Below are positions 1-64,000 of a stretch of 64,000 nt of DNA, in pieces (within the stretch, counting starts at the first letter, position 1; each line of letters begins with the position of its first letter). The stretch covers positions 1,612,001 to 1,676,000 of the forward strand of contig AP009389.1 in NCBI GenBank assembly GCA_000010565.1, written 5' to 3'. The position numbers and the translations under genes are program-made. The notes beneath the pieces were generated by a model that was not told the DNA's origin, did no database searches, and was given only the letters and a program-made list of their open reading frames with translations. Origin of the DNA: Pelotomaculum thermopropionicum SI. Lineage in GTDB: Bacteria; Bacillota; Desulfotomaculia; Desulfotomaculales; Pelotomaculaceae.

Positions 1-632
1 ATTACCATTCCGCCGTTGTTTTTAACCGCCATGGCCAGTTGCAACGCTTCCAGGAACAGGCATTCTTTATCCATGGTAAAGTTGCCGTTTTCGTCACAAG
101 TAGTGCCACGGATGACGGCCACATCAATTTTAAAAGGCTTGTAGTACAGGTACTCCTCGCCTTCAAACTCAATCAGTTTAACCATATCATCCTTGGTAAT
201 ATCATTTGCCTTGCCGCCCTCTAAACGTGGATCAACATAAGTGCCCAATCCCACTTTAGTAATTACGCCGATTTTTTTGCCGGCTATTTGCCGCCACAAA
301 TGAGTCATAACGCCCTGGGGGATTAAATGGCACTCAATTTTATTTTCAAGCACCAGTTTGCCCAGTTTGGGAGCCTCGCCTATATGACCTCCGATATGCT
401 TCCTGACCATGCCCTCATGGCCGAAATGGTTCATTCCCCTGTTTTTATGGTCGCCGCATCCGCAGCTATGGGTGAGCATGAGATCCCGCGGGTGCCCCGT
501 TTCAAGAAAACGCTTCTCAATGGCTGAGGCTACCTCTTCGGCAAAGCCGCATAGACCGGCCGTTGTCCATGCTATGCACATACCGTCTTGAATCAGCTCA
601 GCTGCCTGCTCGGCCGTAATAATTTTGGACAT
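1..632 (-). CDS. Acyl-CoA:acetate CoA-transferase, N-terminal part (cut by window edge)
   Basis: The reading frame starts at the ATG at 632 behind a GGGGGAATGTTA ribosome site and stays open to base 1, giving the first 210 residues. It starts MSKIITAEQAAEL and contains EKRFLETGHPRD, GVITKVGLGTYVDPR and RGTTCDENGN, which are hallmarks of the family I YdiF/propionate CoA-transferase type (usual length 515-540 residues). The catalytic-Glu half lies outside the window. It is clearly paralogous to the complete enzyme at 43509-45128. Such enzymes move CoA between short-chain acyl-CoAs and free acids in the cytoplasm. A LysR-type operator lies about 230 bp upstream. The family is well supported; the substrate is unknown. 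Confidence 0.9.
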   Translation of the reverse strand, partial: MSKIITAEQAAELIQDGMCIAWTTAGLCGFAEEVASAIEKRFLETGHPRDLMLTHSCGCGDHKNRGMNHFGHEGMVRKHIGGHIGEAPKLGKLVLENKIECHLIPQGVMTHLWRQIAGKKIGVITKVGLGTYVDPRLEGGKANDITKDDMVKLIEFEGEEYLYYKPFKIDVAVIRGTTCDENGNFTMDKECLFLEALQLAMAVKNNGGMV

Positions 633-996
633 TAACATTCCCCCTTTCAAAAGATTAAAGTACACATAATACTTTCAAGACTTTGCTATAAAAGCTCAAC
701 TACCCCCAAAACAGTTTCCTTATGTATGCCTCACCTCACCTTATTTTTTATTGAGTGTAGCAAAGAGTAAAAAAACTTATTACATATCTAAATAATTAGC
801 CATTTTCATTTATTTGTTTCATATTACCATTGACAAATGCAAAAAGTGAAATATATGTTTGCGATTGTATTAATAAGATTAACCTATTAATACATAGGCG
901 GCACAACAAAAAATCAGCTTAATCACATCGTTTACTTTTTATGCAAATATAGCCACTTCCTAATTTATTTTCTTTGCTCTATATATCTTTTTGCTT
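633..996. other. AT-rich intergenic region upstream of the CoA-transferase
   Basis: This 364-bp stretch has no credible gene. It carries the promoter side of the minus-strand CoA-transferase and the dyad at 858-893. No clear terminator was seen after the DASS gene that ends at 997. Confidence 0.6.
858..893. promoter_or_regulatory. Candidate LysR-type operator, copy 1 (ATTAAT-N11-ATTAAT)
   Basis: ATTAAT at 869-874 and ATTAAT at 886-891 are separated by exactly 11 bases, extended to GTATTAATA/TATTAATAC arms (867-875 and 885-893). This is a T-N11-A dyad as known for LysR-type regulators. The left flank TTTGCGATTGTATTAAT (858-874) recurs with one mismatch on the opposite strand at 5625-5641. It lies about 230 bp upstream of the CoA-transferase start. 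Confidence 0.6.
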
Positions 997-2427
997 CTAA
1001 AACAGCCCCATCGGACGGGCAAGCAGCAACATGGCAGCGGTTACAATAACCGTCCAGAAAATGCATGTGGGCCAGCCTGTTTTGAAATAATCGGTCATTT
1101 TATAATGGCCCGAAGCGTAAGTAATAAGGGGCACCGGATCAAGAGGCAGCAGGAAGGCTGCAGATACGGTGAAGCCCATAGGAATGATCAGGAAAGCCGG
1201 GCTTATGCCTATGCCGACGGCCAGCGAGGCCAGGGTGGGCACCATGATGGAGACAATGGCTGCATTCACGGGCACCAGCAGGTGAATCAAGATTGTAAAA
1301 ACAACTACAAAAAGTATCACCATCAGAGGAGAAGCCCCCTGGATCCCGCGCAGAGCTGATTCGGCCAGCCAGGTGGCGGCGCCGGACTGCCATAAGGATG
1401 TTCCCAGGGAATTAGCAGCCCCGATCAGCAGGATTGTATCCCAGCCAATTCTTTGTTTTGTATTTTCCCAGGTCAGCAAATCTATCCCGGGCAGGAAGAA
1501 GAACGCAGCGCCAATTGTTGCTGAAACCGGCAGGGGAATTTTATGATAGGGCTCCGTAAACCATGTAATAAGCATCATCGCAAAAATTACCAAGAACTTT
1601 ATTTCTTTTGCTGATACCGGTCCCAGGGCGGCATACTCCTTATGGATATCCTCTATGCCGGCAAGGCGTTCAATCTCCGGGGGAAATATCATGGTCAAAA
1701 TCTTCCACACGATGGGAATGGTGACAATCACAACGGGAATGCCTATAGCAGACCACTGGGTAAATGATATTTCAATATTTGACGTGGACTTCAGCAGGGA
1801 AAGCGACAGCACGTTCAGCGAAGAACCTGCCGGGGTGGCTACGCCGCCAATTAAAGAGGAGAAAGGGATGCCAATCATCATGGCCCTGCCGAGATTACTG
1901 GAGCCAAGCCGGCAGTTGTTTTTTTCCAATAAGGCCATGCCAATCGGGAAGAATGCGGCGCACGCGGGCACGTCTGAAATAACCGATGAGATTAAAGCGG
2001 TTGCTACCATTATGTAAAAAAGCGCTTTTTTAGGGTTGCCACCGGACAAAATGGTCAGCTTCATGGAAATCCTCTGGCTAAGGCCGCTCATATTAAGAGC
2101 GTTGGCCATGAAAAACGAGGCAACCACAAAGAGCAGGGTTGGGGTTGCAAAGTTTGCCACGGCCGTACCCTGCGGTGAAACGCCGGTTACGTGCTGCATG
2201 AATACGAAAAAAAGCGACGCTATTGCTATTGGAATAACCTCGGTAATCCAGGCTATAACGACAACCACCATCAACGCTATGGCCTTTTGCCCCTCTGGCT
2301 TAAGCCCGGCGGGAGCCGGCAGGTTGGCCAGAACAAAATAAATCAGCAATAAGGCTATTACCCAGACAATTCTTTTTGTTGTAACGGAAATTGTTTCAAT
2401 CTTTTTCTCTGCATAAGTATTTTGCAT
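997..2427 (-). CDS. DASS/SLC13-family anion symporter
   Basis: This is a 476-residue polytopic membrane protein, near the family's usual length. It has a hydrophobic segment at residues 18-36, about 11-12 further segments, and the ITEVIPIAIASL signature of divalent-anion:sodium symporters. The family carries dicarboxylates, citrate or sulfate with sodium across the inner membrane. The start is fixed by GGAGGAATACAG-ATG. The two SNT-type sodium-site motifs are altered here: SDVPAC at residues 151-156 and PVNAAIV near residue 385. The coupling ion or substrate may therefore differ. It is on the same strand as the CoA-transferase 365 bp downstream, so it may supply an acid for CoA activation. 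The family is secure; the substrate is unknown. Confidence 0.88.
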   Translation of the reverse strand: MQNTYAEKKIETISVTTKRIVWVIALLLIYFVLANLPAPAGLKPEGQKAIALMVVVVIAWITEVIPIAIASLFFVFMQHVTGVSPQGTAVANFATPTLLFVVASFFMANALNMSGLSQRISMKLTILSGGNPKKALFYIMVATALISSVISDVPACAAFFPIGMALLEKNNCRLGSSNLGRAMMIGIPFSSLIGGVATPAGSSLNVLSLSLLKSTSNIEISFTQWSAIGIPVVIVTIPIVWKILTMIFPPEIERLAGIEDIHKEYAALGPVSAKEIKFLVIFAMMLITWFTEPYHKIPLPVSATIGAAFFFLPGIDLLTWENTKQRIGWDTILLIGAANSLGTSLWQSGAATWLAESALRGIQGASPLMVILFVVVFTILIHLLVPVNAAIVSIMVPTLASLAVGIGISPAFLIIPMGFTVSAAFLLPLDPVPLITYASGHYKMTDYFKTGWPTCIFWTVIVTAAMLLLARPMGLF

Positions 2428-3086
2428 CTGTATTCCTCCTGTCAGAATAAAATCTTGTCAGAAGCGCCAGAACAACACACAAGCATTAAACAGCACTTAG
2501 AAATTGAAATATGCCCGGCATACCAGGCCGGCACCACCTTCCTTTCCGTCAAGACAAAAAGAGACGAATTTGTTTCGCCTCTCTATCTGCAATTTGACCG
2601 GACTTCATTTGCCATACAGCTTCTCCCCTGATGTTAAAGGCTTTATAACTACCCGAAGGTGCGCTTGTCATTAACGGCAGTTACATAATCTGGCTTACCT
2701 GAATTACGGGTAAGATGGCCAGTAAATAGAAATCCATCAGATTGTTCTTTTTTGCACAAAATAATTGACATCACTACTTTTAAAAATAAGCCCCTATCCC
2801 TCTTTCACAAGCGTTATTACAAAAAAAGTTATTTATTTGCAAAAACTAACAATTTAAAACACTAAGTTTGTTATTATATTAACATTCACTAATCAATAAA
2901 GAGAAATACTTATTGGATATTAAATTTATAGCAAATTCTTATAAATAACTAAAATAAATAATTAAAAAATATGTACAGCATAAAAAAATTAAAACCGGCC
3001 TGTAAAAACCGGTTATTACAAATATATGTATATTTATCCTTATTTTTACTTATTATATATTTAATATTTGTTCCTGATTTTTACTC
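2428..3086. other. AT-rich intergenic region
   Basis: There are 659 bases between the DASS gene start and the 3' end of the VWA gene. Apart from the terminator at 2976-3014, no coding frame with a ribosome site or family resemblance was seen. It should hold the DASS promoter, but none was assigned with confidence. Confidence 0.6.
2976..3014 (-). terminator. Rho-independent terminator of the MoxR-VWA operon
   Basis: Read on the minus strand, AACCGG (3014-3009) pairs with CCGGTT (2998-2993) and is followed by TTAATTTTTTTATG. It lies about 70 bp past the stop codon of the VWA gene. Confidence 0.7.
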
Positions 3087-4343
3087 TTAAATGATCTTTG
3101 ATTTTAACCTTTTTATCGCCTGTTCCAGTCCTTCCGGCGTAAGCTCGTACATAGGAAACACTTCTTGAACCATAGGGATTGTAAAGTGATCCGGCTGACT
3201 GCCCCATAAAGCGGCGGGAACCGGGTTGAGCCAGACCGAGTAAGGAAAGTGCCTGGCCAGGCGCCTTAACCAGGCCAGGCCGGGAATGTCGTTTTTCATC
3301 CACCAGTCAATGGCCCCTCCAACCATTGTTAATTCGCTCGGCGCCATGCTGGCATCGCCTACTATAATCAACCGGTAATCAGAACCCAGAGAGCTTAAAA
3401 CATCCTCCGTTTTTACGGCAAAGCTTTTTTCAATAAAAGGACGGGTATAAATAAAGTCATATATGCAGTTGTGAAAATAATAAAATTTCATATCTTTAAA
3501 ATGAGTGGTGCGATTGGCTGCCGTAAACAGGCGGCTGCAAATCTGCATGTAACGGTCCATCGAACCGCCCGAATCCATAAAAAGAGCTACCTTGATCATG
3601 TTGCGGCGGGGACGCTCCCACACCAGCTTTAACATGCCGGCATTCCTGCCGGTAGCATCTACAGTGCCTTTCAGGTCAAGTTCGTCCTTTGGTCCTTCCG
3701 TCCTGGTACTGAACTGCCGCAGTTTTCTGAGAGCTACTTCGAACTGGCGGACACCGGTGATCTGGTCGTTTCGAAATTCCCTGTAGACACGTTTAGCAGC
3801 GACCTTAACCGCCGACAGATTCGACGATTCCCCGCCAATGCGCAGACCGGCCTGGTGAGAACCCTCATTGCCGAAGGCAGAAGCCCCGCCAGTGCCGATC
3901 CAGCGCTGACCGCCGTGGTGCTCGCCGTCCTGGCTCTTTAACCTTTCTTCCAGCTGTCGCCGCATTTCTTCGAGATCCCATTGTGCCAGTATATTTTTTT
4001 GCCCGCTATCCAAGTGCAGGCGCTTTTCGTCATCACCGTCAGACAGCAGGGGCTTTCCGGCTGCAGTCATAAAACCTTGCAGTTCGGGACTGTTAAACCA
4101 TTCCAGTGCTTTCTCCAGAATTTCTTCCGGATCTTTCAAATCTTTAAAGTATTTTAAAAAGGCCATATCATAACGATCATAATGAGCCTCGCTTTTAACC
4201 AAAATTGCCCTGGCCAGATAATAAAAAGCCGTCAGACTGGAACAAGAAAGGCCCTTTGCCAGCGCTTCCATCAGGGTCATCCACTCTGTCAAGGTAACCG
4301 GTACACCCTCATTTTTTAACTGGTAAAAAAAACCGGCAAACAA
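3087..4343 (-). CDS. VWA-domain protein, CoxE-like
   Basis: This 418-residue cytoplasmic protein has a helical N-terminal half and a von Willebrand A domain from about residue 248. The metal site reads DSGGS (257-261) instead of the common DxSxS, with a later Asp at GDAS (330). CoxE/YehP-type proteins partner MoxR AAA ATPases; in CO dehydrogenase systems the CoxD/CoxE pair helps mature the molybdenum site. The MoxR-type gene sits 39 bp upstream on the same strand, so the two form an operon closed by the terminator at 2976-3014. What this pair acts on here is inference. The molybdenum hydroxylase at 45-49 kb is one candidate client. Confidence 0.85.
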   Translation of the reverse strand: MFAGFFYQLKNEGVPVTLTEWMTLMEALAKGLSCSSLTAFYYLARAILVKSEAHYDRYDMAFLKYFKDLKDPEEILEKALEWFNSPELQGFMTAAGKPLLSDGDDEKRLHLDSGQKNILAQWDLEEMRRQLEERLKSQDGEHHGGQRWIGTGGASAFGNEGSHQAGLRIGGESSNLSAVKVAAKRVYREFRNDQITGVRQFEVALRKLRQFSTRTEGPKDELDLKGTVDATGRNAGMLKLVWERPRRNMIKVALFMDSGGSMDRYMQICSRLFTAANRTTHFKDMKFYYFHNCIYDFIYTRPFIEKSFAVKTEDVLSSLGSDYRLIIVGDASMAPSELTMVGGAIDWWMKNDIPGLAWLRRLARHFPYSVWLNPVPAALWGSQPDHFTIPMVQEVFPMYELTPEGLEQAIKRLKSKII

Positions 4344-4382
4344 AGCAAAGCTCCTTTCCGTATTTGAATGTAATAATAAATC

Positions 4383-5243
4383 CTACATGTAGGGGAAATA
4401 CTGCTTAATCCCTTCTCCTCCGCTTTTAAGATGCTGCTGAACTTTTGCAAAATCCTCCCTCTTTTTTATTAAAACGCCGAGGAAAGGCAGCTCACGGGTT
4501 ATCCGCTCAGGATTCACGCCACCAAGAACAAGCGCCTGAACCCAGTCCAACAACTCGCTGGTGCTTGGCTTTTTAAGAATGCCGTTAATTCCCCGCAGCC
4601 TGTAAAAAGCCTCCAGAGCCTGGCACAGCAGGCGCTCCTCCAGATCAGGAAAATGAACCCTGACAATCCTGGCCATCATTTCCGCATCCGGAAAATCTAT
4701 ATAGTGAAAAATGCAGCGCCTGAGGAAGGCGTCAGGCAATTCTTTTTCAGCATTGCTGGTAATTATGACTACCGGCCGGTTTTTCGCCTTAATTGTCTCC
4801 CCGGTTTCCGGTATATAGAAATCCATGATGTCCAGCTCCCACAGGAGGTCATTAGGGAATTCCAGATCCGCCTTGTCTATCTCGTCAATTAGCAGCACCA
4901 CCGGTTCGTCAGAGGTAAAAGCCTCCCCGAGTTTACCAAGCTTGATGTACTGTTTAATATCAGACACATCGCGGTCGCCAAACTGGCTGTCGTAAAGGCG
5001 CTGCACCGTGTCGTAGATATACAGCCCGTCCTGCGCCTTGGTGGTCGATTTAATGTTCCAGATAATAAGCTTAAACCCAAGGCTGTCGGCAATACTTTTG
5101 GCCAACATGGTTTTGCCCGTACCCGGCTCGCCCTTTATCAGCAGCGGCCGCCCCAGTGCAATAGCTATATTAACGCTGTTTTGCAATTCGGAAGAAGCTA
5201 TATAATCCTTTGAACCTTTAAACTTCAAATTTTCTGTTGCCAT
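4383..5243 (-). CDS. MoxR-type AAA+ ATPase (CoxD-like)
   Basis: This 286-residue ATPase has Walker A GEPGTGKT (38-45), Walker B LLIDEID (about 117-123) and the sensor region VVIITSNAEKELPDAFLRRC. I take the start as the ATG at 5243 because GGGGTG sits 5 bases upstream; the in-frame GTG at 5258 has no ribosome site. MoxR proteins act as chaperone-like ATPases that remodel or metallate partner enzymes, usually with a VWA protein encoded next to them, as here (3087-4343). A LysR-type dyad lies 158-183 bp upstream. The family is secure; the client protein is unknown. Confidence 0.92.
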   Translation of the reverse strand: MATENLKFKGSKDYIASSELQNSVNIAIALGRPLLIKGEPGTGKTMLAKSIADSLGFKLIIWNIKSTTKAQDGLYIYDTVQRLYDSQFGDRDVSDIKQYIKLGKLGEAFTSDEPVVLLIDEIDKADLEFPNDLLWELDIMDFYIPETGETIKAKNRPVVIITSNAEKELPDAFLRRCIFHYIDFPDAEMMARIVRVHFPDLEERLLCQALEAFYRLRGINGILKKPSTSELLDWVQALVLGGVNPERITRELPFLGVLIKKREDFAKVQQHLKSGGEGIKQYFPYM

Positions 5244-5400
5244 AATAACACCCCGCACAAATATTTTATTAAACTATGAATTTTGCACATAAGTTACATA
5301 ATTTAAAATTATAATAAACTTCATTGTTGCATTTAATTTTATAACGCTTTAATTTATATTACCACTTTAAGAATAACAGTTAAATACATGTTATTGATTT

Positions 5401-5425
5401 CATTAATAATTTCTACCTATTAATG
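5401..5425. promoter_or_regulatory. Candidate LysR-type operator, copy 2
   Basis: ATTAAT (5402-5407), 11 bases, ATTAAT (5419-5424), within CATTAATA...TATTAATG. The architecture is identical to the copy at 858-893, and the nine inner bases also end in ACC. It lies about 160 bp upstream of the MoxR start. Confidence 0.6.
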
Positions 5426-5606
5426 CAATTGTTATAATTAAAAAATAACATTTCCTCAAATTTGCTTAATTTAATAAAAATCATCGGTGAAACCAACATA
5501 AATTAAATATATTTTTAAATAGATTTCTTAACAGTTTTAACTTATACTATATAATACTATGCAATATAATACAATAAAAATTTGACTTTCGCAGCATACT
5601 CAAAAA

Positions 5607-5641
5607 CATTAATAAGTTTAAGCGATTAATATAATCGCAAA
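5607..5641. promoter_or_regulatory. Candidate LysR-type operator, copy 3
   Basis: ATTAAT (5608-5613), 11 bases, ATTAAT (5625-5630). On the minus strand, 5641-5625 reads TTTGCGATTATATTAAT, matching 16 of 17 bases of the flank of copy 1. It lies about 225 bp upstream of the CoA-ligase start. Confidence 0.6.
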
Positions 5642-5856
5642 CGCATATTTAACTTTACCAGTTTTATAGTGGTAAAATAAAAAAAAAATTAGATTTCTTT
5701 TCACAATAAAATTTAATAAAATTTTTAGTTAAAATTACAGTTTTCAACAGTAAAAATAGGCCCTTAATTTAAATATATCACTAATGCCGGACCTTAAACC
5801 AAATAAAAGGCAATGCATGCCCATAAGCTGATGCACAAAACAAGGAGGCGCTTGGT

Positions 5857-7449
5857 ATGCTTTCATTGCCGGAGGTGCCTGAAGAGTTTAACATATGCAC
5901 CTTTCTTCTTGACAGACATTTAAAGGAGGGCCGGGGTAACAATATTGCGGTATATTATAAAGACAAGAAATTGACATATGCACAAATTGCAGAGGAATCA
6001 AACCGTTTTGGGAATGTCCTGCTGAATTTGGGTATAGAGCGGGAAAATCGCGTAATGATTTGTTTATATGACTGCCCGGAATTTATAACCAGTTTTTTTG
6101 GTGCAATGAAGATTGGAGCCGTACCTGTTCCTGTAAGCACAATGGCAGTATCACAGGACTATCTTTATTACCTAAACGATAGCAGGGCAAAAGTATTAAT
6201 AATTGATGAAAAAATATTGCCAGAGGTTATAAAGGTAAAAAATCAGCTAATCCATTTGAAACATATAATTGTACTGGGGAATTCAGAACCCGGCCAGCTA
6301 AATTACAGTGAATTGATAAAAAATTCGCCTCCTGATTTGACAACTGCAATCACCTCAAGGGACGACATGGCTTTTTGGTTTTACAGTTCAGGCACTACCG
6401 GCAAGCCAAAAGGAGTTGTTCACCTGCACCACGATCTTGTTTTTTTAACCGCACACTGCCGTGAAGTACTCTCCATGACTCCGGATGACATAGTATTTTC
6501 AGTCTCCAAACTTTACTTTTCTTACGGCCGCAACAGTTCGCTCGACTCCGTCTTTTTCAGCGGCGGAGCGGCAGTTCTATATCCCGGCCTGCCGCGGCCG
6601 GAAAGCATCGTTAAGGTTGTTAAAAAATATCGCCCCACAATCTTTTGCGGGGTTCCCAGCTCATATTCGGCTATATTGAATTATCTGGAAAAATATAAGG
6701 TTGAATACGATTTTTCATCGGTGCGGGCATTTGTATCGGCGGGCGAACCGCTGCCCAAAGGCATATTTTACCGATGGAAAGAAAAATTCGGCATGGATAT
6801 TTTGGATGGAATTGGTTCTACCGATGTAGGCGCGATTTATATTTCTTCCCTGCCGGGACAAATCAAGCCAGGTAGTGTTGGCAAGCTTCTTTCTAATTTT
6901 GAAGGCAAACTGGTCGACGAACTCGGGCGTGAAGTAGCCAGGGGCGAAATCGGCAATCTATGGATAAAATGCGACGGCACCGCATCGCATTACTGGAACA
7001 AACATCAAAAAACAAAGGAAAGCTTCTGCGGGGAATGGTTCATAACAGGCGATATGTTCTATCAGGATGAAGAAGGTTTCTATTATAGCGTCGGCCGGTC
7101 GGACGACATGCTTAAAGCCGGGGGAATATGGGTTTCCCCATTTGAAGTGGAAGACATATTAACCGAGCACCACGCAGTAAGCGAATGCGGAGTGGTTGGC
7201 GCACCGGACAAGGATAACCTGGAAAAGCCCGTAGCTTTTGTTGTCCTTAAAAAGGGTTATAAACCTTCCCCCTTGCTTGAAAACGAACTGCAGGAATTTG
7301 TGCGCAGTAAAACCGCCCATTATAAATATCCCCGCTGCATTCACTTCGTCGACAAGCTGCCGCGCACAGCAAACGGCAAGCTGCAGCGCTGCAAGCTTCG
7401 TGAAAAACTGTACAGCTTTAAGAATCAGCGGCAGAAAAGCCAGCCTTGA
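5857..7449 (+). CDS. Benzoate-CoA ligase family acyl-CoA synthetase
   Basis: This 530-residue AMP-forming ligase has the P-loop YSSGTTGKPKG (176-186), a FYSVGRSDDMLKAGG-type hinge (A8) and the C-terminal catalytic lysine in ANGK (about 508). Length and the VHLHHDL and SYGRNSS segments fit the benzoate/4-hydroxybenzoate-CoA ligase family rather than fatty-acyl or acetyl-CoA synthetases. It would form an aromatic or alicyclic acyl-CoA from acid, ATP and CoA in the cytoplasm. The start has AAGGAGGCGCTTGGT-ATG. It lies downstream of LysR-type dyads and 163 bp before a LysR gene, so it is a likely target of that regulator. The exact acid is not determinable from sequence. Confidence 0.87.
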   Translation: MLSLPEVPEEFNICTFLLDRHLKEGRGNNIAVYYKDKKLTYAQIAEESNRFGNVLLNLGIERENRVMICLYDCPEFITSFFGAMKIGAVPVPVSTMAVSQDYLYYLNDSRAKVLIIDEKILPEVIKVKNQLIHLKHIIVLGNSEPGQLNYSELIKNSPPDLTTAITSRDDMAFWFYSSGTTGKPKGVVHLHHDLVFLTAHCREVLSMTPDDIVFSVSKLYFSYGRNSSLDSVFFSGGAAVLYPGLPRPESIVKVVKKYRPTIFCGVPSSYSAILNYLEKYKVEYDFSSVRAFVSAGEPLPKGIFYRWKEKFGMDILDGIGSTDVGAIYISSLPGQIKPGSVGKLLSNFEGKLVDELGREVARGEIGNLWIKCDGTASHYWNKHQKTKESFCGEWFITGDMFYQDEEGFYYSVGRSDDMLKAGGIWVSPFEVEDILTEHHAVSECGVVGAPDKDNLEKPVAFVVLKKGYKPSPLLENELQEFVRSKTAHYKYPRCIHFVDKLPRTANGKLQRCKLREKLYSFKNQRQKSQP

Positions 7450-7612
7450 AGCTGAAACATTTTAAAAAAATTTTAAATTTAGGCTTGTTATTTATTTCAC
7501 ATTTTGATTTGTTTATTAAAAAAAGTTATAATTAAATAAAAATTAATTAAAAAGTCTTAATATTTTAGTGTTAAAAGTTAAAAATGGCACTTTTAAACAG
7601 GGGGGACTATTT

Positions 7613-8506
7613 ATGGAAATGCATCAGCTGGAATATGTGTTGGCTGTAGCAAAATACAATAGTTTCACCCGCGCTGCAGAAGAGATCAAAATATCACAAT
7701 CATCCCTTTCACAGCAAATTAGCAAACTGGAAAACGAACTGGGTGTAAGCTTGTTTGCAAGGACAACCAGGTCCGTGCAGCTCACTCCGGCGGGAGCGGA
7801 ATTTGTCGCCTACGCAAAGCGGATTATATCGGAGGCCATCGAAGCACGCCGGTGTATCCAGGAATATGTAGCTGTTGAAAAGGGCCACCTGAACCTGGGT
7901 GTAATACCAATTATAGGGTATTATAACCTGCCAAATCTGCTGGCCAACTTTGCCAAAAACTATCCGGGGATTACGATAAGCCTGCTTGAAGAGCAGTGCG
8001 ACGAGCTTCTGCGCCTGCTCCAGGCATCAAAAATCGATGCAGCTATCGTCCAGCATGTCATTCCGGAAATGCAGCTGCAGTATTATCCCCTGCTGACCGA
8101 CCAGATGGTTGTAGTAACCTATGACCGCCACCCATTTTCCACCAGAAAGTCTGTAGACATAAGAGAGTTAAAAAACGAGCGCTTTATTGTAACCCCCCCT
8201 GTTTCCGGGCACTACCACGACTTTATTAATGCCTGCCACCTTGCCGGTTTCGAACCGAAGGTACTGGTAACCTGCTCTATGGTAAGAACCATTCTGGGCC
8301 TTGTTCGCGAAGAGGTAGGCATTACGGTCCTTTCATCATGTGTCGCAGCATTAGACAAGACCCCGGGGTTGTCGATCATCCCGCTGACGCCTCCGGTAAA
8401 CAGAAAAATTGTTCTGGCCGTATCAAAAAATAACGGCCTGTCCCCGGCCTTAAAAGTATTTGTAAAATATATCCCACAGTGGGTTAACGCAAAACAAACG
8501 GCTTAA
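7613..8506 (+). CDS. LysR-family transcriptional regulator
   Basis: This 297-residue protein has the N-terminal winged helix MHQLEYVLAVAKYNSFTRAAEE...SQSSLSQQISKLE typical of LysR regulators, followed by a periplasmic-binding-like effector domain. The ATG at 7613 follows GGGGGGACTATTT, which fixes the start over an upstream in-frame GTG. The effector domain contains VNIDSK-like turns and a conserved C-terminal half of normal length (family 290-310). It is the only LysR gene in the window and lies beside the ligase and dyads at 858, 5401 and 5607, so it is the best candidate to bind them. Its inducer is unknown; an acyl-CoA or aromatic acid would be typical. Confidence 0.92.
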   Translation: MEMHQLEYVLAVAKYNSFTRAAEEIKISQSSLSQQISKLENELGVSLFARTTRSVQLTPAGAEFVAYAKRIISEAIEARRCIQEYVAVEKGHLNLGVIPIIGYYNLPNLLANFAKNYPGITISLLEEQCDELLRLLQASKIDAAIVQHVIPEMQLQYYPLLTDQMVVVTYDRHPFSTRKSVDIRELKNERFIVTPPVSGHYHDFINACHLAGFEPKVLVTCSMVRTILGLVREEVGITVLSSCVAALDKTPGLSIIPLTPPVNRKIVLAVSKNNGLSPALKVFVKYIPQWVNAKQTA

Positions 8507-8533
8507 AGTTCCTTTCAAATGGAATTTTTAAGC
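8501..8533. terminator. Bidirectional terminator between convergent genes
   Basis: GCTTAAA (8501-8507) and TTTAAGC (8527-8533), extended inward by TTCC/GGAA, form a stem spanning the two stop codons of the LysR gene and the minus-strand DUF2889-like gene, with A and T runs on the proper sides. Confidence 0.55.
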
Positions 8534-9345
8534 GCAATATTAGATGCAACCAAAGTGTCGTAAATTATATCGACCAGGTGAAAACATCCGGAAGGGCCTC
8601 CGGCTATTTTAGCTACTTCTTTCTTGTTAATGCCGTTTATACTCCTTCCAATAAAAGAATCGAGAAGGCTTATGTTTTCAAAACAAACTGCATCGGGGGC
8701 TCTTAAATAATCTCCACGGCATGAAACAATTTTTCCGTCTAATCCATTAAAAGACAATTGTACACCTACTTCATGGAATGAATCACTAAAGTGGCCGGTG
8801 GCATAAAAGCGGCCGTTATCATTATATACAGTAAAGCTTTTATTTCTGTTAAAAAGATTGTTTTCTCTTAAATTGTATCCGATATAATCAAACCAGCTAT
8901 TAATAACCCTGTCTAAGTTGCTGTAATAACGGCACGAATTTACATGCTCTTTTCTCCACCATTGCTCATAATCATTTGCAGAATCATAGCCTCTTTCTTT
9001 AAAAATATAAGTTTCCGCCTGAATGACACCCCTTACACATTCAGCCAGCAGTTCTTTTATTAATCCAGATGCTTTCCCGCTTATCACGCGGTTTAAAACG
9101 CCACTGATGCTAAAATACGCTTCTAAACCAATTAAATCTGGCAAAAAGCCTCCTCCATTCAGTTCACCGCCCGGCGAGCGGTAAACGTCCCACCTTGCCT
9201 CTTTAATGCTATAAGTTTTTGAATCAACAACCAGCTTTCCTGTTGCTTCAAAAAGAGTACTTAAGAAGGCGGTTTCAGCTAAAATATTTTGCTCTTGAAC
9301 TCTTTTCACTGAACAAAAATAACTGCCCTGGTATAAAACCTTCAC
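8515..9345 (-). CDS. DUF2889-like protein of unknown function
   Basis: This 276-residue soluble protein has no signal peptide or membrane segment. The start is GTG at 9345 with GAGGTG 9 bases upstream. The C-terminal 100 residues (YATGHFSD, RAPDAVCFE, GGPSGCFHLVDII) resemble the DUF2889 family, whose signature is a GGxxGCxHL motif. The N-terminal part contains a weaker repeat of the pattern (KLVVDSKTYSIKEARWDVYR). No reaction is established for this family. It sits between two AMP-forming acyl-CoA synthetases, and the 38-bp gap to the synthetase upstream on the same strand suggests cotranscription and a role in the same acid-activation pathway. That role is inference. Confidence 0.6.
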   Translation of the reverse strand: MKVLYQGSYFCSVKRVQEQNILAETAFLSTLFEATGKLVVDSKTYSIKEARWDVYRSPGGELNGGGFLPDLIGLEAYFSISGVLNRVISGKASGLIKELLAECVRGVIQAETYIFKERGYDSANDYEQWWRKEHVNSCRYYSNLDRVINSWFDYIGYNLRENNLFNRNKSFTVYNDNGRFYATGHFSDSFHEVGVQLSFNGLDGKIVSCRGDYLRAPDAVCFENISLLDSFIGRSINGINKKEVAKIAGGPSGCFHLVDIIYDTLVASNIALKNSI

Positions 9346-9383
9346 GTTAAAAGCACCTCTTCAAGAAATAATTTTACTAATCT

Positions 9384-11045
9384 TTAAATACTTTTATCAA
9401 CTCTTTCTTCCAGGCCCATCATTTTTATTCCAATTTCGCGTAGCTGGCACTTTTGAACTTTTCCCCCGGCGTTAAGCGGGAAACTGTCAACAAAAACAAC
9501 ATATTTCGGTATCTTGCAGTTGGCTATTTTGCCTTTGCAGAAACTCTGAACCATTTCCTGCGTAAGTTTTTGTCCTTCCTTGAGCTGAATAAAAGCCATG
9601 ACTTCTTCGCCGTATTTTGAGCTCGGAACGCCTACAACCTGGACGTTTTTCACAGAGGGGTGGGTAATGATAAATTCCTCTATTTCACTTGGAGATATAT
9701 TTTCTCCGCCGCGAATAATGATATCTTTTAGCCGGCAGGTAAATTTGCAATAGCCGTTTTCATCCATTATGCCCAGGTCTCCGGTATGCAACCAGCCGTC
9801 TTTATCTATGGCTTTGGAAGTAGCTTCAGGCATTTTGTAGTAACCTTTCATTATATTGCTTCCGCGGGCACATATCTCACCTTCTACACCACGGGGAACT
9901 TCCTCTCCCGTCTCGGGATTAACAATTTTTACTTCTACACCGGGTAGCGCCCTCCCTACAGTAGAAATTCTCAATTCGACAGGATCGCTTGTCCTGGTAT
10001 TGGTAATACCCGGTGAGGCTTCGGTCTGCCCGTAAGCGACTACGATCTCTCGCATATTCATTACTTCCATTGCTTTTTTTAATACTTTGACAGGACATGG
10101 AGAGCCGGCCATAATCCCGGTACGAAGTGAAGACGTGTTGAATTTTTCTTTCTCCATTAGCTCCAGTTCCATGATGAACATGGTGGGCACTCCGTGTAAT
10201 ACCGTGCAGCGCTCTTTTTCAACGGTTTTAAGCACCTGCGCCGGGTCAAATACTTCTACCGGAACCATTGTAGCACCGGTTAACACACAACACATATTAC
10301 CAGATACAGAGCCAAAGCAGTGAAAGAAAGGTACGGGTATGCACACCCGGTCAGTCGGACCAAGATCCATACACGCTGCCGTCCCGCTTGCGTTCGTGAT
10401 AAGGTTGTGGTGAGTCAGCATGACACCTTTAGGAAAGCCTGTGGTACCAGATGTGTACATTATAGTAATTATGTCGTCAGGGTCAAGTATGGCTTTACGG
10501 GCTTGCAGCTCTTCATCCGAAACATTCTCTCCCATTTTTATAATATCTTCCCAGGAAAACATGCCGGGATATCTTTTATTTCCTATAACAATTATATTTT
10601 TTAAAAGTGGCAGTCTCTCAGAAACCAGCTCTCCGGGCGGGCAATTGCCTAATTCGGGACACAGCTCATATATCATGCCCTGATAATCTGAATTCTTGGT
10701 GCCTTCGATCATAATCAAAGTTTTTGAATCCGATTGCTTCAGCAAGTACTCCAGTTCATACAACTTATAATTTGTATTTACAGTTACAAGCACTGCTCCT
10801 ATGCCGGCACAGCCAAATTGGGCAATTACCCATTCGGCAACGTTGGTAGCCCAGATGGCAGTATGGTCGCCCTTTCTTACCCCTAGCTTCAACAATCCCT
10901 TTGCAAATTTGTTGCAAACTTCACGAAACTCTTTATATGTATACCTCAAGCCGCGGTCCGGGTAAACCAGAGCTTCGTTCTCGGGGTACCTTGCAGCCGT
11001 ACGGTCAACCAACTGACCTATGGTAATTTTGCCGTACTCCCACAC
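9384..11045 (-). CDS. AMP-binding acyl-CoA synthetase (FadD-like)
   Basis: This 553-residue ligase has the P-loop YTSGTTGFPKG (197-207), VAYGQTEASPG adenine motif, WLHTGDLGIMDENGY and the hinge RLKDIIIRGGENISP, ending with NAGGKVQK that supplies the catalytic lysine. It resembles medium/long-chain or generic fatty-acyl-CoA synthetases more than the benzoate type. The start is GTG at 11045 with GAGGAG 9-10 bases upstream. It would activate a carboxylic acid with ATP and CoA. It leads a minus-strand unit with the DUF2889-like gene. Substrate chain length cannot be read from sequence. Confidence 0.9.
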   Translation of the reverse strand: MWEYGKITIGQLVDRTAARYPENEALVYPDRGLRYTYKEFREVCNKFAKGLLKLGVRKGDHTAIWATNVAEWVIAQFGCAGIGAVLVTVNTNYKLYELEYLLKQSDSKTLIMIEGTKNSDYQGMIYELCPELGNCPPGELVSERLPLLKNIIVIGNKRYPGMFSWEDIIKMGENVSDEELQARKAILDPDDIITIMYTSGTTGFPKGVMLTHHNLITNASGTAACMDLGPTDRVCIPVPFFHCFGSVSGNMCCVLTGATMVPVEVFDPAQVLKTVEKERCTVLHGVPTMFIMELELMEKEKFNTSSLRTGIMAGSPCPVKVLKKAMEVMNMREIVVAYGQTEASPGITNTRTSDPVELRISTVGRALPGVEVKIVNPETGEEVPRGVEGEICARGSNIMKGYYKMPEATSKAIDKDGWLHTGDLGIMDENGYCKFTCRLKDIIIRGGENISPSEIEEFIITHPSVKNVQVVGVPSSKYGEEVMAFIQLKEGQKLTQEMVQSFCKGKIANCKIPKYVVFVDSFPLNAGGKVQKCQLREIGIKMMGLEERVDKSI

Positions 11046-11718
11046 GCTCTTTCACTCCTCTAAATCAATAACTTTTGCAATAAAAGCAACAATCTAAATC
11101 ATTCTCTCAAAAAATCAAGCCATTAAGCCAATAAAACCTATGTATGCCTTTTTCACCTCCGGTTCGATTACCTTGTTAACTAAGCCGGGAAACTCCTACC
11201 TAATAACCATCTGCCCAGAACACATTATATTTTTTAAAAATTTGAAAATTAGCCTCTTGGGACTAAACTATCTATAATTTATATTACTTTTATATAAATT
11301 ATTACCGTTAATTGTAATATAAGATAAATTACCATTAGCTATATTATATATTATTACATTTAAAAAATAAATATTTTTTGTGATTTTTTTAACTTAATCA
11401 AAAATGCTATTTCTAGAATTTCCTGAATTTTCTGGATTATTTGGGTATATGGGCTAACTCCAGGAGGCAGGCAAATAACCTTATCTTAAATTCAACCGTC
11501 CATGGGGTTACTCCCGCGATATGCTGAACTACGCGAACCACCTCAAAGTACCTATACCTAGATTTCTACACCCAAAAAAAACACAGCCCATAAAATCTTG
11601 TTATGCTAGATTTTATAGGCTCTTCGTTTATTACAAATTAAAAATTAAAAAGAATTTTTTTAATTGATAAAAAAACACCTTGATTATGATTACAATTCAC
11701 TCAATTTTTATTTATAAA
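11046..11718. other. Intergenic region with dyad and terminator
   Basis: These 673 bases carry no convincing gene. They contain an 11-bp inverted repeat at 11274-11302 (arms ATAATTTATAT/ATATAAATTAT, 7-base spacer), placed 230 bp upstream of the synthetase, and the minus-strand terminator at 11570-11625. A short translatable stretch near 11460-11570 has no family resemblance. Confidence 0.5.
11570..11625 (-). terminator. Rho-independent terminator after yqeB
   Basis: On the minus strand, AGCCTATAAAATCT pairs with AGATTTTATGGGCT around a short loop, followed by GTGTTTTTTTTGGG. It ends the YqeB/MoeA-like transcription unit, whose last stop is at 11719. Confidence 0.75.
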
Positions 11719-12549
11719 TCATTGCTGCCAGATATAGCTTATCGGCTTTTCTGGTGTCATAAAAAAATTTACGACAGCTTCCAATACCCCATCGCCAACA
11801 GCCAGTGCCTTATCAGAAATTGCATCGCACCTGAAATTATTTCTGGAATCGATATAACCTACTTTCATACTTTTTTTTACTTCAACACCATCCCTGATCA
11901 TTCCTTTTATCACGCCGGATATCTCAGCCACAACCGGGGCATCATTGACAAAAGCCACCGTTTCACCTTTTTCCACAATATCTCCGATCGATTTTACCGT
12001 TCTAATAATTCCCTCCGCCGGGGCCCTTAACAGCCTTTCTACCGTATATCCCCCGACATTTCCCGGCCTGCCGGTATCCGGAATTGCGCTGCCGCTGTAA
12101 ATAACCCGCCCAAGACTATGACCCCTGCAAGTCTCTACAACCGCATGAACATCCACGCCGGCCGTAAACCCCGGCCCAAGCCCTATGACAAGCGGCGCCT
12201 CATCTTTTGCCGTACCCAGATTGCGCTTGGCCATCCTGGCATCTACTACTATTTCGGGATGAATCATCTCAACTACACTGGCTTTTGGATCAACTAAAAC
12301 CGGAACAATCCTGTCTTCGAGCAGTTCATAAGCATGGTCCACTGTTTTTGCCAGACAGGCCTTTATTCCTTCAACCGTAATTGCTCCTTCATAAACTGCC
12401 TCGGCAAATGCCGCTTTTCTTCTTACAGCCAGCGGTTGGCTTATTTCAGTCATGATTACATCCAGGCCAGATTTAAAAAGGCGGTATGCAACGCCCGTGG
12501 CAAGTTCACCTGCCCCTTTAATTACGGCCATAGGTCTATATTGATACAA
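11719..12549 (-). CDS. yqeB: Selenium-dependent molybdenum hydroxylase accessory protein YqeB (EF2563 family)
   Basis: This 276-residue protein has the N-terminal Rossmann-like KGAGELATGVAYRLFKSG, the VVDARMAKRN motif and the LVIGLGPGFTAGVDVHAVVET signature of the EF2563/YqeB family. The family occurs with selenium-dependent molybdenum hydroxylases and is thought to serve cofactor maturation. The likely start is TTG at 12549 (GGGGGTG six bases upstream); an ATG six codons later is possible. It follows the molybdopterin-binding gene by 76 bp on the same strand. In this window the probable client is the three-subunit hydroxylase at 45476-49243. No selD, selA or yqeC was seen here, so selenium dependence is not shown. 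Confidence 0.85.
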   Translation of the reverse strand: MYQYRPMAVIKGAGELATGVAYRLFKSGLDVIMTEISQPLAVRRKAAFAEAVYEGAITVEGIKACLAKTVDHAYELLEDRIVPVLVDPKASVVEMIHPEIVVDARMAKRNLGTAKDEAPLVIGLGPGFTAGVDVHAVVETCRGHSLGRVIYSGSAIPDTGRPGNVGGYTVERLLRAPAEGIIRTVKSIGDIVEKGETVAFVNDAPVVAEISGVIKGMIRDGVEVKKSMKVGYIDSRNNFRCDAISDKALAVGDGVLEAVVNFFMTPEKPISYIWQQ

Positions 12550-12625
12550 TTACCTCACCCCCATATAATCTTTAGCACATATGCCTATTACTTTATATCT
12601 ATAAAAATCTGCCAGATTAATTATT

Positions 12626-13654
12626 TCAACCTTTGCCGAAAGTGCAGTTCGGGTACCTGCACTGGGAACAGCTCCTGCAAAGGCCGCCGTGGGCCAAAGC
12701 AACTATATCCCGCCGGCTTACCCTCTCCCCTGCCAGCAGCCTCGGCAGTATTAAGTCAACTACGGTAGCCTTGAAAAACATCCCGCAGGCCGGCACTCCC
12801 ATCACAGGCACGTCCCCCAGGTAGGCGAGCATAAACATCGCTCCCGGCAAGGCCGGAGCACCGTACTTTTCCACCCTCGCCCCCGCCAGGTGGATGGCTC
12901 TGGGCGTTACATCGTCGGGATCAACTGACATGCCGCCGGTAACAAAGATCAAACCGGCCCCACCGTCCGCCATTCTTTTAATCTTACCTGCTATGGTTGC
13001 TGCATCGTCTGGAGCATAGTCTATTCCTATCACGCTGGAACCAAAGGATTCCACCTTCTCTGTTATCACCGGCCCGAAACCGTCCCTGACGCGCTTTTTA
13101 TAAACTTCATTGCCGGTTATAACCACGCCCACCTTTACTTCTTTAAACGGAACAACCTTTATCACCCACCCGGCCCGCCTGCAGATGTTCTCGGCTTCTA
13201 CAACGGTCTGCTCGGGCACCACCAGCGGGATTACTTTGGTGCCTGCCAGCATGTCACCGCTTTTAACTACTGTATTGTTGGGCAGGGTGGACAGGATCAC
13301 GTCGGGCAGTTCGTTTATTTCCTCCACAACAGGCACGTTAATTTTTAACAGCCCGTTATAATCGGCATAAAGGTTTACGCGGCTTTCTTTGGGCTCGCAC
13401 CACCTTACTCCCTCGCCGGCAACGGCAGTGCCCAACCGGATGCCGGCTTCATCTTCGTGCACGTCGCCCGGTTCCAGCTCTAAAATATAAATGTTTTCTT
13501 TGCCCAGCTTGAGCAGTTCGGGTATGTCCTCTTCTTTTATGATATGCCCCTTTTTAAAAGGAGCCCCCTTGAATTCCCCTTTCACAACTTTGGTTATGTC
13601 GTGGCTAAGGACCTTGCCTACTGCGTCCTCTACCTTAATAGTTTGTATTTTCAT
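12626..13654 (-). CDS. Molybdopterin-binding (MoeA/MogA-like) protein
   Basis: This 342-residue protein carries a MoCF_biosynth domain in its second half (VGVVITGNEVY, GIDYAPDD, LIFVTGGMSVDPDDVTPRAI, PGAMFMLAY, GVPACGMFF). It ends in a Cys-rich tail, GGLCRSCSQCRYPNCTFGKG, which is typical of homologues found next to xanthine-dehydrogenase-type enzymes. The ATG at 13654 follows GAGGTGAAAAAT; a GTG at 13663 overlaps the ribosome site and is less likely. It probably takes part in molybdenum insertion or cofactor sensing for hydroxylases, together with yqeB downstream. The four Cys suggest a metal or iron-sulfur site (inference). Confidence 0.85.
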   Translation of the reverse strand: MKIQTIKVEDAVGKVLSHDITKVVKGEFKGAPFKKGHIIKEEDIPELLKLGKENIYILELEPGDVHEDEAGIRLGTAVAGEGVRWCEPKESRVNLYADYNGLLKINVPVVEEINELPDVILSTLPNNTVVKSGDMLAGTKVIPLVVPEQTVVEAENICRRAGWVIKVVPFKEVKVGVVITGNEVYKKRVRDGFGPVITEKVESFGSSVIGIDYAPDDAATIAGKIKRMADGGAGLIFVTGGMSVDPDDVTPRAIHLAGARVEKYGAPALPGAMFMLAYLGDVPVMGVPACGMFFKATVVDLILPRLLAGERVSRRDIVALAHGGLCRSCSQCRYPNCTFGKG

Positions 13655-14067
13655 ATTTTTCACCTCATTAAAAGCAACTTATTAATAGTCTTATCTATAA
13701 TATTATATATTATTGTACATTAAAAATAAATAGTTTAAAAAATTATTAGCGGCAACGTTTTTTTATTGCCGCATAAAGATTTACCTCCATAGGTCAAGAT
13801 AGGCATATAACTTAAAATAAGCCCGTTAAGGTTTACATCTAAAAATTTTTATTGTTGCTTAATTAGCAGGTCGCATTTATTAGGGTAGTCACAAGAGTTT
13901 GCCGTCCCGCTACGTGGGAACCGGGGCGGCAGGCAGTGTTTACTGCTTCCAGAAGAAACCAGACATTAAGTAAGTCTTTATAAAAGCAATTAGTTAAAAA
14001 TACCTTATTGACATTAACCGGCAAAAACCAATAGACGTAAGGCTCTGGCACCCAAGTCCACGTACGG
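13655..14067. other. Intergenic region with minus-strand terminator
   Basis: These 413 bases hold AT-rich promoter DNA next to the MoeA-like start and the hairpin at 13749-13772. A minus-strand frame at 13863-14123 overlaps the padR 3' end out of frame and lacks a ribosome site or homology, so no gene is called. Confidence 0.55.
13738..13772 (-). terminator. Hairpin terminator downstream of the PadR gene
   Basis: GCGGCAA (13749-13755) and TTGCCGC (13766-13772) form a perfect 7-bp stem. On the minus strand it is followed by TAATAATTTTTTAAA, fitting a terminator for the padR-like transcript, though about 300 bp from its stop. Confidence 0.55.
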
Positions 14068-14595
14068 TTATGATTCAGAAAATTGGCTAAGGAATTCTTG
14101 TAAGAAATTTTCTTCTGCTTCACGGAAGTAAATTAGATTTTTAATGACGGCTCTTTTCTTAAACGTCAATTCATTCCCAGACGATAACATTTCTTTCACT
14201 CTTTTAATATTCAACCTGACCTTAGCCAGCCTTTTTTTTAAGCACTCAGACATTTCTTCAGGAGTTAAAAGATCAGAGGTCTCCAAACCTACATTCAAGT
14301 CCAAGTAATACCATTCAAGATCAGAAAGAAGCTTTTTTGAAGTTTCAATTAAAGCTGCCCTGCCGTTATCAGTAATATAATACCGTTTCCGGTCTGGCAT
14401 TTTACCTTCCTTTTCTCCTTGAGAATAAACTAAACCTTTCTCTTCCAGTTTCTTTAGCACCTGGTATATAGAGGCAACTCCTATTCTAACCCATCTCCTC
14501 ATATCCCGTTGTTCGATTGTTTTATCAATTTCATAAGCATAAGATGGCTTTTCATTTACTATGCTAAGCAAAATAGCTTCTATGTTAGACAACAT
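14068..14595 (-). CDS. PadR-family transcriptional regulator
   Basis: This 175-residue protein has the PadR winged helix at residues 1-85 (AILLSIVNEKPSYAYEIDKTIE...VRIGVASIYQVLKKLEEKGLV...RKRYYITDNGRAALIE) followed by a helical dimerisation tail. GGAGGTTTTGTTAAA-ATG sets the start. PadR repressors often respond to phenolic acids or drugs and bind AT-rich palindromes. A minus-strand promoter (TTGACA near 15013, TACAAT-like -10 near 14987) is overlapped by TACTATATTGTATATTA at 14977-14993, and a perfect 17-bp palindrome overlaps the divergent etfB promoter. Autoregulation and control of etfBA are therefore plausible, but this is inference. Confidence 0.9.
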   Translation of the reverse strand: MLSNIEAILLSIVNEKPSYAYEIDKTIEQRDMRRWVRIGVASIYQVLKKLEEKGLVYSQGEKEGKMPDRKRYYITDNGRAALIETSKKLLSDLEWYYLDLNVGLETSDLLTPEEMSECLKKRLAKVRLNIKRVKEMLSSGNELTFKKRAVIKNLIYFREAEENFLQEFLSQFSES

Positions 14596-14976
14596 TTTAA
14601 CAAAACCTCCAAATTATACCATATTTAAAATGAGCATAAATAAAACAATAAAAATCATTATTTCACATCCTAATAACCTAATTCCGTAACTTTCAACAGC
14701 ACCATCTCACGAGAACCAGTGTGCTGGCTTACCAAAATTTATTTGTTTTCTGCACCCAGGTACTTTACTGTATTTCGGCCGATATATAACCGTTGTGTTC
14801 TACATGAACATCTTAATATTTATTGTTAATAATGAATTTAATGCCTTCAGGTTATCTCCAGGCAAAGGTTACCTATCCTGTTAGGCAAGGGTAAATCTTT
14901 TCAATCATCAGCTCACTCCCAAAACAGTAATATTAAAAAATTAAAATAGTAACATAAAAATAATTATTCGTTACTG

Positions 14977-14993
14977 TACTATATTGTATATTA
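14977..14993. promoter_or_regulatory. AT palindrome over the padR-side promoter
   Basis: TACTATATTGTATATTA overlaps the -10 region of a minus-strand promoter (TTGACA, 18 bases, TACAAT). Together with the six bases before it, it matches 20 of 23 bases of 49700-49722 upstream of the molybdenum hydroxylase. Confidence 0.4.
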
Positions 14994-15097
14994 TATTTTT
15001 TAAAAATGTCAATAAAGAAATGAAATAAAATTAATTATTAATAATTAATAATGTAATATTTTTAATGAATTTTTTACCTTCATAAACTATTAAGGTA

Positions 15098-15132
15098 TTT
15101 ACTTTTTTAATTAACTACTATATAATATAGTA
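15098..15132 (+). promoter_or_regulatory. etfBA promoter with overlapping 17-bp palindromic operator
   Basis: TTTACT (15098-15103), a 17-base spacer and TATAAT (15121-15126) form a sigma-A promoter about 120 bp before etfB. TACTATATAATATAGTA (15116-15132) is a perfect palindrome covering the -10 box, as expected for a repressor site. Confidence 0.6.
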
Positions 15133-15251
15133 TGATTATATGTAGGAAGGTTGCTATTCTAAATTACTAATCGCTCACCAGGGGTAAGCAGGCCAGCACA
15201 CCAGGCCCCTAACCCGACGGCATTCTAACCAAAAGATGAAGGGGGTCAAAT

Positions 15252-16025
15252 ATGAAAATTGCAGTGTTGTTAAAACAAACCTTTGATACAGAAGCAATTA
15301 TTAGTTTAGATTCTAACGGTCAAATCAACAGACAAGGGATTAATCTGATCATTAATCCTTATGACGAATTTGCAATTGAGGAGGCCCTTCGCATTAAGGA
15401 AAAGCACGGCGGGGAAGTAACTATTATATCCGTTGGGCCTCCGGAGATTCAGGACGCGGTGTTTCAGGCGCTGGCAATGGGGGCAGACAAAGCTGTAATG
15501 GTTACTGATGACGCTCTGGCCGGTACCGATGAATATGGTATTGCTTTGGTCATTTCAAAGGTTTTAGGCAACCAGGAATTTGATCTGTTACTATCAGGAT
15601 GGCGTGCTATTGACGACGGTTCGGCTCAAGTTGCCTTACGAGTAGCTGAAATACTTGGACTTCCCCATGTGAATGTTGTCACCAGGCTGGAAATCGAAGA
15701 GGGAAAAGCCACGGCAACCAGGGAAATTGAAGGCGGCTATGAGGTAATAGAGGTTCCGTTGCCTGCCCTGATTACCGCTCAAAAAGGGCTTAATGAGCCG
15801 CGGTACCCCACCATGAAAGGAATCATGCAAGCCCGGAAAAAGCCTATTAAAAAGCTTTCCTTGGATGAGCTTGGGCTTGACACTGCTAAGATTCACCCGA
15901 AGGTAAAAACTACTTCTTATTTTCTGCCCACTCCCAAGCCGGAAGGTAAAATTATTCCGGGCGGACCAGCAGAGGCAGCAAGGGAATTATGCAGGCTAAT
16001 GCGGGAAGAAGCTAAAGTTATTTAA
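15252..16025 (+). CDS. etfB: Electron transfer flavoprotein beta subunit
   Basis: This 257-residue protein of normal EtfB length starts MKIAVLLKQTFDTEA and has the adenine-nucleotide-binding fold with ALAMGADKAVMVTDD, LLLSGWRAIDDGSAQVALRVAEILGLPHV and the recognition loop ITAQKGLNEPRYPTMKGIMQARKKP. It pairs with EtfA and carries electrons from acyl-CoA dehydrogenases to the membrane. GGGGGTCAAAT-ATG marks the start. It is the first gene of etfB-etfA-FeS oxidoreductase, with 17 bp to etfA. Whether the complex bifurcates cannot be decided from what I see; the partner membrane protein argues for a quinone- or membrane-linked role. Confidence 0.95.
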   Translation: MKIAVLLKQTFDTEAIISLDSNGQINRQGINLIINPYDEFAIEEALRIKEKHGGEVTIISVGPPEIQDAVFQALAMGADKAVMVTDDALAGTDEYGIALVISKVLGNQEFDLLLSGWRAIDDGSAQVALRVAEILGLPHVNVVTRLEIEEGKATATREIEGGYEVIEVPLPALITAQKGLNEPRYPTMKGIMQARKKPIKKLSLDELGLDTAKIHPKVKTTSYFLPTPKPEGKIIPGGPAEAARELCRLMREEAKVI

Positions 16026-16042
16026 GGAGGGAAACGCGAAAA

Positions 16043-17035
16043 ATGGCAAAGGGTATCTGGATATTCGCTGAGCATCGTGAAGGAAAAATCAAAAAGTTAA
16101 CTTATGAGCTTCTAAGTGCTGGCAGAAAAATTGCGGAGAAGACCGGCGAAGAAGTGAGCGCGCTCCTTTTTGGCAAGGGAATTTCTGGCCTGGTAGACTC
16201 ACTAGGCAAGTATGGCGCCGACAAGGTCTACCTGGCCGATAATGAAAAATTAGCCAAATATACCACGGATTTCTATGGTAAGATGCTAAGCGAGCTTGCT
16301 AAGAAAAACCAACCCTCTGTTATATTGCTGGGTTGCACGGTTCTTGGCCGCGATCTAGCGGCCAGAGTAGCCCAGAAACTAAACACCGGCCTTATTTCCG
16401 ACAGCATTGGATTAGAACTAAATAACGGGCAGCTTACTTTTGTGCGTCCAATCTATGCTGGCAAAGCTTTTGCGAAAGTGGTCTGTCCTGAAGCCAGGCC
16501 GATAATGGCCACTATCCGTCCTAATGTCTTTGTACCCGGCCAGCCTCAAGCCGGACGCCGTGCTGAAGTGGTTACGGTACCGGTCAACCTGGAAAAATCA
16601 GACTTAAGACAAATTATTAAAGATGTTATCATGCGGAGTTCCACCCGGCCTGAATTGACTGAAGCAAAAATAATTGTGTCCGGCGGCCGCGGAATGAAAG
16701 GACCGGAAAATTTTAAGATTCTGGAGGAATTGGCCGATGTTTTGGGCGCCGCAGTTGGAGCATCTCGTGCTGCTGTTGACTCAGGCTGGATTGACCACAG
16801 CTTTCAAGTCGGTCAAACAGGAAAAACTGTAGCACCCACGTTATACATCGCCTGCGGCATTTCAGGATCGACCATGCACCTTGCCGGAATGAGCTCTTCA
16901 AAATACATCGTTGCCATCAACAACGATCCCGATGCAAACATTTTTAAAGTGGCCGACTATGGTATCGTAGGTGATTTATTTGAGGTAGTGCCTGTCCTCA
17001 CTGAAGAGTGTAAAAAACTCCTGGCAACACAATAA
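16043..17035 (+). CDS. etfA: Electron transfer flavoprotein alpha subunit
   Basis: This 330-residue protein has the C-terminal FAD-binding domain [53 protein letters not shown] and [21 protein letters not shown], all canonical for EtfA. It forms the heterodimer with the upstream EtfB and holds FAD that accepts electrons from acyl-CoA dehydrogenases such as those at 38-43 kb. AAGGAGGGAAACGCGAAAA-ATG sets the start. The next gene, 36 bp downstream, encodes its probable membrane electron acceptor. Confidence 0.96.
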
Positions 17036-17071
17036 GGCAATTCCTGTTCCTGTTTTCTACTTTATCGCCTG

Positions 17072-19036
17072 GTGGTTGAGAGGAAAATGCTTTCAAGAGA
17101 GTTGTTTTGGGGAATCAAATTTGGCTGGCTAACCTATCTGATGGGCGTCCTTTCGTTAGCAATCCTGTCTTGCTTCTTTTATTTTAAGATAAAAAAATGG
17201 CGTCATGGAATTGAGGAAAAAACAAGTATCGACTGGAAAGGCATGTATCCCCGGTTTTTACGCTATCTGCTTAGCCAGCGCTTGCTTGGTGAGCAAAAAA
17301 AATGGGGTATCATGCACCTTTTTATCTTTTATGGTTTTGCAATTTTGTTTCTAGGAACTATTTTATTAATGCTTGACACCCACCTGTATAACTTCTTAAC
17401 TGACAAAACATTTATTGTCTATAAATTTATCTTAAATTTATCTGGTTTGTTTGCCTTAGCAGGTATTGTTGTACTGTTCTTACGGCGATATATTTTAAGA
17501 CCGGCCAACGGGGAGAACAGCCTGCAAAATCTCCTCGGCTTTGTACTGCCTTTCCTGGTGCTGACAACCGGGTATTTAGTTGAGGGTAGCAGGCTGGCAA
17601 TTGACCCCGGGAGTAACTATAGCTGGCAATTCTGGGCTTTCCCGGTTTACCCGCTGGTAATAATGCTGCAGTTCATCGGTGCTGACACGCTTGGCACGGT
17701 ACATGTCGTGTCCTGGTGGACACATATGTTTCTATCCTTCCTTACAATAACTGCCATGGGCTGGACAAAACTGTCTCATATAATCATTGCACCTTTAAAT
17801 ATGTTTTACCAGACAGAACAAGTTCTCGGTAAACTAAGAGATATTACTATCTCAGAAGAATACGTAGGAGCAGATAAATTAAGCGATTTTACAAGAAAAC
17901 AACTTTTATCGATAGACGCCTGTGTAAGTGCTGGTTTTTGTGAACTAAACTGTCCGGCTTTTAATAGCAACAAGCCACTTTCTCCGCGATTGATTATGGA
18001 AAAATTACAAATGGTTAGAGATTATAAGGCTTCTTTGGTTGGAGAAATCATAAATAAAGAAGAGATATGGTCGTGTACCACTTGTGGTGCCTGTCAGCAG
18101 AAATGTCCTGTTCTTTCTAACCCCATGGAGAAAATTATAGACTTAAGGCGTTACCAGGTAATGGCTTTGGGCAACATGCCGCAAAGCTGGCAGAACGCAT
18201 TAATGAGTATACAAAGGCGCGGGCATCCATGGAGCGGTGCAAATCGCACGCGTCTGGATTGGGCAAAGGGTTTAAATGTTCCTTTGGCATCTGAGAAAAA
18301 GCAATTTGATGTACTTTTTTGGGTTGGCTGTACAGGTGCGCTTGTGGAAAGAAATATAAAAGTTACACAGTCTGTTGCCAAGTTGTTGCAGCGCTGCGGC
18401 ATCGATTTTGCAGTTTTAGGTACGGAGGAAAATTGTACCTGCCATATGGTCAGGAGGGCGGGAGATGAATACTTATTCCAAGAAATGGCCGAGAAAAACA
18501 AACTAATATTAAAACAATATAACTTTAACAGAATTATTACTGCCTGCCCGCATTGTTACCACACTTTAAAAAACGAATATGGGCTAGATAAAGACGGTGT
18601 TCAGGTATTGAGCCACGCCGTTTACTTTAAGGAATTGATCGGGAAAGGTTTGCTCAAGATTAAAAAGGAAGTCCCTGGAAAAAGAATAACCTACCATGAT
18701 CCTTGTTATTACGGGAGAATAAACAGTATCTATGAAGAGCCCAGGGAGATATGTGAGTTGTTAGGAGCAAAACTGGTGGAAAATGAAAAATCAAGGGAAA
18801 ACTCCTTTTGCTGCGGGGGCGGCGGAGGTGGGATATGGTTGGACGATAAGGCTGGCAGCCGAATTTTTGAAACAAGAGCCAAACAACTTTTAGAGAACAA
18901 TATTGAAGTAATTGCTACTGCATGTCCCTTCTGCATTACCATGCTGGAATCAGCTTTAAGTTATTTAGACACTGGCAAGATGGTAAAAGTACAGGATATT
19001 TCTGAACTACTTACCGAGTATATACTTGAAAATTAA
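17072..19036 (+). CDS. Membrane-bound FeS oxidoreductase, EtfAB-linked (HdrD/NarI-like)
   Basis: This 654-residue fusion has an N-terminal membrane part with about six segments (residues 18-240, NarI/HdrE-like, with His such as in MHLF and WWTHMF), a two-cluster ferredoxin region and two C-terminal Cys-rich (CCG-type) domains (ENCTCHMVRRAGDEYLFQ, ACPHC, HDPCYYGR, NSFCCGGG, ATACPFC). Proteins of this type beside etfBA in syntrophic Bacillota are proposed to carry electrons from EtfAB to menaquinone. The first ferredoxin motif keeps only C284, C290 and C294; the usual second Cys is Ala287. The second motif C335-C338-C341-C345 is complete. The start could also be the ATG at 17087 behind GAGAGG. 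Confidence 0.9.
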   Translation: MVERKMLSRELFWGIKFGWLTYLMGVLSLAILSCFFYFKIKKWRHGIEEKTSIDWKGMYPRFLRYLLSQRLLGEQKKWGIMHLFIFYGFAILFLGTILLMLDTHLYNFLTDKTFIVYKFILNLSGLFALAGIVVLFLRRYILRPANGENSLQNLLGFVLPFLVLTTGYLVEGSRLAIDPGSNYSWQFWAFPVYPLVIMLQFIGADTLGTVHVVSWWTHMFLSFLTITAMGWTKLSHIIIAPLNMFYQTEQVLGKLRDITISEEYVGADKLSDFTRKQLLSIDACVSAGFCELNCPAFNSNKPLSPRLIMEKLQMVRDYKASLVGEIINKEEIWSCTTCGACQQKCPVLSNPMEKIIDLRRYQVMALGNMPQSWQNALMSIQRRGHPWSGANRTRLDWAKGLNVPLASEKKQFDVLFWVGCTGALVERNIKVTQSVAKLLQRCGIDFAVLGTEENCTCHMVRRAGDEYLFQEMAEKNKLILKQYNFNRIITACPHCYHTLKNEYGLDKDGVQVLSHAVYFKELIGKGLLKIKKEVPGKRITYHDPCYYGRINSIYEEPREICELLGAKLVENEKSRENSFCCGGGGGGIWLDDKAGSRIFETRAKQLLENNIEVIATACPFCITMLESALSYLDTGKMVKVQDISELLTEYILEN

Positions 19037-19090
19037 TCTCATATATAGGCTTGTCTAAACGAATAAATTTTAAGAAATGGAAGTGGTTTA

Positions 19091-19960
19091 ATGCGTTACG
19101 AGGGCGCAATATTTCGTCCTCCTAGCGAGGCATCAAGCCTCATTTTACAAATATCTGTCGGATGCTCTAACAATACCTGCACCTTTTGCGGTGCATACAA
19201 AGACAAGAAATTTAGAGTAAAAAGCTGGCTGGAGATCGAAGCAGATATTTTGATAGCTAAAAGATATCTGGACAGAGTCAAAAGAATCTTTCTTGCGGAT
19301 GGCAATGCCATGGCGCTGGACAGCAGTCTCCTAATAAAAACTTTAAAGATGTTGTACCATGAGTTTCCTTTTCTGGAACGTGTGGGTATCTATGCGGGAG
19401 CACAAGACATTCTTCGAAAACAGCCTGAGGAATTAAAAGAACTCAAAGAATCAGGACTTGGTATCGTTTACTTTGGTCTGGAAAGCGGTAGCGATAAGAT
19501 CCTTAAAATGGTTAGAAAAGGAGTAACTCCCGCTCAGATGATAGAAGCCTGTAAAATGGTTATGGAGGCTGGTCTAACCCTGTCCGTGACCGTTATAGCC
19601 GGATTAGGCGGGCAGGACCTAAGTGAGGAACATGCAATTGAAACAGCCTCTGCTGTTAGTGCCATTAACCCTGATTATCTTAGTACACTATCCTTAATGG
19701 TAGTTGAGGGCACACCTCTTTACGAACAAGTTCGCCGTGGAGAGTTTAAACTGCTCACACCAGTTCAATACTTAAAGGAAATAAAATTAATGCTGGAGAA
19801 TGTTTCTCTCAAAAATTGTATATATAGAAGCAACCATGCCTCAAATTATCTCCCACTTAGAGGCGTCCTAAACCGGGATAAGCAAAAATTAATCTCTCTT
19901 TTAGAAACCGCACTTTCAAATCCGAATATGTTGAGACCGGAGTTTTTGCGTGGGCTTTAA
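19091..19960 (+). CDS. Radical SAM protein of unknown substrate
   Basis: This 289-residue protein has the cluster motif CSNNTCTFC (Cx4Cx2C) near residues 24-32, followed by FLADGNAMA, GLGIVYFGLESGSDKILKMVRKG and a TVIAGLGG segment that fit an Elp3/HemN-type radical SAM barrel. The spacing differs from the classic CxxxCxxC. It starts MRYEGAIFRPPSEA, a form widespread in anaerobes. It would cleave S-adenosylmethionine with a 4Fe-4S cluster; no substrate is known to me. The ribosome site is weak (GGAAGTGGTTTA). It follows the etf operon by 54 bp on the same strand and may be cotranscribed. Confidence 0.85.
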   Translation: MRYEGAIFRPPSEASSLILQISVGCSNNTCTFCGAYKDKKFRVKSWLEIEADILIAKRYLDRVKRIFLADGNAMALDSSLLIKTLKMLYHEFPFLERVGIYAGAQDILRKQPEELKELKESGLGIVYFGLESGSDKILKMVRKGVTPAQMIEACKMVMEAGLTLSVTVIAGLGGQDLSEEHAIETASAVSAINPDYLSTLSLMVVEGTPLYEQVRRGEFKLLTPVQYLKEIKLMLENVSLKNCIYRSNHASNYLPLRGVLNRDKQKLISLLETALSNPNMLRPEFLRGL

Positions 19961-20025
19961 TAAAGTTCTAAAGTTTGAAGCTTTTGGAGCTTCGCTCCGA
20001 AAATATTACGAAAGGGGTAACTAAA

Positions 20026-20505
20026 ATGGAAAAAATAAACTGGAGAGAGTTACTTGAAAAAGAAATCGACTTTATTCGCGAAGCTTTAGTAGAGGCTTAC
20101 ACCGACGCTTGTGGGGAACAAGCAAACAGTGGATTCTTGCATGGTGTAAAGATGGACTTTGAAGGCAATGTATATCACTACCTAATTAGTCCAGATAAAA
20201 CTCCTAGCGATGTTTGGAACCACAAGGCTATAGAGATAGCCAGGATTGCTGAGTTTAATCCATTGAACGATAAAGACGAAAACGAAGAAATCTTAATTTA
20301 CTTAAAAAACGAAGAATTGCAGGCGTTCACCCAGTTCTTAAAAGACAAACGTCCTTCACTCTACCAACTACGTTTGTGGAAACCTGAAATAGCCGACAGG
20401 GTTGAAAAAAAATATATTGAAAACTATGTGGCCAATACAGCCTATGAATGGGCTTCAAAAATTTTAAATGAAGCTATTGAGCGTTTTTCTGTAAGCGTAG
20501 AATAA
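20026..20505 (+). CDS. Hypothetical protein, 159 residues
   Basis: I do not recognise this gene. The start is the ATG at 20026 with AAAGGGG nine bases upstream. The protein is soluble, acidic and mainly helical (KINWRELLEKEIDFIREALVEAYTDACGEQ), with a central beta part (MDFEGNVYHYLISPDKTPSDVW). It has no signal peptide, membrane segment or known motif. A small hairpin, GGAGC-TTC-GCTCC, lies at 19986-19998 in the gap after the radical SAM gene. Its last codons and the bases after the stop (GTAAGCGTAGAATAATCCCC) recur with one change at the end of the IS relic at 20772-20992, so the 3' end may have been touched by that event. Confidence 0.7.
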   Translation: MEKINWRELLEKEIDFIREALVEAYTDACGEQANSGFLHGVKMDFEGNVYHYLISPDKTPSDVWNHKAIEIARIAEFNPLNDKDENEEILIYLKNEELQAFTQFLKDKRPSLYQLRLWKPEIADRVEKKYIENYVANTAYEWASKILNEAIERFSVSVE

Positions 20506-20771
20506 TCCCCACCTATCTCAATAATTTGCTTTTAGCTCGTTAAATTTCCTGCTCTCTTAGATTTTCATTTTTATGATAAAGTCCAAGAGGGCATACTAAG
20601 CCTCCATTATCGTCCACAACAATAAGACGATGGTTTAATCTTTAAGTCTTGGGTAGTACCCTCACCACCTCCTGGTCCTCGGCTACCCTATCATGTCTCC
20701 CTTCTCTTTAGCCCCCTAATCAGATTGGACAAGTAGTCTTAAATCTGATAAATTCAAGCGGGGGGATAAAA
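20506..20771. other. Gene-free stretch with IS-relic left flank
   Basis: There is no coding signal in this stretch. The last 50 bases (from 20721) begin a segment repeated at 26439-26515 and appear to be the 5' end of a decayed insertion sequence. Confidence 0.5.
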
Positions 20772-20800
20772 TTGACCAGAAAACAGTACTCACCAGAACA
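20721..20800 (+). repeat. IS-relic terminal repeat, copy 1
   Basis: CAGATTG...AAATCTGATAAATTCAAGC...GGATAAA, leading into the transposase start, is shared with 26439-26515 with few changes. The inner CAGATT/AATCTG forms a small inverted repeat. Confidence 0.6.
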
Positions 20801-20992
20801 AAAATTACAAATTATAGACACGATATCTCCACCAGTCTGGTTAGTAAATGGGTTAGACAATACAAAAGAGAGGGAACTGGTGTTCCTCAGGGAGAAAAAC
20901 AGCGGAAAACCCACAATAAATGCCCTGTTACCATTGAAGAACACAAGAAAATGATTTTTGAAAACGTAAGCGTAAAAGTAAGCGTAAAATAA
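20772..20992 (+). pseudogene. Degenerate IS3-type OrfA transposase fragment
   Basis: The first frame begins MTRKQYSPEQKLQIIDT. A frame change near 20820 then gives STSLVSKWVRQYKREGTGVP and a stop at 20992. KWVRQYKREG after a helix-turn-helix is typical of IS3-family OrfA proteins. The piece is shortened (about 73 codons against about 100), frame-disrupted and without an OrfB, so it is a relic. The stretch from 20993 to 21171 holds nothing I can assign. Confidence 0.65.
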
Positions 20993-21171
20993 TCCCCTTC
21001 ACCGGAGATCCCGAAATCCTGGCCTCCGCCAGGGAAATTGGCGTGGAAATTTTCTGGATCGGTACCTAGCGGGCTTACATCCGAAAACAAGTTTCTCTCT
21101 TACTTTACCCGGTAGCCAGTCCGTCACCACAGGAATTCAGCTCAGGACACCCGTGAACATTGTTTATAAAG

Positions 21172-22935
21172 TTAATTCATCTCCACCCTCACCGTTTTTC
21201 CGGTTAAAGCGTCGATGTACCCCCAGCTTCCACCGTAATCCGGCATATACACCAGAAGGGGATTGGGAGCTTTCTGTCCGAAATATTCAGGCCAGAGGTA
21301 AAACAGGCGCAGCGGGTGGCTTTTCAAAAACTCGGCCTTTGCCGCTTCAGCCGTCACAACGTTCTTGCTGTCCGGAAGGGCGACGGCTGAACTGCTGTTC
21401 CCGTCGTAAAAAGCTGTAATCCTGCCTGTAAGCCCGTCTACAGTAACGGAGTACGAACGGTCTGAAACCGGAATGCCCTGGTGTGTACGCGTGAAGGTAA
21501 AATGAAATTCCGGCCGCTGCCCGTCGCCCTCCAGCTTGCTCTTGTCCACCCATTCGGGAATGCTTTCTTCATGCAGCGGGTAGACGTGCATTTCCAGCTC
21601 GGCCGCTCCTTTGTCCAGGTACCTTTGCATAAATTGAACCGCCGTTTCCTGTGCGGCTTCCCTGGATACCACCGCTTTTTTGCCGCGCCCGGATTCATCC
21701 TGGAGGTTGAAGCCGACTACCCGGCCCGTGTCTGCCACAGCGCTGAGATGCAAAAACCGCATTGTGCTGTGATCCGGCCTGCCGTCCGGGCCGATTTGGG
21801 GTTCGGAGCGCCAGTAATACTCTTTTATCTTAACTTCCGGAGCAAAGAGAGCTTCCCGCTCTTCTACATTTTCAAAATTCATGCCCGTCATATCAATGCC
21901 TACTTCACCAGCCAGCAGGGAAGCCGCTTCCTCGGGAGTCCCGGCGATCAGCTTCCTGCCCTCGCCAACCAGGCTTATCCGGCTGGTCTGAGGCTGCTCT
22001 TGAAAACCGTCCAGAGGCTTCCCCGTCACAGCATCTATGAGGGTATAGTTCAAAGGAGTATACATCAAGACCGGCCGGGTTTCGACCTTCTTGCTGCCAA
22101 ACACCGGGTACTTCAGGGGCTGCCGCTCAACGTAATTCAGCTTCATTTCCAGCAGCCCGGCAAAAGTCTTTTCCGCCGCTTCTCTCGTCATGGCCTGGGA
22201 AGGATCGGGGAACAAAGCCGGATCCGGTCCGCCGTCCTTTGCGCCGTCATTTTTCTCATAAAAACCTTCTGTATAATACTCGGTGACATGGCCGGCAACA
22301 TCGACATTTACCCGGAAGCCGCTGTTTAGAAGGGGTATTCCGTTAACCAGGCGGTAAAACTGCACACTCGCATAGTTCCACAAGATCTCGTTCCCCTTGT
22401 CGTCCCGTGAGCCTCCCCCGCAGTGGCTTATCTCATCGCTCATCTGATAGTCTTTCATCTTGTCTCCCAGAACCTGCCGGGCAAATTCAGCCGCCTTTTC
22501 TTTGGCCAGGCCGGGGGGCGGAAGCTCTACAGAAGCCCAATCCGGGTTCTGGATATCCAAACTGATCAGTTCCCCTGTATCAGTTTCAAAAACAAGGATG
22601 GCGTAAGCATGCATAATGCCGGGCGCTGTCTCTCCGGCGCGGTCGCTCAAGGTTACCCCCCAAGCGGCCTCCCCCTCGTCATGCACACTTTCCACGGAGA
22701 GTTCCTTTAGTTCGGGCACGATTTGATAGATCTTTTCCAGAGCCTGCCGCTGTTTTTCGTTTAACTCCACTTTTGGAACGGGCTGTCCGGCAGTCCCACT
22801 TTTCGACTGTACAATTTCCACACCGCCTTTTACTTCCTGCACGCTCGACGCCTCTTTTTCCGCCGCCCAGGCGGGCGTGGCCAGCAGCATGCCCACCGTC
22901 AGCACGGCGGCAGTTGTTCTCTTAAACATTTTCAA
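21172..22935 (-). CDS. Secreted YcdB/YcdC-type (PepSY-like) protein
   Basis: This 587-residue exported protein has a signal peptide (MKMFKRTTAAVLTVGMLLATPAWA, cleavage after AWA). The mature part repeats PepSY-like/YcdB units: KAAEFARQVLGDKM, NSGFRVNVDVAGHVTEYY, REAAEKTFAGLLEMKL, REAAQETAVQFMQRYL, SYSVTVDGLTGRITAFYDG, EAAKAEFLKSHPL and GYIDALTGKTVRVEMN at the end. Such proteins occur on Gram-positive cell surfaces and may bind or inhibit peptidases; the role is unproven. TTG at 22935 is favoured (GGGGGAG six bases upstream) over the ATG at 22929. It is divergent from the sigma/anti-sigma operon across the riboswitch region, so it may belong to the same cell-envelope response. Confidence 0.82.
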   Translation of the reverse strand: MKMFKRTTAAVLTVGMLLATPAWAAEKEASSVQEVKGGVEIVQSKSGTAGQPVPKVELNEKQRQALEKIYQIVPELKELSVESVHDEGEAAWGVTLSDRAGETAPGIMHAYAILVFETDTGELISLDIQNPDWASVELPPPGLAKEKAAEFARQVLGDKMKDYQMSDEISHCGGGSRDDKGNEILWNYASVQFYRLVNGIPLLNSGFRVNVDVAGHVTEYYTEGFYEKNDGAKDGGPDPALFPDPSQAMTREAAEKTFAGLLEMKLNYVERQPLKYPVFGSKKVETRPVLMYTPLNYTLIDAVTGKPLDGFQEQPQTSRISLVGEGRKLIAGTPEEAASLLAGEVGIDMTGMNFENVEEREALFAPEVKIKEYYWRSEPQIGPDGRPDHSTMRFLHLSAVADTGRVVGFNLQDESGRGKKAVVSREAAQETAVQFMQRYLDKGAAELEMHVYPLHEESIPEWVDKSKLEGDGQRPEFHFTFTRTHQGIPVSDRSYSVTVDGLTGRITAFYDGNSSSAVALPDSKNVVTAEAAKAEFLKSHPLRLFYLWPEYFGQKAPNPLLVYMPDYGGSWGYIDALTGKTVRVEMN

Positions 22936-23260
22936 ATGAATCTCCCCCTTAAGCTGTTTAACTGTATAGTCGTTTGAAAACGCAAAACGTTACAGTTAAA
23001 ATATAAAATATTTTAGACAACAGGGACAGTCTCCTGTTGAAAATAGCTGTTAAAAACCCTTAATTTAATTAATTTAGAAGTAATTAGAGGGGTATGTAGT
23101 TTGTTTATAGAATCCATAATCAACAAGAAAAGGCAAACCCGGGCGAAAGCCGGGGGCGCAAAGCCATGTGTCCAAAGCCGCGGGGAGGCTACTATCGCCA
23201 GGCTGCCGCACATATAAGCAGCCTCCCCTGCCAAAGTAGCATTAGGGAAGGTTTTTTAAT
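22936..23260. other. Divergent intergenic region carrying the riboswitch
   Basis: These 325 bases lie between the YcdB/YcdC-type gene and the sigma gene. The right half is the c-di-GMP-I aptamer and its expression platform (23121-23230). The left half contains ACAGGGACAGTCTCCTGT near 23028, a small palindrome without clear role. Confidence 0.6.
23121..23208 (+). promoter_or_regulatory. Cyclic di-GMP-I (GEMM-I) riboswitch aptamer
   Basis: The segment contains GGCAAACC (23132-23139), a GAAA tetraloop closed by CGGGC/GCCGG, the invariant GCGCAAAGCCA (23156-23166) and the 3' element ATCGCCAGGCTGCCG (23194-23208). This is the order and spacing of class I c-di-GMP aptamers. GGGGAGGCT (23182-23190), inside the aptamer, is a perfect 9-base complement of AGCCTCCCC (23220-23228), giving an alternative stem and a plausible switch. 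It lies 53 bp upstream of the ECF sigma start. Confidence 0.85.
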
Positions 23261-23848
23261 TTGAAAGTTGAAACAATTGTTCAAAAACTAAAAAATGGGG
23301 ATATTCAGGCTTTAAGACTTATTTATGAACTATTTTACAAACAGGCCTTTAAGGCAGCGTTTTTCATCACCAATGATGCTGGTCTGGCTGAAGACGCCGT
23401 TCACGAAGTTTTTTTGAAACTCCTGGACAAAGCAGACCAGATCGAAGACCCCTCAAAACTGGAAGCCTGGCTCTGCCGCACGGCGTCCAACACGGCCCGG
23501 GACATCATGCGCCACCGTTACAGGAGCGCGCTTTTCGCCGAGGCCAGGAATGTTTACTCGAACAATCAGAGGATATCCCCGGAAGCAACTCTGCTGATTA
23601 ATGAAGAAAAGCAAATCGTTAAACAATATATTGAGCGTCTTCAACCAGAACATAAAATAGTGATTTATTTAAAATATTATAAGGATTTGCCAGTTGATGA
23701 AATTAGTAAAATCCTGGGTATTCCGGTAGGGACCGTTAAATCCCGCCTGATTAGAGCAAGGGTAGAATTAAGAAAAATAATGGATCCAGAAAACTATCTT
23801 AACCGTCATAATATAAGCAGTTTAGCAGACCGCAAAGGGGTGAAGTAG
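23261..23848 (+). CDS. ECF-type RNA polymerase sigma factor
   Basis: This 195-residue protein has a region 2 (GDIQALRLIYELFYKQAFKAAFFITNDAGLAEDAVHEVFLKLLD), an acidic linker and a region 4 (LQPEHKIVIYLKYYKDLPVDEISKILGIPVGTVKSRLIRARVELRKIM). It starts with TTG at 23261 behind GGGAAGG. Two bases separate it from the putative anti-sigma gene, so the pair is one operon. The c-di-GMP riboswitch in its leader implies that c-di-GMP controls its expression. The regulon is unknown; neighbouring secreted-protein genes are candidates. Confidence 0.93.
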   Translation: MKVETIVQKLKNGDIQALRLIYELFYKQAFKAAFFITNDAGLAEDAVHEVFLKLLDKADQIEDPSKLEAWLCRTASNTARDIMRHRYRSALFAEARNVYSNNQRISPEATLLINEEKQIVKQYIERLQPEHKIVIYLKYYKDLPVDEISKILGIPVGTVKSRLIRARVELRKIMDPENYLNRHNISSLADRKGVK

Positions 23849-23850
23849 TC

Positions 23851-24639
23851 ATGAAACAACCTTCCGATATTGAACTGGAAAAACTAATTAAAGACAGCGT
23901 ACGAGAAATGGTTGAATCGGCCGCTCCTCCCCCGCTGGAAGAATCCTGGGCGCGTTTTGAAAAAAAGCTGAAAGATAAACAGCCCAATTTAGTAAAACAT
24001 CACATAATAAAAAATAAAAATCCTTTACCTTTACGCTTGGCCATAGCGGCGGGTATTATTGTACTTTTAGCCGGAACCCTTTCCATCTCTTTTCCAACAA
24101 AAGCCAGGGCGTTGGGTGTAAAAATAGTTAATATTGTAGGGACCCTGATCAGCGGCACGCAGATGAATGTTAGAACTGAATACAAGCACAACGAGCCCGG
24201 CCAGCCGACCCCGCCCGGTGAGGGAGTCAGGGAAGTTGAAATCGGACAGGAAACAGTCGTTTCAATAGATGAAGCAAGGTCGGCTTGTCCCTATCCCCTA
24301 GTGATTCCTGAATATTTGCCTCCCGGCTTTGTACTTGATACCGTCAAATTTCAGGAAATGGTAAAACCGGTTGTAAAAGTTACTATGCGTTTTACCGGGC
24401 CTGATTCAAGTTGCTTCTTGTTTACCCAGGTCAACTCGCCCGGCGAATACGCTCAAGGATACGGTTATGATTTGGAGGATGCCACCGTGCAAGATTTTAT
24501 TGCCGGTGAAAACAACGGAAAGCTTGTCACATTTAAAAATAACAAGATTAAATTTATGTGGATAAAGCAGGGGGTAATTTATTCGCTGGAAGGAAACCTC
24601 CCGAAAGAAGATACCTTGAAAATAATCCAATCAATGTAA
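23851..24639 (+). CDS. Putative membrane anti-sigma factor with DUF4367-like domain
   Basis: This 262-residue protein has a cytoplasmic N-terminus (about 1-58) with the sigma-binding-sized helical stretch EESWARFEKKL, one membrane segment (LRLAIAAGIIVLLAGTLSI, about 62-80) and an extracytoplasmic domain with PYPLVIPEYLPPGFVLDTVKF, a DUF4367-like start. Its position directly after the sigma gene (two-base gap, ribosome site GGGGTGAAG inside the sigma 3' end) supports an anti-sigma role. The final 46 codons are duplicated at 30117-30255. Confidence 0.8.
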   Translation: MKQPSDIELEKLIKDSVREMVESAAPPPLEESWARFEKKLKDKQPNLVKHHIIKNKNPLPLRLAIAAGIIVLLAGTLSISFPTKARALGVKIVNIVGTLISGTQMNVRTEYKHNEPGQPTPPGEGVREVEIGQETVVSIDEARSACPYPLVIPEYLPPGFVLDTVKFQEMVKPVVKVTMRFTGPDSSCFLFTQVNSPGEYAQGYGYDLEDATVQDFIAGENNGKLVTFKNNKIKFMWIKQGVIYSLEGNLPKEDTLKIIQSM

Positions 24640-24664
24640 AAGGGCGCCTAAAATGCCCTTATTT
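24640..24664. terminator. Bidirectional terminator, sigma operon / DUF6147-like gene
   Basis: AAAAGGGC-GCCTAAAAT-GCCCTTATTT forms a stem-loop just past the anti-sigma stop, overlapping the end of the convergent gene. The same sequence is present in the duplicated copy at 30256-30280. Confidence 0.65.
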
Positions 24665-25121
24665 AATTCGCGTAAATATATCCGGAATAAGAGGACGCCG
24701 ACTCGTTATAACCATTTTCGGTCAAGCCATGAGTGGCCCTTGTTCTATAGTAATATCCTTTTGTAACCTGCAGTCCCTTGGCTCCGCCTACATACGAGTC
24801 TGAATACTTTTCAAAGGGCCAACTCGCCAAATCAACCCAACTGCTGCCGTTCCAGCGCTGTATATACAGCCTGACCATGATGTAATCTACCGTCTGATAA
24901 GCCTGGGTGAAACCGGTAATATTAAGATAACCGTCACCCACGTAATTTATGTCGCACCCCCAATCCTGCAGGTAAAGCAAGGACTTAATACCTGCTTCTT
25001 TAAATGGCTCGTTTGGTCCCGGAGGCGCTTTAGACCAGGGAGCAGCTGCAAAAGCAACACTGGTTACCGCAAGTAAAACAACCATTAACAGTAAAGAAAA
25101 CGCGCTTTTCTTAAACCCCAT
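24663..25121 (-). CDS. Small secreted DUF6147-like protein, copy 1
   Basis: This 152-residue exported protein starts at ATG 25121 (GGGGAGAG seven bases upstream), with the signal peptide MGFKKSAFSLLLMVVLLAVTSVAFA. The mature part is a beta-rich domain (GDGYLNITGFTQAYQTVDYIMVRLYIQRWNGSSWVDLASW, KGYYYRTRATHG) like small secreted Bacillota proteins grouped as DUF6147; that resemblance is from memory. Function is unknown. An almost identical copy lies at 30279-30737, differing at residues 29 (W here, G there) and 112 (G here, A there). Its upstream DNA carries a large inverted repeat (25158-25261). Confidence 0.75.
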   Translation of the reverse strand: MGFKKSAFSLLLMVVLLAVTSVAFAAAPWSKAPPGPNEPFKEAGIKSLLYLQDWGCDINYVGDGYLNITGFTQAYQTVDYIMVRLYIQRWNGSSWVDLASWPFEKYSDSYVGGAKGLQVTKGYYYRTRATHGLTENGYNESASSYSGYIYAN

Positions 25122-25157
25122 CAAACCACTCTCCCCTTTGTAAAAATAAATTGTCTT

Positions 25158-25261
25158 CATTAAGACGTTTGAGAATGTAATTTGGATCCATTTTTTTAAG
25201 AAATTTTTTTAGAATTATTTTTAATTTATGGATCCTAAAGCCGTTTTCATTCGTCTTAATG
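25158..25261. repeat. 104-bp region with 34-bp imperfect inverted repeat, copy 1
   Basis: Arms begin CATTAAGACG (25158-25167) and end GGATCCAT (25184-25191); the second arm runs ATGGATCC (25228-25235) to CGTCTTAATG (25252-25261). About 26 of 34 positions pair, with a 36-base AT-rich loop. It is also present at 30774-30877. Confidence 0.65.
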
Positions 25262-25271
25262 TGAATGCATC

Positions 25272-25345
25272 ATTCAACAGGGGGGGTGAATCCAATGGGC
25301 AATGAAATTAAAATGGTTCGTGAGGCAAACAAGGGTCAGCCGCAA
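25272..25345 (+). repeat. Leader-like element shared with 34131-34204
   Basis: ATTCAACAGGGGGGGTGAAT is identical in both places; GGTTCGTGAGGCAAACAAGG here matches GGTCGCGAGGCAAACTAGG there. Each stands ahead of a plus-strand gene for an exported protein. The GAGGCAAAC core recalls the 5' half of c-di-GMP-I aptamers, but the rest of that fold is not evident. Confidence 0.45.
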
Positions 25346-25445
25346 CATGCTGATTTCCCGTAAGCACCTGACAAACCACTACTGTTATTTTATCATCCCT
25401 TATCCCTTTATGTAATAGGGATTAATAAAACAAGGAGGAATACAA

Positions 25446-26285
25446 ATGAAAAGACTTCTTGTAACCCTAATCATCTTCTCTTTACTACTCATGTTAACAT
25501 CCACGGTTGCATACGCTAAATCGTTTGAGGAGAGCAATCTTAGTGCTTGGGATATTGAGCTTCAGCAGCAGAGAGAGGCTGAAAAACCGTTACCATTGGA
25601 AGAAGGAATCAAAAAGTTTAATGAAAACAAAGCAATTGCTGATCAACAAAAAGCAGAAGCGGATCAAAAAGCTTTAGAACAAATAATCCAAGGAGCTAGA
25701 ACTTCACCAGGGAGCGTTGAAATTCCCCCTGGGCTCGAATCTAAAAAGGATACAGATTCAGTTACTTCGGCTGATGTAGTAAAAACATGGTATTATTGGG
25801 CCAATCGAGATAAATCAGATGGTGGTTCAGGCATCGGTTGGAGTGGTTCTTCTTGGGCGGCCTACGATGATATCAGAAACGGATCAAGAGCAGAATTGTA
25901 TGGTGATTACTGGGCAAAAGCTTGGGGATGGGATTATTATACACCTTCTACAACCGGGAACTATTCTGTAACAACTAAATTTTATGTTACAGGACGCATT
26001 ATTAGCGGTAGTTCATTAGCAGTAAAAGTCAAAGTGACTGATACCAGTACTGGGCAAACTGTAACAAGAACCATTTTTAACCCCTCCCCTGGGTACTTTA
26101 ATAATCAAGAAGTTATTGCTACTGAGCAATTTTACCTGTATTCTGGCCACGAATACGCATTCACGTTTGAGACAGAAACTGATGCAAGTGCTCTCGTCAC
26201 CGCTACATTTAGCGATTTCTTTGAAAAAGAATTTGGCGGGACACAGCGGAAAATCTATTTCTATAGTATGAGTCTATCCATATAA
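25446..26285 (+). CDS. Secreted protein of unknown function, 279 residues
   Basis: I do not recognise this gene. It has a clear signal peptide (MKRLLVTLIIFSLLLMLTSTVAYA), a charged helical region rich in Gln/Lys/Glu (about 35-80) and a C-terminal beta-sandwich-like region rich in Tyr, Trp, Ser and Thr (TWYYWANRDKSDGGSG, YWAKAWGWDYYTPSTTGNYSVTTKFYVTG, DTSTGQTVTRTIF). AAGGAGGAATACAA-ATG is a strong ribosome site and a good terminator follows at 26405-26431. It probably acts outside the membrane; binding of a surface or polysaccharide ligand is only a guess from the fold-like pattern. Confidence 0.75.
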   Translation: MKRLLVTLIIFSLLLMLTSTVAYAKSFEESNLSAWDIELQQQREAEKPLPLEEGIKKFNENKAIADQQKAEADQKALEQIIQGARTSPGSVEIPPGLESKKDTDSVTSADVVKTWYYWANRDKSDGGSGIGWSGSSWAAYDDIRNGSRAELYGDYWAKAWGWDYYTPSTTGNYSVTTKFYVTGRIISGSSLAVKVKVTDTSTGQTVTRTIFNPSPGYFNNQEVIATEQFYLYSGHEYAFTFETETDASALVTATFSDFFEKEFGGTQRKIYFYSMSLSI

Positions 26286-26404
26286 GAATATGATTTATTA
26301 CAACATTCACAGAAAACAAAAAAGGATTGTGAATTTATTTACACAGCAAGAAAAGTAAGGTTTTTAAGCTTAATTTTTAACTAGTATGCCGTGCACACAC
26401 AACT

Positions 26405-26431
26405 AAAACCGCCTTCCAGGGCGGTTTTTTA
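26405..26431 (+). terminator. Strong rho-independent terminator
   Basis: AAAACCGCC-TTCCAG-GGCGGTTTTTT, an 8-bp stem with a T run, 120 bp downstream of the secreted-protein gene. Confidence 0.85.
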
Positions 26432-26438
26432 GTCCTAT

Positions 26439-26515
26439 CAGATTGAACAAGTGTTTTAAATCTGATAAATTCAAGCAGGGAGGATAAATTGATCAGAAAA
26501 CAAACTCATCAGAGC
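26439..26515 (+). repeat. IS-relic terminal repeat, copy 2
   Basis: Matches 20721-20800 through CAGATTG, AAATCTGATAAATTCAAGC and GGATAAA-TTGA, then decays within the former transposase start. Only the 5' end remains here. Confidence 0.6.
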
Positions 26516-26817
26516 TAAAACACCAAAAAATATTTTGGTAAAAAATTGAATTAAGTTGTCAAGAGGTTGATACTTTAGGAATAAATAACAGCTCCCCTTG
26601 TTATCACTTAAAAATGTTCCTGGCGAATCTTGAAACTAACCTTAATTAAAGTGGCATCTAAAGATGAGTCTTGACGGCCAGGGTGCCCGCGTGCGGTTCA
26701 ACCAAGTGTACACTGGGACACATGTACCACCATAAAATGTTCGTTTAAGCCGCCCCGCTGGCAGGCAAAACCGACCCAAATGAGTCGAGGTCGCCATTTT
26801 GTGTTCACTTTAAAAAA

Positions 26818-27744
26818 TTACGCAGCCAGTTTCGGTGCCGGCAGAAGAAGTTGATCCGGGTATGGTACAAAGAATGCTTGTGCCGGAGTTCTGCCCCTGG
26901 TGCGACGGCCCTGGTGGGGCCGCTCCCAGTTGTAATAGAGCAGGTACCGATCCAAGTCAGCCTGGAGTTCCTCCACAGAGGTGTATCTTTTCCGCCTTAA
27001 GGCTACCTGGAAGAATTCCTGGTATAGGGTCTGGACAAATCGCTCAGCATAACCGTTGGTCCAGGGGTGCTTTACTTTGGTGGTCTTGTGCTTAATACCC
27101 AGGATAAGGCAGGCAGCACCATATGTGTGCCCGTAGGTTGGTTCGGACGACCCATATTCCTTGCCATTATCCGTCAGGACTCGCTGCACTTCTACGCCTT
27201 TAGATTGGCAATCGCTGTGGACGTGAATTAGAAAGTCGGCAGCAGAATCGGCCGTTTTATCGGTATAGAGCTTCGCCCAGCCATAGCTGCTGGCGCAGTC
27301 CACCCCGACCTGAACATATACTTTTCCGATATTGGCCAGGCGGCCAACAAGTTTCCCGTCCTGGCCCATCAGATAGCCTGGTTGGGGGGCGTGCACATGC
27401 CGGTGTTGGCTGGCCTCCTTATCCAGCTCCCAGGCTGTTTTCTCCTGTGGAGGTTGCAGGGAGTCAACCCATTTAAGGCGGTCGCGCCTGGTATTGAGGC
27501 TATTTCGTTTAAGCACCCCGTACACAGCGGTTTCGCCTACTCTAATGCAGCGTTTCTTGAGTTCGGCGCTGATTCTTTTCGGACCATACGTAGGGTGATC
27601 GAGCACGAAAGCCAGGATAGCTCCTTCAACATCCGTTGGAGTTTGATTGGGCTTAATGCCTGGCACACGTTCTTTGTCGTATAGTCCGGCCTCACCATGC
27701 TCTTTGAACCTGTCTAAAAGCTTGTAGAAGGTGGTGTGAGACAT
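26818..27744 (-). CDS. IS481-family-like transposase, probably 5'-truncated
   Basis: This 308-residue DDE integrase has a helix-turn-helix (KCQMSHTTFYKLLDRFKEHGEAGLYDKERVPG) and an rve core with QVGVDCASSYGWAKLY, RVLTDNGKEYG and KVKHPWTNGYAERFVQTLYQEFF, closing with LLYYNWERPHQGRRTRGRTP. The frame stays open upstream of the ATG at 27744 to about 27840 (HNYTDLTRKEIASKCQ) without a ribosome site, and the inner end of an IS256-type element begins at 27788. The true N-terminus was therefore probably removed by that insertion. Confidence 0.75.
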   Translation of the reverse strand: MSHTTFYKLLDRFKEHGEAGLYDKERVPGIKPNQTPTDVEGAILAFVLDHPTYGPKRISAELKKRCIRVGETAVYGVLKRNSLNTRRDRLKWVDSLQPPQEKTAWELDKEASQHRHVHAPQPGYLMGQDGKLVGRLANIGKVYVQVGVDCASSYGWAKLYTDKTADSAADFLIHVHSDCQSKGVEVQRVLTDNGKEYGSSEPTYGHTYGAACLILGIKHKTTKVKHPWTNGYAERFVQTLYQEFFQVALRRKRYTSVEELQADLDRYLLYYNWERPHQGRRTRGRTPAQAFFVPYPDQLLLPAPKLAA

Positions 27745-27787
27745 CTGGCATTTGCTAGCTATTTCCTTGCGAGTTAAGTCCGTATAA

Positions 27788-29339
27788 TTGTGTAAAATCG
27801 GTTTCCTGAAAAATGGTGGGAGCCATTTACAAATTCCTCAGTTAGAATAGAAGTTGGACAAACAAACATTCTAAGAGGAGGAATTTGCATGGCTCAATAT
27901 CAGATTACCGTAAATCAGGAACTTTTGCACCAACTATTTTTAAGTAATAACAAAGATTCCGGTATAGCAGCCCTGCTGGAATCCGTATTGAACCAGATTT
28001 TACAGGCTCAAGCCACCGAGCAGCTTCAAGCCGGGCCATACGAACGCACCGATGAAAGAAAGGGATATCGCAACGGCACATACCCGCACCAACTGACAAC
28101 CCGGGTAGGAACCATAACCTTAAGAGTACCGCGTTTCCGCAACGGTCAGTTTTCCACCGAAATGTTCGCCCGGTACCAGCGCAGCGAACAGGCCCTGGTG
28201 CTGACCCTGATGGAAATGGTAATCAACGGGGTCTCTACCCGAAAAATCAGCCAGATCACAGAAGAACTGTGTGGCGCCGAATTTTCCAAGTCCACTGTCT
28301 CAGACTTATGCAAGAAACTGGACCCGCTGGTTATCTCTTGGAATAACCGGGACTTGCGGGAAATGCGCTACCCTTTTATATTGGTAGACGCTTTGGTGCT
28401 CAAAGTTCGTGAAGATGGGCGCGTCCGCTCCCGGGGTGTCATGATCGCCATCGGCCTAAACACCGAAGGATACCGGGAAGTTTTAGGCATTATGCTTGGC
28501 GACAGTGAATCCGAAGCCAGTTGGAGCGAATTTTTCTCTTGGCTTAAAAACCGTAACCTGCGCGGTGTCGACCTGGTAGTGTCAGATGACCATAGCGGTT
28601 TGGTAAAGGCTGTTCGCAATCACTTCCAGGGAGTTACCTGGCAACGCTGCCAGACCCACTTTATGCGTAATATCATGGACTCTGCGCCCAAATCTGTAAA
28701 GGAAGAACTTTACCCGCGCTTGAGGGCCATTTTGGATGCTCCGGATATCGGCAGCGCCCGGCTATTATTGAACCAAACCCTGGAGGCATTTGAGAAAAAG
28801 GCGCCTAGGGCCATGCGGGTACTTGAAATGGGCTTTGATGATGCTACGGCAGTGCTTGTACTACCGGAAAAATATCGCCTCCGGCTGCGCACTACAAACG
28901 GTGTTGAGCGCCTGATCGAAGAAGTCCGGCGCCGGGAACGTGTCATTCGCATTTTCCCGAACAGAGAATCGGTAGTTCGTTTAATCGGAGCTTTACTCAT
29001 GGAAATCGACGACAAGTGGGCAGCCGGTAAAAAGTATCTAGATATGGCCGAGTATCTTCAGTGGCAAAAGGAACAAAAACATGACCGTCATCAAAACAAT
29101 GTTGCTTATATCCGGTAAAATCTAAAATGGCAATATGGTTTTACTTTTGAACGTCGCTTGTTAATCAATCCCAGCAATGTCAGTCGGCTGTCGCTGTCAT
29201 ATGTCTGCGTAGCGAAGACTAATCCTTTAACTTCGGCTTATGCCTGGCGGCGAAATGGATAATTTTAGCTGCGGTGTTCAAATGAGTAATGTTATTCTTA
29301 ACTATGTCAGTCTTTTTCTGACTGAGGAATTTTACACAA
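27788..29339 (+). mobile_element. IS256-family insertion sequence
   Basis: TTGTGTAAAAT at 27788-27798 and its reverse complement at 29329-29339 are the likely inverted-repeat tips around one intact transposase gene. The 1.55-kb size is slightly long for the family because about 220 bp follow the stop codon. The flanks (CCGTATAA and GAATTAGG) do not match, so no target duplication is visible. Confidence 0.6.
27889..29118 (+). CDS. IS256-family (Mutator-like) transposase
   Basis: This complete 409-residue transposase has the expected layout: N-terminal helical region, RKGYRNGTYPHQLTTRVGTITLRVPRFRNGQF, then the DDE core (YPFILVDALVLKVREDG with the first Asp, VDLVVSDDHSGLVKAVRNHFQGVTWQRCQTHFMRN with the second, and the final Glu in TTNGVERLIEEVRRRERVIRIFPN). 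AAGAGGAGGAATTTGC-ATG is a strong start. It appears intact and may still be active. Confidence 0.93.
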   Translation: MAQYQITVNQELLHQLFLSNNKDSGIAALLESVLNQILQAQATEQLQAGPYERTDERKGYRNGTYPHQLTTRVGTITLRVPRFRNGQFSTEMFARYQRSEQALVLTLMEMVINGVSTRKISQITEELCGAEFSKSTVSDLCKKLDPLVISWNNRDLREMRYPFILVDALVLKVREDGRVRSRGVMIAIGLNTEGYREVLGIMLGDSESEASWSEFFSWLKNRNLRGVDLVVSDDHSGLVKAVRNHFQGVTWQRCQTHFMRNIMDSAPKSVKEELYPRLRAILDAPDIGSARLLLNQTLEAFEKKAPRAMRVLEMGFDDATAVLVLPEKYRLRLRTTNGVERLIEEVRRRERVIRIFPNRESVVRLIGALLMEIDDKWAAGKKYLDMAEYLQWQKEQKHDRHQNNVAYIR

Positions 29340-29589
29340 GAATTAGGACTTGATCTCCTTGCGCGTATAGATTTTTCTTTGGTCAAGTATCATGGCTTAC
29401 TTTCTACAGCGTAATGTTGTAGGATGAGTATACACAGATGTTCCCCCTTATTTTGTTGGTGTGGTAACTTTCATTATAAGGGGAGCTCTGTGGATACTAA
29501 ACCATCCGGGGCAAGCCCGGATGGTTGATTTATTTCTCATTTAATTCCAATTTGTCAACTTATATCCAACTTAGCACAGGTAAATAAAC
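29119..29589. other. IS256 3' tail and unassigned DNA
   Basis: This stretch includes the right IS256 tip (29329-29339), a minus-strand 16-codon stub (29393 to 29346, MILDQRKIYTRKEIKS) that may be the lost 5' end of an IS481-type gene, and the hairpin at 29502-29524. Confidence 0.45.
29502..29536 (+). terminator. Hairpin terminator candidate
   Basis: CCATCCGGG-GCAA-GCCCGGATGG followed by TTGATTTATTTCT. The stem is strong and the T run weak; no gene directly upstream explains it. Confidence 0.5.
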
Positions 29590-29835
29590 CTAAGAGTCGC
29601 TTAAACCTTCTTTAAATTTGTAATAAGTCACAATACCTAAACCGTATAGAAATATTCCTATTCCAAACATTTTACAAACATCTTGTGCATTTATTTCCGA
29701 TAATGCAAATGTTAAGACTCCTATCACCATAAAATCAATTGATCTCCTCATATTTATTTTATCCTTCAAGGTTAATGCAGTTTTAATCGATAAAACTACA
29801 GGTATTATTAATATTACTTTAAAAAAAACGCCCAT
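29590..29835 (-). CDS. Small membrane protein, 81 residues
   Basis: I do not recognise this protein. It has hydrophobic segments at about residues 4-22, 35-48 and 55-70 (MGVFFKVILIIPVVLSI, FMVIGVLTFALSEI, FGIGIFLYGLGIVTYY) and a charged tail. GGTGGTTTAAC-ATG gives a usable ribosome site. It stands alone between an IS256 element and a duplicated segment, so it may be an accessory gene or a small resident one. Confidence 0.5.
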   Translation of the reverse strand: MGVFFKVILIIPVVLSIKTALTLKDKINMRRSIDFMVIGVLTFALSEINAQDVCKMFGIGIFLYGLGIVTYYKFKEGLSDS

Positions 29836-30115
29836 GTTAAACCACCTATTCCTTAAATTGTTATAATTATGCCAATATTACTGTGCTTTCTGTCATATTT
29901 GTGCAGGCAAACTGGTGTCCTTCAAAAATTTCAATAGCTCGTTTCTCTCATTGTTAAAGATATTATAAATGTATTTATCTGGGATTACAAGCTTAGTGCG
30001 ACACTTCGGTGGTGTCAACTTGTTGTAGGATTTTTTTATTTGGGGACGTGGGGACAAGGGGACAGGTCCCTTGTCACAAAGTTGCTGTAGAGTTGCATTT
30101 CAATAGTGGGATGAA
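29836..30115. other. Gene-free stretch with palindromic repeat
   Basis: There is no gene. GGGGACAAGGGGACAGGTCC and CCTTGTCAC near 30048-30078 form the palindromic GGGGAC-type repeat often seen scattered in Bacillota genomes. Confidence 0.4.
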
Positions 30116-30116
30116 T

Positions 30117-30255
30117 TGCCGGTGAAAACAACGGAAAGCTCGTCACATTTAAAAATAACAAGATTAAATTTATGTGGATAAAGCAGGGGGTAATTTATTC
30201 GCTGGAAGGAAACCTCCCGAAAGAAGATGCCTTGAAAATAATCCAATCAATGTAA
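30117..30255 (+). pseudogene. Duplicated 3' fragment of the anti-sigma gene
   Basis: The last 46 codons of the gene at 23851-24639 (AGENNGKLVTF ... KIIQSM) are repeated, with one residue change (T to A in EDALKII). There is no start, promoter or membrane segment, so it is a non-functional tail carried along with the duplication. Confidence 0.85.
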
Positions 30256-30278
30256 AAGGGCGCCTAAAATGCCCTTAT

Positions 30279-30737
30279 TTAATTCGCGTAAATATATCCG
30301 GAATAAGAGGACGCCGACTCGTTATAACCATTTTCGGTCAAGCCATGAGTGGCTCTTGTCCTGTAATAATATCCTTTTGTTACCTGCAGTCCCTTGGCTC
30401 CGGCAACATACGAGTCTGAATACTTTTCAAAGGGCCAACTCGCCAAATCAACCCAACTGCTGCCGTTCCAGCGCTGTATATACAGCCTGACCATGATGTA
30501 ATCTACCGTCTGATAAGCCTGGGTGAAACCGGTAATATTAAGATAACCGTCACCCACGTAATTTATGTCGCACCCCCAATCCTGCAGGTAAAGCAAGGAC
30601 TTAATACCTGCTTCTTTAAATGGCTCGTTTGGTCCCGGAGGCGCTTTAGACCCGGGAGCAGCTGCAAAAGCAACACTGGTTACCGCAAGTAAAACAACCA
30701 TTAACAGTAAAGAAAACGCGCTTTTCTTAAACCCCAT
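30279..30737 (-). CDS. Small secreted DUF6147-like protein, copy 2
   Basis: This near-identical paralogue of the protein at 24663-25121 has 152 residues, the same signal peptide and the same GGGGAGAG ribosome site. It differs at residue 29 (Gly for Trp, just after the signal peptide) and residue 112 (Ala for Gly). Its upstream inverted repeat (30774-30877) is retained, but an IS3 element begins 13 bp beyond it, which may change its promoter context. It is probably still functional; the function is unknown. Confidence 0.75.
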   Translation of the reverse strand: MGFKKSAFSLLLMVVLLAVTSVAFAAAPGSKAPPGPNEPFKEAGIKSLLYLQDWGCDINYVGDGYLNITGFTQAYQTVDYIMVRLYIQRWNGSSWVDLASWPFEKYSDSYVAGAKGLQVTKGYYYRTRATHGLTENGYNESASSYSGYIYAN

Positions 30738-30773
30738 CAAACCACTCTCCCCTTTGTAAAAATAAATTGTCTT

Positions 30774-30877
30774 CATTAAGACGTTTGAGAATGTAATTTG
30801 GATCCATTTTTTTAAGAAATTTTTTTAGAATTATTTTTAATTTATGGATCCTAAAGCCGTTTTCATTCGTCTTAATG
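30774..30877. repeat. 34-bp imperfect inverted repeat region, copy 2
   Basis: Same structure as 25158-25261 (CATTAAGACG ... GGATCCAT / ATGGATCC ... CGTCTTAATG), carried by the duplication. Confidence 0.6.
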
Positions 30878-30990
30878 TGAATGCATCATTCCGGTTCAAA
30901 CCCCTAATTTTAGAGTCTACTCCCTTATTCTCTTGTTTACATAGAATTAAAGATATTTTTGACCACAGTAAATTCCTTCACTTTAATAAC

Positions 30991-32389
30991 TCAACTTTCG
31001 CAGGGCGAAAGTTTGAGGCGACCCTTTAAGAACGAAGGCAAACAGGAAATAAAATTATTGACCAGTTCCTGCAAAGCACCATCTGTTATTGCAAGAAATT
31101 TTCTCAACGTATTTTTGAGCATTGCCAAAAGCAATTGAAATGCCTCTGCAAAACTTATGTCCTGCAGTTCGTCACAGCAAACATAAAATAGATCACCGAG
31201 AGTCCTCGGGTCCTTGCTTTCACGGTTTTCTAGAGCGAGCATGATGTAACGGCAGAAGACAATCGTGGTATGGGCCACCATAGAATCATATGTTCTTCCC
31301 TGGAATTCCCTGGCCAGGTTCAAAAAGGATTTGGTGGTTTTAAAGAACACCTCGATACTCCAGCGTTTTCCGTAAATACGAATGATTTCTTCATCGGTCA
31401 GCTCTAGATCAGTTGAAAGCAATGCCAGCCATTTTTTAGACCGGTTCCGGTCCCGGATGAATACAATCCGTGCCGGTACCGGATTACCCTCTGAATCAAT
31501 GCCGATTTGGACAAGAGCACTTGCCAGGATCTTGGCTTTACCAGGCTTTTTGAGAAGTTCTTTGTAAAGGGTATCAAGGGTCACCTTCTCCCCTTTATAG
31601 GTGTACAGAACTCTTTTCATTGATTTAAGCATGCATATCACATGGAGGAGATGCTGTTCACGAACCCTGCAGATAATAGACGGGAAGGCAAACCAGCTAT
31701 CGAAAAGAAGATACCTTGCCTGTACACCATATTCCCGGGCTTGACGCAAGAGATCAAACATTACTTCGGTAGACTTTTTGATGCTTTCCACCCTTCTTTT
31801 ATAGCCAGTGGTACGCTTATCGATCCGTGGGTCAATTCCGCAAAGCCGGTTGCGTTCATTATTCTGAGCTGAGCAAGGAGAAAGCAACCGGCAGAAAAGT
31901 ATTGCCGTCCGACCAGCCCAGGGTGAGCATCCTAAATCCACGGACATACTTGTTTTCAACATGGTCTTTTACCCTGGCCAGCAATTCAACAGCCTTGCTT
32001 CTGTTGCGGCTGTAGAGGGAATCGTCAAGAACAAGTACATTTTTCCAGTTGCGGGAGGTCAAAGGTTCAATGGTTTCATTGATTACAGATGAACTCAGGA
32101 TAAGCAAAAATTTTCGCCAGTTGTACCGGAACGAATTCAAAAAGCGATAAATTGCGTCTTTCTCTGGCCTTCCGGGTTCAGCTTCAGATTGTAATGTGCG
32201 ATAAAGATTCTTGCCGTTAAAGACAAGCAGAAAAATGAACTTGAAAAGTTCAAGGCAGCTAAATCCCTTTTCCTTTTGAAAATTGGAGCGGCGTAATATT
32301 TTACCAATTTCGTGCCTGGATAAAAAATTATCCACACGAGAGTTAAACTGTTTTTCAATTTCATATTGTTCTGGTAAAATAGAGTTCAT
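30991..32389 (-). pseudogene. Frameshifted IS4-family transposase
   Basis: The 5' part (ATG 32389) encodes 176 residues including FIFLLVFNGKNLYRTLQ and VLVLDDSLYSRNRSKAVELLARVKDH (first catalytic Asp) and stops at 31859. The rest continues in another frame from about 31880 (NERNRLCGIDPRIDKRT...). It contains YLLFDSWFAFPS (second Asp) and IYGKRWSIEVFFKTTK, the Y-2-R-3-E-6-K signature of IS4 transposases, and ends in a stop formed by the terminal repeat. A one-base shift near 31865 separates the parts. No slippery site is evident, so I call it inactive. Confidence 0.85.
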
Positions 32390-32537
32390 AAGGACACCCT
32401 TTCGTCTTGTTAGAATGGTCTTGCCAACTCTATTTTACCAAGACAAGGGTGTCTTTTGCTGTTTTTCTTCAAAAATTATTGCAAAAAATCCAGTTATATC
32501 AAGGATTCGAGACTGTTATCTTTGTGAGAAAGTCGAG
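30991..32537 (-). mobile_element. IS4-family element nested in the IS3 copy
   Basis: TTAATAAC is duplicated at 30983-30990 and 32538-32545, and the uninterrupted right IS3 copy has a single TTAATAAC-equivalent at this place. Tips TCAACTTTCGC and, reversed, CTCGACTTTCTC give the imperfect terminal repeats. The element is 1547 bp. Confidence 0.9.
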
Positions 32538-32795
32538 TTAATAACCTGTTGCCACGACCTGTCCGGCAAGCCTTGACTCGCCGTGGAACAGTTGAATACA
32601 GGGGACACGGGCGAAGGTGATGGTAGACAGTATCATTAATTGTATCGCCCGTCCCCGCCAACAAATTTTACCACGGCGGTCAAGGCTGGGCTGCTGTGCG
32701 GTTGCCGGTCAGGTCTTGGCAGGCCGAACTCCCAAATAAGGGGGGAACAAACTCGGGCTCCGGCATCCGGTATCTTAAAAGGATTATAACGAACG

Positions 32796-33761
32796 CTAAA
32801 CCTTTACAATGAAGGGCTTAAGTTGGCCCGCAGCCAGCCGCTGCCGGAACTCACAAGGCGCAAAATCATACAGACTGCCGTGGATACGCCGTTCATTATA
32901 AAACCGGATGTATTCGTCAACTAACTTATAGGCTTCCTGGTAGGACACGAATTCGTGCCGGCTTAAGCATTCCGCTTCCAACAAGGCGTGGAAAGACTCA
33001 ATGTGAGCATTTTTATTCGGTGTTTTCGGGGGAATCCGCTCATGCTCAACGCTGAATTTCTCACAAGCCTCCTCAAACGCATGGCTGATAAATTGGGGGC
33101 CGTTATCGCTCCGGATTACCGGACGATAGTTTGTTTTAAAGAGATTACGCTTCCACAAGGCCCGCTGGAGGACCTGGGCGGCATGTTTCCCTTCACAGGA
33201 CAACCCCAGGTGGTAATCCACAACCATCCGGTCATAAACGTCAATGAAGCACATCAGGTAGAAAAAACGGTCTTCTTCGGTAATATAGCCGTACTTGATA
33301 TCTACTTCCCAAAGCTGATCTGAAGCGGTAATCTTACGGTTGACTGCCAGGCGCCTGGGGTGCTTGACCTTAATCCGCCGCTGAGGTACCAGTATATCCA
33401 ACTCCTTGCAGAGCCGGTAGACTTTTTTGTTATTAATTACCAGATTATACCGGCGGCGTAGACAAATGGCCAGTTTCCGGTAGCCGTAAGCATTTTCTTC
33501 CCCGGCAACCAGTTCCATTAACCATTCTTTGATTTGCTCGTTACTTATCCGCTGCCGGTCCCTTGTCCATGAATATGCCGTGTTGGGCCGTCCGCTTCTT
33601 GGCTTATGGTTTATCGGGGCATGATCCTTTCGCTTTTTTCGATGGTAGTAGGTTGCTTCGTGTACGCCAACAATTCTCAGTACCAGTGAACATGCATACC
33701 CCCGGGCGATCCACTTGTTGGCTATTTCTATTCTGTCAGAAAGCCCGGGCGAGTCTTTTTT
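32796..33761 (-). CDS. IS3-family transposase OrfB, left copy
   Basis: This integrase-core protein has DQLWEVDIKYGYI (first Asp), VIRSDNGPQFISHAF (second Asp) and KNAHIESFHALLEAE (Glu), then RFYNERRIHGSL. Its first ATG (33518) lies inside the conserved region, and the frame opens about 80 codons earlier without a start codon. It is therefore made as a fusion with OrfA through a -1 shift at the AAAAAAG at 33761-33755. It is the mirror image of the gene at 36260-37225. Confidence 0.9.
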   Translation of the reverse strand, partial: KKDSPGLSDRIEIANKWIARGYACSLVLRIVGVHEATYYHRKKRKDHAPINHKPRSGRPNTAYSWTRDRQRISNEQIKEWLMELVAGEENAYGYRKLAICLRRRYNLVINNKKVYRLCKELDILVPQRRIKVKHPRRLAVNRKITASDQLWEVDIKYGYITEEDRFFYLMCFIDVYDRMVVDYHLGLSCEGKHAAQVLQRALWKRNLFKTNYRPVIRSDNGPQFISHAFEEACEKFSVEHERIPPKTPNKNAHIESFHALLEAECLSRHEFVSYQEAYKLVDEYIRFYNERRIHGSLYDFAPCEFRQRLAAGQLKPFIVKV

Positions 33762-34054
33762 ACCAGATCCCTCAAAATGGCAATCTCTAGATCTTTTTCG
33801 CCAAGCAACTTTTTCAGAGTGTTATTTTCCTTTTCCATTTTCCGGAATTCCTGGGGCGATGGAATATATGCCGTTACTTTTTTGGCATCTGCAGCGGTTT
33901 CCTCCCATGCTTTGTGTTTACAGTCCTGAATCCAGCGGTACAATGTTTTGGGGCTAACCCCGTGCCGTCTGGCAACGGAAAGAGTGTTGCCAACCTCCTG
34001 TGCTTCCTGGATAAGTTGTTCTTTGAAATTTTTAGGATATCTCTTGCGTTTCAT
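33728..34054 (-). CDS. IS3-family transposase OrfA, left copy
   Basis: This 108-residue helix-turn-helix protein (MKRKRYPKNFKEQLIQEAQEVGNTLSVARRHGVSPKTLYRWIQD) has a leucine-zipper-like C-terminus (EKENNTLKKLLGEKDLEIAILRDL). It starts MKRKRYPKNFKEQ, three residues longer than the right copy. GGAGGGGTATGG precedes the ATG. The slippery heptamer A-AAA-AAG is near its end. Confidence 0.9.
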   Translation of the reverse strand: MKRKRYPKNFKEQLIQEAQEVGNTLSVARRHGVSPKTLYRWIQDCKHKAWEETAADAKKVTAYIPSPQEFRKMEKENNTLKKLLGEKDLEIAILRDLVKKTRPGFLTE

Positions 34055-34130
34055 CCATACCCCTCCGTTAATAATATTAGTTTATATCAATAAGGGGGTA
34101 TGGCTCAAATTCAATTAAGGGGCTAAATAG

Positions 34131-34204
34131 ATTCAACAGGGGGGGTGAATCCAATGGACAATTAAAAACGGGTCGCGAGGCAAACTAGGAAAGTCCGCAA
34201 AACT
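34131..34204 (+). repeat. Leader-like element, copy 2, resumes after the IS3 insertion
   Basis: This is the continuation of the duplicated segment split by IS3. ATTCAACAGGGGGGGTGAAT is identical to 25272-25291; similarity fades after about 75 bases. It lies about 190 bp upstream of the exported beta-propeller-like protein gene. Confidence 0.5.
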
Positions 34205-34396
34205 AACACCTGCATTTAGCATGCACAAAATCACTATAATAAAATATTATATTATCACGGAGCCTTTTCACACAAGTTTTCACATAAGATTGAAAACTAA
34301 AAAGGAATAAGTGAAAATTAACAAATAGCACTTAAAAAGGTTAGGGTAATGATATATTTAAGATAACTTAACGCTTACACTGGAAGGAGGAAAATT

Positions 34397-35779
34397 GTGA
34401 ATCGCAAAATTATTTTTGCTTCAGCAGTTGTTGTAGTAATATGCTCACTACTGATTATCATGCCACTGCTGGCCTCAAATGGCAAGTGGACGTATTTGGC
34501 TCCCGAGGATTGCCAGTTAATCGCAATGGCTGATAACACTCCAGTAGTTTATAATGCGCTCCAGGACAAAGACAAGAAAAAGATCTCGGAAGCGGTAAGC
34601 GGCACGTTTGTGGAAAACGGAATGGAAGTATTTGAAGAGGGCAAAGCCCCCATGGAGTTTAACTATGATGAATCAGGACGCCCGGATATAGTTCCTTCCT
34701 TGAAATTTAAGAAAATTACACCGGAGAACGCCCTAGCAGATGTGTCAAAAGAAGTCTTTGAGGTTTCTTATCAAGATGGGGAGGAAACTAAAAAGGCTAA
34801 AATAGCAAATCTGACCTTGGATGGCAAAACCATTCTGGCCTCGGCCGATCCGGAATGCTTTGGGCTTATTCCTTCACCCGACCACACTAAAGGCATATTT
34901 TACAATGAAAAAGGGCTTTGGCTTCTCCAGGCTGGAAAGCAGGGCGCAAGTAAAGTTTCAAAGGATAAATACAATGGCAAAAGCTACAATGATCTGGTAA
35001 ACGAATTGAAGAAAAAACTCACTGGAAGTGAAGGCCCCGCGATAATTTGGTGGAACGACAACCCAATTTTCAGTCCTGACGGCTCCAAGATAGTCTACAC
35101 GACGAATAGGGACTGCGTTGAATCCGGTGGAAGTTCAATATGGCTTTATGACTTGGCTTCTGGAGAGGAACAGCATCTTATCAGAAATACCGGTGGGGAG
35201 CACTACCGCTGCAAGGGCTGGTTAAATACTAAGTATATCATCTATCAAAAGCTTGCCCGAGGAAGCTCCCAATATTTTATTGCAGACGTTGAAGGCAACT
35301 CTCAAGAATTGAAGCTCGACGGAGAAAAACCTGATATACTGTCGGTTTACAGTGAAATGATCGCTTATACCAATGAATCAAGGAACATTTGTGTTGTTAA
35401 GGTCGACCTTGAAAATAATCCGGGTAGTGTTAATGTTATTTACGAAAAGCCAATTGAAGGAGTACTTCGGCAAACAATGCCTCCCGCCTTTTCCGCAACC
35501 CGCAGGAACTTTAGCCCAGACGGTTCAAAATTGGCTTACCTGTACGCTCCGGATTCCAATGAAACTGTTAGGCACCTTGTGATAGTCGACCTCAACACCA
35601 AAGAGGAAACTTTTTTGAAAGAAGTCCCTTCCAAAGATAGAGTGAGAACCGTTTTCTACGATTTTGATTGGCTAGATAATGAACGACTACTGATAAGAGT
35701 TTCGCGAATTGTAGACGGCATGAATGAAATTTCTTCCTGGGTCTATTCGGAGGGGGTAGTAGGTGATGAAAACTATTAG
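34397..35779 (+). CDS. Exported TolB/WD40-like beta-propeller protein
   Basis: This 460-residue protein is anchored or exported by an N-terminal segment (KIIFASAVVVVICSLLIIMPLLA). The C-terminal half contains PD40/TolB-like blades (NPIFSPDGSKIVYTTNRD, SSIWLYDLASGEEQHLI, NFSPDGSKLAYLYAPDS, HLVIVDLNTKEETFLKE), pointing to a propeller. The N-terminal 150 residues are not recognised. Translation starts at GTG 34397 after GGAAGGAGGAAAATT. The next gene overlaps its last 14 bases, so the two were cotranscribed before the downstream one was cut. It lies between inverted IS3 copies. Role unknown, outside the membrane. Confidence 0.75.
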   Translation: MNRKIIFASAVVVVICSLLIIMPLLASNGKWTYLAPEDCQLIAMADNTPVVYNALQDKDKKKISEAVSGTFVENGMEVFEEGKAPMEFNYDESGRPDIVPSLKFKKITPENALADVSKEVFEVSYQDGEETKKAKIANLTLDGKTILASADPECFGLIPSPDHTKGIFYNEKGLWLLQAGKQGASKVSKDKYNGKSYNDLVNELKKKLTGSEGPAIIWWNDNPIFSPDGSKIVYTTNRDCVESGGSSIWLYDLASGEEQHLIRNTGGEHYRCKGWLNTKYIIYQKLARGSSQYFIADVEGNSQELKLDGEKPDILSVYSEMIAYTNESRNICVVKVDLENNPGSVNVIYEKPIEGVLRQTMPPAFSATRRNFSPDGSKLAYLYAPDSNETVRHLVIVDLNTKEETFLKEVPSKDRVRTVFYDFDWLDNERLLIRVSRIVDGMNEISSWVYSEGVVGDENY

Positions 35780-35915
35780 AAAACTCATCTGTTTATTAAC
35801 ATTAATGATCATGTTTATATTACCATTAAATGCATATGCATATACTTATAATATTGTTTTCCAAAATACTCCCCCAAGTCTCTTAGACTGGGGTCGTCCC
35901 TATTTAGCCCCTTAA
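35766..35915 (+). pseudogene. Exported protein gene truncated by IS3
   Basis: The ATG at 35766 overlaps the end of the preceding gene. The product begins with a signal peptide (MKTIRKLICLLTLMIMFILPLNAYA) and about 20 further residues, then runs into the right IS3 copy at 35900 and stops at 35915. Only about 44 native codons remain; the protein is not identifiable. Confidence 0.75.
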
Positions 35916-35975
35916 TTGAATTTGAGCCATACCCCCTTATTGATATAAACTAATATTATTAACGGAGGGGTATGG

Positions 35976-36293
35976 ATGAAACGCAAGAGAAATTTCAAAG
36001 AACAACTTATCCAGGAAGCACAGGAGGTTGGCAACACTCTTTCCGTTGCCAGACGGCACGGGGTTAGCCCCAAAACATTGTACCGCTGGATTCAGGACTG
36101 TAAACACAAAGCATGGGAGGAAACCGCTGCAGATGCCAAAAAAGTAACGGCATATATTCCATCGCCCCAGGAATTCCGGAAAATGGAAAAGGAAAATAAC
36201 ACTCTGAAAAAGTTGCTTGGCGAAAAAGATCTAGAGATTGCCATTTTGAGGGATCTGGTAAAAAAGACTCGCCCGGGCTTTCTGACAGAATAG
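35976..36293 (+). CDS. IS3-family transposase OrfA, right copy
   Basis: This 105-residue OrfA starts MKRKRNFKEQLIQEAQEVG; a 9-bp in-frame deletion removed three residues after MKRKR relative to the left copy, before the helix-turn-helix. GGAGGGGTATGG-ATG is intact. The heptamer A-AAA-AAG lies at 36260-36266 in the zero frame, as in IS150-type programmed -1 frameshifting. Confidence 0.9.
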   Translation: MKRKRNFKEQLIQEAQEVGNTLSVARRHGVSPKTLYRWIQDCKHKAWEETAADAKKVTAYIPSPQEFRKMEKENNTLKKLLGEKDLEIAILRDLVKKTRPGFLTE

Positions 36294-37225
36294 AAATAGC
36301 CAACAAGTGGATCGCCCGGGGGTATGCATGTTCACTGGTACTGAGAATTGTTGGCGTACACGAAGCAACCTACTACCATCGAAAAAAGCGAAAGGATCAT
36401 GCCCCGATAAACCATAAGCCAAGAAGCGGACGGCCCAACACGGCATATTCATGGACAAGGGACCGGCAGCGGATAAGTAACGAGCAAATCAAAGAATGGT
36501 TAATGGAACTGGTTGCCGGGGAAGAAAATGCTTACGGCTACCGGAAACTGGCCATTTGTCTACGCCGCCGGTATAATCTGGTAATTAATAACAAAAAAGT
36601 CTACCGGCTCTGCAAGGAGTTGGATATACTGGTACCTCAGCGGCGGATTAAGGTCAAGCACCCCAGGCGCCTGGCAGTCAACCGTAAGATTACCGCTTCA
36701 GATCAGCTTTGGGAAGTAGATATCAAGTACGGCTATATTACCGAAGAAGACCGTTTTTTCTACCTGATGTGCTTCATTGACGTTTATGACCGGATGGTTG
36801 TGGATTACCACCTGGGGTTGTCCTGTGAAGGGAAACATGCCGCCCAGGTCCTCCAGCGGGCCTTGTGGAAGCGTAATCTCTTTAAAACAAACTATCGTCC
36901 GGTAATCCGGAGCGATAACGGCCCCCAATTTATCAGCCATGCGTTTGAGGAGGCTTGTGAGAAATTCAGCGTTGAGCATGAGCGGATTCCCCCGAAAACA
37001 CCGAATAAAAATGCTCACATTGAGTCTTTCCACGCCTTGTTGGAAGCGGAATGCTTAAGCCGGCACGAATTCGTGTCCTACCAGGAAGCCTATAAGTTAG
37101 TTGACGAATACATCCGGTTTTATAATGAACGGCGTATCCACGGCAGTCTGTATGATTTTGCGCCTTGTGAGTTCCGGCAGCGGCTGGCTGCGGGCCAACT
37201 TAAGCCCTTCATTGTAAAGGTTTAG
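36260..37225 (+). CDS. IS3-family transposase OrfB, right copy
   Basis: The frame enters from OrfA at the slippery site and continues KDSPGLSDRIEIANKWIARG to the stop at 37225. No ATG, GTG or TTG occurs before 36503, so the frameshift fusion is the likely active product (about 415 residues). The catalytic DDE residues in WEVDIKYG, RSDNGPQF and HIESFHALLEAE are all present. Apart from the upstream deletion in orfA it matches the left copy. Confidence 0.9.
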   Translation, partial: KKDSPGLSDRIEIANKWIARGYACSLVLRIVGVHEATYYHRKKRKDHAPINHKPRSGRPNTAYSWTRDRQRISNEQIKEWLMELVAGEENAYGYRKLAICLRRRYNLVINNKKVYRLCKELDILVPQRRIKVKHPRRLAVNRKITASDQLWEVDIKYGYITEEDRFFYLMCFIDVYDRMVVDYHLGLSCEGKHAAQVLQRALWKRNLFKTNYRPVIRSDNGPQFISHAFEEACEKFSVEHERIPPKTPNKNAHIESFHALLEAECLSRHEFVSYQEAYKLVDEYIRFYNERRIHGSLYDFAPCEFRQRLAAGQLKPFIVKV

Positions 37226-37575
37226 CGTTCGTTATAATCCTTTTAAGATACCGGATGCCGGAGCCCGAGTTTGTTCCCCCCTTATTTGGGAGTTCGGCCT
37301 GCCAAGACCTGACCGGCAACCGCACAGCAGCCCAGCCTTGACCGCCGTGGTAAAATTTGTTGGCGGGGACGGGCGATACAATTAATGATACTGTCTACCA
37401 TCACCTTCGCCCGTGTCCCCTGTATTCAACTGTTCCACGGCGAGTCAAGGCTTGCCGGACAGGTCGTGGCAACAGGTTATTAAAGTGAAGGAATTTACTG
37501 TGGTCAAAAATATCTTTAATTCTATGTAAACAAGAGAATAAGGGAGTAGACTCTAAAATTAGGGGTTTGAACCGG

Positions 37576-37676
37576 TGAGGGATGGAGAAAAATTTTAGTT
37601 CTTTGCCCTTTTCATCGAGCACGGCTACGTCATGATGGAGATCAGCCCAGTCAATCCCTACAAAGTACATGTCCAA
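37576..37676 (-). pseudogene. IS110-family transposase, N-terminal scrap
   Basis: Thirty-three codons starting at ATG 37676 (MDMYFVGIDWADLHHDVAVL) match the first RuvC-like strand of IS110-family DEDD transposases. The gene is cut by the IS3 end at 37575, and no remainder was seen elsewhere in the window. Confidence 0.8.
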
Positions 37677-37982
37677 AACCTCCGCGTACGAATTTTGTTG
37701 CAGACTGGCAGTGGGCCTTATCTAACGTGGTGCTCGAAGCACAACCCTTCTATGAACCGCAGTCTGCAAATTTGATCCGGGAAAGGTGGTTCTTGAAAAA
37801 GCAGTCGAACTGCCAGGAGGTGAAAACCTTTTCCCGGAAACCTTTGGCTATATTTTGGCTAGCTTAGGATAGCTTTCCTGCTACCTAATTTAAGTTTAAC
37901 AGATAAGGGGGTGACCCAGAGGCCACCCCCTTGCTATCCTCGGCAGAACCCTGCCAGGCGCTCGGATTGCTCTCCAAAGGTT
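37677..37982. other. IS110 upstream remnant and terminator
   Basis: No gene. The 37680-37870 part is probably the IS110 5' end region. The stem AAGGGGGTG...CACCCCCTT at 37905-37932 probably ends the minus-strand acyl-CoA dehydrogenase unit that stops at 37983. Confidence 0.5.
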
Positions 37983-39509
37983 TTAAAATTTTCTTTCCTC
38001 ACTTACCCATTCTGGGAACCATCTATAATATTCCTTAGGAAATGCCTTTTTCAAACCTGCATAATTGGCTTTTACAAGCTGGATACCACCTTTTTTGGTC
38101 CGGTAGGTCATGACAAGCCTCTTTTCCTCCAGTGATTCAATTGTTTTAACTAACTCTGCATCATCAGCATCAATATACTGCTTTATATCATCCAGCGTCA
38201 TATGCAGACCGGGATTGATCCTGTAGTCCTCTGCCAGCACGGTCAGGACATTATCCTCACTAAGATCCAATTTCTTCTTAACCGGTTCTGCTGTCGGTAC
38301 CGGCACACCCAGTTTTTCACTTATGACACGGCGCGGCATCCGCATATCCTCCGCCATCAGCCTGAGGCCAGCTCTAAAAACTGTGATCCTGCATGCTTCC
38401 AGAGTGCCCCCTGCAATATAGTCCGTCTTTGCAACTTCAAATATATTCTGCACCGGATAGAAACGGTTAACTCCGTCACCGCCCATAATCTGGGTGGCGT
38501 CACAGGCCGAAGCAAATGTGTTTTCAGCACCAATTGCCTTGACCATGCTTGATTCGATAGTAACATCCTTACCCATATCCCAAAGATAAGCAGTGTAGTA
38601 GACGGCCATGCGCGTCATTTTAAGCCGCATGATTAGATCCGCAATTTTTTGCTGATTTATGGGAATATCTATAGTCGGCCTGCCAAATTGTACCCTCCTT
38701 TGCGAGTAAGGTACTGCGTATTTCAACAGTATTCTCTGCCAGGCGGCTGCCGAGGCAGAAATCAATGTCCTCTCAAAATTAAGCCCTTCCATCAATACTC
38801 TCCAACCCTCGCCTTCTTCGCCGATCCTGTTCTCCACCGGCACGATCACATTATCGAAGTCGAGGGAACCATTCTGAACATTCTCAAACCCGAGAATTTC
38901 GTTTATCTTTTCTGTAGTAAAACCAGGTGTCCCTTTTTCAACAATGAAAGCGGTAAGGTGGCGGTGCTTTGCAATATCCTCCGGCTTGTTGCTCGTCCTC
39001 GCATATACGAAGTACCGTTTTGCTACACCTGCCCCGACGATAAAGCGCTTCTTTCCGTTTAAGATATAAGCATTCCCTTCCCGTCTTGCTTCCAATTCCA
39101 TTCCAGAAGCATCAGTTCCTGCAGTCATTTCTGTAATCCCTACACAACCTATTTCTCCCTTAGCTATACCCGGAAGAAATCTCCTCTTTTGCTCCTCTGT
39201 GCCAAACTCAAGGAGTTGTCTTAACCCCCCCATCATATTTCCTACAACAATCCTGCCCACTCCCGGGCTCACACTATGAATTTCTTCAGCCACAATACAG
39301 GCACCGGTGCATCCCAGCCCCATTCCACCATATTCCTTAGGAATGGCCGCACTTGTAAACCCTTTTTCACCTATTTGTTCATAAATATCAAAGGGGAATT
39401 CTCTACTCCATCTGGTCTCCATTTCCCTGGGAGCTACCCGCTCCATGAATTCTCTTACTTCCTTAGCCAACTTTTTGTGTTCTTCAGTCCACCACGGAAA
39501 AGCTTCCAT
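37983..39509 (-). CDS. Acyl-CoA dehydrogenase with C-terminal winged-helix-like extension
   Basis: This 508-residue protein has residues 1-395 forming a regular acyl-CoA dehydrogenase (CVGITEMTAGTDASG, NAYILNGKKRFIVGAG, SQRRVQFGRPTI, ATQIMGGDGVNRFYPV). The usual catalytic-Glu site (YEGT in many members) reads AGGT at 366-369. A Glu in NFERTLIS (246) sits where isovaleryl-CoA dehydrogenase places its base, so catalysis is plausible. Residues 415-485 (MTLDDIKQYIDADDAELVKTIESLEEKRLVMTYRTKKGG) look like a winged helix, which is unusual for the family. It should pass electrons to EtfAB. GGGGAGCAAACATTT precedes the ATG. Confidence 0.85.
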   Translation of the reverse strand: MEAFPWWTEEHKKLAKEVREFMERVAPREMETRWSREFPFDIYEQIGEKGFTSAAIPKEYGGMGLGCTGACIVAEEIHSVSPGVGRIVVGNMMGGLRQLLEFGTEEQKRRFLPGIAKGEIGCVGITEMTAGTDASGMELEARREGNAYILNGKKRFIVGAGVAKRYFVYARTSNKPEDIAKHRHLTAFIVEKGTPGFTTEKINEILGFENVQNGSLDFDNVIVPVENRIGEEGEGWRVLMEGLNFERTLISASAAAWQRILLKYAVPYSQRRVQFGRPTIDIPINQQKIADLIMRLKMTRMAVYYTAYLWDMGKDVTIESSMVKAIGAENTFASACDATQIMGGDGVNRFYPVQNIFEVAKTDYIAGGTLEACRITVFRAGLRLMAEDMRMPRRVISEKLGVPVPTAEPVKKKLDLSEDNVLTVLAEDYRINPGLHMTLDDIKQYIDADDAELVKTIESLEEKRLVMTYRTKKGGIQLVKANYAGLKKAFPKEYYRWFPEWVSEERKF

Positions 39510-39587
39510 AAATGTTTGCTCCCCTTTCTGTACTATATTATTACATTTTATACTAATTCTATATAAAAATATGCTTTCCTTTTGTAA

Positions 39588-40832
39588 TTACATTCTGGCC
39601 TCTGCAATCATCTTGGCCTCCATTGCTTTCTTACTCCTGTATCTTAAAAATTGAGTTAGAATGATGCCGATAATACTCAAGGCAGCAGCTATAATAAAAG
39701 CTTGTGTATAGCCGCCGCTGGCCATTTTAACTTTTGCTGCCGTAATCGGCCCAAAGAAGCCGGCTATAGCAAAACCGGAAAACATAATGCCGTAGTTTAC
39801 ACCGTTGTTTTTTGGACCGAACATATCAGCCGTAAGAGCCGGGAAGATTCCCATAACACCTCCAAAACAAAGGCCTACAAGCATAGTTGCAACCACAAAA
39901 CCCCCAAATGTGCTCACAGAAGTCAAAGCTAATACTGCAACACCAGCAATTATATACATTACTGTAAGCGCAGCATAGCGGCCGATTTTGTCCGAAATCC
40001 AACCCCATAACACCCGGCCGCTGGTGTTGGCAAGAGCTATCAGGCTCACACCCAGTGCCGCTGTTGCCGGTGTTACCTTTATGACTTCCTGGGCAATCGG
40101 CGACGCCTGGCTAATAATCATTAAACCTGAGAAGGCGCCAACGAAAAGCATGGTTAACAACACATAAAACATGGGGTCTGCCAGCATTTGATTCCAGTTT
40201 TTGTCCACACCGGTAACTGTCGATCCAACAGTTGGCGCCGGTGGATTCCAGCCTTCCGGCTTATATCCTTCAGGAGCCGTCATAATAAACTGTGAAAGCA
40301 CAGCGATAATAATGATATAGCTTATCCCTAATATTTTAAAAGCAGCCAGGACTCCATAGTTTGTTATTAGCCAGTTAGCAACAGGAGCCACTACTATTGA
40401 ACCAGTACCGTAGCCGGCAGTTGCTATGCCTGCAACAAGACCTCGTTTGTCAGGGAAAAACTTGACGGTGTTGGCTATTGTACAGGAATAAATAAATCCC
40501 ATACCAAAGCCAGCCAGAATACCATATGAAAGATACAGCCATGTAAGTGACTTGGTATAGCCCGTTAGAAGTATACCTCCACCAAAAAGGAAAGCACCTC
40601 CAAAAATTACCCACTTCGGACCAAATTTGTCCACAAGCCTTCCACCCGTAATCATAGTGACAGGGCTAACAGAGTTACAAATGGTAAATGCCATTGCAAC
40701 TGCAGCAGCCGTTGCACCTAACAGGGCAACCATAGGTTTAGCGAAAACACTCCATGCATAACCAGAGCCGATACAGAGATTAATGATCACGCTTGCTATC
40801 AAAATTAGCCATCTTTTACTCTCCAATTTCAT
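39588..40832 (-). CDS. MFS transporter, OFA (oxalate/formate antiporter-like) family
   Basis: This 414-residue protein has 12 predicted membrane segments, the GYAWSVFAKPM start and GGRLVDKFGPKWVIFGGAF (MFS motif A), with a second motif-A-like WGWISDKIGRYAAL at the domain repeat and GYGTGSIVVAPVANWLI. These place it in the OFA subfamily, which exchanges or takes up small carboxylates. AGGAGGAAGCCAACA-ATG is a strong start. It lies in the minus-strand catabolic block, so it is the probable carrier for the block's acid. An inverted repeat GTTACACCGAA/TTCGGTGTAAC (40881 and 41017) lies upstream. Confidence 0.88.
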   Translation of the reverse strand: MKLESKRWLILIASVIINLCIGSGYAWSVFAKPMVALLGATAAAVAMAFTICNSVSPVTMITGGRLVDKFGPKWVIFGGAFLFGGGILLTGYTKSLTWLYLSYGILAGFGMGFIYSCTIANTVKFFPDKRGLVAGIATAGYGTGSIVVAPVANWLITNYGVLAAFKILGISYIIIIAVLSQFIMTAPEGYKPEGWNPPAPTVGSTVTGVDKNWNQMLADPMFYVLLTMLFVGAFSGLMIISQASPIAQEVIKVTPATAALGVSLIALANTSGRVLWGWISDKIGRYAALTVMYIIAGVAVLALTSVSTFGGFVVATMLVGLCFGGVMGIFPALTADMFGPKNNGVNYGIMFSGFAIAGFFGPITAAKVKMASGGYTQAFIIAAALSIIGIILTQFLRYRSKKAMEAKMIAEARM

Positions 40833-41052
40833 TGTTGGCTTCCTCCTTCATATTAGTTCGATTGACCAGATTAGTACAAAGTTACACCGAATGTCCCGCC
40901 TGAATGCTCTCCTACCCGGCAGTTCCTTATCTTTCGTATAACCCATTAATTTGGTTCAAAAGTCCTCCTCACCTCCTTTTTTAACTTAAAATTAACTTAA
41001 AATTGCGTGACGAGATTTCGGTGTAACATATCTTTTAAGATATTTCGTGTAA

Positions 41053-42192
41053 TTAGCGCAACAGCGTACTAGCAATTATACTCTGTGGAAATTCACTGGA
41101 GTTTTCAAAAATTATTATTCCTTTAACATCACGCAACAGCCTTTCAACAATTAGTTCTTTGCCATAACCATATCCGCCGTGAATTTGGACTGCGTCCATG
41201 CAAACATCCACCCCGGCTCTTGCCGCAAACATCCTAGCTATGGCCGCTTCATACGCAATGGTCTTATCTTCCTGAATCAAACTAGCAGCTTTATAAGTCG
41301 CCAAACGTATCATATGAACATTTGCTGCCATATCCGCAAGCATCCACTGTATTGCTTGTAAGCATGCAATTGGTCTGCCAAACTGAACACGTTCTTTTGC
41401 ATATTTAACTGATAACTCAAGTGCTGTCTGGCAAATTCCTGCCACCTGTGCGGCAGCTGCAACACCTGCGAATGCTAAAGTATCCTTAAGTATTTCATAG
41501 CCCTGGTTTTCGGCACCCAGCAAATTTTCCCTGGAAACCCGTGTCTTTTCAAAAACCATTTCAGCGGTTGGCTGAGCACGCAATCCCATTTTTTCAATTT
41601 GCCTTTTGACTTTAAAACCTGGAATACCCGCCTCGACAATAAATGCGCTCAGTCCCTTCATGCCTGCAGACTGGCCGGTTTGAGCAAAAACAACATATAT
41701 ATCTGCTACGCCACCATTTAGAACAAAGTACTTCTTTCCGTTTAGTAAGTAATCATCTCCATCCATAATTGCAACGACTCTTTCCGGTCCAGAAGCAGGT
41801 GCTGCACCAGGCTCTGCCAGCGCAAAACCGCCCAGTTTTTCTCCCTTACACATTGCCGTTAAATACTTTTTCTTCTGGCTTTCGGAGCCATATTTAAAAA
41901 CAGGGTATGAAACCAATGAGCAATGTGTTGCCAAGATAGCACTAGTTGATGCACAAAAACGCGATAACTCTTCCAGCATCAGGATATAACTCATAAAATC
42001 GGTGCCGGCACCGCCATACTCTGGGGGAAAGAACATCCCCATGAAGTCCAGTTCTGCCATTGCCTTTACTGTTTCAGAGGGAAAACGTCCGGTTCTGTCT
42101 ATTTCGGCAGCCTGCGGCTCCAGTTGCTCATTCCCAAAATCCCTGGCACTTTTTTTTATTAACTGATGCTCTTTTGTCCAATGGAAGTCCAT
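41053..42192 (-). CDS. Acyl-CoA dehydrogenase
   Basis: This 379-residue enzyme starts from ATG 42192 (AGGGGATTCTC upstream), preferred over the in-frame ATG at 42216. It has FGGFALAEPGAAPASGPE, DDYLLNGKKYFVLNGG, KMGLRAQPTAEMVFE, YAKERVQFGRPIA, AVQIHGGYGYGKELIVERLLRDVKGIIIFENSSE; the Glu in IFEN occupies the usual catalytic position, although the surrounding GT is replaced by NS. It would form a 2,3-enoyl-CoA with EtfAB as acceptor. It is 44 bp downstream of another acyl-CoA dehydrogenase, and such pairs can make a heteromeric enzyme. Confidence 0.93.
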   Translation of the reverse strand: MDFHWTKEHQLIKKSARDFGNEQLEPQAAEIDRTGRFPSETVKAMAELDFMGMFFPPEYGGAGTDFMSYILMLEELSRFCASTSAILATHCSLVSYPVFKYGSESQKKKYLTAMCKGEKLGGFALAEPGAAPASGPERVVAIMDGDDYLLNGKKYFVLNGGVADIYVVFAQTGQSAGMKGLSAFIVEAGIPGFKVKRQIEKMGLRAQPTAEMVFEKTRVSRENLLGAENQGYEILKDTLAFAGVAAAAQVAGICQTALELSVKYAKERVQFGRPIACLQAIQWMLADMAANVHMIRLATYKAASLIQEDKTIAYEAAIARMFAARAGVDVCMDAVQIHGGYGYGKELIVERLLRDVKGIIIFENSSEFPQSIIASTLLR

Positions 42193-42236
42193 GAGAATCC
42201 CCTGTTTTAACAGCATTCAATTAATTATTGCTCACT

Positions 42237-43367
42237 TTACCTGAGCAATGATCTGGAAATAACACCTCTTAAGATCTGGTTGGTCCCTTCGTAAATAGAT
42301 AGAATCCTGGCGTCACGCCATATTTTTTCTACATAAGTTTCCCTGGTATAACCGTAAACGCCCATGATCTCCATAGCGTCTCTTGCGACTCGTATGGCCA
42401 TTTCGGTGCAAAACAATTTAGCAATGGCAGAGTGCCTTGAATACGGCTGGCAGGTATCTTTCAACATGGCACCCCGGTAAACAAGCTGTTTGCCAGCCTC
42501 CACGGCAGCAACCATATCTGCAATCTTAAAGGAAACGGCCTGTTGAGAAGCCAGGGGCTTGCCATTATCCACGCGGGCCTTAACAAATTTCACACATTCA
42601 TCCAGCGCTCTCCTAGCAACTCCGACAGCCTGCGCGGCCACCATTAAACGGCCTGAATCCAGGGCCTTCATGGCCAGCTTCATGCCGTCACCTTCTTTTC
42701 CAAGCAAATGAGATGCTGGCACTCTAACATCTTGCAATATGAGTTCTACCGTATTGGAGGCGCGGATACCCATTTTGTCCTCCACTTTACCGGTGCTGAT
42801 ACCTTCTCTCCAGCGCTCTACAATAAAGGCACTTAAACCTTTTTTGCCCTTGCTTTTATCCGTTGACGCAAACACTATGTAAATAGCTGCCAGCCCGCCC
42901 TGTGTAATAAAGCATTTTGTTCCATTGAGTACATACTCGTCTCCTTTTTTCCTGGCGGTAGTAGAGATAGCTCCAATGTCCGACCCGGCACATGGTTCAG
43001 TCATGGCAAAAGCGCCGTAGTTACCTTCAAGTAAAGTGCCAAAATGCAATTTCTTCTGCTCCGGCGTACCTGCTATTAAAACTGGAAAAGAACACAAGTT
43101 GTTCGCACCTAAAGCAGTAGCCACCCCCAGGCAGCCATAGCTTAACTCCTCCATTACCACGGCACAGCTTACCGCATCCAGTTCCGGTCCGCCAACTTCT
43201 TTCGGCGCAACCATACATATCAACCCGGTTTCTTTCCATGACTTTAAAATTGACAACGGCAGCTCACCTGTGGCGTCGACCTCCATGGCTATAGGATCAA
43301 CATGCTCTTTTACAAAGGCCCGGACTTTTTTTTGTATTTCCACAGTTTCAGATTTGAAATCATACAT
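42237..43367 (-). CDS. Acyl-CoA dehydrogenase
   Basis: This 376-residue enzyme is a typical short-chain/butyryl-type member: FAMTEPCAGSDIGAIST, DEYVLNGTKCFITQGG, KMGIRASNTVELILQDVRVP, FVKARVDNGKPLASQQAVSFKIADM, DAMEIMGVYGYTRETYVEKIWRDARILSIYEGTNQILRGVISRSLLR. The catalytic Glu is in IYEGT. The ATG at 43367 lacks a strong ribosome site. It is followed by a second dehydrogenase and preceded by the CoA-transferase on the same strand, so the acid is probably activated by CoA transfer and then oxidised here, with electrons going to EtfAB. Confidence 0.95.
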   Translation of the reverse strand: MYDFKSETVEIQKKVRAFVKEHVDPIAMEVDATGELPLSILKSWKETGLICMVAPKEVGGPELDAVSCAVVMEELSYGCLGVATALGANNLCSFPVLIAGTPEQKKLHFGTLLEGNYGAFAMTEPCAGSDIGAISTTARKKGDEYVLNGTKCFITQGGLAAIYIVFASTDKSKGKKGLSAFIVERWREGISTGKVEDKMGIRASNTVELILQDVRVPASHLLGKEGDGMKLAMKALDSGRLMVAAQAVGVARRALDECVKFVKARVDNGKPLASQQAVSFKIADMVAAVEAGKQLVYRGAMLKDTCQPYSRHSAIAKLFCTEMAIRVARDAMEIMGVYGYTRETYVEKIWRDARILSIYEGTNQILRGVISRSLLR

Positions 43368-43508
43368 GCCGGTTCATCAACTTTCACTTTGTAGTTCAAA
43401 TTTCCCTGGATGGCAAGCAACTTTCTTTCATAGCCGCCATCCAGGGCTGAAATGTGAATTTCCCAAATTAAGGTTCTACGGTAATAAAGCCATGTTCAGG
43501 CCGGCTAA

Positions 43509-45128
43509 TTATTTTACTTTTGCGTCCCAAACGGCCTTCAATCCACCGTTGCCCCAAACAGGCTGGAAGATCTCAGCGGGCATAAGCTTCGGGCCACCTG
43601 GCGGGATGATAGGAGTAAACTCCATTTGATCTAAAATATCTTTCTGAAGATCTACACCAGGTGCAATTTCAGTTAAAACCATGCCCTCCGGAGTTCTTTC
43701 CAATACACACCTTTCAGTAATATAAAGTAACTTTTTACCCCTCTTAACTGCCAAGTTTGCGTCAAAGGTTAACTGTAAGCATTTCTTTACAAACTTTTTA
43801 ATTTTACCTTCTTTCTTTATTACAAGCTTACCGTCTTCAATAGTTTCCTCTAAACCCTTGGTAGTAAATGTACCGATAAACAAAGCAACTTTTGCATTTG
43901 CAGCTATATTGGCAAACCCACCCACACCAAGAGTTACGCCGTTTAGGTATGAAGTATTGATTGAACCGTCCTCCTGTGCTTCGGATAAACCGAACACACC
44001 GAAATCTATTCCTGTCCCGTCAAACCAATCGAAATGCTCGCCCTGATCTACAGATGCTTCGACATTCCAATGGCATCCAAAATCAGGGCCGCTACCAGGA
44101 ACTCCGCCGATAGAACCGGATTCGGAAATCAAAGTAATTTCATCATACACGCCTTCTTCAGCCAGTACGTTGCCGCAGAAGGTAGGCAGACCGATACCAA
44201 AATTACACATCCAACCAGGCTGGGCTTCCATTAAAGCTCTTCTTACAATTACTTTCTGTGGGTCAAGAGGCATTGGTTTTAAGGCTTCTTTGATAGGAAC
44301 TCTAATTCTTCCAGTAAATCCTTGCCAGTAAGTATATTTTTTCACACCATGCGGCCATAAGCCATGGACTATATCTTCAGGATTTTCCGCAACCACTACA
44401 TAGTCTACTAAATTACGACTAACCTTAACTAATTTAGGATCTAAAGACCCTGCCTTAGCAAGGCGCTCAACCTGAACAATAACTGTTCCGCCATAAGCTT
44501 TTACAGCACGTGCAACTGCTGACAACTCGAGGTTATAAACTTCATTTTCAGCCGTGATGTTACCGTTTTCGTCAGCTGTGGTAGCTCTAATTAATCCCTT
44601 AGTATAAGGCAAGCCTCTATAGAAAAGATACTCTTCTCCCAAAAAATCAGGAATGTACTTGATAAACTCCTTGTCTTGAGCCTTCAATTCCTCGGTAATC
44701 CTCTTAGCACTGGGATTTAAACAACCACCGTCAACACGCGGGTCCATGAAAGTACCAAGACCAACTTTCGACAGAACACCTGGCATGCCTCTGCCTTGCT
44801 CCCTGTACATCTGTAGCATTGTCCCTAAAGGCATATACCATGCAGGTAATTTATCTTCCTGGATCAGCCTTGCAATTCCAGGAGTAGTACTTTCATGTGA
44901 AGAAATGTCCCATTTTAACATACCTTCATGGGCAAAGCATTCTGCCGGTATGCAACCCGCAGCATGAACATGAACCATATCGCGAGGATGACCCGTCTCC
45001 AGGAAGCGTTTCTCGATAGCCTTACCGATTTCTTCCGGCCACCCACTCTGTCCGAAAGATGCTCCCAGAATTATGTCACCATCAACGAACAGCTCCGCTG
45101 CCTCTTTTACAGTAATAAATTTTGCCAT
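43509..45128 (-). CDS. Acyl-CoA:acetate/propionate CoA-transferase (YdiF-like)
   Basis: This complete 539-residue family I CoA-transferase has alpha- and beta-like halves fused. GLGTFMDPR and RATTADENGN are in the first half and GIGLPTFCGNVLAEEGVYDEITLISESGSIGG in the second; Glu336 of ESGSIGG is the expected catalytic residue that forms the glutamyl-CoA thioester. GGGGGAAATGGAGT-ATG sets the start. It resembles the partial enzyme at 1-632. It leads the run with two acyl-CoA dehydrogenases and so probably supplies their acyl-CoA. The acid is not predictable from sequence. Confidence 0.92.
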   Translation of the reverse strand: MAKFITVKEAAELFVDGDIILGASFGQSGWPEEIGKAIEKRFLETGHPRDMVHVHAAGCIPAECFAHEGMLKWDISSHESTTPGIARLIQEDKLPAWYMPLGTMLQMYREQGRGMPGVLSKVGLGTFMDPRVDGGCLNPSAKRITEELKAQDKEFIKYIPDFLGEEYLFYRGLPYTKGLIRATTADENGNITAENEVYNLELSAVARAVKAYGGTVIVQVERLAKAGSLDPKLVKVSRNLVDYVVVAENPEDIVHGLWPHGVKKYTYWQGFTGRIRVPIKEALKPMPLDPQKVIVRRALMEAQPGWMCNFGIGLPTFCGNVLAEEGVYDEITLISESGSIGGVPGSGPDFGCHWNVEASVDQGEHFDWFDGTGIDFGVFGLSEAQEDGSINTSYLNGVTLGVGGFANIAANAKVALFIGTFTTKGLEETIEDGKLVIKKEGKIKKFVKKCLQLTFDANLAVKRGKKLLYITERCVLERTPEGMVLTEIAPGVDLQKDILDQMEFTPIIPPGGPKLMPAEIFQPVWGNGGLKAVWDAKVK

Positions 45129-45475
45129 ACTCCATTTCCCCCTTAATCTTAAATCTTAACCATACTGACATTGTTTTAGGCAAGTCGATAGATTTATGTT
45201 ACCTTATAATGTCCAAAGCCTGCGGGGATTAAGCCGCCCTTCAGGACGGCTGTCTCAATATTGCAAAGGTACTACTGTCCCGTTACTTCGTCTCTGATAT
45301 GCGTAGATGCTTCTTCCACAGTAATGACTTTTGACAGTAACTATCTTCTTTTAATCTTCTATTTTGTATTTTTAATTTGTTACTTTTGTTACTAGCATTG
45401 TTATTAATTGTGCCGGCGGCTTGATCTTTCACACCGCCGGCACAAAAACATTACCACACGGCAGTGTACATATGG
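45129..45475. other. Intergenic region with two hairpins
   Basis: No gene. AGCCGCCC-TTCA-GGACGGCT at 45232-45252 is a compact stem without a T run. The strong stem at 45409-45444 is listed as a terminator. The promoter of the CoA-transferase should lie in the first 150 bp. Confidence 0.5.
45409..45444 (-). terminator. Terminator-like hairpin after the molybdenum hydroxylase operon
   Basis: TGTGCCGGCGG and CCGCCGGCACA form a perfect 11-bp stem with a 14-base loop, 32 bp past the large-subunit stop. The following minus-strand bases (ATTAATAAC) lack a T run. Confidence 0.55.
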
Positions 45476-47872
45476 TTATTTAGGGGAACACCCACAGCCA
45501 GTTTCTTTTTCTCTTTTTTCTTTTAAAGCCTTAAGAACTTTTTCCGGCGTAATGGGCACTTCGTAGAACCTTACCCCTATAGCATCATAAATAGCATTGG
45601 CAATTGCCGGGAATGTAGGCTGAACGGCACCTTCACCGGTTTCTTTAACCCCAAAGGGTGCTGTCGGGTCGTAGCTCTCCACTATGTTGGTGTTCATTTC
45701 CGGCATCTCCATGACGGTCGGCACCTTGTAGTCGTGGAGGTTAGGGTTTAATATTCTGCCGGTTTCGTCCACAAGCATATTTTCGTAGAGCGCTGCGCCC
45801 ATGTTGAAGATGATGGAACCTTCTACTTGGCCTTCCGCACTCATGGGGTTGACCGGCGTGCCCATATCACCGGCCTCGGTAACTTTTTTCACGTAGACTC
45901 TGCCGGTCTCTACGTCTACTTCTACTTCGTGCACCTGACAACTGAAACCAAAGGTTGGGGAGTGGCCAATATTGGCACCCTGTACCCGGTTGCCGGTAAT
46001 GAGATCTATGCCCTTGCGCCGCGCCGGCGTGAAGTGGCCTATACCTACCAGTGAGCCGACGGTGTTTACTACTGCGCGAACAGCTTTCTCCCAATCCATG
46101 TTAAACTTAGGCTCGTAAATAGAGTAAATCTTGCGGTCTTTAATGGCCAGCTGATCGGCCCGGCAACCAAGAATGCCGGCAGCTACCTCTTTGATCTTCT
46201 GGTTGATTTGTTCGGCGGCCTCCTTGATTGCAGCACCGGTAGCATAGGTTACTCGGCTGGCGAAACTGCCCAGGTCGAAGGTTCCAGTCTCAGTGTCGCC
46301 AGAAATGACGTGCACATCTTCATAGTGCACACCCAGCGCTTCGGCAGCCATCTGGGCAATGACGGTGTTGCAGCCCTGACCAATGTCGGCAGCCGCGCAG
46401 TGGACTGTCACTCCGCCTTCGGTGTCCACCCGGATCAACACAGTAGTATGCGGACGATAAGACTGGTAAAGGGTATAAGCGGTGCCAGAAATGTAATAAC
46501 CGCCGGCTAAACCGATGCCTTTGCCAAAGGGCAGCTTGCCGTGTTTTTCCAAATAGCCGGATTTTTCTACTGCTACCTGCAGGCACTTCTTGTATTCGCT
46601 GTGCGGCACATACATGTTGTTTATTGCGGTGTAACCCGATTCTACGGCGTTCTTCATCTTTAGTTCATACGGGCTCATGCCCATCATCTCAGCCAGTTCG
46701 TCCAGGATACACTCCATAGCAAACCTGGGCTGAACACCACCAAGACCGCGCATGGCGCCGGTAGATGGTTTATTAGTAAAGACGCTTTTACCGCGGAAGC
46801 GGGCGTTAGGTACTTTGTAGGGCAGGTGAATCATGGAGGCCGTGTAGAACAGCACGACTATACCCCAGCCAGCGTAGGCACCCTTGTCCAGGATGTTTTC
46901 GAAGTCCACAGCTTTAATGTAGCCATCTTTATCTACGCCGACTTTTAGCTTCATGTAGCAGGGGTGCCTACCTTTGTTAGTCATGAATACTTCTTGACGC
47001 TCGAAGGTGATTTTAACCGGCCGGCCGATCTTCCGGGACAATAGGGCAGCACAAAAGTCCGCCGAACTAGCCTCGCCTTTACCGCCAAAACCGCCGCCCA
47101 CAGCCGGCAAGATCACGCGGATCTTGCTCATGGGCATCTCCAGAACGATGGACAACTGGCGGTGCAGATAATGTGGCACTTGTGTACTGGACCACACCGT
47201 CAGCTTCCCGCTCTGGGGATCATAGCTGGCCAGTGAGGTGTGCGGCTCGAGAAAGGCTTGTTGGGGATAATTAGTCTTGAATTCTCTTTCTATGACATAC
47301 GCACACTCTTCAAAGGCTTTGTCTACGTCGCCGTAAACTTGTACACCTTCATGGAGGATGTTCCCCGGCCTGTCTTCATGGATGAGCACTTCGTCAGCTC
47401 GGGCCATGGACTCAAAAGGATCTAACAACACCGGCAGTGGCTCGTATTCTACTTCTATTAAATCAAGGGCAGCCTCTGCGGTTTCTTCATCAACGGCGGC
47501 TACAGCGGCCACTCCTTCACCCCAAAAACGAACTTTATCTACAGCCAGTGCTGTCTCGTTGGCTGACTGGGGCACTATGCCCCACTTGTTGGGAGCTTCG
47601 TCTCCGGTAAGAACTGCCAGAACCCCGGGCAGCTCAAGTGCTTTGCTATAATCAATCTTCTTTATCTTGGCATGGGCGTACTCTGTGCAACGCTTGATTT
47701 TCCCGTAGACCATGCCCGGCAGGGTCATGTCGTCCGTATAAAGAGCTTCACCTTTAGCCTTTGCAGGAGCATCTATGCGCGGCACGCTCCTCCCAACCTG
47801 GGTATGCCTTCTTTCATCCAAAAAGGACGGTTTTCCTTCGCGGACATATTGCTCTTTATCCCACATTCCCAT
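45476..47872 (-). CDS. Molybdenum hydroxylase large (molybdopterin-binding) subunit, xanthine dehydrogenase family
   Basis: This 798-residue protein has an N-terminal aldehyde-oxidase a/b hammerhead (VPRIDAPAKAKGEALYTDDM) and the molybdopterin domains with VGGGFGGKGE, STGAMRGLGGVQPRFAMECILDELAE, AADIGQGCNTV and the catalytic-Glu region FGVKETGEGAVQP. It lacks the CO dehydrogenase AYxCSFR loop. Such enzymes hydroxylate or dehydroxylate ring or acyl substrates with water as oxygen source. The tail ends CGCSPK. The ATG directly abuts the stop of the 2Fe-2S subunit gene. 4-hydroxybenzoyl-CoA reductase is possible but not supported by the FAD subunit. Substrate unknown. Confidence 0.9.
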   Translation of the reverse strand: MGMWDKEQYVREGKPSFLDERRHTQVGRSVPRIDAPAKAKGEALYTDDMTLPGMVYGKIKRCTEYAHAKIKKIDYSKALELPGVLAVLTGDEAPNKWGIVPQSANETALAVDKVRFWGEGVAAVAAVDEETAEAALDLIEVEYEPLPVLLDPFESMARADEVLIHEDRPGNILHEGVQVYGDVDKAFEECAYVIEREFKTNYPQQAFLEPHTSLASYDPQSGKLTVWSSTQVPHYLHRQLSIVLEMPMSKIRVILPAVGGGFGGKGEASSADFCAALLSRKIGRPVKITFERQEVFMTNKGRHPCYMKLKVGVDKDGYIKAVDFENILDKGAYAGWGIVVLFYTASMIHLPYKVPNARFRGKSVFTNKPSTGAMRGLGGVQPRFAMECILDELAEMMGMSPYELKMKNAVESGYTAINNMYVPHSEYKKCLQVAVEKSGYLEKHGKLPFGKGIGLAGGYYISGTAYTLYQSYRPHTTVLIRVDTEGGVTVHCAAADIGQGCNTVIAQMAAEALGVHYEDVHVISGDTETGTFDLGSFASRVTYATGAAIKEAAEQINQKIKEVAAGILGCRADQLAIKDRKIYSIYEPKFNMDWEKAVRAVVNTVGSLVGIGHFTPARRKGIDLITGNRVQGANIGHSPTFGFSCQVHEVEVDVETGRVYVKKVTEAGDMGTPVNPMSAEGQVEGSIIFNMGAALYENMLVDETGRILNPNLHDYKVPTVMEMPEMNTNIVESYDPTAPFGVKETGEGAVQPTFPAIANAIYDAIGVRFYEVPITPEKVLKALKEKREKETGCGCSPK

Positions 47873-48358
47873 TTATTTCACCCCCTCTGTGGATATGGCT
47901 CCGGAAGCAGCTTCAATTGCTTCAACAATCTTTTTATAACCTGTACAACGGCAAATATTTCCCGCTATGGCACGCTTTATCTCAAACTGGCTGGGTTTAG
48001 GATTCCTGTCCAGCAACCCTTTTGCCGACATGATCATGCCCGGAGTGCAAAAGCCGCACTGGATGGCGCCATGATCAACAAATGCCTGCTGAATTGGATG
48101 TAAAGTACCATCTGGGCGTGCTAAACCTTCAATGGTTGTTATCTTCTTACCTTTGCAGGCAATGGCCAGCGTAATGCAGGACAATACCGGTTTGCCGTCA
48201 ACCAGCACGGTACAAGCGCCGCAGTCGCCTGCTCCACAGCCTTTCTTGGTACCGGTAAGACCCACTTTCTTCCTCAGTACGTCAACCAGCAAATCCCTGG
48301 GCTCAACTGCTACATCATAAACCCGGCCGTTAATCTCTAACTGAATCAACTGTTTCAC
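47873..48358 (-). CDS. Molybdenum hydroxylase 2Fe-2S subunit
   Basis: This 161-residue protein has the plant-type 2Fe-2S motif GCGAGDCGACTVLVDGKPVLSC (N-terminal cluster) and the helical second-cluster domain CGFCTPGMIMSAKGLL with NICRCTGYKKIVEAI. All eight Cys ligands of the CoxS/XdhC class are present. It transfers electrons from the molybdenum site to FAD. Translation starts at GTG 48358, three bases after the FAD-subunit stop, and no bases separate it from the large-subunit ATG; tight coupling supports one complex. Confidence 0.95.
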   Translation of the reverse strand: MKQLIQLEINGRVYDVAVEPRDLLVDVLRKKVGLTGTKKGCGAGDCGACTVLVDGKPVLSCITLAIACKGKKITTIEGLARPDGTLHPIQQAFVDHGAIQCGFCTPGMIMSAKGLLDRNPKPSQFEIKRAIAGNICRCTGYKKIVEAIEAASGAISTEGVK

Positions 48359-48361
48359 TAA

Positions 48362-49243
48362 CTACACCCCCTTCGCGGCGGCATAAGCCTCTTTAATCAC
48401 CCTGCGGGTCAGCACACCAACAATCTCTCGCCTGTATTCTGCTGAAGCCCGAATGTCGGAAATAGGCTTGGCTTCGCCGCGAGCTGCTTCGGCCGCCTTC
48501 TCAAGTAATACATTGCTGAGTTTCTGCCCGGTCAAAAGGGCGGGCACTCCTTCCGATACTAAAGGCCTTGGCGAAACAGAACCCATCACAAACTTTATAT
48601 TTTTAATTGTTTCGCCGTCATCTGCCAACTCTAAATTGACAGCCACGTTAACACAATCGATTTCCATGGCATCCCTGCGCCCCATGTACATATAACGGCT
48701 CGCAGACCTGGGCGCCGGCTCGGGCAGTACGAACTTGGTCAGCACCTCCCCTTCAGCAAGAGCAGTCTTGCGGTTACCTACAATAAATTCCTCTAAAGGC
48801 ATTTCCCTTTCCCCGGAAATGCTGCCGATCACAACTTTTGCCCCCAGCGCTACCAAAGGCGTGGGTGTCTCCGCCGCCGGCGAAGCATTGCAACTATTAC
48901 CCCCAATAGTTGCCATGTGTCTTACCTGTGATGAACCTAACTCACCGGCCGCCTGGTGAAGAGCAAAATATTTTTCTTTAATTAAATCGGAAAACTCAAT
49001 TTCTGCAATCTTGGTGGCTGCTCCTATAACAGCTCCCTTGCCGGGCTCGTAAAAAATACCTTTAAACTCTTCTACTCCGTTAATGTCAATCAAATATTCC
49101 GGCTTGATCAACTTATCTTTCATTGCAACAATCAGGTCTGTTCCACCAGCAAGTATCTTTGCCTTGCTCCCCAAACTGCGGACCAACTCAAAAACCTCAG
49201 CGGCTGTCCTGGGAGCAAAATACTCAAACTGATTCATGAACAT
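48362..49243 (-). CDS. Molybdenum hydroxylase FAD-binding subunit
   Basis: This 293-residue CoxM-type protein has the FAD-binding motifs AKILAGGTDLIVAMK and HMATIGGNSCNASPAAETPTPLVALGA, with the C-terminal CO_deh_flav_C domain. It lacks the roughly 40-residue insertion with extra Cys that carries the 4Fe-4S cluster in 4-hydroxybenzoyl-CoA reductase, which argues against that reductase. GGGGGTGGATTTAG-ATG sets the start. It is the first gene of the three-gene operon. Confidence 0.93.
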   Translation of the reverse strand: MFMNQFEYFAPRTAAEVFELVRSLGSKAKILAGGTDLIVAMKDKLIKPEYLIDINGVEEFKGIFYEPGKGAVIGAATKIAEIEFSDLIKEKYFALHQAAGELGSSQVRHMATIGGNSCNASPAAETPTPLVALGAKVVIGSISGEREMPLEEFIVGNRKTALAEGEVLTKFVLPEPAPRSASRYMYMGRRDAMEIDCVNVAVNLELADDGETIKNIKFVMGSVSPRPLVSEGVPALLTGQKLSNVLLEKAAEAARGEAKPISDIRASAEYRREIVGVLTRRVIKEAYAAAKGV

Positions 49244-49984
49244 CTAAATCCACCCCCTTTTATATCTTTCCGCTCAATCAATGACACCATCACAATACTG
49301 CATTATAACCAGAAATGCCCCCTTCCCTAATATTGCAGCTTTTTACCTCAAGGCCAGAGGTCAGAGGCTCGGGCCCACACTTCATAACCGCTGCTTATCT
49401 TTTAACAATAACCACATCCACACCCCGATTGGCACTAACCACTATACGTGCCTCTCTTTGTCCGCTCCACCCTCCTTACTCCTCATCATTCTCTAGTAAA
49501 TTAACCGCACTAAATATGTTAATGGGCCACCCCGACCCTGACCTTTCCTAATAAAGCTTTCCCAATTTAAGTAACCTTGCCAAATCCATAAAAACTCTCT
49601 TCACAGAAAAATTGCCTCTCAACCAATAATTACCCGTAAATTGTTACTGTTTGAACAAAATAATATATTCTATAGTATTTTTATAAAAATTAAAATGATT
49701 TACTGTAGTATATTATATAGTAACGCTTGAAAAAAATAAATAGGTTTATTAAAAATTTTTGTAAAAAATAACGTTATAAAATTTATAAGTAATATTAATA
49801 AAAACTCAATGGCAGAGTAATCCAGCTTACAGAATCATGTCATTTTTCTAAATTTTTTAAAAGAATAAAAAATATTTTTTATAGACAAATCTAAAACCTT
49901 AAACTATAATTAAGTTTATAGTTTATGGTAATATAAGCTATAATATAATGATCTTTTATAAAAATTAAACAGGAGGATTAACAA
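49244..49984. other. Divergent intergenic region, hydroxylase operon / NifX-like gene
   Basis: This 741-bp stretch lacks a credible gene. The part nearer the hydroxylase is of mixed composition, and the part from 49660 on is very AT-rich. It contains the palindrome at 49700-49722, related to the one near padR. AGGAGGATTAACA precedes the NifX-like gene. Confidence 0.55.
49700..49722. promoter_or_regulatory. AT palindrome shared with the padR/etf region
   Basis: TTACTGTAG (from 49700) and TATATTATATAGTA form an inverted repeat with TTACT/AGTAA outer arms; 20 of 23 bases equal 14971-14993. The reverse strand contains TATAAT, a possible -10 box. Confidence 0.4.
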
Positions 49985-50329
49985 ATGAAAATAGCCATGC
50001 CACTTAATAAGGGGAAAATAAATGAGCACTTCGGCAGCAGCAGGGAATTTATTATCCTGGAAATTTATAACGGCAAAATAATAGACAAGAAAATTATTGC
50101 AAATGAAATTGTGCATAACCGCGGTGGACTGGCTCAATTTCTAAAAGAAGAAGGTGTAGAAGTTGTTATTGCAAAAGGTATCAGCCGCCCTATGGCGGAA
50201 ACTCTTTATTATGAAGGCTTATACTTGATAACAGGGGCTGAGGGAGAGGTAGAAAGGATAGTTGAAGACTTTCTCAGCGGACAGTTGGTTTCAAGACCTG
50301 TAGTATGTGCCTGTGGCGGGCACAACTAA
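49985..50329 (+). CDS. NifX/NafY-like (dinitrogenase FeMo-cofactor-binding family) small protein
   Basis: This 114-residue single-domain protein has KIAMPLNKGKINEHFGSSREFIILEIYNGKI at the start, NRGGLAQFLKEEGVEVVIAKGISRPMAETLYYEGLYLITG in the middle, and a short Cys-rich tail, VCACGGHN. The family binds or carries iron-molybdenum or iron-sulfur clusters; no nitrogenase genes are in the window, so the cargo is unknown. A closely similar paralogue is at 51965-52336 beyond rtcB. GGAGGATTAACAA-ATG sets the start. Confidence 0.88.
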   Translation: MKIAMPLNKGKINEHFGSSREFIILEIYNGKIIDKKIIANEIVHNRGGLAQFLKEEGVEVVIAKGISRPMAETLYYEGLYLITGAEGEVERIVEDFLSGQLVSRPVVCACGGHN

Positions 50330-50374
50330 CAGGCAAAAATTACCGGTCAGGTGATAATGAATCTGGAATCCCTG

Positions 50375-51811
50375 TCAATCCTTCCCCTTAATAACAGCCA
50401 GCGGCAGCAGCCTGGCAACCTTCCTGGTCAGGTTGATAGCTGCCAGGGTTTCCACCACCTGGTCAATGTCTTTGTATGCCCCGGGCGCTTCATCAAGCAG
50501 TTCCTTGTAATTCCTGCTGTTGTAGAGAACGCCGCCCATGCTGGCCTCAAACTGCTCCCTGGATATTTCTTTCATTGCCGCCGTCCTGGACAGCGTCCTC
50601 CCGGCACCGTGGTTGGCGGAATAAAATGTCTCGGCCGCGGCCCCGGTACCGGTAAGCACGTATGAAGCAGTGCCCATGCTGCCGGGTATGAGAACCGGAT
50701 GCCCGGTCCGGCGGTAAACCGCCGGGTTTCCCGGATGGCCGGGCGGGAGGGCCCGGGTAGCTCCCTTGCGGTGCACAAGCACCTTACGCCCCCCGTGCAC
50801 CTCCCACTTAGCTATGTTATGAGCCACGTCGTAAATCAGGTCAAGCCCTAGTTCCTCCGGGCTGCAGCCGAAGATGTCGCCGAAGGCGCAGCGGACGTCA
50901 TGAGTTATCAGCTGGCGGTTGGCAAAAGCGAAATTCACCGCACAGGCCATGGCAGCATAGTAATCCCTGCCTTCTTTCGAATCGGCCGGGGCGCAGGCCA
51001 AACCCCGGTCGGGCAACTCGATGCCGTATTTCCTGGCAGCAGGGAGCAGGCTTTTGCTGTAATCAACGCAAATCTGGTGCCCGAAGCCGCGGCTGCCGGT
51101 GTGGATCATCACCGTCAGAACGCCCGGCTCAAGCCCGAAAAGCTTGCCTGCAGCCGGGTCATAAACCTCCTCCACCACCTGCAGTTCAATAAAGTGGTTG
51201 CCCCCTCCAAGGGTACCCAGTTGCACGGCACCCCGCTTATAAGCCTCCCCGCTTACCGCTCCCAGGTCGGCGCCCGAAAGACAGCCTTCTTCTTCTGTCC
51301 TCCCCAGGTCCTCAGGACGGCCGTAACCGCGCTTCACTATGCCCCGGGAGCCGGTGTGGACAACTTCCTCAAATATCTCCCCGGTTATTGCCTTGTGCTT
51401 TCCCTTTTTACCGACACCGGTGGGAACGTACTCCTCGATCCGCTCGATCAGCCTGCGCAGGAAAGGAATTTTCAGTTCTTTTGCCATGATATTTGTTGCC
51501 AAAAGGCGGACGCCGCAGTTAATATCCATGCCCACGGCACCGGCGGAAATCACTCCGTCCGCAGCAGTAGCCATCACCCCGCCGATGGGCAGGCCGAAGC
51601 CTTCGTGGATGTCCGGCATCCCGCAAACCCGCTCTACTACTCCTGGCAGGCTAGCCGCGTTAGCCAACTGCTCGAGGGATTTGTCTCTTCTTACCAGGGG
51701 CAGCAGGTATTCGTTAACATAAACAAAGCCGTCGACGCGCATGTTGCCCGACCGTTTCAGGCGATACCTGTTCTGACCTTCTCTTACCAGTTCCATACCG
51801 TACATCAGCAC
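50375..51811 (-). CDS. rtcB: RtcB RNA-splicing ligase
   Basis: This 478-residue RNA 3'-phosphate ligase has CGMPDIHEGFGLPIGGVMAT, SAGAVGMDINCGVRLL (metal-binding Asp and Cys), GTLGGGNHFIELQ, IHTGSRGFGHQIC and YSANHGAGRTLSRTAAM, which carries the guanylylated His. It is of family length and joins RNA 2',3'-cyclic phosphate to 5'-OH ends with GTP and Mn. The start is GTG at 51811 or the ATG at 51805 (GGGG five bases upstream). It is on the opposite strand to the two flanking NifX-like genes. No archease gene is seen nearby. Confidence 0.95.
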   Translation of the reverse strand: MLMYGMELVREGQNRYRLKRSGNMRVDGFVYVNEYLLPLVRRDKSLEQLANAASLPGVVERVCGMPDIHEGFGLPIGGVMATAADGVISAGAVGMDINCGVRLLATNIMAKELKIPFLRRLIERIEEYVPTGVGKKGKHKAITGEIFEEVVHTGSRGIVKRGYGRPEDLGRTEEEGCLSGADLGAVSGEAYKRGAVQLGTLGGGNHFIELQVVEEVYDPAAGKLFGLEPGVLTVMIHTGSRGFGHQICVDYSKSLLPAARKYGIELPDRGLACAPADSKEGRDYYAAMACAVNFAFANRQLITHDVRCAFGDIFGCSPEELGLDLIYDVAHNIAKWEVHGGRKVLVHRKGATRALPPGHPGNPAVYRRTGHPVLIPGSMGTASYVLTGTGAAAETFYSANHGAGRTLSRTAAMKEISREQFEASMGGVLYNSRNYKELLDEAPGAYKDIDQVVETLAAINLTRKVARLLPLAVIKGKD

Positions 51812-51964
51812 CCCACTTCATCCTCTATACTAAAATTAAGCACAGAGAGGCCTGGCAATTCAAGCTAAATTAAACTTAAATTTTTAAAAAAAAAGAAAGA
51901 AAGACAAACTGTTGAAATGCCGGCACCGGACGGTTTAACTTGATATAAACGGGAGGTATTTAAA

Positions 51965-52336
51965 ATGAAAATTGCCATACCATATAAAGACGGGAAGATA
52001 AACGGGCATTTTGGAGGCAGCAGCGAATTTATTGTATTTGAAATAGAAAACGGGAAAATATTAGGCAAAAAAATTCTTGTTAACGAAAGTCAGCATAATT
52101 ACGCGAAACTTACCCAGATGCTGAGCAACGAAGGGGTGGAGGTAATCATCGCAGGCAGCATGGGCAGGCCCATGGCTAATTCTCTTGCTCAGAGCGGCTT
52201 CCGGGTAATTACGGGTGTCTCTGGTGACGCCGAAAAAGCTGCGGCGGAATTTATGAGCGGGCAACTGGATTCAAAGCCTTCCGGCTGCAGTTGCAGCAGG
52301 CCGGGGTACGGCCTGGGCCGCCACTACCATCCGTAA
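51965..52336 (+). CDS. NifX/NafY-like small protein, paralogue 2
   Basis: This 123-residue protein closely resembles the protein at 49985-50329 (KIAIPYKDGKINGHFGGSSEFIVFEIENGKI, GVEVIIAGSMGRPMANSLAQSGFRVITG). Its tail is longer and contains CSCS then RPGYGLGRHYHP, a possible metal-binding end. GGGAGGTATTTAAA-ATG sets the start. The convergent gap to adhE holds a bidirectional terminator. Confidence 0.88.
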   Translation: MKIAIPYKDGKINGHFGGSSEFIVFEIENGKILGKKILVNESQHNYAKLTQMLSNEGVEVIIAGSMGRPMANSLAQSGFRVITGVSGDAEKAAAEFMSGQLDSKPSGCSCSRPGYGLGRHYHP

Positions 52337-52353
52337 GTTCTTCAACTTTCCGT

Positions 52354-52396
52354 AAAAGCGGCCGTTGTAATAATAAACCAAAAACGGCTGCTTTTT
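52354..52396. terminator. Bidirectional terminator between the NifX-like gene and adhE
   Basis: AAAAGCGGCCGTT (52354-52366) pairs with AACGGCTGCTTTT (52383-52395), with T or A runs on both sides; it serves both convergent genes. Confidence 0.75.
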
Positions 52397-52397
52397 C

Positions 52398-55100
52398 CTA
52401 TTGCAGCGGCATCTGGCTTCCGGTTCCGGCAACAGGTTGAATAAACGGCAAGTCATCAATTGTTTCTTTTTCATGCCGGGTCCTGTCTTCCGCATGCAGC
52501 TCTGCCCCGTAAGCCCGCCGCAATATCTCTTCGAGTTCGGCAATCAGCGGCAGCCTTGGGTTGGTAGTGGTGCACTGATCCTCAAAAGCTTTTTCTGCCA
52601 AAAGAGGAAGCTTTGCTGTAAAATCTTCCCGGCCAATGCCCAGCCCGGCCAGCGTTTCCGGTATGCCAAGGGATCTGTTGAGTTCACGTATTGCCCCGAT
52701 CAGGCTGCCGACCCCCTCCTCCGGCGAAGTTGCGGGCAGGCCCAGATGGGCTGCAATCCGGCGGTACTTTTCCGGCGCAATGTAGTATTCGTATTTTGGA
52801 AAAGAAACAAATTTGGACGGCAGGCCGGCATTGTATTCTATTATGTAAGGCATCAAAACGGCGTTAATCCGGCCGTGCGGAATGCCGAACTCGCCCCCTA
52901 CCTTGTGCGCCAGGCTGTGGTTGATGCCAAGAAAAGCATTGGTAAAGGCCATCCCGGCAATAGTCGAGGCGTTATGCATTTTTTCCCGCGCCTCCCGGTC
53001 GCCTTCACGCCAGGAGCGGGGCAGGTATTTAAAAACCAGTTCAATTGCCTTCAAGGCCAGGGCATCGGTATAGTCCGAAGCCATGACCGAAACATAAGCC
53101 TCTATACTGTGGGCCAGAACGTCCATACCGGTATCGGCCACCAGGGAGGGGGGCAAGGTATCAACAAAATCTGGGTCTACAATAGCTACATCCGGCGTCA
53201 GTTCGTAGTCCGCCAGGGGGTATTTGAGGTCCTTGCCACGGTCGGTAAGAACGGCAAAGGCAGTTACTTCTGAGCCGCTCCCGCTGGTGGTGGGGATGGC
53301 CACCAGGCGGGCTTTCCGCCCCAGTTTGGGATATTTGTAGGTGCGTTTGCGGATGTCCAGGAACTTCAACTTCAGAAATTCAAATTCAACCCCGGGATGC
53401 TCGTAAAAAAGCCACATCCCTTTGGCGGCGTCGATGACCGAACCGCCTCCAACGGCTATAATAGTATCCGGGTTAAACCGGTTCATCAGTTCACGGCCCT
53501 TCAAAACAAGGCCGAGGGAAGGATCCGGTTCAACCTCGCTGAATACTTCAACCACCGGCCTGGGCTCTCTTTTATCGAGGTGATATTTTATCTTTTCCAC
53601 ATATCCCAGGTCGGCCATAACCCGGTCGGTAACAATAAACGCCCTGGCCATGCCGGGCATTTTGGAAAGGTACTGCACCGAGCCCCTTTCGAAATAAACC
53701 CTTTCGGGCACTTTAAACCACTGCATGTTTACCCGCCTCTTGGCCACCCTTTTGATATTGATAAGATTGACGGCGCTAACGTTGGCCGTGGTGGTGTTCC
53801 TGCCAAAAGAGCCGCAGCCCAGGGTCAGGGAGGGCATATTGGTGTTATAGATATCGCCTATTGCCCCATGAGTGGCAGGAGCATTTACGATGATCCGCCC
53901 GGCCATTATCCTGCGGGCAAACTCGCCGATAAGCCTTTCATCGCCTGAATGGATTACTGCCGAGTGGCCCATCCCGCCAAACTCCACTATTTTTTCACAC
54001 AGTTCGATTCCCTCCTGCCAGCTAGCGACGGTGTAATAAGCCAGGATGGGGCATAGCTTTTCGCGGGAAAGGGGATATTCCGGCCCCACCCCGCCCAGCC
54101 TGGCAATAAGGATTTTAGTCCCGGGCGGCACAGGAAAACCGGCCATCCGGGCAATCTCCTCCGCCGGCCGGCCTACCACCTCCGGGCTCATGGAACACGA
54201 CTCGCCGCACGTAGCCAGGCGCTCGAGCAGTTTTACTTCACCGGGATTCATAAAATAGCAGCCGTACTGCGACAAGAGGTGCTCAACTGCGCCGGCCACT
54301 TCCCGGTCAACCACCAGGCCCTGCTCAGAAGCGCAGATCATGCCGTTATCAAAGGTCTTGCTAAGAATCAGGTCGGTTACCGCCCTTCTCAGGCCGGCCG
54401 ACTTCTCAATATAGCAGGGCACATTGCCCGGTCCCACTCCCAGCGCCGGCTTGCCGCTGCTGTAGGCCGACCGGACCATGGCCGAGCCCCCGGTAGCAAG
54501 GATCAGCGAAACGCCCGGGTGGGCCATCAGCATTTTGGCAGCCTCTATTGAGGGCTGTTCGACCCAGCCGATGCAATGTTCCGGTGCTCCGGCGGCAACT
54601 GCCGCGTTAAGCATTATTTTGGCCGCTGCGGCACTACACCGTTGCGCGCCGGGGTGAAAACAAAAGACTATGGGGTTTCTGGTTTTAATGGAAATTAGGG
54701 ATTTGAACAAAGTGGTGGAGGTGGGATTGGTTACCGGGGTCACCCCGGCTATCACTCCGGCTGGCTCGGCCACTTCTTCATAGTCCTCTTCTTCATTTTT
54801 ATTTATAATGCCGACGGTTTTATGGTATTTAATGCTGTGATAAACGTATTCCGTAGCAAAAATGTTCTTGGTAATTTTATCCTCAAGCACTCCCCTGCCG
54901 GTTTCCTCAACGGCCATCCTGGCCAGTTCCATGTGCTGGTCAAGACCGGCCAGGGCCATTGCCTTAACTATCCTGTCCACGTCTTCCTGGCCGTATTCCA
55001 AAAACCGGCACAAGGCCTCCTGCGCTTTCCCCACCAGTTCATCGATCTTACTTTTGGCGCTTTCATCACCGGGCCTGTCTTTTTCCGCCAGTTCAGGCAT
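52398..55100 (-). CDS. adhE: Bifunctional acetaldehyde-CoA/alcohol dehydrogenase
   Basis: This full-length 900-residue AdhE has an N-terminal CoA-acylating aldehyde dehydrogenase (catalytic Cys256 in DNGMICASEQ, GVGPGNVPCYIEKSAG) and a C-terminal iron alcohol dehydrogenase (GGGSVIDAAKGMWLFYEHP, metal ligands in DVLAHSIEAYVS and INHSLAHKVGGEFGIPHGRINAVLMPY). It converts acetyl-CoA to ethanol, or the reverse, with NADH. GGGGGATTAAA-ATG sets the start. In an anaerobe it could dispose of reducing power or oxidise ethanol. It is transcribed alone. Confidence 0.96.
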   Translation of the reverse strand: MPELAEKDRPGDESAKSKIDELVGKAQEALCRFLEYGQEDVDRIVKAMALAGLDQHMELARMAVEETGRGVLEDKITKNIFATEYVYHSIKYHKTVGIINKNEEEDYEEVAEPAGVIAGVTPVTNPTSTTLFKSLISIKTRNPIVFCFHPGAQRCSAAAAKIMLNAAVAAGAPEHCIGWVEQPSIEAAKMLMAHPGVSLILATGGSAMVRSAYSSGKPALGVGPGNVPCYIEKSAGLRRAVTDLILSKTFDNGMICASEQGLVVDREVAGAVEHLLSQYGCYFMNPGEVKLLERLATCGESCSMSPEVVGRPAEEIARMAGFPVPPGTKILIARLGGVGPEYPLSREKLCPILAYYTVASWQEGIELCEKIVEFGGMGHSAVIHSGDERLIGEFARRIMAGRIIVNAPATHGAIGDIYNTNMPSLTLGCGSFGRNTTTANVSAVNLINIKRVAKRRVNMQWFKVPERVYFERGSVQYLSKMPGMARAFIVTDRVMADLGYVEKIKYHLDKREPRPVVEVFSEVEPDPSLGLVLKGRELMNRFNPDTIIAVGGGSVIDAAKGMWLFYEHPGVEFEFLKLKFLDIRKRTYKYPKLGRKARLVAIPTTSGSGSEVTAFAVLTDRGKDLKYPLADYELTPDVAIVDPDFVDTLPPSLVADTGMDVLAHSIEAYVSVMASDYTDALALKAIELVFKYLPRSWREGDREAREKMHNASTIAGMAFTNAFLGINHSLAHKVGGEFGIPHGRINAVLMPYIIEYNAGLPSKFVSFPKYEYYIAPEKYRRIAAHLGLPATSPEEGVGSLIGAIRELNRSLGIPETLAGLGIGREDFTAKLPLLAEKAFEDQCTTTNPRLPLIAELEEILRRAYGAELHAEDRTRHEKETIDDLPFIQPVAGTGSQMPLQ

Positions 55101-55409
55101 TTTAATCCCCCGCTATGAGACCCTATTTTTTTATAATCAAGTATCCCCACCTGAACTGTTAATATACAGCCCTGCATTTTTAAATAAAATCACGTCTTTT
55201 ATCTAAAAAAGCCCCATAATTAGACGCACAGAACAACTGGATTGTTACGGCAATCCAGCATTTAATTTTTTATAAAAGACATACTGACATAAGAAGGTGC
55301 CGAAAGGAAATAATATTTATGAAGATTCAGGCCTGCAGGTGAGCTGCTATTCAATTCCCTTTTTCAATAATAATTAATACTATTAATTAAAGGCGTGAAG
55401 CTTCACTAG
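55101..55409. other. Divergent region adhE / malQ with palindrome
   Basis: This is a 309-bp promoter region. AATTAATA-C-TATTAATT (55372-55388) is a perfect 17-bp palindrome, 22 bp before the malQ start, placed like a repressor site. No gene. Confidence 0.5.
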
Positions 55410-57485
55410 ATGTCTGAAAAGCAGATTACCCTACTTTACCGGCTGGCCCGGTTATACGGAATTGAAACCGTCTACCGCGATTTTACAGGCAACTACCGCC
55501 ATGCACCGCTCCGTACGCTGCTGGCGGCTCTTCGTGCCCTTGGTGCGCCGGTAACATATCTTTCCGACGTGCCGGATGCTGTCAGGGAAAAAATGCAGGA
55601 GAAATGGCGGCACTGCTGTGAACCGGTAGCAGTAGCCTGGAGTGGAAAGCCCGCTCCCCTGGCCCTGCGCCTGCCCGCCCGGCTGGCAGAATGCCTTGCC
55701 GGATTCAGGCTGGTTCTTGAAAACGGAAAGGAATTTCGCTGGGCCCGCAAACTTGCCCGCCTGCCCCTGCTGCAGGCGGTACGGCTGGAAGGCGTCGGTT
55801 ACGAGCTTAGAAGGCTTGACCTGCCTTCCGGTTTACCCTGGGGATATCACCAGCTAAAAGTTGAATTGCCGGCAGGGCAGCATGAAGTTTTGATTATATC
55901 GGCCCCTTGGCGGGCTTACACTGCGGCAAACAAACGGCTGTGGGGGGTTTTTATCCCGCTCTACGCCCTTCATTCCGCCCGGAGCTGGGGCGCCGGCGAC
56001 TTTACCGACCTCGAGGAATTGCTGCGCTGGACCCACAGCCTCGGCGGCGGTATGGCCGGTACTTTGCCCTTGCTGGCCGCCTTTCTCGACGAGCCGTTTT
56101 CTCCCAGTCCCTACGAGCCGGTAAGCCGCCTGTTCTGGAATGAGTTTTACCTGGATATCTGCCGGGTGGAAGAGCTGAAAAGAAGCAGTGCGGCCAGGGA
56201 ACTGCTTGCCTCTCCTGCTTTTCAAAGGGAAGTTGCTGAACTCAGGCAAACCTCCCTGGTCGACTACCGCCGCATAATGTCTTTGAAGCGGAGAATTCTG
56301 GAGCATTGCGCCAAAACTTGCTATGCCGAAAACTCTGGGCGGTTGGCCGGCCTGCACCGCTGGGCCCGGGAAAATCCTGCAGCGCAGGACTATGCCTGCT
56401 TTCGCGCCGCTGCCGAACGGCAGCGCTCCGGTTGGCCTGAATGGCCTGCCCGTATGAAAGAAGGGCACATCCAGGAAGGCGACTACGATCCAGAAGCCAA
56501 GCACTATCATCTGTACGTACAGTGGTTGGCCCATCAGCAACTGAAGAACCTGTCCGCCAGAGCAAGAGAAAGAGGACAAAGCCTTTACCTGGATTTTCCG
56601 CTTGGTGTTCACAGCGCCGGGTACGACGTCTGGCGCGAGCGCAATGTTTTTGCTACGGGAGCCAGTTGCGGCGCTCCGCCGGATCCTTTATACAGCAAAG
56701 GACAGAACTGGGGGTTTCCTCCTCTCCATCCGGAACGGATCCGCGAGCAGGGCTATCGTTACTTCTCCGCTTGTCTGCGCAATCACCTTCAATATGCCGG
56801 CATTCTGCGCCTGGACCACATAATGGGTCTGCATCACCTTTACTGGGTGCCGGAAGGCTTTCCGGCCACCGAAGGGGTATATGTACGCTACCGGGCGGAA
56901 GAGTTTTATGCAATTCTAACGCTGGAGTCCAACCGGCACAAGGCCGTAATTGTAGGCGAGGATTTGGGAACCGTACCCGGTTACGTGCGTACAGGCATGT
57001 GCCGGCACGAACTTCACAGAATGTACATAATGGCACTGGAATTAAAAGGCAGAGCCGGCCGGGTTCTGCAACCAGTTCCTGCCGTTGCCCTGGCGGCACT
57101 TAATACTCACGACACACCGCCCTTTGCCGCTTTCTGGCGCAGCAGGAAGGGAACCGTTGAACGAGTAGCCCTGCCCGTCTTTTTGTACCGCCAGGGCCAC
57201 CTTGCAGTTCCCACAACTCAAACCAGGGCAGTCCTGGAAGCCTGCCTGAAGTACCTGGCCGCCAGCCGGGCCAGGCTTTTCCTGGTAAACATGGAGGATC
57301 TGTGGATGGAAACCCTGCCCCAAAATGTTCCGGGCACGGCCGGCGAATATCCCAATTGGCACAGGAAAGCACGCCATGCCCTGGAAGAATTCTGCCAGAT
57401 GCCTGAGGTTGTGGAGGTGTTGCACGAAATCAGCTTTTTAAGAGATTTTCCGGCATGCGCCGGAAAGCCCCAGCTTCTACAATAG
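55410..57485 (+). CDS. malQ: 4-alpha-glucanotransferase (GH77, amylomaltase)
   Basis: This 691-residue enzyme is longer than the 500-residue amylomaltases, owing to an N-terminal beta domain (1-165). The GH77 core has GAPPDPLYSKGQNWGFPP, the nucleophile Asp in ILRLDHIMGLHHLYWVP, acid/base Glu in VIVGEDLGTVP, and the third carboxylate in ALNTHDTPPF. It disproportionates maltodextrins and releases glucose. The ribosome site is weak. It is the first gene of a four-gene plus-strand operon with treZ 31 bp downstream. Confidence 0.93.
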   Translation: MSEKQITLLYRLARLYGIETVYRDFTGNYRHAPLRTLLAALRALGAPVTYLSDVPDAVREKMQEKWRHCCEPVAVAWSGKPAPLALRLPARLAECLAGFRLVLENGKEFRWARKLARLPLLQAVRLEGVGYELRRLDLPSGLPWGYHQLKVELPAGQHEVLIISAPWRAYTAANKRLWGVFIPLYALHSARSWGAGDFTDLEELLRWTHSLGGGMAGTLPLLAAFLDEPFSPSPYEPVSRLFWNEFYLDICRVEELKRSSAARELLASPAFQREVAELRQTSLVDYRRIMSLKRRILEHCAKTCYAENSGRLAGLHRWARENPAAQDYACFRAAAERQRSGWPEWPARMKEGHIQEGDYDPEAKHYHLYVQWLAHQQLKNLSARARERGQSLYLDFPLGVHSAGYDVWRERNVFATGASCGAPPDPLYSKGQNWGFPPLHPERIREQGYRYFSACLRNHLQYAGILRLDHIMGLHHLYWVPEGFPATEGVYVRYRAEEFYAILTLESNRHKAVIVGEDLGTVPGYVRTGMCRHELHRMYIMALELKGRAGRVLQPVPAVALAALNTHDTPPFAAFWRSRKGTVERVALPVFLYRQGHLAVPTTQTRAVLEACLKYLAASRARLFLVNMEDLWMETLPQNVPGTAGEYPNWHRKARHALEEFCQMPEVVEVLHEISFLRDFPACAGKPQLLQ

Positions 57486-57516
57486 TTCATATGCCCTGCA
57501 ATAGGAGTGTTCAGTT

Positions 57517-59370
57517 ATGCCTTGCAATAATATAAGTTCTGGTGCGACATACCTGGGAGACGGCTTCTGTTTTTTCCGGGTGTGGGCGCCCCGTTCGGAA
57601 AAAGTCGCGGTCCATCTTTTGACGCCCCAGGAGCGCTTAATCCCCCTGCAGCGGGCAGAACGTGGTTATCACTGTGGAAAGGCGGCGGGAGTCGAACCCG
57701 GCAGCCTCTATTATTATCTCCTGGACGGAAAAAAAGAACGGCCTGATCCTGCTTCGCGGTACCAGCCTGAAGGTGTTCACGGCCCGTCGCAGGTGCTCGG
57801 CCGCTGCAATTTTGCCTGGACCGATCATGGCTGGCGCGGGTTGTCCCTAAAAGAATTAATCTTTTACGAAATTCACGTGGGGACTTTCACCCCACAAGGC
57901 ACCTTCGACGCCATTATCCCGCGGCTGGAAAGCATCCGGGAACTGGGAGCAACGGCTATTGAGCTGATGCCCGTCGCCCAGTTCCCCGGCAGGCGCAACT
58001 GGGGATACGACGGTGTCTATCCTTTTGCCGTGCAGAATTCCTACGGAGGGCCGGACGGCCTGAAACGGCTGGCAGATGCCTGCCACCGCCACGGACTGGC
58101 CTTGTTTCTAGATGTGGTATACAACCACCTGGGGCCCGAGGGGAACTATCTGAGGGATTTCGGCCCCTATTTCACCGACCGCTACCGTACGCCGTGGGGG
58201 GAAGCGGTTAATTTTGACGGGCCCGGCAGCAATGAGGTGCGGCAATTCTTCATTGAAAATGCCCTTTACTGGCTGACGGAGTACCACCTTGACGGGCTCC
58301 GCCTGGATGCCGTCCACGCCATAACAGACAAGTCCGCCCTGCCGTTCCTGGAAGAGCTGGCTGACGCCGTACACCGGCAGGCAAACGAACTGGGCCGCAG
58401 GATTTATCTAATTGCCGAGAGCGACTTGAACGACCCCCGCTTAATCTGGCCGCGGGAGCGGGGCGGCCTCGGTCTTGACGGCCAGTGGAGCGATGACTTC
58501 CACCACGCCCTGCATTCCCTTCTGACAGGGGAAAAGAACGGATATTACCAGGACTTCGGCACCGTTGAGCACCTGGCCGGCGCTTTCCGGGAAGGTTATG
58601 TCTATACCGGACAGTACTCCGCCTACCGGCAGAGGCGCCACGGCAAAACGCCCGGACCGGCCGGGGCCTGCCGGTTCGTGGTTTTTATCCAGAACCATGA
58701 CCAGGTGGGCAACCGTGCCGGGGGTGAAAGGCTGAGCAGCCTGGTCGACTTTGACAGGCTGAAGCTGGCGGCCGGAACATTGCTCCTTTCGCCGTTCTTG
58801 CCTTTAATCTTCATGGGCGAGGAATACGCGGAAACATCGCCTTTTCTGTACTTCACCAGTCACTCCGACCCGGAGCTGGCCAACTCTCTGCACGAGTGGC
58901 GCAAAAAAGAATTCGCGGCCTTCCGGTGGAGCGTCCAGGTGCCAGACCCGCAGGATGAAACAACTTTCCTGCGCTCCTGCCTGCACTATGAGCTGCACCG
59001 GGAGGGCCGCCACAGCGTGCTGCGCGACTTTTACCGCGAACTGATCCGCCTGCGCCGGGAAATACCGGCCCTCTCAGAACTAAGCCGGGAAAACCTGCAG
59101 GCCGGAGCCTGCAACCGGGAGCAGGCATTATTGGTAAGGCGCTGGAGCAGCAGCAGCGAGGTCTGCATCATACTTTCCTTCAACGGCAAAACTATAAAAA
59201 CCGCCCTGCCCCTGCCTGCCGGCAACTGGCGCAAACTGCTGGACTCGGCAGAAGAACGCTGGCTGGGCAGCGGCAGCAAAGTTCCCGCTGCCCTCGCATC
59301 GCAGGGCGAGGTAGGGGTCACCTTATCCCCCTGGGAATGCCTGCTGTTTGAAAAAGTAAAGGAGGATTGA
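57517..59370 (+). CDS. treZ: Malto-oligosyltrehalose trehalohydrolase
   Basis: This 617-residue GH13 enzyme has an N-terminal beta-sandwich (RVWAPRSEKVAVHLL) and the family-specific FYEIHVGTFTPQGTFDAI, NWGYDGVYPFAVQNSYGGPDGLKRLADACH, nucleophile Asp in LDGLRLDAVHAI, acid Glu in YLIAESDLNDPRL and the Asp of FIQNHDQVGNRAGGERL. It releases trehalose from maltooligosyl trehalose made by TreY. AGGAGTGTTCAGTT-ATG sets the start. The GH57 gene starts 8 bp beyond its stop. Confidence 0.94.
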   Translation: MPCNNISSGATYLGDGFCFFRVWAPRSEKVAVHLLTPQERLIPLQRAERGYHCGKAAGVEPGSLYYYLLDGKKERPDPASRYQPEGVHGPSQVLGRCNFAWTDHGWRGLSLKELIFYEIHVGTFTPQGTFDAIIPRLESIRELGATAIELMPVAQFPGRRNWGYDGVYPFAVQNSYGGPDGLKRLADACHRHGLALFLDVVYNHLGPEGNYLRDFGPYFTDRYRTPWGEAVNFDGPGSNEVRQFFIENALYWLTEYHLDGLRLDAVHAITDKSALPFLEELADAVHRQANELGRRIYLIAESDLNDPRLIWPRERGGLGLDGQWSDDFHHALHSLLTGEKNGYYQDFGTVEHLAGAFREGYVYTGQYSAYRQRRHGKTPGPAGACRFVVFIQNHDQVGNRAGGERLSSLVDFDRLKLAAGTLLLSPFLPLIFMGEEYAETSPFLYFTSHSDPELANSLHEWRKKEFAAFRWSVQVPDPQDETTFLRSCLHYELHREGRHSVLRDFYRELIRLRREIPALSELSRENLQAGACNREQALLVRRWSSSSEVCIILSFNGKTIKTALPLPAGNWRKLLDSAEERWLGSGSKVPAALASQGEVGVTLSPWECLLFEKVKED

Positions 59371-59378
59371 TTTCAGCG

Positions 59379-61808
59379 ATGGAGCGATACATTTGCGTGC
59401 ACGGACATTTCTACCAGCCGCCGCGGGAAAACCCGTGGCTTGAGGATGTAGAGCTGCAGGATTCAGCCTATCCCTACCACGACTGGAACGAGCGGATTAC
59501 CGCTGAATGCTACGAACCGAACACGGCTTCGCGCATTTTATCAGAAGGCGGCTGGATTAAAAAAATCTTGAACAACTATTCCAAAATAAGCTTTAACTTC
59601 GGCCCCACCCTGCTTTCCTGGATGGAAAAAAAAGTACCGGAGGTCTACCAGGCAATAATCGAGTCCGACAAAGAAAGCAAACAAAATTTTTCCGGGCACG
59701 GTTCGGCTTTTGCCCAGTGCTACAATCACATGATCATGCCCCTGGCCAACAGGACCGACAAGTATACCCAGGTAGTCTGGGGCATAAAGGATTTCGAGAA
59801 ACGCTTCGGCAGGAAGCCGGAAGGCATGTGGCTGCCGGAAACCGCCGTGGACCTGGAAACCCTCGACATAATGGCAGAACACGGCATCAGTTTTACCGTT
59901 CTGGCTCCCTACCAGGCCTCGCGGTTCCGCCGGATAGGGGAAGAATACTGGCACGAGGCGGGGGGCAGGATAGATACAACCACGCCTTATCTGATCAACC
60001 TGCCTGAATCGGGGCGGAAAATAGCCGTCTTCTTTTACAATGCCGACATCTCCAGGGCCGTTGCTTTTGAAAGACTGCTCGTTAACGGTGAGCGTTTTGC
60101 CGGGCGGCTGCTGGGCGGCTTTGCCCAGCGCAGCGAACCGCAGGTGGTAAATATTGCCACCGACGGCGAAACTTACGGCCATCACCACCGCCACGGAGAT
60201 ATGGCCCTGGCCTATGCCCTTGACTATATCGAATCAAACAGGCTGGCCCGGCTTACCAACTACGCCCAGTACCTGGAGCTGCATCCTCCTCAATTTGAAG
60301 TGGAAATTTTCGAAAACACCGCCTGGAGCTGTGCCCACGGGGTCGAACGGTGGCGTAGCAACTGCGGCTGTAATTCGGGCACCATGCCCGGGGCCAGCCA
60401 GGCCTGGCGCACCCCCCTGCGCAATGCCCTGGACTGGCTGCGGGATACGGTGGCCTCTAAATACGATGAAAAATGCAGGCAGTACCTGAAGGACCCGTGG
60501 GCGGCGCGAAACGATTATATTTCGGTCATCCTGGACCGCTCGGCGGAAAGCCTCTGGCATTTCTTCGAGAAGCACAGCACCCGCATACTTTCTCCGGAAG
60601 AACGGTCCTGCGTTTTAAAGCTGCTGGAGCTGCAACGCCACGCCATGCTCATGTATACTAGTTGCGGCTGGTTTTTTGACGAGCTTTCAGGAATTGAGAC
60701 TGTCCAGATAATCAAATACGCAGCCCGGGTGATCCAGTTGGCCCAGGATCTTTTTAACGACCAGAACATCGAATCCCGTTTTCTGGTAAAGCTGGAACAG
60801 GCAAAAAGCAATATCCCCGAACACCGCGACGGGGCCCGCATCTACGAAAAATTCGTCAGGCCGGCAATGGTTGATCTCATCAAGGTGGGAGTGCATTACG
60901 CCATTTGTTCTTTGTTCGACGCCTATGATGATAAGTCTCACATTTTTTGCTATGAGGTTCACCGGAAAGACTGCCAGAGCCGCCTGACCGGGGCGTCCAG
61001 GCTTACCGTAGGCAAAGCCGGGGTCACCTCGATAATCACCCGCGAATCGGCAGATTTGGTCTACGGAGTATTTAACCTGGGCAACCACCACGTAAATGCC
61101 GGCGTCCGTTTCTATCAGGACGAGGAGTGCTACAATAAAATGGTCCAGGAGATTACCGGCGCCTTTGACCGGGCCGACTATGCCGGGGTCATCAGGTTGC
61201 TGGACCATTATTTTGGAGAGGCTACCTATTCTCTGAGGCAGCTTTTCCGGGACAAGCAGCGGAAAGTTCTGGATCAGATTCTTGATACCACTCTCTCCGG
61301 GATTGCGGCCGAATACCGCAATATCTATGAACGCCATGCGCCGTTAATGCGGTTCCTAAATGACCTGAACATTCCACAGCCAAAGGTGCTGCATACGGCA
61401 GCCGAGTTCGTCCTAAATTCAAATCTTCGCCAGGCTTTCCTGGAGGAAACGCCGGACCTCGAAAAGATCACGGCCCTTCTGGAAGAGGCCAGGACACTTG
61501 GCATACCACTAGACAGCAGGGTTCTGGGTTATGTCATTGAGCAAATCCTTGCCCGTACCGGGGAGCAGCTTAAGGCAAAACCTGACGATCTGTCCCTGAT
61601 CAGGCAACTGGACGCAGTTGTAGGCCTGGTCAGAACACTGCCCTTTGAAGTTGACCTGTGGAAGGTGCAGAACATTTATTACCGCCTGTTTCAGACAGTC
61701 TACCGCGGTTACCTGGAAAAAGCCGCGAAAGGCGACGAATCCGCCCGGGCCTGGGTCGACCAGTTTAACTCCCTGGGAGATAAACTGAAGATGCGGAGAG
61801 AGCTGTAA
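59379..61808 (+). CDS. GH57-type amylolytic protein (DUF3536)
   Basis: This 809-residue protein starts at ATG 59379 (MERYICVHGHFYQPPRENPWLE); GGAGG lies 13 bases upstream, and the TTG at 59367 lies too close to it. It has the GH57 barrel motifs RYICVHGHFYQPPRENPW, GMWLPETAVDLETLDIMAEHGI and NIATDGETYGHHHRHGDMALAYALDYIE, with candidate catalytic Glu in WLPE and Asp in TDGE, followed by a DUF3536-type helical C-terminal half. It probably cleaves or rearranges alpha-glucans. Its place between treZ and treY suggests that it shortens or debranches glycogen for the trehalose pathway (inference). TreY begins one base after its stop. Confidence 0.85.
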   Translation: MERYICVHGHFYQPPRENPWLEDVELQDSAYPYHDWNERITAECYEPNTASRILSEGGWIKKILNNYSKISFNFGPTLLSWMEKKVPEVYQAIIESDKESKQNFSGHGSAFAQCYNHMIMPLANRTDKYTQVVWGIKDFEKRFGRKPEGMWLPETAVDLETLDIMAEHGISFTVLAPYQASRFRRIGEEYWHEAGGRIDTTTPYLINLPESGRKIAVFFYNADISRAVAFERLLVNGERFAGRLLGGFAQRSEPQVVNIATDGETYGHHHRHGDMALAYALDYIESNRLARLTNYAQYLELHPPQFEVEIFENTAWSCAHGVERWRSNCGCNSGTMPGASQAWRTPLRNALDWLRDTVASKYDEKCRQYLKDPWAARNDYISVILDRSAESLWHFFEKHSTRILSPEERSCVLKLLELQRHAMLMYTSCGWFFDELSGIETVQIIKYAARVIQLAQDLFNDQNIESRFLVKLEQAKSNIPEHRDGARIYEKFVRPAMVDLIKVGVHYAICSLFDAYDDKSHIFCYEVHRKDCQSRLTGASRLTVGKAGVTSIITRESADLVYGVFNLGNHHVNAGVRFYQDEECYNKMVQEITGAFDRADYAGVIRLLDHYFGEATYSLRQLFRDKQRKVLDQILDTTLSGIAAEYRNIYERHAPLMRFLNDLNIPQPKVLHTAAEFVLNSNLRQAFLEETPDLEKITALLEEARTLGIPLDSRVLGYVIEQILARTGEQLKAKPDDLSLIRQLDAVVGLVRTLPFEVDLWKVQNIYYRLFQTVYRGYLEKAAKGDESARAWVDQFNSLGDKLKMRREL

Positions 61809-61809
61809 A

Positions 61810-64000
61810 ATGGCCGCGCTCAGAATTCCCGACTCCACTTACCGGCTCCAGTTTAACCGGCAGTTTCGCTTTTCAGATGCCCGGGCGCTCGTACCTTATC
61901 TTTACGAACTGGGTATCAGCGATATTTACGCCTCTCCCCTGCTCGAAGCCAGGCCGGGAAGCCTCCACGGCTATGACGTAACCGACCCGGCCCGCCTGAA
62001 CCCGGAGCTTGGAAGCATGGATGATTTCCTTAAGTTCACAGAAACCCTGAGGCATTACCGGATGGGTCTTCTGCTTGACATCGTGCCCAACCACATGGCG
62101 GCAAGCACCGAGAACAGATGGTGGCTAGACGTCCTGCGGAACGGGCAGGACTCGGCCTATGCCTCTTTCTTTGACATCGACTGGACCCCGTTAAGAAAAG
62201 GTCTGAGCGGCAAAATCCTGCTCCCGGTACTGGGCGATTATTATGCCAGAGTTTTGGAAAAGCGGGAGCTCAATCTTGAATTGGGGGAAGACGGTTTCTG
62301 GGTGAGTTACTATGATAAGCGCTTGCCGGTAAATACCGGTTCTTCCAGAACAATTCTCACAGGCTGGCTTGAAAAGCTTTCAAAAAAATGTGAGGCAGCA
62401 ACGGAAACAGCAAAATCGCTTGACCTCCTCAAAGGAACAGATGGCCGCACCGGAAAAGAAAAAGATGCAGATATTTTCCGGCAGGCCTGGAAAATTTTCT
62501 GGCGACTCTACGGCACTTCACCTGAAGTGAGGCAATTTGCCCTTGAGGAGTTGCATTCTTTAAACGGGCAAGCAGGCCAACCGGATACCCTCGTCCTCCT
62601 TGACCGGGTGCTTGCGGCGCAGGCCTACCGCCTGGCCTACTGGCGGGCCGCCAGTGAGGAAATAAACTACAGGCGCTTTTTTGACATAAACGAGCTGGTA
62701 TCATTACGAATCGAGGACGAAAATGTTTTTGATACCACCCATGCCTTCATTTTCCGGTTGGCCGAAGAAGGGCTGGTTACCGGTTTCAGGATCGACCACA
62801 TTGACGGCCTGCACGATCCCCAGGCTTATCTGGAAAGGCTCCAAAACCGCCTGGCCGGCAACGGAAAGCGCCCCGGCTTTTATGTGGTAGCAGAAAAAAT
62901 ACTGGGCAGCGGTGAAGAACTGCCCGCCGGGTGGCAGGTATACGGTACCACCGGTTACGACTTTTTAAACGCCGTAAATAAACTATTTATTGACAGAAAA
63001 GGGGCTGCAGAGCTAGGTAGCTATTATGCGGGCCTGAGCGGCAGCAGTAAGGACTTCGCCACCGTTGTTCACGATCAAAAACGCCGGGTTATGACCAGCC
63101 TTTTTAGGGGTGAAGTGCGCAACCTGACGCACCGGCTGGGCCTGCTGGCAGAGGAGGACCGGCGCGGTCGCGATCTCACCCTGGCCGAACTTGAGCAGGC
63201 CCTCATAGAGGTTACCGCCTGCCTTAGCGTATACCGCACTTATATACGCGGTTTTACGGTGGCAGAGAGGGACCGCAAGTATATCGAAGATGCCTTTTCC
63301 GGAGCCGTCCGGCGGTGCCCGGAGGCCAGACAGGCCAGCGAATTCCTGAAGCAAGTGCTTCTTTTGGATTTCCCGGAGAACCTTACTGAAGTGAAGCGCG
63401 AGGCCTGGCTGGCCTTCGCCATGCGCTGGCAGCAGTTTACCGGCCCAATCACGGCTAAAGGCTTAGAGGATACCGCCCTGTACCTTTACAATCGGCTTAT
63501 TTCACTTAACGAGGTAGGGGGCAACCCCGGTTCCACCGGAATTACCGCGGCATATTTTCACCGCCTGAACCGGGCCAGAAAGGAACGACTGCCTCACACT
63601 CTCAACGCCACTTCAACCCACGATACCAAGCGGAGCGAGGATGTAAGGAGCAGAATCAACGTGCTTTCGGAGATTCCCGCCCTCTGGAGGCAAAGGGTGG
63701 AACGCTGGCGCAAATGGAACAGCCGCAAAAAACAAGAGTTAAACGGCCGGCCGGTACCAGATACCGTAACGGAATACTTTATCTACCAGACTCTGATTGG
63801 GGCCTGGCCGCTGCAGGATGATGATGTTCCGGGTTTTGTCAAAAGAATGCAGGGTTATGTTGTTAAGGCCGCCCGGGAAGCCAAGGTTTTCTCTAGCTGG
63901 CTTAAGCCTGACATGACTTACGAAAAGGCGCTGGTACAATTCACGGAATCAGTGTTGGTGCAGGCAGACGACAACCGTTTTCTGCAGGATTTTATTGAAT
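61810..64000 (+). CDS. treY: Malto-oligosyltrehalose synthase (cut by window end)
   Basis: The first 730 codons are present from ATG 61810, one base after the GH57 stop. GH13 signatures specific to TreY are MAALRIPDSTYRLQFNRQF, GISDIYASPLLEARPGSLHGYDVTDPARLNPELG, LLLDIVPNHMAAS, nucleophile Asp in VTGFRIDHIDGLHDP, acid Glu in YVVAEKILGSGEELP and TTGYDFLNAVN. Later NATSTHDTKRSEDVRSRINVLSE also fits. It turns the reducing end of maltodextrin into a trehalose unit for TreZ. The remainder lies beyond base 64000. Confidence 0.95.
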   Translation, partial: MAALRIPDSTYRLQFNRQFRFSDARALVPYLYELGISDIYASPLLEARPGSLHGYDVTDPARLNPELGSMDDFLKFTETLRHYRMGLLLDIVPNHMAASTENRWWLDVLRNGQDSAYASFFDIDWTPLRKGLSGKILLPVLGDYYARVLEKRELNLELGEDGFWVSYYDKRLPVNTGSSRTILTGWLEKLSKKCEAATETAKSLDLLKGTDGRTGKEKDADIFRQAWKIFWRLYGTSPEVRQFALEELHSLNGQAGQPDTLVLLDRVLAAQAYRLAYWRAASEEINYRRFFDINELVSLRIEDENVFDTTHAFIFRLAEEGLVTGFRIDHIDGLHDPQAYLERLQNRLAGNGKRPGFYVVAEKILGSGEELPAGWQVYGTTGYDFLNAVNKLFIDRKGAAELGSYYAGLSGSSKDFATVVHDQKRRVMTSLFRGEVRNLTHRLGLLAEEDRRGRDLTLAELEQALIEVTACLSVYRTYIRGFTVAERDRKYIEDAFSGAVRRCPEARQASEFLKQVLLLDFPENLTEVKREAWLAFAMRWQQFTGPITAKGLEDTALYLYNRLISLNEVGGNPGSTGITAAYFHRLNRARKERLPHTLNATSTHDTKRSEDVRSRINVLSEIPALWRQRVERWRKWNSRKKQELNGRPVPDTVTEYFIYQTLIGAWPLQDDDVPGFVKRMQGYVVKAAREAKVFSSWLKPDMTYEKALVQFTESVLVQADDNRFLQDFIE

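Follow-up and report, generated by a model that had tools for sequence, protein, structure and literature searches.

In Pelotomaculum thermopropionicum SI, a c-di-GMP class I aptamer lies directly ahead of an operon for an extracytoplasmic function (ECF) sigma factor and a putative anti-sigma factor, and this riboswitch-ECF module is real and conserved among relatives. Our overall explanation, which we consider reasonably probable, is that a SigH-type promoter serves the operon, that c-di-GMP acts as an OFF switch on translation of the sigma and anti-sigma genes, and that two secreted proteins are the outputs. The window referred to below is the whole stretch of DNA analyzed, 64,000 nucleotides from contig AP009389.1.

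A class I aptamer precedes an operon for an ECF sigma factor and a putative anti-sigma factor

The aptamer and the operon occupy the following positions.

23122-23210, + strand: c-di-GMP class I aptamer, RF01051 (cmscan 57.3 bits, E 1.4e-8, gathering score 35, full-length model)
23261-23848, + strand: ECF sigma factor, 195 aa, TTG start (Pfam PF04542 and PF08281, sigma-70 regions 2 and 4)
23851-24639, + strand: putative anti-sigma factor, 262 aa, with DUF4367 (Pfam, hydropathy, predicted structure)

The first-pass annotation had placed a class I aptamer upstream of the sigma gene and had proposed a covariance-model search, which returned this significant RF01051 match. The 53 bp that it gave for the gap to the sigma gene was corrected to 50 nt, measured from the aptamer end to the TTG start. 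The c-di-GMP-I-GGC model (RF03167) matched the same place with 49.3 bits (E 2.9e-9, in E-value mode), under its gathering score of 59.

Both reading frames are open, and no gene lies between the aptamer and the sigma gene. The sigma protein matched PF04542 (42.0 bits), PF08281 (50.4 bits) and TIGR02937 (87.6 bits); with regions 2 and 4 only, it is an ECF sigma factor. Among the best 25 of 91 models, no equivalog or subfamily model reached its cut-off to give a named ECF group. The order of the two genes is maintained in relatives.

The second protein has a single hydrophobic span at about residues 61-82 (hydropathy maximum 2.33 at 63-81). DUF4367 was its sole Pfam match and no NCBIfam model matched; because no known sigma-binding domain model was hit, we term the anti-sigma factor putative. 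The predicted DUF4367 outer domain (block confidences 64-90, dipping to 43 near residues 201-210) aligned best with RseB and MucB at Z 9.8-10.8 (top alignment 10.8, 94 residues, 2.8 A). These two proteins filled the first six rows of the structural comparison, and the next unrelated row had Z 8.8. Foldseek E-values were weak (6e-3 at best), a profile search against solved structures gave zero sequence matches, and AlphaFold confidence for the N-terminal, presumably sigma-binding half was mostly <50. These results suggest a putative membrane anti-sigma factor with an RseB-like outer domain.

The aptamer leader recurs in related genomes

A search with the anti-sigma protein through 150 genomes, the source genome among them, gave matches at E 1e-5 in 40/150. 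Of the 30 loci returned, 16 were scanned with Rfam and four had aptamers; in a second collection, 9 of 13 loci were scanned and four had aptamers, three of them from genomes already found. Above-gathering aptamers precede related operons in five other genomes, and the Rfam scan detected no aptamer at six more distant loci (L020-L025).

Thirteen sigma genes of the group had upstream sequence; PtaB.Bin104 had none and was left out. An aptamer precedes seven of the 13, namely those of the window, STF1_176 (two), G005, UBA10960, P. propionicicum and Desulfallas sp. Bu1-1, so that the annotated placement of a riboswitch ahead of the sigma operon recurs in relatives. Two (2/13), PtaU1.Bin035 and Desulfofundulus australicus, carry a remnant that Rfam does not match at E 1, and no aptamer was found for BL5_bin.2, P. 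terephthalicicum and isolates 25 and 27 (4/13). The R1 match of BL5_bin.2, weak (15.2 bits, E 0.015) and spanning the sigma start, was rejected as a remnant. One STF1_176 leader was found through a leader model only, and its sigma gene stands at a contig end without an anti-sigma gene. The remaining STF1_176 sigma gene, which also bears an aptamer, looks broken: similarity stops at residue 146 of 195, and its anti-sigma gene reads one TGA.

The leader covariance model, run on 113 genomes of the order, gave six leaders 146.7-173 bits and the PtaU1.Bin035 remnant 93.4 bits; the model was trained on six of these sequences, whose scores are therefore high by construction. Any other site listed in the 113 genomes scored 83.6 bits or less. 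The second STF1_176 leader and D. australicus (40.0 bits, E 7e-10, match ending at the sigma start) lay outside the training set.

In the tree of sigma and anti-sigma proteins, the window grouped with STF1_176, G005 and UBA10960 (100/100). Two sister pairs were mixed: P. propionicicum has an aptamer and PtaU1.Bin035 a remnant, Desulfallas an aptamer and BL5_bin.2 none. Such mixed pairs indicate frequent loss and decay. The platform of Desulfallas sp. Bu1-1 differs and is terminator-like, so a separate acquisition is possible there.

Alternative pairings could connect the aptamer to the ribosome site

The leader segments involved in pairing are as follows.

23180-23186, + strand: P3 tip segment, Shine-Dalgarno-like (minimum free energy fold, pair counts)
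23200-23206, + strand: aptamer core 3' strand AGGCTGC, including the mapped Vc2 C92; pairs with 23218-23224 in the ligand-free fold
23218-23231, + strand: switching strand GCAGCCTCCCCTGC, with the anti-Shine-Dalgarno (anti-SD) at 23222-23229
23244-23251, + strand: Shine-Dalgarno (SD) AGGGAAGG, followed by T6 at 23252-23257

A 9-base complementarity annotated between 23182-23190 (GGGGAGGCT) and 23220-23228 (AGCCTCCCC) is exact in the sequence, and pairings capable of switching do exist; a composite of two helices, however, describes them better than the single 9-bp helix. In the ligand-free fold, 23180-23185 pairs with 23226-23231 (6 bp) and 23200-23206 pairs with 23218-23224, and both helices are mutually exclusive with the folded aptamer. 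The SD pairs with the anti-SD with one C.A mismatch.

Across six aligned leaders, 97.6% of cells kept the ligand-free pairing, 95.7% SD sequestration and 86.6% the aptamer. Slid controls were lower, at 38-55% for the ligand-free pairing and 54-79% for SD sequestration. In the ON and SD helices of the six leaders, zero pairs had changed on both sides and column shuffles left pairing undiminished, and these helices are therefore conserved, not covarying. In the aptamer helices two pairs had changed on both sides, which 20/500 shuffles equaled.

Forcing the aptamer to form raised the computed SD:anti-SD pairing in all five intact-aptamer leaders, by secondary-structure energies that leave out tertiary contacts and ligand. 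The effect was strong in three leaders (0.19 to 1.00, 0.24 to 0.97 and 0.04 to 0.74) and small in UBA10960 (0.85 to 0.94) and the window (0.65 to 0.85), whose ligand-free ensemble already covers the SD at 0.65. In the PtaU1.Bin035 remnant, forced pairing rose from 0.04 to 0.26 at an aptamer cost of 18.6 kcal/mol. The forced pairing, together with the aptamer costs given below, points to an OFF direction and to weakening in the window. By this modeling, the leader is likely an OFF switch acting at translation.

The window's aptamer is probably weakened

The genome (a single contig of 3,025,375 bases) carries eight class I c-di-GMP aptamers above the gathering score, and that of the window ranks last, with 57.3 bits against 63.5-87.3 bits for the others. 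Aptamers ahead of related operons all scored above the window copy (69.7-95.4 bits), the four nearest intact leaders having 69.7-72.1 bits. In our mapping by comparison with Vc2, the contact positions G20, A47 and C92 correspond to G 23132, A 23160 and C 23206. These three columns are invariant across five intact leaders. G20, A47 and C92 are the ligand-contact residues of the class I aptamer in Vc2 numbering (PMC11218506), and the cGAMP-type GEMM-Ib has A20 in place of G20 (PMC6456294).

The GAAA tetraloop (GNRA) of P2 is retained, and P2 shows a compensatory change from A-U to G-C. The P3 receptor letters, CUAA/UAUG in relatives, read CCAA/UACU in the window, and two P3 pairs are gone. Another aptamer of the genome, L005 (73.1 bits), is also without UAUG, and since the consensus of c-di-GMP-I-GGC lacks an upper P3 stem, the altered receptor region need not abolish binding. 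Compared with three relatives, window-only and relative-only aptamer changes stood at 7:2, 8:2 and 8:2, a suggestive excess that carries no significance alone and comes from comparisons that are not independent. The computed cost of forming the aptamer was 13.2 kcal/mol in the window and 5.4, 8.3, 8.1 and 4.1 kcal/mol in relatives. Because two P3 pairs and the receptor letters are lost and computed folding is costlier, the c-di-GMP switch is probably weakened in P. thermopropionicum SI, and c-di-GMP should therefore repress less here than in relatives.

A SigH-like site lies just upstream of the aptamer

23086-23115, + strand: SigH-type promoter-like site AGAGGGGTA-N12-ATAGAATCC (-35 at 23086-23094, -10 at 23107-23115; PWM 14.2 bits)

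The SigH matrix was trained on 29 of the 30 typed SigH promoters of C. difficile among the 40 rows of Table 3 in PMC7438776. In 7/8 aptamer or remnant leaders, the best SigH-like site lay 165-178 nt before the sigma start, just 5' of the aptamer. The seven scores were 14.2 (window), 17.0, 17.0, 17.0, 19.2, 21.5 and 16.2, and dinucleotide shuffles scored as high in 13, 2, 0, 3, 0, 0 and 9 of 1000 cases, in the same leader order. The window value is near the bottom of the range for the 30 typed SigH sites (13.6-22.3), 29 of which trained the matrix. The eighth leader, from Desulfallas, scored 7.1; its sequence begins just some 28 nt before the aptamer. Four aptamer-less leaders scored 12.7, 11.0, 8.2 and 8.8 on the matrix. 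A SigH gene is present in the genome (382.1 bits). Judged from these sequence matches, SigH may drive the leader of the sigma operon.

A divergent pair of ECF-type promoters faces two secreted-protein genes

23782-23813, + strand: ECF-type promoter-like site in the sigma gene 3' end (PWM 20.1; best of 20 shuffles 17.6)
24663-25121, - strand: DUF6147-like secreted protein (PF19644, 22.9-23.2 bits, just below the cut-off of 24)
25158-25189, - strand: ECF-type promoter GGATCC-N16-CGTCTTAATG of the DUF6147-like gene (pattern and PWM)
25230-25261, + strand: ECF-type promoter GGATCC-N16-CGTCTTAATG toward the 279-residue gene (pattern and PWM)
25446-26285, + strand: 279-residue secreted protein, no Pfam match
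30115-30891: 98.7% copy of 24499-25275

Both promoter pairs of the window are exact, and five matches at up to three mismatches were found against 0.30 expected. At 12 related loci from 10 genomes, 18/24 sides of the divergent pair scored at least 18 of 20; among 1200 shuffled sides, 380 reached 14, 55 reached 16, two reached 18 and none reached 20. A cut-off of 14, which 24/24 sides pass, was discarded as too lax, since 380/1200 shuffled sides also reach it. P. propionicicum, a broken DUF6147 copy in L039 and D. australicus were kept outside this tally. The 137 nt between the P. propionicicum DUF6147-like gene and the contig end upstream of it contained no ECF-type site (best 2.2); D. australicus had no DUF6147 gene in the stretch examined and an 18.4-scoring site divergent from the sigma gene.

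The start of the DUF6147-like gene was set at 25121; the ORF start at 25160 falls in the promoter -10. PF19644 matched 11/11 of the A5 sequences, the window included, at E 0.1 or less (best 1.3e-9), and the predicted structure (mean pLDDT 80.5) resembled generic beta-sandwiches. The copy at 30115-30891 holds the anti-sigma 3' end, the DUF6147-like gene and the promoter pair, without the aptamer or the sigma gene. A conserved leader piece at 25281-25345 recurs near 34131-34200; considered as a structured RNA, 25281-25345 matched no Rfam family.

The first-pass annotation had counted the flanking secreted proteins as candidate outputs of the sigma factor and had suggested a motif search before four genes. 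Sites were found before 25121 and 25446, which keeps the DUF6147-like and 279-residue genes as candidate members of the sigma regulon; the YcdB/YcdC-like gene (22935) and the PD40-like gene (34397) had none, with best sites of 2.0 and 2.1 against 23.8, and were dropped. Genome-wide pattern matches with two mismatches were taken as noise: all matches at up to two mismatches numbered 26, and the reversed pattern gave 43. We also rejected the idea that the sigma gene has an ECF-type promoter of its own, the best score being 3.4 in the window and the maximum 6.9 on the + strand of 12 leaders. Together, the pair suggests that GGATCC-N16-CGTCTTA is the probable promoter of the ECF sigma factor, which through it probably turns on the secreted proteins.

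The site within the sigma gene lies 37 nt ahead of the anti-sigma start. Its counterparts scored 14.0 in P. propionicicum, 12.2 in BL5_bin.2 and 16.8 and 16.5 in isolates 25 and 27, and no such site was seen in G005, UBA10960, PtaU1.Bin035, D. australicus and P. terephthalicicum (0.8 or less). It possibly provides negative feedback, or it may be a coding coincidence, as the protein is partly conserved over this stretch. A further ECF-type site (score 21.9, G000:1981843) lies 55 nt before a second aptamer of the genome, at 1981930, and similar riboswitches in G020 and G102 are without one.

Proposed mechanism and alternatives

In the mechanism that we favor, the SigH-type promoter would yield an mRNA starting almost at the aptamer. 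At low c-di-GMP, the P3 tip and the aptamer 3' strand would capture 23218-23231, and the freer ribosome site would permit synthesis of sigma and anti-sigma factors (ON). At high c-di-GMP, which the aptamer is expected to bind, the folded aptamer would retain both segments, the released strand would cover the SD, and translation would drop (OFF); the T-run past the SD hairpin may contribute some termination. The sigma factor would be restrained by the membrane anti-sigma factor with its RseB-like outer domain and would act on the divergent promoter pair to produce the two secreted proteins. Eight GGDEF domains are encoded in the genome, so c-di-GMP is probably made.

The opposite direction, in which the P3 loop of the ligand-bound aptamer forms a pseudoknot with the anti-SD and frees the ribosome site, seems improbable to us. 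The P3 loop (GCAGGGA in relatives) does complement the anti-SD, and no helix is kept less well than the P3 tip stem (65% of cells), but the inner ligand-free helix needs the strand at 23200-23206, which is unavailable in the folded aptamer, and nested energies, with pseudoknots outside their reach, favor OFF in all five intact leaders. It is rather unlikely that the SD/anti-SD hairpin and T6 form an intrinsic terminator, so that transcription and not translation is controlled. The T6 does follow the hairpin immediately, and Desulfallas Bu1-1 has a terminator-like hairpin and T-run ahead of its sigma gene. The hairpin loop, however, has 14 nt, the stem has one mismatch, its 3' arm is the SD itself, and the T-run shrinks to T4 in two relatives; absence of the hairpin from a terminator scan says little, because the scan takes loops of 3-8 only.

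That the aptamer is a relic in this strain, leaving c-di-GMP unbound at cell concentrations and the sigma operon translated independently, is conceivable, if on the doubtful side. The deficit in score relative to the four nearest intact leaders (57.3 against 69.7-72.1 bits), the change from CUAA/UAUG to CCAA/UACU with the loss of two P3 pairs, the cost of 13.2 against 4.1-8.3 kcal/mol, the 7-8 window-only changes against two for each of three relatives, and the complete decay seen in two relatives all argue for it. The score nevertheless stays far above the Rfam gathering threshold, P2 has its compensatory pair, and the three contact positions, as we map them on Vc2, are intact; absence of the standard receptor also need not mean loss, seeing that the c-di-GMP-I-GGC model, which matches here too, does without an upper P3 stem and that L005 has no UAUG. 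Aptamers are frequent in the order (93/110 genomes), but a merely coincidental placement, with the operon unregulated by the aptamer, is very improbable: leader, platform and upstream promoter-like site are kept together before related sigma genes, and the start codon is only 50 nt away with no intervening gene.

Relation to known systems

Judged by eye from the ORFs, two of the other seven aptamers of the genome precede HD-domain genes; the rest lie before genes for a chemotaxis receptor, a PilB-like ATPase, a flgB-like flagellar protein and a membrane protein, and before a sigma-like gene whose surroundings look mobile. We further surveyed 80 sites, in score order from the best-listed aptamers, excluding known ones such as the Desulfallas ECF site. 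The downstream ORF, taken as the longest within 800 nt and of at least 70 aa, was present at 72/80 sites; the commonest Pfam families, among 25 of 68, were HD in 8/72, T2SSE in 6/72, T2SSF in 5/72 and MCPsignal in 4/72. A six-frame sigma profile found three matches at the 80 sites: an ECF gene at L138, about 1.2 kb off behind another ORF, and region-4-like genes at L149 and L167. An ECF/anti-sigma operon directly behind the aptamer was seen at 0/80 surveyed sites.

RseA/RseB and MucA/MucB are envelope-stress systems. The putative anti-sigma factor resembles them in that its outer domain finds its best structural match in the C-terminal domain of RseB and MucB (Z 9.8-10.8), and differs in carrying the RseB-like domain inside the anti-sigma factor itself, in Bacillota.

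In C. difficile, a class I riboswitch acts transcriptionally on the flgB operon, a 29-gene flagellar operon containing sigD (PMC11477304). The general idea is already known, since a class I riboswitch controls sigD there (PMC11477304). Both cases would combine a class I aptamer, an OFF direction and a sigma factor among the targets, so that a regulon tracks c-di-GMP; here, in contrast, the first gene is an ECF sigma factor followed by a putative membrane anti-sigma factor, and control is apparently translational (PMC11477304). Like B. thuringiensis Bc1, the leader has a class I platform that could hide a ribosome site under c-di-GMP; unlike Bc1, which has a longer platform ahead of mcpE and two terminators, it stands 50 nt before a sigma gene (PMC11218506). 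In the RsiG-(c-di-GMP)-WhiG switch of Actinobacteria, c-di-GMP likewise limits sigma/anti-sigma output, but there the anti-sigma protein binds c-di-GMP, whereas here an RNA leader should limit both syntheses (PMC8325347). New here are the target (an ECF sigma/anti-sigma pair), the promoter (SigH-like) and the platform (a decoy); in the literature, covered in part, no report was found of such a pair with a c-di-GMP riboswitch ahead of it.

A wider reading, speculative and with the balance against it, would be a starvation-triggered (SigH), c-di-GMP-gated sigma cascade with a decoy SD at the P3 tip, staged dismantling and two-level gating through a second riboswitch. In that cascade, P. propionicicum and UBA10960 would still have the intact switch, P. 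thermopropionicum a weakened one, and PtaU1.Bin035 and Desulfofundulus australicus a remnant, with nothing left elsewhere; the ECF sigma factor would also drive the riboswitch at 1981930 in P. thermopropionicum.

If our explanation is true, an ECF sigma/anti-sigma pair, normally responsive to envelope signals, has three inputs: SigH, a c-di-GMP-binding RNA and the anti-sigma factor. The sigma group of Pelotomaculum and related anaerobes would gain a candidate promoter and candidate outputs, and its leaders, from intact to lost, would form a natural series for measuring riboswitch decay.

Repeats in the window

Comparison of window positions 24499-25275 and 30115-30891 revealed a 777-nt duplication with 98.7% identity, surrounded by transposase-like ORFs. 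The duplicated segment contains the DUF6147-like gene and the divergent ECF-type promoter pair, together with only the 3' end of the putative anti-sigma gene. Elsewhere in the window, two identical 511-nt inverted arms (33521-34031 and 35990-36500) with transposase-like ORFs flank the PD40-like gene, a layout resembling that of a composite transposon.

Aptamers and leaders at other loci

In the genome of the same strain, the region G000:C1:1981843-1982019 (fetched loci L006, L058, and L215) has an ECF-type promoter-like site 55 nt upstream of another class I c-di-GMP aptamer. This aptamer is followed by a terminator-like hairpin and then by genes matching HTH_16 and sigma region 4, with a glucosaminidase match below the cut-off. 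Sigma-region-4-like genes also lie downstream of class I c-di-GMP aptamers and terminator-like hairpins at L149 (genome G102) and L167 (genome G020); at L167, a recombinase-like ORF, judged by eye, comes next.

The Desulfallas aptamer has a second copy, at a contig end (L078, G074:C58), which is identical to that of L116 over 127 nt and adjoins DUF6147-like gene fragments. In the remnant leader of PtaU1.Bin035 (L114/L045), the G20 position (Vc2 numbering) reads A, the letter of cGAMP-type GEMM-Ib aptamers; apart from this A, the aptamer is decayed. Close to the P. terephthalicicum operon, L118:790-908 (minus strand) matched the molybdenum/tungsten cofactor riboswitch with 61.9 bits.

A conserved leader piece, GTGAATCCAATGG...GAGGCAAAC, was found at window 25281-25345 (where it lies downstream of the ECF-type promoter), at window 34131-34200, and in fetched locus L039. 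A search for an Rfam match to this piece gave none, and it is possibly a small peptide gene or the remains of one.
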